A DNA stretch of 10,616 nt from Flavobacteriaceae bacterium (GTDB lineage: Bacteria; Bacteroidota; Bacteroidia; Flavobacteriales; Flavobacteriaceae). Under the pieces are notes generated by a model. It searched no databases and was not told the origin of the DNA. It saw only the letters and a program-made list of their open reading frames with translations. A program made the translations under genes and the position numbers. Position 1 is the first letter of the stretch, and each line of letters opens with the position of its first letter. The DNA is taken from NCBI GenBank assembly GCA_029253805.1, contig JAQWYU010000286.1, positions 1-10,616 on the forward strand, read 5' to 3'. Shown here in pieces: positions 1 to 10,616 of this stretch.

Positions 1-164
1 AAATATTGATAGATATAAATAAAATACAGTAAAACTTAAAAACTTAATATTCATTTGGTGGATTATCAAAAATTAATTAGTTCGAAATTACAATATATTA
101 TTGATGATTAACAATTTCACAAAATGTTTAGAAAAATTAGAATACCACTTTCATTTAAAAATTA

Positions 165-172
165 TACTTTTG
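165..172 (+). promoter_or_regulatory. Putative -7 promoter element (TACTTTTG) for the nucleotidyltransferase gene
   Basis: TACTTTTG matches the Bacteroidota -7 consensus TAnnTTTG at all fixed positions. It lies 21 bp before the ATG at 194, which would give a very short 5' leader and supports that start over the ATG at 101. No TTG-type -33 element is visible at the usual distance, so the call rests on the -7 box alone. Confidence 0.4.
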
Positions 173-193
173 GCACCAAAATATATCATTTAC

Positions 194-1078
194 ATGACAC
201 TATTATTGATGGCTGCCGGAAGTGGTAGTCGATATGGCAAACTTAAACAATTTGATGAACTAGGGCCTTCAAATGAATTCCTAATGGAGTTTAGTATTTC
301 TGACGCCTTGAAAAACGAATTTAATCACATTGTAATTATTACCAAAGCGGCCAATAAAAAATTTTTAGAGACTTATCTCTCAGGTCGACTTCCAAGCCAT
401 GTAAAACTAGACGTGTTGGTGCAAGATATTCACGACATTCCAGAAGGAGTTTTATTAACTACAAATCGTGAAAAACCTTGGGGAACGGCCCATGCAGTTT
501 GGACCGCTAGAAATGTAATATCAGGGAATTTTGTGATTATAAATGCAGATGATTATTATGGACAGAATGCTTTTAAAGGTGCAGCTGAATTTATAAAAAA
601 TAATAAATCGTCTTCTAATTTCGCCCTTGTAGCCTACAACTTAAACAATACTCTTTCAGAATTTGGATCTGTTTCTAGAGGTGTTTGTGAAATTAAAAAT
701 AAGCAATTAAAATCAATAATAGAGCGAACTGAAATCCTGGAAAAAAATGGTCAAATTATTGATGAAGACTCTGGAATAATTCTCAATCCTCTCTCAGCTG
801 TATCTATGAATTTTTGGATTTGTAATGATTCAATATTTAATTATATAGAATCTTACTTTACCAAGTTTTTACAAACTCCAAAAAACCTTGAAAAAAGCGA
901 AATTTACTTGCCTTTTGTAACGCAGGAAATGATGGAAAACCGACACATAACTGTTGAAATTATTGAAGCCAAAAGTACGTGGTTTGGAGTTACTTATTAC
1001 AACGACAAAAAAGTAGCTGTTGAGACACTTGGCAAGCTTACTTCAAAAGGAGCCTATGCAAGCCCTTTGTGGACCTAG
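194..1078 (+). CDS. Sugar-phosphate-type nucleotidyltransferase (NTP_transferase family)
   Basis: A 294-residue protein that probably transfers a nucleotidyl group from an NTP to a sugar phosphate in the cytoplasm; the substrate cannot be told from sequence. The N-terminal MAAGSGSRYGKLKQ (residues 6-19) is the glycine-rich nucleotide-binding signature of the GT-A-like nucleotidyltransferases, in a variant form with YGKLKQ after the loop. GTAHA (97-101) and NADDYYG (117-123) are the expected nucleotide-contact and metal-binding aspartate motifs. An upstream in-frame ATG at 101 would add 31 residues. I prefer 194 because MTLLLMAAG starts directly on the first beta strand, as usual in the family, and a TAnnTTTG element lies between the two ATGs. 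From memory, flavobacterial homologues often sit beside a sugar or aminoglycoside-type phosphotransferase, which recalls the AmgK/MurU cell-wall recycling pair. No such gene is visible here, so that role is only a suggestion. The gene ends 7 bp from a convergent gene. Confidence 0.75.
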   Translation: MTLLLMAAGSGSRYGKLKQFDELGPSNEFLMEFSISDALKNEFNHIVIITKAANKKFLETYLSGRLPSHVKLDVLVQDIHDIPEGVLLTTNREKPWGTAHAVWTARNVISGNFVIINADDYYGQNAFKGAAEFIKNNKSSSNFALVAYNLNNTLSEFGSVSRGVCEIKNKQLKSIIERTEILEKNGQIIDEDSGIILNPLSAVSMNFWICNDSIFNYIESYFTKFLQTPKNLEKSEIYLPFVTQEMMENRHITVEIIEAKSTWFGVTYYNDKKVAVETLGKLTSKGAYASPLWT

Positions 1079-1085
1079 ATAAAAT

Positions 1086-1469
1086 TTACTTTTTAATATT
1101 CCCGCCTTCAGACAACCACTTTGAAAAACCTCCATCTAAATCATAGATTTTTACAAAGGAATTTGATAGTAATTTTAAAGCACTTTTAGCGCTTCTACCT
1201 CCACTTTGACAGTACACTATGACAGGAGACTTTTTATCTAATTTCTGAATATATAATTCGAAATTTTCATTTAAGAAATCAATGTTCTTAGAATTTAAAA
1301 TATGGCCGTCTGAATACTCTTCAGGGGTTCTCACATCTATTAGTTGAACTCCATTAATTTTAGAAACTGTTTCAAATTCATCAAATGTGATAAGCTGTAC
1401 TAAATTTTGATCATTATTTTTACAGCCTAAAAAGCTAACAACCATAAAAAATATACATCTAAATTTCAT
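1086..1469 (-). CDS. Rhodanese-domain lipoprotein
   Basis: A 127-residue single-domain rhodanese. The N-terminus has a short basic and hydrophobic stretch ending in FLGCK, so Cys16 is the likely lipidated residue and the protein should be anchored in the cell envelope. The rhodanese domain fills residues 25-122. LIDVRTPEEY (43-52) is the conserved substrate-loop strand. The active-site loop CQSGGRS begins at Cys87, the residue expected to carry a persulfide. DLDGGFSKW (110-118) is the typical C-terminal motif. It is the last gene of a four-gene minus-strand operon, 10 bp after the preceding rhodanese gene. The envelope location and the thioredoxin-fold neighbours suggest sulfane-sulfur or redox handling in the periplasm. 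That is inference; many single-domain rhodaneses have no assigned substrate. Confidence 0.85.
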   Translation of the reverse strand: MKFRCIFFMVVSFLGCKNNDQNLVQLITFDEFETVSKINGVQLIDVRTPEEYSDGHILNSKNIDFLNENFELYIQKLDKKSPVIVYCQSGGRSAKSALKLLSNSFVKIYDLDGGFSKWLSEGGNIKK

Positions 1470-1479
1470 GGAAATGTTA

Positions 1480-1794
1480 TTAAGGGGTTACAGATGAACC
1501 TGTCCATTCTAAAAAACCTCCAGATAAATTAAAGGTTGATTTAAATCCCATTTGACTCATTATAGAACAGGCTTGACCGCTTCTGTTCCCTGACCTGCAA
1601 TACACATAATAACTTAAGGATTTATCAAGTTTCTCGAGCCCCGAAATGAACTCCTGTGCGTTATATATGTCCATATGAAGTGCATCAGGGATCGAACCTT
1701 CGTCTACCTCTTCTTGAGTACGCACATCAATAGTAATTGATTTTAAATCAGCTTCTTTATTTGAAGCCCAATCGCTTTGTGATAATTCAACCAT
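1480..1794 (-). CDS. Single-domain rhodanese without signal peptide
   Basis: A 104-residue rhodanese domain and nothing else. There is no signal sequence or lipobox, so it is probably cytoplasmic. TIDVRTQEEV (21-30) and the active-site loop CRSGNRS, starting at Cys66, are intact, and LSGGFLEW (90-97) is the usual end motif. The presumed role is sulfur transfer through a Cys66 persulfide; the acceptor is unknown. It is the third gene of the minus-strand operon, 30 bp after the peroxiredoxin-like gene and 10 bp before the rhodanese lipoprotein. The two rhodaneses are clearly related but diverged. One is lipid-anchored and one is not, so they are not simple duplicate copies acting in the same place. 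Confidence 0.85.
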   Translation of the reverse strand: MVELSQSDWASNKEADLKSITIDVRTQEEVDEGSIPDALHMDIYNAQEFISGLEKLDKSLSYYVYCRSGNRSGQACSIMSQMGFKSTFNLSGGFLEWTGSSVTP

Positions 1795-1824
1795 AAAATA
1801 TTTTATTGTATTAGTTATTGAAAG

Positions 1825-2424
1825 TTATAATTTGATAGAACAGCCTATCGCTTTAGTTTTTGTTTGTTTAATTTCATACCCATTTTTGAGCGATTCAATC
1901 ACCTCTTCTACATAACGAGTTTTTACTAAAGAGGCATCTTTGTAGTTATCGTCTATACCACCAATGTATCTGACTAACGGACCACGAGACGTCGATTCTA
2001 AAATGAAAACATGAGGGGTCTTTGTAGCCCCATATTGAGGGTATATTTTTTGACCAGCATCTATTAAATACGGAAATGTAAATCCTTTATCAATGGCTCT
2101 TTCTCGCATGGATATCATGGAATCACCTGGTTTTGTTTCCACATTATTAGGCATAATAGCAATCACTGGATACCCTTGATGGGCATATTTTTTATTGAGT
2201 GCTTCAATTCGATCTTCATACAAAACGGCATAAGGACAAGTATTACAAGTAAATACAATTATAAAACCTTTAGCATCTTTAAAATCTGAAAGAGAAACAA
2301 AACTACCGTCTATATTTTCTAAACTAAAATCAGTTGCTATATCTCCAATATCATAACCGTCATCAAATGGGTGGGAGCAAAATAGTGTTGTGAAAAGGAT
2401 CAATATATTATAAATTGTGTTCAT
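1825..2424 (-). CDS. Exported peroxiredoxin-like thioredoxin-fold protein (AhpC/TSA, PRX_like1 type)
   Basis: A 199-residue protein with a hydrophobic N-terminus (about residues 4-16) that looks like a signal peptide; Cys16 does not sit in a convincing lipobox. The domain starts with GDIATDFSLENIDG and reaches the redox motif FTCNTCPYA, with Cys60 and Cys63 forming a CxxC pair. This FxCNxCPYA form is characteristic of the peroxiredoxin-like branch of the AhpC/TSA superfamily, usually annotated as thioredoxin family protein. The C-terminal KAIGCSIKL keeps a third cysteine (Cys195) that I recall as conserved in this branch. The probable activity is thiol-disulfide exchange or peroxide reduction in the envelope; the substrate is unknown. 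It lies 6 bp after the TlpA-like gene, so the two are almost certainly co-transcribed. Confidence 0.82.
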   Translation of the reverse strand: MNTIYNILILFTTLFCSHPFDDGYDIGDIATDFSLENIDGSFVSLSDFKDAKGFIIVFTCNTCPYAVLYEDRIEALNKKYAHQGYPVIAIMPNNVETKPGDSMISMRERAIDKGFTFPYLIDAGQKIYPQYGATKTPHVFILESTSRGPLVRYIGGIDDNYKDASLVKTRYVEEVIESLKNGYEIKQTKTKAIGCSIKL

Positions 2425-2430
2425 AAGTAA

Positions 2431-2940
2431 TTATTTAATAGTTAAAAAAGTTTCTAGCTCAGTTTCTAGTTCGTCATAAGTAAAGGTCCGATTATAAAAA
2501 GTTCGTTCAGAATTGTTGTATATAAGTGTAACAGGAATAGCACCATCCCAGTCAGCATTCACCTTCGGAATCCAAGAATTCATGTCAGGATCGTCCAGTA
2601 CAATTACCTTAGACTTTAATTGGTGTTTTTGTATAAATGGTTTTAGTTTAGATTCATACTGACGAGGAAAATCCAAGCTTATTAGTATAACCTCAACATG
2701 TTTGGGGTAATTAGCTTGAATAGCCTCGAAATATGGTATCTCTTTCACACAAGGAGCACACCAGGTTGCCCAAAAGTTAACAACATAAGTTTTAGACCCA
2801 TCAAGATTTAAATATGGTTCAATCCCTGAGAAATCATGAATTTCTAATATCGGTAAGCTTACAGCATTATTGTCCTTTGACTTGACCTCTGACTTACAAG
2901 CTAAGAAACAAAAGGCTATTAAAACAAAGTGAATTTTCAT
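2431..2940 (-). CDS. TlpA/ResA-like thioredoxin-fold lipoprotein
   Basis: A 169-residue envelope disulfide oxidoreductase and the first gene of the four-gene minus-strand operon. The signal sequence ends in CFLACKSE, so Cys15 is a likely lipidation site. The thioredoxin fold follows, with VVNFWATWCAPC placing the catalytic WCAPC motif at Cys61 and Cys64. The later VTLIYNN supplies the cis-proline region (PVTLIYN). TlpA/ResA relatives reduce disulfides in exported proteins, for example during cytochrome c maturation. No cytochrome maturation gene is visible here, so the target is unknown. It is divergent from the YceI gene across a 121-bp spacer, where no clean minus-strand -7 element is visible. 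Confidence 0.85.
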   Translation of the reverse strand: MKIHFVLIAFCFLACKSEVKSKDNNAVSLPILEIHDFSGIEPYLNLDGSKTYVVNFWATWCAPCVKEIPYFEAIQANYPKHVEVILISLDFPRQYESKLKPFIQKHQLKSKVIVLDDPDMNSWIPKVNADWDGAIPVTLIYNNSERTFYNRTFTYDELETELETFLTIK

Positions 2941-3028
2941 TTGTTAAAGTTAAAAAAACTCAATTAGTAGCCTAAAAAAATTAACAGAAAATTATTAGGA
3001 ATGATATGGCCTTAAAAATATAAAAATA

Positions 3029-3036
3029 TATATTTG
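3029..3036 (+). promoter_or_regulatory. Putative -7 promoter element (TATATTTG) for the YceI-family gene
   Basis: TATATTTG is an exact fit to the Bacteroidota TAnnTTTG element and lies 25 bp before the ATG at 3062, a suitable distance for a start site around 3043. No clear -33 TTG is visible. The surrounding divergent spacer (2941-3061) is very AT-rich and otherwise shows nothing I can name. Confidence 0.5.
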
Positions 3037-3061
3037 TGTACAAACCTTAAAAAAAATTGAG

Positions 3062-3634
3062 ATGAATTTAAAAAAATCAATATTAAAACCTGTACTAGTT
3101 ATACTAGCTGTGATGTTATCGGCTTACTCAACTAGCGATTCTAAAAACATAAATGTTGCTGAAAGTGTGATCAACTGGGTAGGATATAAAGTTACTGGAC
3201 AACACGAAGGAACTATAAAGCTACTAAATGGATCTTTGAATTTCAAAGAAAATACTTTAGTTGGTGGTAAATTCGCAATGGATATGACATCAATCAATAC
3301 AACTGACCTTGAAGGAGACTCCAAAAAGAAGTTAGATGGACATCTTAAAGCAGATGATTTCTTTGGTGTATACAATTTCAAAACTGCAACACTTGTATTT
3401 ACTTCAGTTAATAAAAGTAAACTGGGCTACGCGATAGTTGGTGATATGACTATAAAAGGAATTACAAATGAAGTGTCTTTTGATTTAGCGCTTACTGAAA
3501 ACAGTGCTTCAACTAACCTAAAAATTGATCGTACTAAATATGGTATCAAATACGGCTCTGCTAGTTTTTTTGACGGCATAAAAGACAAAGCGATCTACGA
3601 TGAGTTTGATTTAAACGTTAAATTAAAATTTTAA
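3062..3634 (+). CDS. Exported YceI-family (lipid-binding lipocalin-like) protein
   Basis: A 190-residue protein with a lysine-rich start and hydrophobic stretch (residues 10-20), consistent with a Sec signal peptide; there is no lipobox cysteine. The mature part is one YceI domain. It has INWVGYKVTGQHEGTIKL (37-54) as the first strands, a GGKFAMDMTSI strand, the KKLDGHLKADDFF segment typical of the family, and MTIKGIT before the final strands. YceI proteins are periplasmic lipocalin-like barrels that bind isoprenoid or other amphiphilic lipids; the ligand here is unknown. The gene has its own TAnnTTTG promoter element. It ends 66 bp before the trp leader peptide with no strong terminator between, so some read-through into the trp leader is possible. 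Confidence 0.85.
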   Translation: MNLKKSILKPVLVILAVMLSAYSTSDSKNINVAESVINWVGYKVTGQHEGTIKLLNGSLNFKENTLVGGKFAMDMTSINTTDLEGDSKKKLDGHLKADDFFGVYNFKTATLVFTSVNKSKLGYAIVGDMTIKGITNEVSFDLALTENSASTNLKIDRTKYGIKYGSASFFDGIKDKAIYDEFDLNVKLKF

Positions 3635-3676
3635 AAAAAAATAACAATTTCGTTATGCTTTTAAAGAAAACGTTAT

Positions 3677-3684
3677 TACATTTG
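3677..3684 (+). promoter_or_regulatory. trp operon -7 promoter element (TACATTTG)
   Basis: TACATTTG is an exact match to the Bacteroidota -7 consensus TAnnTTTG. It ends 16 bp before the ATG of the Trp-rich leader peptide, so transcription should begin around 3690 with only about 10 nt ahead of the leader. That position is what an attenuator needs. No convincing -33 TTG is present 17-23 bp upstream. A CGTTAT direct repeat (3651-3656 and 3671-3676) flanks the area where one would be expected. Confidence 0.6.
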
Positions 3685-3700
3685 AATTAACAATATTACT

Positions 3701-3757
3701 ATGAAATTAACCTTAAACAGTATTTGGTGGTGGAACTCTCGAAAAATCAATTCGTGA
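3701..3757 (+). CDS. trpL: trp operon leader peptide with three tandem Trp codons
   Basis: An 18-codon reading frame that is too short for ordinary gene finding, translating as MKLTLNSIWWWNSRKINS followed by TGA. Codons 9-11 (3725-3733) are TGG TGG TGG. Trp is the rarest residue in most proteins, and three in a row in a mini-ORF directly before trpE is the hallmark of a ribosome-stalling leader. The ORF sits between a TAnnTTTG promoter element and an intrinsic terminator that ends at the trpE start codon. When charged tRNA-Trp is scarce the ribosome should stall at codons 9-11. When it is plentiful the ribosome should reach the stop codon at 3755-3757 and cover the antiterminator strand. No Shine-Dalgarno is seen, as is usual in Bacteroidota. 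Confidence 0.93.
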   Translation: MKLTLNSIWWWNSRKINS

Positions 3758-3764
3758 TACTACC
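3726..3764 (+). promoter_or_regulatory. trp attenuator 1:2 pairing
   Basis: GGTGGTG within the Trp codons (3726-3732) can pair with TACTACC (3758-3764), giving seven pairs of which two are G-U. It shares bases 3758 and 3763-3764 with the antiterminator, so the two structures exclude each other. In an untranslated leader this 1:2 hairpin would free the terminator to form. It is shorter and weaker than the terminator stem, so this is the least certain part of the model. Confidence 0.5.
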
Positions 3765-3806
3765 TGTATTTGTTTAAATCAAAATACCAAGGCTTGTCAA
3801 TCACGA
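3752..3806 (+). promoter_or_regulatory. trp attenuator antiterminator (2:3 pairing)
   Basis: TCGTGAT (3752-3758) is perfectly complementary to ATCACGA (3800-3806). Inside this pairing CCT (3763-3765) pairs with AGG (3790-3792), and GTATTT (3766-3771) pairs with AAATAC (3782-3787). The downstream partners overlap the 5' arm, loop and first bases of the 3' arm of the terminator, so this fold excludes termination. The left strand includes the leader stop codon (3755-3757). A ribosome that finishes the leader would mask it, while one stalled at the Trp codons about 20 nt upstream would leave it free. All pairings were read by eye; no folding energies were calculated. Confidence 0.7.
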
Positions 3807-3820
3807 CAAGCCTTTTTTTT
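3789..3820 (+). terminator. trp attenuator: intrinsic terminator (3:4 hairpin) before trpE
   Basis: AAGGCTTGTC (3789-3798) pairs with GACAAGCCTT (3805-3814) around the 6-nt loop AATCAC, a perfect 10-bp stem with a GC-containing core. The 3' end runs straight into T residues through 3820. This is a canonical Rho-independent terminator lying between trpL and trpE, where it can only act as a conditional terminator. The T-run abuts the trpE ATG at 3821 with no spacer. Confidence 0.93.
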
Positions 3821-5221
3821 ATGAAAAATTTTAAGCTAAAAACACATTATAAAAAAATACTGGCGGATACAATATCGCCCGTAAGTGTATATCTAAAAAT
3901 TCGTGATCAGTTTCCTAATAGTATCCTACTAGAAAGTAGCGACTACCATGGAAATGATAATAGTTTTTCTTACATCTGCTGCAACCCGATCGCATCCATA
4001 AAAGTAGAGGCTAACCTGGTTACTAAAACCTACCCTGACCACACATTTGAAACCAAGTCTGTAGAATCTGAAAAGGTAATGTTAGAAATTGACTCCTTCA
4101 CTAAGCAATTTGAAACTCAAAATGATAAATCGTTTAAGTTTATCAATAATGGTATGTTTGGATTTACAGCTTATGATGCTGTTAAGTATTTTGAAGATAT
4201 CACTATTTCAAAAAAAGAGGACTCTATTGAAATTCCAGATATTTATTATGCGGTTTATCAGAACATCATAGCGATTAACCATTTTAAAAATGAAGCTATT
4301 ATCTTTGCACATTGCTATGAGCGTGAGAGCAATATTGAGATAATTAATCATCTGATTAAAAAACAAAGCTTCTCGTCCTATGATTTCAAATCCAAAGGTG
4401 AGATAATCTCTAACTTAACTGATAAAGCGTTTAAATCTAATGTCGATTTAGCCAAAAAACACTGCAGTCGAGGCGATGTATTTCAATTGGTTTTATCAAA
4501 GAAATTTCAACAAGATTTTAAAGGAGATGATTTCAATGTGTACCGTGCACTTCGAAGCATTAACCCCTCTCCCTTCTTGTTTTATTTTGATTACGGTAAA
4601 TTCAAGATTTTTGGAAGCTCTCCGGAAGCACAGCTTATTGTAGAAAATAAAAAAGCAGAAATTCATCCAATTGCCGGCACATTTGCACGAACTGGAGATG
4701 ATTTAAAAGATGCTGAACTGGCAAAGAACTTAGTAGCTAATAAAAAAGAAAATAGCGAGCACGTCATGCTAGTAGACTTAGCTAGAAACGATTTAAGCCG
4801 CCATTGTACAAAAGTTGTTATTGAAAAATACAGAGAAGTTCAGTTTTTTTCACATGTCATTCACTTAGTTAGCAAAGTCATTGGAGCGATTAAAGAAGGT
4901 ACACCAACCATGCAAATTGTAGCAGATACCTTCCCTGCAGGTACCCTCAGTGGAGCTCCTAAACATAAAGCTATGCAACTTATTGAAAAATACGAAAAAA
5001 CAAGCCGTGCCTTTTACGGAGGGGCTATCGGATTTATGGATTTCAATGGAAATTATACCCATGCAATCATGATTCGCACCTTTTTAAGTAAAGACTATCA
5101 ACTGCATTGGCAAGCAGGGGCGGGAATCGTTTCCAAATCCAATTCAGAAAGTGAACTTCAAGAAGTATATAACAAGCTAGGGGCTTTAACAAAAGCAATT
5201 AAACTTGCAGAAACAATTTAA
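3821..5221 (+). CDS. trpE: Anthranilate synthase component I
   Basis: A 466-residue enzyme that makes anthranilate from chorismate, using ammonia supplied by the TrpG subunit; first committed step of tryptophan synthesis. LLESS (36-40), followed by DYHG, matches the LLES tryptophan-binding motif of feedback-inhibited TrpE, and PSPFLFYF supplies the second part of that pocket. The chorismate-binding domain is complete: PIAGTFARTGDD, HVMLVDLARNDLSRH, FPAGTLSGAPKHKAM, YGGAIGF and QAGAGIVSKS appear in order. A longer frame from a TTG at 3770 is rejected because it would translate the terminator hairpin; MKNFKLKTHYKK from the ATG at 3821 is the natural TrpE start. The ATG directly follows the terminator T-run and has no Shine-Dalgarno. 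The gene ends 2 bp before trpG. It is likely controlled by the upstream attenuator and by tryptophan feedback. Confidence 0.96.
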   Translation: MKNFKLKTHYKKILADTISPVSVYLKIRDQFPNSILLESSDYHGNDNSFSYICCNPIASIKVEANLVTKTYPDHTFETKSVESEKVMLEIDSFTKQFETQNDKSFKFINNGMFGFTAYDAVKYFEDITISKKEDSIEIPDIYYAVYQNIIAINHFKNEAIIFAHCYERESNIEIINHLIKKQSFSSYDFKSKGEIISNLTDKAFKSNVDLAKKHCSRGDVFQLVLSKKFQQDFKGDDFNVYRALRSINPSPFLFYFDYGKFKIFGSSPEAQLIVENKKAEIHPIAGTFARTGDDLKDAELAKNLVANKKENSEHVMLVDLARNDLSRHCTKVVIEKYREVQFFSHVIHLVSKVIGAIKEGTPTMQIVADTFPAGTLSGAPKHKAMQLIEKYEKTSRAFYGGAIGFMDFNGNYTHAIMIRTFLSKDYQLHWQAGAGIVSKSNSESELQEVYNKLGALTKAIKLAETI

Positions 5222-5223
5222 AT

Positions 5224-5790
5224 ATGAAAAAAATAGTAGTCATTGATAATTACGACAGCTTTACCTTTAATCTTGTACATTATCTTGAAGATTTGGACTG
5301 CGAAGTAGCGGTTCTTAGGAATGATAAATTTGACTTAGATGACATTGGAGATTTCGATAAAATACTCCTATCGCCAGGCCCGGGAATTCCACAAGAAGCT
5401 GGTTTGTTAAATGCTGTGATTAAGAGATATGCTTCAACTAAAAGTATTTTAGGTGTGTGCCTAGGGCAACAGGCTATTGGCGTTGTTTTTGGAGGGCAGC
5501 TTGTAAATTTAGAGGAAGTATATCACGGAGTTCACACAGATATCACAGTAATTGTAAAAGACGAAATTCTGTTTGATCAATTGGGACCAACTCTACAGGT
5601 TGGACGCTACCATTCATGGGTTGTAGATGCTAATTTACCAAATGTCTTGGAAGCCACTTCAATTGATAACAATGGACAGGTGATGTCTTTGAGACACAAG
5701 ATATTCGATGTGAAGGGTGTACAATTTCACCCAGAATCAGTACTTACTCCCCTTGGAAAACAACTCCTAAAAAACTGGATTAACTCCTAA
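5224..5790 (+). CDS. trpG: Anthranilate synthase component II (glutamine amidotransferase)
   Basis: A 188-residue class I glutamine amidotransferase that releases ammonia from glutamine for TrpE. The N-terminus IDNYDSFTFNL is diagnostic for the TrpG/PabA group. PGPG (51-54) forms the oxyanion region. GVCLGQQ carries the nucleophile Cys79, and VQFHPES supplies the His169 and Glu171 of the triad. The protein stands alone, unlike the TrpG-TrpD fusion of E. coli. PabA-type aminodeoxychorismate synthase subunits share these motifs, and one amidotransferase may serve both pathways in some bacteria. Location 2 bp after trpE and 16 bp before trpD makes the Trp role primary. TrpE-TrpG form a cytoplasmic complex. 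Confidence 0.95.
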   Translation: MKKIVVIDNYDSFTFNLVHYLEDLDCEVAVLRNDKFDLDDIGDFDKILLSPGPGIPQEAGLLNAVIKRYASTKSILGVCLGQQAIGVVFGGQLVNLEEVYHGVHTDITVIVKDEILFDQLGPTLQVGRYHSWVVDANLPNVLEATSIDNNGQVMSLRHKIFDVKGVQFHPESVLTPLGKQLLKNWINS

Positions 5791-5806
5791 ATTAGAAAAA
5801 ATAAAA

Positions 5807-6796
5807 ATGAAACATATTTTAAGCAGGCTTATTAATCATGAAACTATTTCAAGTGAAGAAGCGAAACAGATTTTGATTAATATCTCTAAAGGTAACTATA
5901 ACCAAAGTCAAATTGCTTCTTTTCTTACTGTTTTCATGATGCGGAGTATCACTCTAGATGAATTAAAAGGGTTTAGAAATGCGCTTTTAGAGCTATGTGT
6001 TCCAGTAGATTTATCGGCTTATAATCCAATCGATTTATGCGGTACTGGGGGCGATGGCAAAGATACTTTTAATATTTCTACCCTTTCCTCGTTTGTAACG
6101 GCTGCTGCTGGTATTCCAGTTGCTAAGCACGGGAATTACGGGGTATCTTCAGCTTGTGGATCCTCCAACGTACTGGAATCTCTTGGAGTAACCTTTTCAA
6201 ATGATGTTAAGTTTTTAGAGCGTGCCATTGAAACAACAGGTATTTGCGTTTTACATGCTCCTTTATTTCATCCAGCTATGAAAATAATAGCACCTATCCG
6301 GCAGGGATTAGGGGTTAAAACTTTTTTTAATATGCTTGGACCAATGGTAAACCCGTCGGCACCAAAAAACCAAATGGTAGGGGTTTTTAATTTGGAATTA
6401 TTAAGACTTTATGCTTATTTGTATCAAGACTCGGATATAAACTACAGTATTGTTCATGACCTGGGAGGCTATGATGAAATTTCTCTAACAAACACAGTTA
6501 AAATTGTTTCAAATAAATCAGAGGTACTATTTTCAGCTAAAGATTTAGGATTAAAAAATAATACCCAAGAAGCCATTTTTGGCGGAAATACTATTGCAGA
6601 GGCCTCTAAAATTTTTAAAAAAATAATAGAAGGACAGGGCTCTAAAGCACAAAATAATGTTGTATGTGCCAATGCTGGTTTAGCGATTGCAACCGCCAAA
6701 AATCTCACGCATATTGAAGGCTATGAACTAGCCAAAGAAGCCCTTTTTTCTGGGAAAGCAAACCAATGTCTTAATAAACTAATCGCACTGAAATGA
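5807..6796 (+). CDS. trpD: Anthranilate phosphoribosyltransferase
   Basis: A 329-residue enzyme joining anthranilate to PRPP to form N-(5'-phosphoribosyl)anthranilate. The small helical N-terminal domain precedes the PRPP loop LCGTGGDGKDTFNIST, with GTGGD at 79-83. KHGNYGVSSACGSSNVLE (108-125) corresponds to the KHGNR-type anthranilate/PRPP segment, and RQGLGVKTFFNMLGP continues the conserved core. Tyr takes the place of the usual Arg in KHGNR (KHGNY), a substitution I believe occurs in Bacteroidota homologues but cannot confirm here. Length is normal for the family. Its stop codon overlaps the trpC start by 4 nt (ATGA at 6793-6796), which suggests translational coupling. Confidence 0.95.
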   Translation: MKHILSRLINHETISSEEAKQILINISKGNYNQSQIASFLTVFMMRSITLDELKGFRNALLELCVPVDLSAYNPIDLCGTGGDGKDTFNISTLSSFVTAAAGIPVAKHGNYGVSSACGSSNVLESLGVTFSNDVKFLERAIETTGICVLHAPLFHPAMKIIAPIRQGLGVKTFFNMLGPMVNPSAPKNQMVGVFNLELLRLYAYLYQDSDINYSIVHDLGGYDEISLTNTVKIVSNKSEVLFSAKDLGLKNNTQEAIFGGNTIAEASKIFKKIIEGQGSKAQNNVVCANAGLAIATAKNLTHIEGYELAKEALFSGKANQCLNKLIALK

Positions 6797-7581
6797 GTGA
6801 TATATTAAACCGTATTGTAGCTGATAAACGTCTTGAGGTTGGGCTTAGAAAACAACTCATTCCCAACAAACAGCTTGAGAAATCCGTTCTATTTGAACGC
6901 CAATCTCCATCGCTTAGCAAACGATTAATAAATAGTAATTCGGGACTCATCGCGGAACACAAACGCCGATCACCATCTAAGGACATTATTAATCAAAATT
7001 TGAACACCCATGATGTGGCAAAAGGGTATGAAATTGCCGGAGCTTGTGGTATGTCCGTATTAACAGATATGAAATATTTTGGAGGAAGTTTAGAAGATTT
7101 ACTGACTTCAAGAGCTAGTATTGAAATGCCCTTAATTAGAAAAGAATTTATTATTGATACTTATCAAATTGTAGAAGCTAAAGCCTATGGAGCCGATGTC
7201 ATTTTACTAATTGCTTCCATTTTGAGTCGAAACGAGATTCAAATGTTTTCAACACTAGCTCAAAGTTTAGGAATGGAAGTCTTATTAGAAATTCATAATG
7301 AGGACGAATTAAATAAATCAATCATGCCGTCCCTAAATATGATTGGCGTAAACAATAGAAACCTTAAGACATTTGAAGTTGATTTAGAAACAAGCAAGAC
7401 ACTAAGTAGACACATTCCTGAAAAATTTGTGAAAATATCAGAAAGTGGAATTCGTACAGTTGAAGATATTAATAACTTAAAAACCTATGGCTACAAAGGG
7501 TTTTTAATAGGTGAGAATTTTATGAAAACAAAAGATCCTGGTGCTAGTGCAGCAGCATTTATAAAACAATTGAACGGATGA
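6793..7581 (+). CDS. trpC: Indole-3-glycerol-phosphate synthase
   Basis: A 262-residue (beta/alpha)8 barrel enzyme that decarboxylates and closes the indole ring of CdRP. Catalytic residues are in place. Glu55 and Lys57 lie in IAEHKRRSPSK, Lys117 in PLIRKEF, Glu166 in VLLEIHNEDEL, Asn187 in GVNNRNL, and Glu217/Ser218 in SESGI. The family usually reads IAE-(I/V/F)-K around the first pair, and here a His (residue 56) occupies the variable slot between Glu and Lys. The protein is not fused to TrpF, unlike in E. coli. Both ends overlap neighbours by ATGA, with trpD before and trpF after. Confidence 0.95.
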   Translation: MSDILNRIVADKRLEVGLRKQLIPNKQLEKSVLFERQSPSLSKRLINSNSGLIAEHKRRSPSKDIINQNLNTHDVAKGYEIAGACGMSVLTDMKYFGGSLEDLLTSRASIEMPLIRKEFIIDTYQIVEAKAYGADVILLIASILSRNEIQMFSTLAQSLGMEVLLEIHNEDELNKSIMPSLNMIGVNNRNLKTFEVDLETSKTLSRHIPEKFVKISESGIRTVEDINNLKTYGYKGFLIGENFMKTKDPGASAAAFIKQLNG

Positions 7582-8192
7582 ACCTAAAAGTATGTGGCAT
7601 GAGATATGACCATAATATTCTGGAGATTGCTAGTGTCAAACCTGATTATATGGGCTTTATATTTTATGAAGGCTCTGCACGTCATATGACCTCGTCGATT
7701 CCGACCCTCTCAACTTCCATAAAAAAAGTAGGTGTTTTTGTCAATGCTTCTTTTGATGTTATTGTCGATAAAATCAATACCTACAATTTGCAAGCAGTTC
7801 AATTACATGGAGAAGAAATGCCTGAATTTTGTAAATCTATACAGGCACTTAATGTAAAAGTAATCAAAGTATTTTCTATAAAAAACAAATTTAATTTTGA
7901 CGAACTAACTCCTTATGAATCCGTTTGTGACTTCTATCTTTTTGATACAAAAGGTCCACTAGCGGGCGGAAATGGCTACTGCTTTAATTGGTCTGTTTTA
8001 GATAAATATCCGTCAACAAAACCATATTTTTTAAGTGGTGGGATTGGATTAGATAACATTAGTCAATTACATGCATTTAAAATTAGTACAGCATCAGCCT
8101 ATTGCCATGCCATTGATGTGAATAGTAAATTTGAAGTTGCTATGGCTAAGAAAGATAAAAAGAGTTTAGAAAAATTTAAACAACTATTATGA
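7578..8192 (+). CDS. trpF: Phosphoribosylanthranilate isomerase
   Basis: A 204-residue barrel enzyme doing the Amadori rearrangement of phosphoribosylanthranilate to CdRP. The catalytic base Cys6 sits in KVCGMR, and the catalytic acid Asp123 is in [30 protein letters not shown] (151-160) and the phosphate-side AIDVNSKFE follow in order. After that last motif the usual Pro-Gly-x-Lys-Asp is replaced by AMAKKD: the Pro-Gly is missing but Lys-Asp is kept. The start ATG overlaps the trpC stop and the stop overlaps the trpB start, both as ATGA. Confidence 0.94.
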
Positions 8193-9370
8193 ATTATCAC
8201 GTAAATGAAAAGGGCTACTATGGCCAATTTGGAGGAGCATTTATTCCAGAGATGTTGTATCCTAATGTTGAAGAATTGCGTCATAATTATTTGAAGGTAA
8301 TGGCTGAACCTGATTTCAAAAAGGAGTTTGATCAACTCCTAAAAGATTATGTAGGCCGACCAACCCCTTTATATTTTGCAAAACGATTATCTAAAAAATA
8401 TAACACAAAAATATACCTAAAGCGTGAGGATTTGTGCCATACTGGAGCGCATAAAATCAATAATACAATAGGACAGATTTTAATGGCTAAGCGCCTCAAA
8501 AAAACACGTATCATCGCTGAAACTGGTGCTGGACAACATGGTGTAGCTACAGCGACTGTATGTGCTTTGGTTGGTATGGAGTGTGTTGTATATATGGGAG
8601 AAATTGATATAGCACGACAAGCGCCTAATGTGGCACGTATGAAAATGCTAGGGGCGGAAGTACGCCCTGCACTTTCAGGAAGTCGTACTCTGAAAGATGC
8701 TACAAATGAAGCGATACGAGATTGGATTAACAACCCTGTAAATACTCACTACATAATTGGAAGTGCAGTGGGACCACACCCCTACCCTGATATGGTTGCA
8801 CGTTTTCAATCCGTTGTATCTAAAGAAACTAAATTGCAGTTAAAGGAAGTTGAAGGTCGAGAAAATCCTGACTATGTGGTAGCTTGTGTAGGTGGTGGAA
8901 GTAATGCTGCTGGCGCGTATTACCATTATTTGAATGAACCCAGCGTTAAACTCATTGCTGTAGAAGCCGCTGGAAAAGGTGTTGAATCGGGTGAAAGTGC
9001 TGCAACTTCAGTCCTTGGAAAAGAAGGTGTAATTCACGGCAGTAAAACCTTATTAATGCAAAGTACAGATGGTCAAATTACAGAGCCCTATTCAATTTCG
9101 GCAGGCTTAGATTACCCTGGTGTTGGCCCCATGCATGCACATTTATACAAAAGCAAACGTGCCGAATTTATATCGGTAACAGATGATAAAGCCATGGAAG
9201 CTGGTTTGGAATTATCGCAACTCGAAGGCATCATTCCAGCAATTGAAACTTCTCATGCATTGGCTATTTTTAAAGATAAAAAATTCAAGCCTAAGGATGT
9301 GGTAATAATTAGTTTATCAGGGCGTGGCGACAAAGATTTGAATACCTACATTGATTATTTTAAACTGTAA
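8189..9370 (+). CDS. trpB: Tryptophan synthase beta chain
   Basis: A 393-residue PLP enzyme condensing indole with L-serine. The N-terminal [15 protein letters not shown] is diagnostic for TrpB of the main (TrpB1) type. [16 protein letters not shown] contains the PLP-binding Lys89. AETGAGQHG holds the catalytic Glu112. [10 protein letters not shown] is the phosphate-binding loop, and SLSGRGDKD closes the active site near the C-terminus. Length fits the family (E. coli 397). The start overlaps trpF by 4 nt. It works as the alpha2-beta2 complex with the adjacent TrpA. It has the highest conservation and clearest identification in the window. Confidence 0.97.
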
Positions 9371-9374
9371 AATT

Positions 9375-10145
9375 GTGAACAGAATACAAATAAAATTACA
9401 AGAAGATAAAAAACTATTATCCATCTATTTTACGGCGGGTTACCCTAAGCTAAATGACACCGCTAGTACTATTGAAAATTTAGAATCAAATGGCGTAGAC
9501 ATGATTGAAATAGGCTTGCCATTTAGCGATCCATTAGCTGACGGACCCACCATACAGGCAAGCTCTACAAAAGCACTTCATAATGGCATGAACTCATCCG
9601 TATTATTTGACCAACTTAAAGACATACGAAAAACAGTTAGTATTCCTCTAATTTTGATGGGATATTTTAACCCAATACTTCAATACGGCATCGAAGCATT
9701 TTGTAAAAAATGTAAAGAAATAGGGATTGATGGTTTAATTATTCCAGACCTTCCAGTCGAAGTATATCAGGAGGAATACCAAACTGTTTTTGAACATCAC
9801 GGATTACTAAATATCTTTTTAATTACTCCACAAACAAGTGAAAAGCGCATCCGATATATGGACAGCATTTCCAAAGGATTTATTTACATGGTCAGTAGTG
9901 CCAGCACTACGGGAAGCCAAAGTGGTTTTGGGCAAAAACAAACAGATTATTTTAAACGAATTGCAGAAATGAATCTTAATAATCCACAAATTATTGGATT
10001 TGGAATCTCAAACCAGGAAACCTTTAAACAAGCAACCAAACATGCTAAAGGAGCCATAATTGGAAGTGCTTTCATAAAATACGTAACTGATAATGGAGTC
10101 AATGACTTAAAACAATTTACAGAACCCATTCTTAAAAAAGAATGA
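9375..10145 (+). CDS. trpA: Tryptophan synthase alpha chain (GTG start)
   Basis: A 256-residue barrel enzyme that cleaves indole-3-glycerol phosphate and channels indole to TrpB. MIEIGLPFSDPLADGPTIQ (43-61) contains the catalytic pair Glu45 and Asp56, equivalent to E. coli Glu49 and Asp60. YFTAGYP, LIIPDLPVE and GFGIS are the other expected motifs. A longer frame begins at a TTG at 9351, inside trpB. I choose the GTG at 9375 because the protein then begins MNRIQIKLQEDKKLLSIYFT, the normal TrpA N-terminus, and lies 4 bp after the trpB stop. This is the last gene of the operon. Only a weak AT-rich stem-loop follows, so the transcript end is not clear. Confidence 0.94.
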   Translation: MNRIQIKLQEDKKLLSIYFTAGYPKLNDTASTIENLESNGVDMIEIGLPFSDPLADGPTIQASSTKALHNGMNSSVLFDQLKDIRKTVSIPLILMGYFNPILQYGIEAFCKKCKEIGIDGLIIPDLPVEVYQEEYQTVFEHHGLLNIFLITPQTSEKRIRYMDSISKGFIYMVSSASTTGSQSGFGQKQTDYFKRIAEMNLNNPQIIGFGISNQETFKQATKHAKGAIIGSAFIKYVTDNGVNDLKQFTEPILKKE

Positions 10146-10221
10146 AATTTAGTTAATAATAAACTAAAACATTAATATCTTCTTAACGGTTTAAAATTTC
10201 TATATAACGATCTTTGTAATT

Positions 10222-10616
10222 ATGTCAGAAATTAATTTCAATTATGGAAAAGGGTTTACATTCAGTAAACATACCGAGAAAGCCGTTTCAGATTTTGATC
10301 GTGTGTTTGGAGTATTTAAAGAACTCCTAACACATACATCAGGAGATATTCAAGAAGCTTTTGAATGGCTAAATACGCTAGACAACGAATACAATATTTT
10401 TAATGACCAATACACTCTTGAAAACTTTGAAGAGGATCTTAAGAAAAGAGGGTACATAAAAAAAGATATAGATCCTGATCAATACAATTCTGGAAAAGGT
10501 AAAGGAAAAGGAAAGAACATACTTACTGCGAAACTTGAATCAGCGTTGAGAGACTATGCTTTAAACCAAATTTTTGGAAAGTTAAAAAAAAGTGGTTTAG
10601 GAAATCACAGGACTTC
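10222..10616 (+). CDS. Conserved flavobacterial protein, N-terminal part; probably VWA-domain protein (partial)
   Basis: The reading frame is open from an ATG at 10222 to the window edge (131 codons), so only the N-terminus is seen. It begins MSEINFNYGKGFTFSKHTEK, is mostly acidic and helical, and holds a GKGKGKGK low-complexity stretch at residues 91-98 followed by ALRDYALNQIFGKL. From memory this N-terminus resembles flavobacterial proteins that carry a C-terminal von Willebrand factor A domain and often neighbour a MoxR/magnesium-chelatase-type AAA+ ATPase. The VWA part with its MIDAS motif would lie beyond the window, so nothing here proves it. No signal peptide is present. It lies 76 bp after trpA on the same strand and has no evident link to tryptophan synthesis. 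Confidence 0.6.
   Translation, partial: MSEINFNYGKGFTFSKHTEKAVSDFDRVFGVFKELLTHTSGDIQEAFEWLNTLDNEYNIFNDQYTLENFEEDLKKRGYIKKDIDPDQYNSGKGKGKGKNILTAKLESALRDYALNQIFGKLKKSGLGNHRT

Follow-up and report, generated by a model that had tools for sequence, protein, structure and literature searches.

What controls the tryptophan operon of this Flavobacteriaceae genome, and does the DNA directly in front of trpE hold the switch? The window (the whole stretch of 10,616 nucleotides that was analysed) belongs to a genome assembly of 1.65 Mb that is 77% complete. By TrpE, its closest named relatives are metagenome assemblies, listed as Flavobacteriaceae (93%) and 'uncultured Formosa' (90%). An initial annotation, made from the letters alone, had read the DNA ahead of trpE as a tryptophan attenuator in which a ribosome stalls on the leader. 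This reading is well supported by sequence comparison, because the elements that it names are present and conserved and an antiterminator can also be identified. We propose that transcription of the trpEGDCFBA operon is very probably controlled here by ribosome-mediated attenuation.

A leader, a run of Trp codons and a terminator precede trpE

The features on which our argument turns are as follows.

3677-3684, + strand: TAnnTTTG (TACATTTG), which we take to be a Bacteroidota-type -7 promoter element (read from the sequence; conserved in the family)
3701-3757, + strand: leader ORF of 18 amino acids, MKLTLNSIWWWNSRKINS, with its ATG at 3701 and its stop codon TGA at 3755-3757 (sequence, family survey)
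3713-3777, + strand: putative protector hairpin (1:2), which holds the Trp codons and the region 2 element (minimum-energy fold of the finished leader; permutation tests)
3725-3733, + strand: three consecutive in-frame TGG (Trp) codons, TGGTGGTGG, the putative regulatory codons (sequence, family survey)
3752-3757, + strand: core of region 2, UCGUGA, which in the window includes the leader stop codon (pairing tests, alignment)
3752-3806, + strand: likely antiterminator (2:3), UCGUGAU at 3752-3758 with AUCACGA at 3800-3806, inner pairs reaching the 5' arm of the terminator (fold of nascent RNA, 5' part masked as by a stalled ribosome)
3789-3820, + strand: intrinsic terminator, with a stem-loop at 3789-3814 and a U-run of eight Ts at 3813-3820 (sequence, folding, terminator scan, survey)
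3801-3806, + strand: core of region 3, UCACGA, in the terminator loop and the start of its 3' arm (pairing tests, alignment)
3821-5221, + strand: trpE, first gene of the putatively controlled operon (best NCBIfam match and gene order)
5224-5790, + strand: trpG (NCBIfam, ORF list)
5807-6796, + strand: trpD (NCBIfam, ORF list)
6793-7581, + strand: trpC (NCBIfam, ORF list)
7578-8192, + strand: trpF (best NCBIfam match and gene order)
8189-9370, + strand: trpB (NCBIfam, ORF list)
about 9351-10145, + strand: trpA, start uncertain (NCBIfam, ORF list)

The promoter motif, the 18-codon leader with its three TGG codons and the terminator abutting the trpE ATG had all been annotated correctly to the base. 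The ATG of trpE, at 3821, directly adjoins the U-run. The gene order trpE-G-D-C-F-B-A agrees with the NCBIfam matches. TrpE (415.7 bits against a curated cut-off of 517.7) and TrpF (129.2 bits against 215) score below their cut-offs, and thus their assignment rests on best match plus gene order. After trpA, at 10222-10614, the window holds the start of an ORF that has no Pfam or NCBIfam match and is cut by the window end.

By sequence and by folding, a terminator stands before the first structural gene. The leader region folds with a z-score of -4.76, and none of 200 shuffles was equally stable. A terminator scan of 3000-4200 gave three sites, two of which are a single hairpin read on both strands, compared with 0.4 +/- 0.8 in shuffles.

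The TAnnTTTG motif starts 24 nucleotides before the leader ATG. No TTG or TTTG, as a -33 element would have, lies 17-23 nucleotides upstream of it; in this one detail the promoter of the window is weaker than a textbook promoter. A scan with a consensus sigma-70 promoter, which does not model Bacteroidota promoters, found five sites where 5.8 +/- 2.3 were expected, and was set aside.

Leaders with Trp runs recur throughout the family

To avoid selection bias, the loci of our survey were trpE genes found by protein search and not by an RNA model. We took 500 nucleotides upstream of each trpE, listed ATG ORFs of 7-45 codons, and called terminators by a rule of our own. The family sample consisted of 108 TrpE matches, minus one at a contig end (G066), plus three family rows from the class sample, which makes 110 upstream regions.

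Within 250 nucleotides of trpE, 104 of the 110 family upstreams have an ATG leader in which two or more Trp codons follow one another, and 99 of the 110 had both such a leader and a terminator. In the rest of the class, these figures were 28 of 46 and 23 of 46. Chance does not produce such runs at this rate. Among the 109 family upstreams of at least 150 nucleotides, an ATG ORF contained a run of three Trp codons in 93 and a run of two in 12, compared with 11 runs of two and none of three in 2180 dinucleotide shuffles. The 880 shuffles of class sequences gave 15 runs of two and none of three, and on the reverse strands a run of two was found once in 109 family and twice in 44 class sequences. 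In named relatives with enough upstream DNA, 77 of 78 have at least two consecutive Trp codons when TTG and GTG starts are allowed.

Eleven family rows fall outside the 99. Five have no terminator by our rule, though a hairpin can be seen by eye in each, and six have no nearby ATG leader. Of these six, two have leaders starting with TTG, one is cut by the contig end with its Trp codons still visible, one has its leader farther off, and one has an Rfam match farther upstream than the stretch taken. This leaves one genome (L193) among the 110 trpE upstreams in which no trace of a leader could be seen by eye. The initial annotation had named relatives lacking both Trp codons and terminator as the sign of a false reading; the survey does not refute it, with 104 upstreams that have such leaders, 99 that have terminators as well, and this single traceless one. 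These results indicate that classical attenuation is the rule for the trp genes of a large family outside the Proteobacteria.

Two minor observations concern the DNA between leader and structural gene. In one genome, a gene of the GIY-YIG nuclease type (PF01541, E 7.3e-17; L135:148-444, minus strand) lies between the attenuator and trpE. In another, a short remnant at the equivalent place (L061:2993-3088, minus strand) resembles by eye the start of a GIY-YIG gene.

Promoter motif and Shine-Dalgarno words were counted relative to the leader start, for which we took the in-frame Met closest upstream of the Trp run. TAnnTTTG was found within 60 nucleotides upstream of this start in 97 of 99 family rows, compared with 160 of 1980 shuffles. 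Not one of the 99 rows carries a Shine-Dalgarno-like word (AGGAG, GGAGG, GAGGT or AAGGA) within 20 nucleotides of the leader start, in agreement with the earlier expectation that leader translation would have to begin without one. In 22 of the 97 rows with the motif, TAnnTTTG begins 12-13 nucleotides ahead of the leader ATG. If transcription starts a few bases past TAnnTTTG, hardly any 5' leader would precede these ORFs, and the peptides of these 22 may be translated from almost leaderless transcripts. Because they lack Shine-Dalgarno-like sites, the leaders could serve as natural reporters of how translation starts near the 5' end of a transcript in Bacteroidota.

These conserved elements bear on two other explanations of the region. 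The hairpin might be nothing more than the terminator of the upstream YceI-like gene (3062-3634), with the short ORF incidental. That gene does lie on the same strand as the attenuator, and a terminator is called at the hairpin on either strand, but between the two stand a promoter motif kept in 97 of 99 rows and a Trp-run ORF kept in 104 of 110, with a run of three Trp codons that none of the 2180 shuffles reproduced. We regard this explanation as extremely improbable. We give equally little credence to sensing by a T-box, a TRAP-like protein or a repressor, in which case the leader peptide would be of no importance. Such sensors are known in other phyla, but in a search at E values up to 5 the window matches neither a T-box nor any further leader family besides the Bacteroidete leader model discussed below, and the Trp-codon runs recur far above shuffles. 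The sequence comparisons support the leader, its Trp codons, the promoter motif and the terminator as parts of a tryptophan attenuator.

An RNA element near the leader stop is complementary to the terminator loop

An attenuator of this kind needs an antiterminator. UCACGA, which lies in the terminator loop and extends two bases into the 3' arm, is complementary to UCGUGA in the leader. In a MAFFT alignment of 99 family rows, selected for Trp runs and a terminator, exact copies of both elements occur together in 74. As the rows were chosen for Trp runs, the conserved TGG columns were not used as evidence. Family terminators share the form GGCUUGUC-loop-GACAAGCC, with UCAC in the loop, and the terminator stem is paired in 99.9% of alignment cells in these rows preselected for having one.

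The 2:3 helix is paired in 84.3% of alignment cells, and six of its eight pairs have changed on both sides. Compensated variants include UCGCAA with UUGCGA and UCGCGA with UCGCGA, in one row each. None of 500 shuffles matched the observed helix on any of five measures. Sliding the helix by 1-3 columns lowered pairing to 19-49%, a control that favours a structure derived from these same sequences. The outermost two pairs form in just 41 of 98 and 51 of 89 rows. The initial annotation had suggested aligning the upstream regions of relatives and looking for recurrent Trp-codon runs and covarying stems; the runs recur in the family, and the compensatory changes are found in the 2:3 helix.

We also compared the pairing of each leader with its own terminator and with the terminators of other rows, using the 99 of 110 family rows and the 23 of 46 other class rows; these permutations, like the shuffles, ignore relatedness among the rows. 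In the family, none of 5000 permutations reached the mean for own pairs (-13.9 compared with -13.1 kcal/mol for swapped pairs, 99 rows), and the same was true of the class (-17.0 compared with -13.8, 23 rows), where the elements differ in sequence from those of the family, for instance GAACAGC with GCUGUUC. Own pairing was better than the mean of partners with a different terminator in 68 of the 99 family rows and 20 of the 23 from the class. Single rows speak less uniformly: the own pairing was reached by no more than 10 of 200 shuffles in 63 of the 99 family rows and in 12 of the 23 from the class, and the 2:3 duplex of the window is not outstanding by itself, since 13 of 200 shuffles pair as well. 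In a set of 69 nearer named relatives, leaders paired no better with their own terminators than with swapped ones (880 of 5000 permutations). These 69 were drawn from 80, leaving out five duplicates, two that were cut, one without a leader and three without a terminator by our rule; four of them have UAACGA in the loop, with one mismatch. The attenuators of the class outside the family (L090-L116, L194-L195, L197-L213) differ in their terminators, which often read GCCCGCTGTTC, and carry leader elements to match.

What is being conserved at UCGUGA? Of the 99 family rows, 83 contain the element, and in 78 of these 83 it lies 18-19 nucleotides past the last Trp codon. Its reading frame varies: in the 99 rows it encodes Ser-stop in 43, falls within the ORF but in a different frame in 23, lies beyond the stop in 17, and is absent in its exact form in 16. 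As UCGUGA is kept whichever its frame, the constraint appears to act on the RNA rather than on the peptide. This bears on the idea that the terminated leader RNA or its peptide also acts in trans, which would be compatible with an attenuator. A terminated leader of about 130 nucleotides would be made, and the leader peptide peTrpL of Sinorhizobium is reported to act in trans (PMC7298713). Yet the frame in which UCGUGA is conserved varies, so that selection is not preserving the peptide tail. We find such an additional role quite improbable.

The pairing might also be real and do something else. UCGUGA:UCACGA could clamp the terminator loop as a pseudoknot, or tune pausing, while the tryptophan switch works in another way. 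The core pairs (alignment columns 105-110) involve the loop and, of the 3' arm, no more than its first two bases, and so they could partly coexist with the terminator stem. But the inner 2:3 pairs reach the 5' arm of the terminator, and UCGUGA, 18-19 nucleotides past the Trp codons and over or near the stop, lies at the position needed for an antiterminator that a terminating ribosome masks. We consider a clamp or pausing element unlikely, and UCGUGA:UCACGA is likely the antiterminator of the trp attenuator, judging from pairing and position. Among the openly licensed papers searched, we found no text that describes this 2:3 pairing; further work on Bacteroidota attenuation may exist in subscription journals.

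The 1:2 pairing was compared in the same way. The Trp-codon region pairs with the stretch around and after UCGUGA better in own than in swapped combinations (0 of 5000 permutations, 99 family and 23 class rows), so that comparison across rows supports both the 1:2 and the 2:3 pairing.

Folding of the nascent RNA and a model for the switch

We folded the nascent RNA with its 5' part masked up to an assumed 12 nucleotides past the codon occupied by the ribosome. When the ribosome stands on the Trp codons, bases of the terminator region are paired with upstream RNA (about 11-12 of them at the peak in the window) until the last few bases of the 3' arm have been synthesized. When it stands at the stop, the terminator region pairs within itself. 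Ribosome-free RNA is intermediate between the stalled and the terminating state. Masked folding separates these two states in the window and in the averages for family and class.

Ribosome-free nascent RNA of the window ending at 3806 also adopts 2:3 before the terminator, and switches sooner than the stalled state does. Thus, the role of the protector hairpin is weakly borne out and is the least supported part of the model. In the finished RNA, the terminator prevails in every state, even with the 5' part masked. Read-through would thus depend on timing and kinetics, as in the classical model.

Based on these results, we propose a model in which the start site, leader translation, stalling, response to tryptophan and read-through are inferred. 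RNA polymerase would start shortly past 3684, and a ribosome would start the short leader without a Shine-Dalgarno sequence. If Trp-tRNA is ample, the ribosome would reach the stop codon at 3755-3757, inside UCGUGA, and cover the element; in the source genome, the stop codon lies within region 2, which would place a terminating ribosome right on top of that region. With UCGUGA covered, the terminator at 3789-3820 would fold and transcription would stop before trpE. If Trp-tRNA is scarce, the ribosome would stall on the TGG codons and leave UCGUGA, 18 nucleotides downstream, free. As the terminator is being synthesized, UCGUGA could then pair with UCACGA, and nearby bases with the 5' arm, which would allow read-through; this antitermination by 2:3 pairing is what folding with the assumed 12-nucleotide ribosome mask predicts. 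If no ribosome is present, the 1:2 hairpin would compete for region 2 and favour the terminator. UCGUGA:UCACGA is thus offered as a candidate switch element, whose mechanism is directly testable by compensatory mutation.

The classical counterpart of this design is trpL of Escherichia coli, which has two Trp codons, competing 1:2, 2:3 and 3:4 conformations, and a terminator before trpE. The window resembles it in its Trp codons, in its predicted competing conformations and in the place of its terminator. Unlike trpL, the window and its family have a Bacteroidota promoter motif and no Shine-Dalgarno sequence. The window also has three Trp codons where trpL has two, and its region 2 overlaps the leader stop codon and is predicted to pair by way of the terminator loop.

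A known leader family and a sub-threshold relative

Large-scale attenuator surveys have included Bacteroidota. The novelty that the initial annotation implied is not supported. When Rfam was searched for an existing model, as had been suggested, RF01692 ('Bacteroidete tryptophan peptide leader RNA') matched the window at 3678-3798, with 40.4 bits (E 0.054) against a cut-off of 49. The match is full-length, with model positions 1-131 on 3678-3798, and ends 22 bases before trpE. The window also aligns with 98 relatives, many from genomes with RF01692 matches over the cut-off, and shares with these preselected rows the TCGTGA and GGCTTGTC columns. Thus, with a score under the cut-off and a full-length, alignable match, the window is a sub-threshold relative of RF01692 and not a curated member. 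Two further Rfam matches, snoZ267 and AaHKsRNA41, were weak and far below their cut-offs, and were dismissed.

RF01692 is the element described here, and it has a literature. The Bacteroid-trp motif was listed in Bacteroidetes by Weinberg et al. (2010, PMC2864571). A Bacteroid-Trp RNA conserved upstream of the trp operon of Flavobacterium psychrophilum has been likened to E. coli attenuation (2019, PMC6414381), and the transcriptome of F. psychrophilum gave clues to leader-peptide attenuation ahead of amino-acid operons (2021, PMC9723704). RF01692 resembles the window in its place upstream of trp genes in Bacteroidetes, its UGG-codon leader, its hairpin over the Trp codons and its terminator 5' arm, GGCUUGUC. 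Unlike the window, the consensus of RF01692 ends in that arm, at GGCUUGUC, without the 3' arm; UCACGA, the partner of UCGUGA, is thus missing from the model. The F. psychrophilum transcriptome study likewise resembles our results in its clues to attenuation of amino-acid operons and its 5' elements before pheA and hisG, but the available portions of its main text give no pairings (PMC9723704). Thus, the Rfam entry and the F. psychrophilum papers make the kind already known, and the copy in the window is new and sub-threshold. The antiterminator pairing and the sister switches before hisG and pheA come out more clearly here than in the prior catalogue.

How much of the family does the model recover? 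Of 120 family genomes, 87 have an RF01692 match at E 0.001 and 77 have one over the cut-off; the genome of the window itself had no match at E 0.001. In a phylum sample searched with strict filters, which lose weak matches, RF01692 was found in 29 of 296 genomes, of which 27 are Flavobacteriaceae. Nine class genomes outside the family that gave no RF01692 match in this phylum sample were also covered by our trpE survey (G121, G126, G131, G152, G156, G168, G191, G195, G199); a leader with a Trp run is present in eight of the nine, together with a terminator by our rule in four of the nine. The Rfam cut-off and the boundary of the model miss likely members.

Histidine and phenylalanine leaders

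We took 30 of 49 hisG matches and 30 of 51 matches to pheA-type genes, plus the two corresponding stretches of the genome of the window. Upstream of hisG, an ATG ORF with at least three consecutive His codons was found in 27 of 30 loci, compared with none of 150 shuffles. Upstream of pheA-type genes, at least three consecutive Phe codons were found in 17 of 30 loci, compared with 12 of 150 shuffles; judged by run length alone, the phenylalanine signal is weaker. The genome of the window has MNLFLVIHSHHILTGFQAR before hisG (L355) and MVKLNYIFYSFYYFFFGKEVETLYV before pheA (L354), each followed by a terminator.

In both groups, leaders pair better with their own terminators than with swapped ones: 16 of 5000 permutations reached the observed value for his (30 of 31 loci), and none of 5000 for phe (26 of 31 loci). 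Taken singly, 14 of 30 his and 12 of 26 phe loci have a pairing that no more than 5 of 100 shuffles reached. No Rfam match over its cut-off was found in the 16 relative loci scanned (8 his and 8 phe, of 60, the two own stretches left out). Conserved 5' elements without Rfam hits have been described before pheA and hisG in the family (PMC9723704).

These results indicate his and phe attenuators of similar design within the same genomes. We favour, as a probable reading, that one common design of ribosome-mediated attenuation governs the trp, his and phe operons, at least, throughout the Flavobacteriaceae and, in the case of trp, in much of the class. The design would consist of a run of regulatory codons followed by an RNA element near the leader stop that pairs with the loop or 5' arm of the terminator, independent of frame in trp; the leaders would have short 5' ends and no Shine-Dalgarno sequence, and some would possibly be leaderless.

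The two sister groups have features of their own. The his leaders (L355, L214-L243) have a recurring peptide tail (SQAR, TQAS and similar) that corresponds to CUCAAGCGA, which is complementary to the terminator sequence CGUUUGAG. The phe leaders (L354, L244-L273) are Phe/Tyr-rich ORFs followed by a terminator before prephenate dehydratase genes, and a stretch near the leader end pairs with the 5' arm of that terminator.
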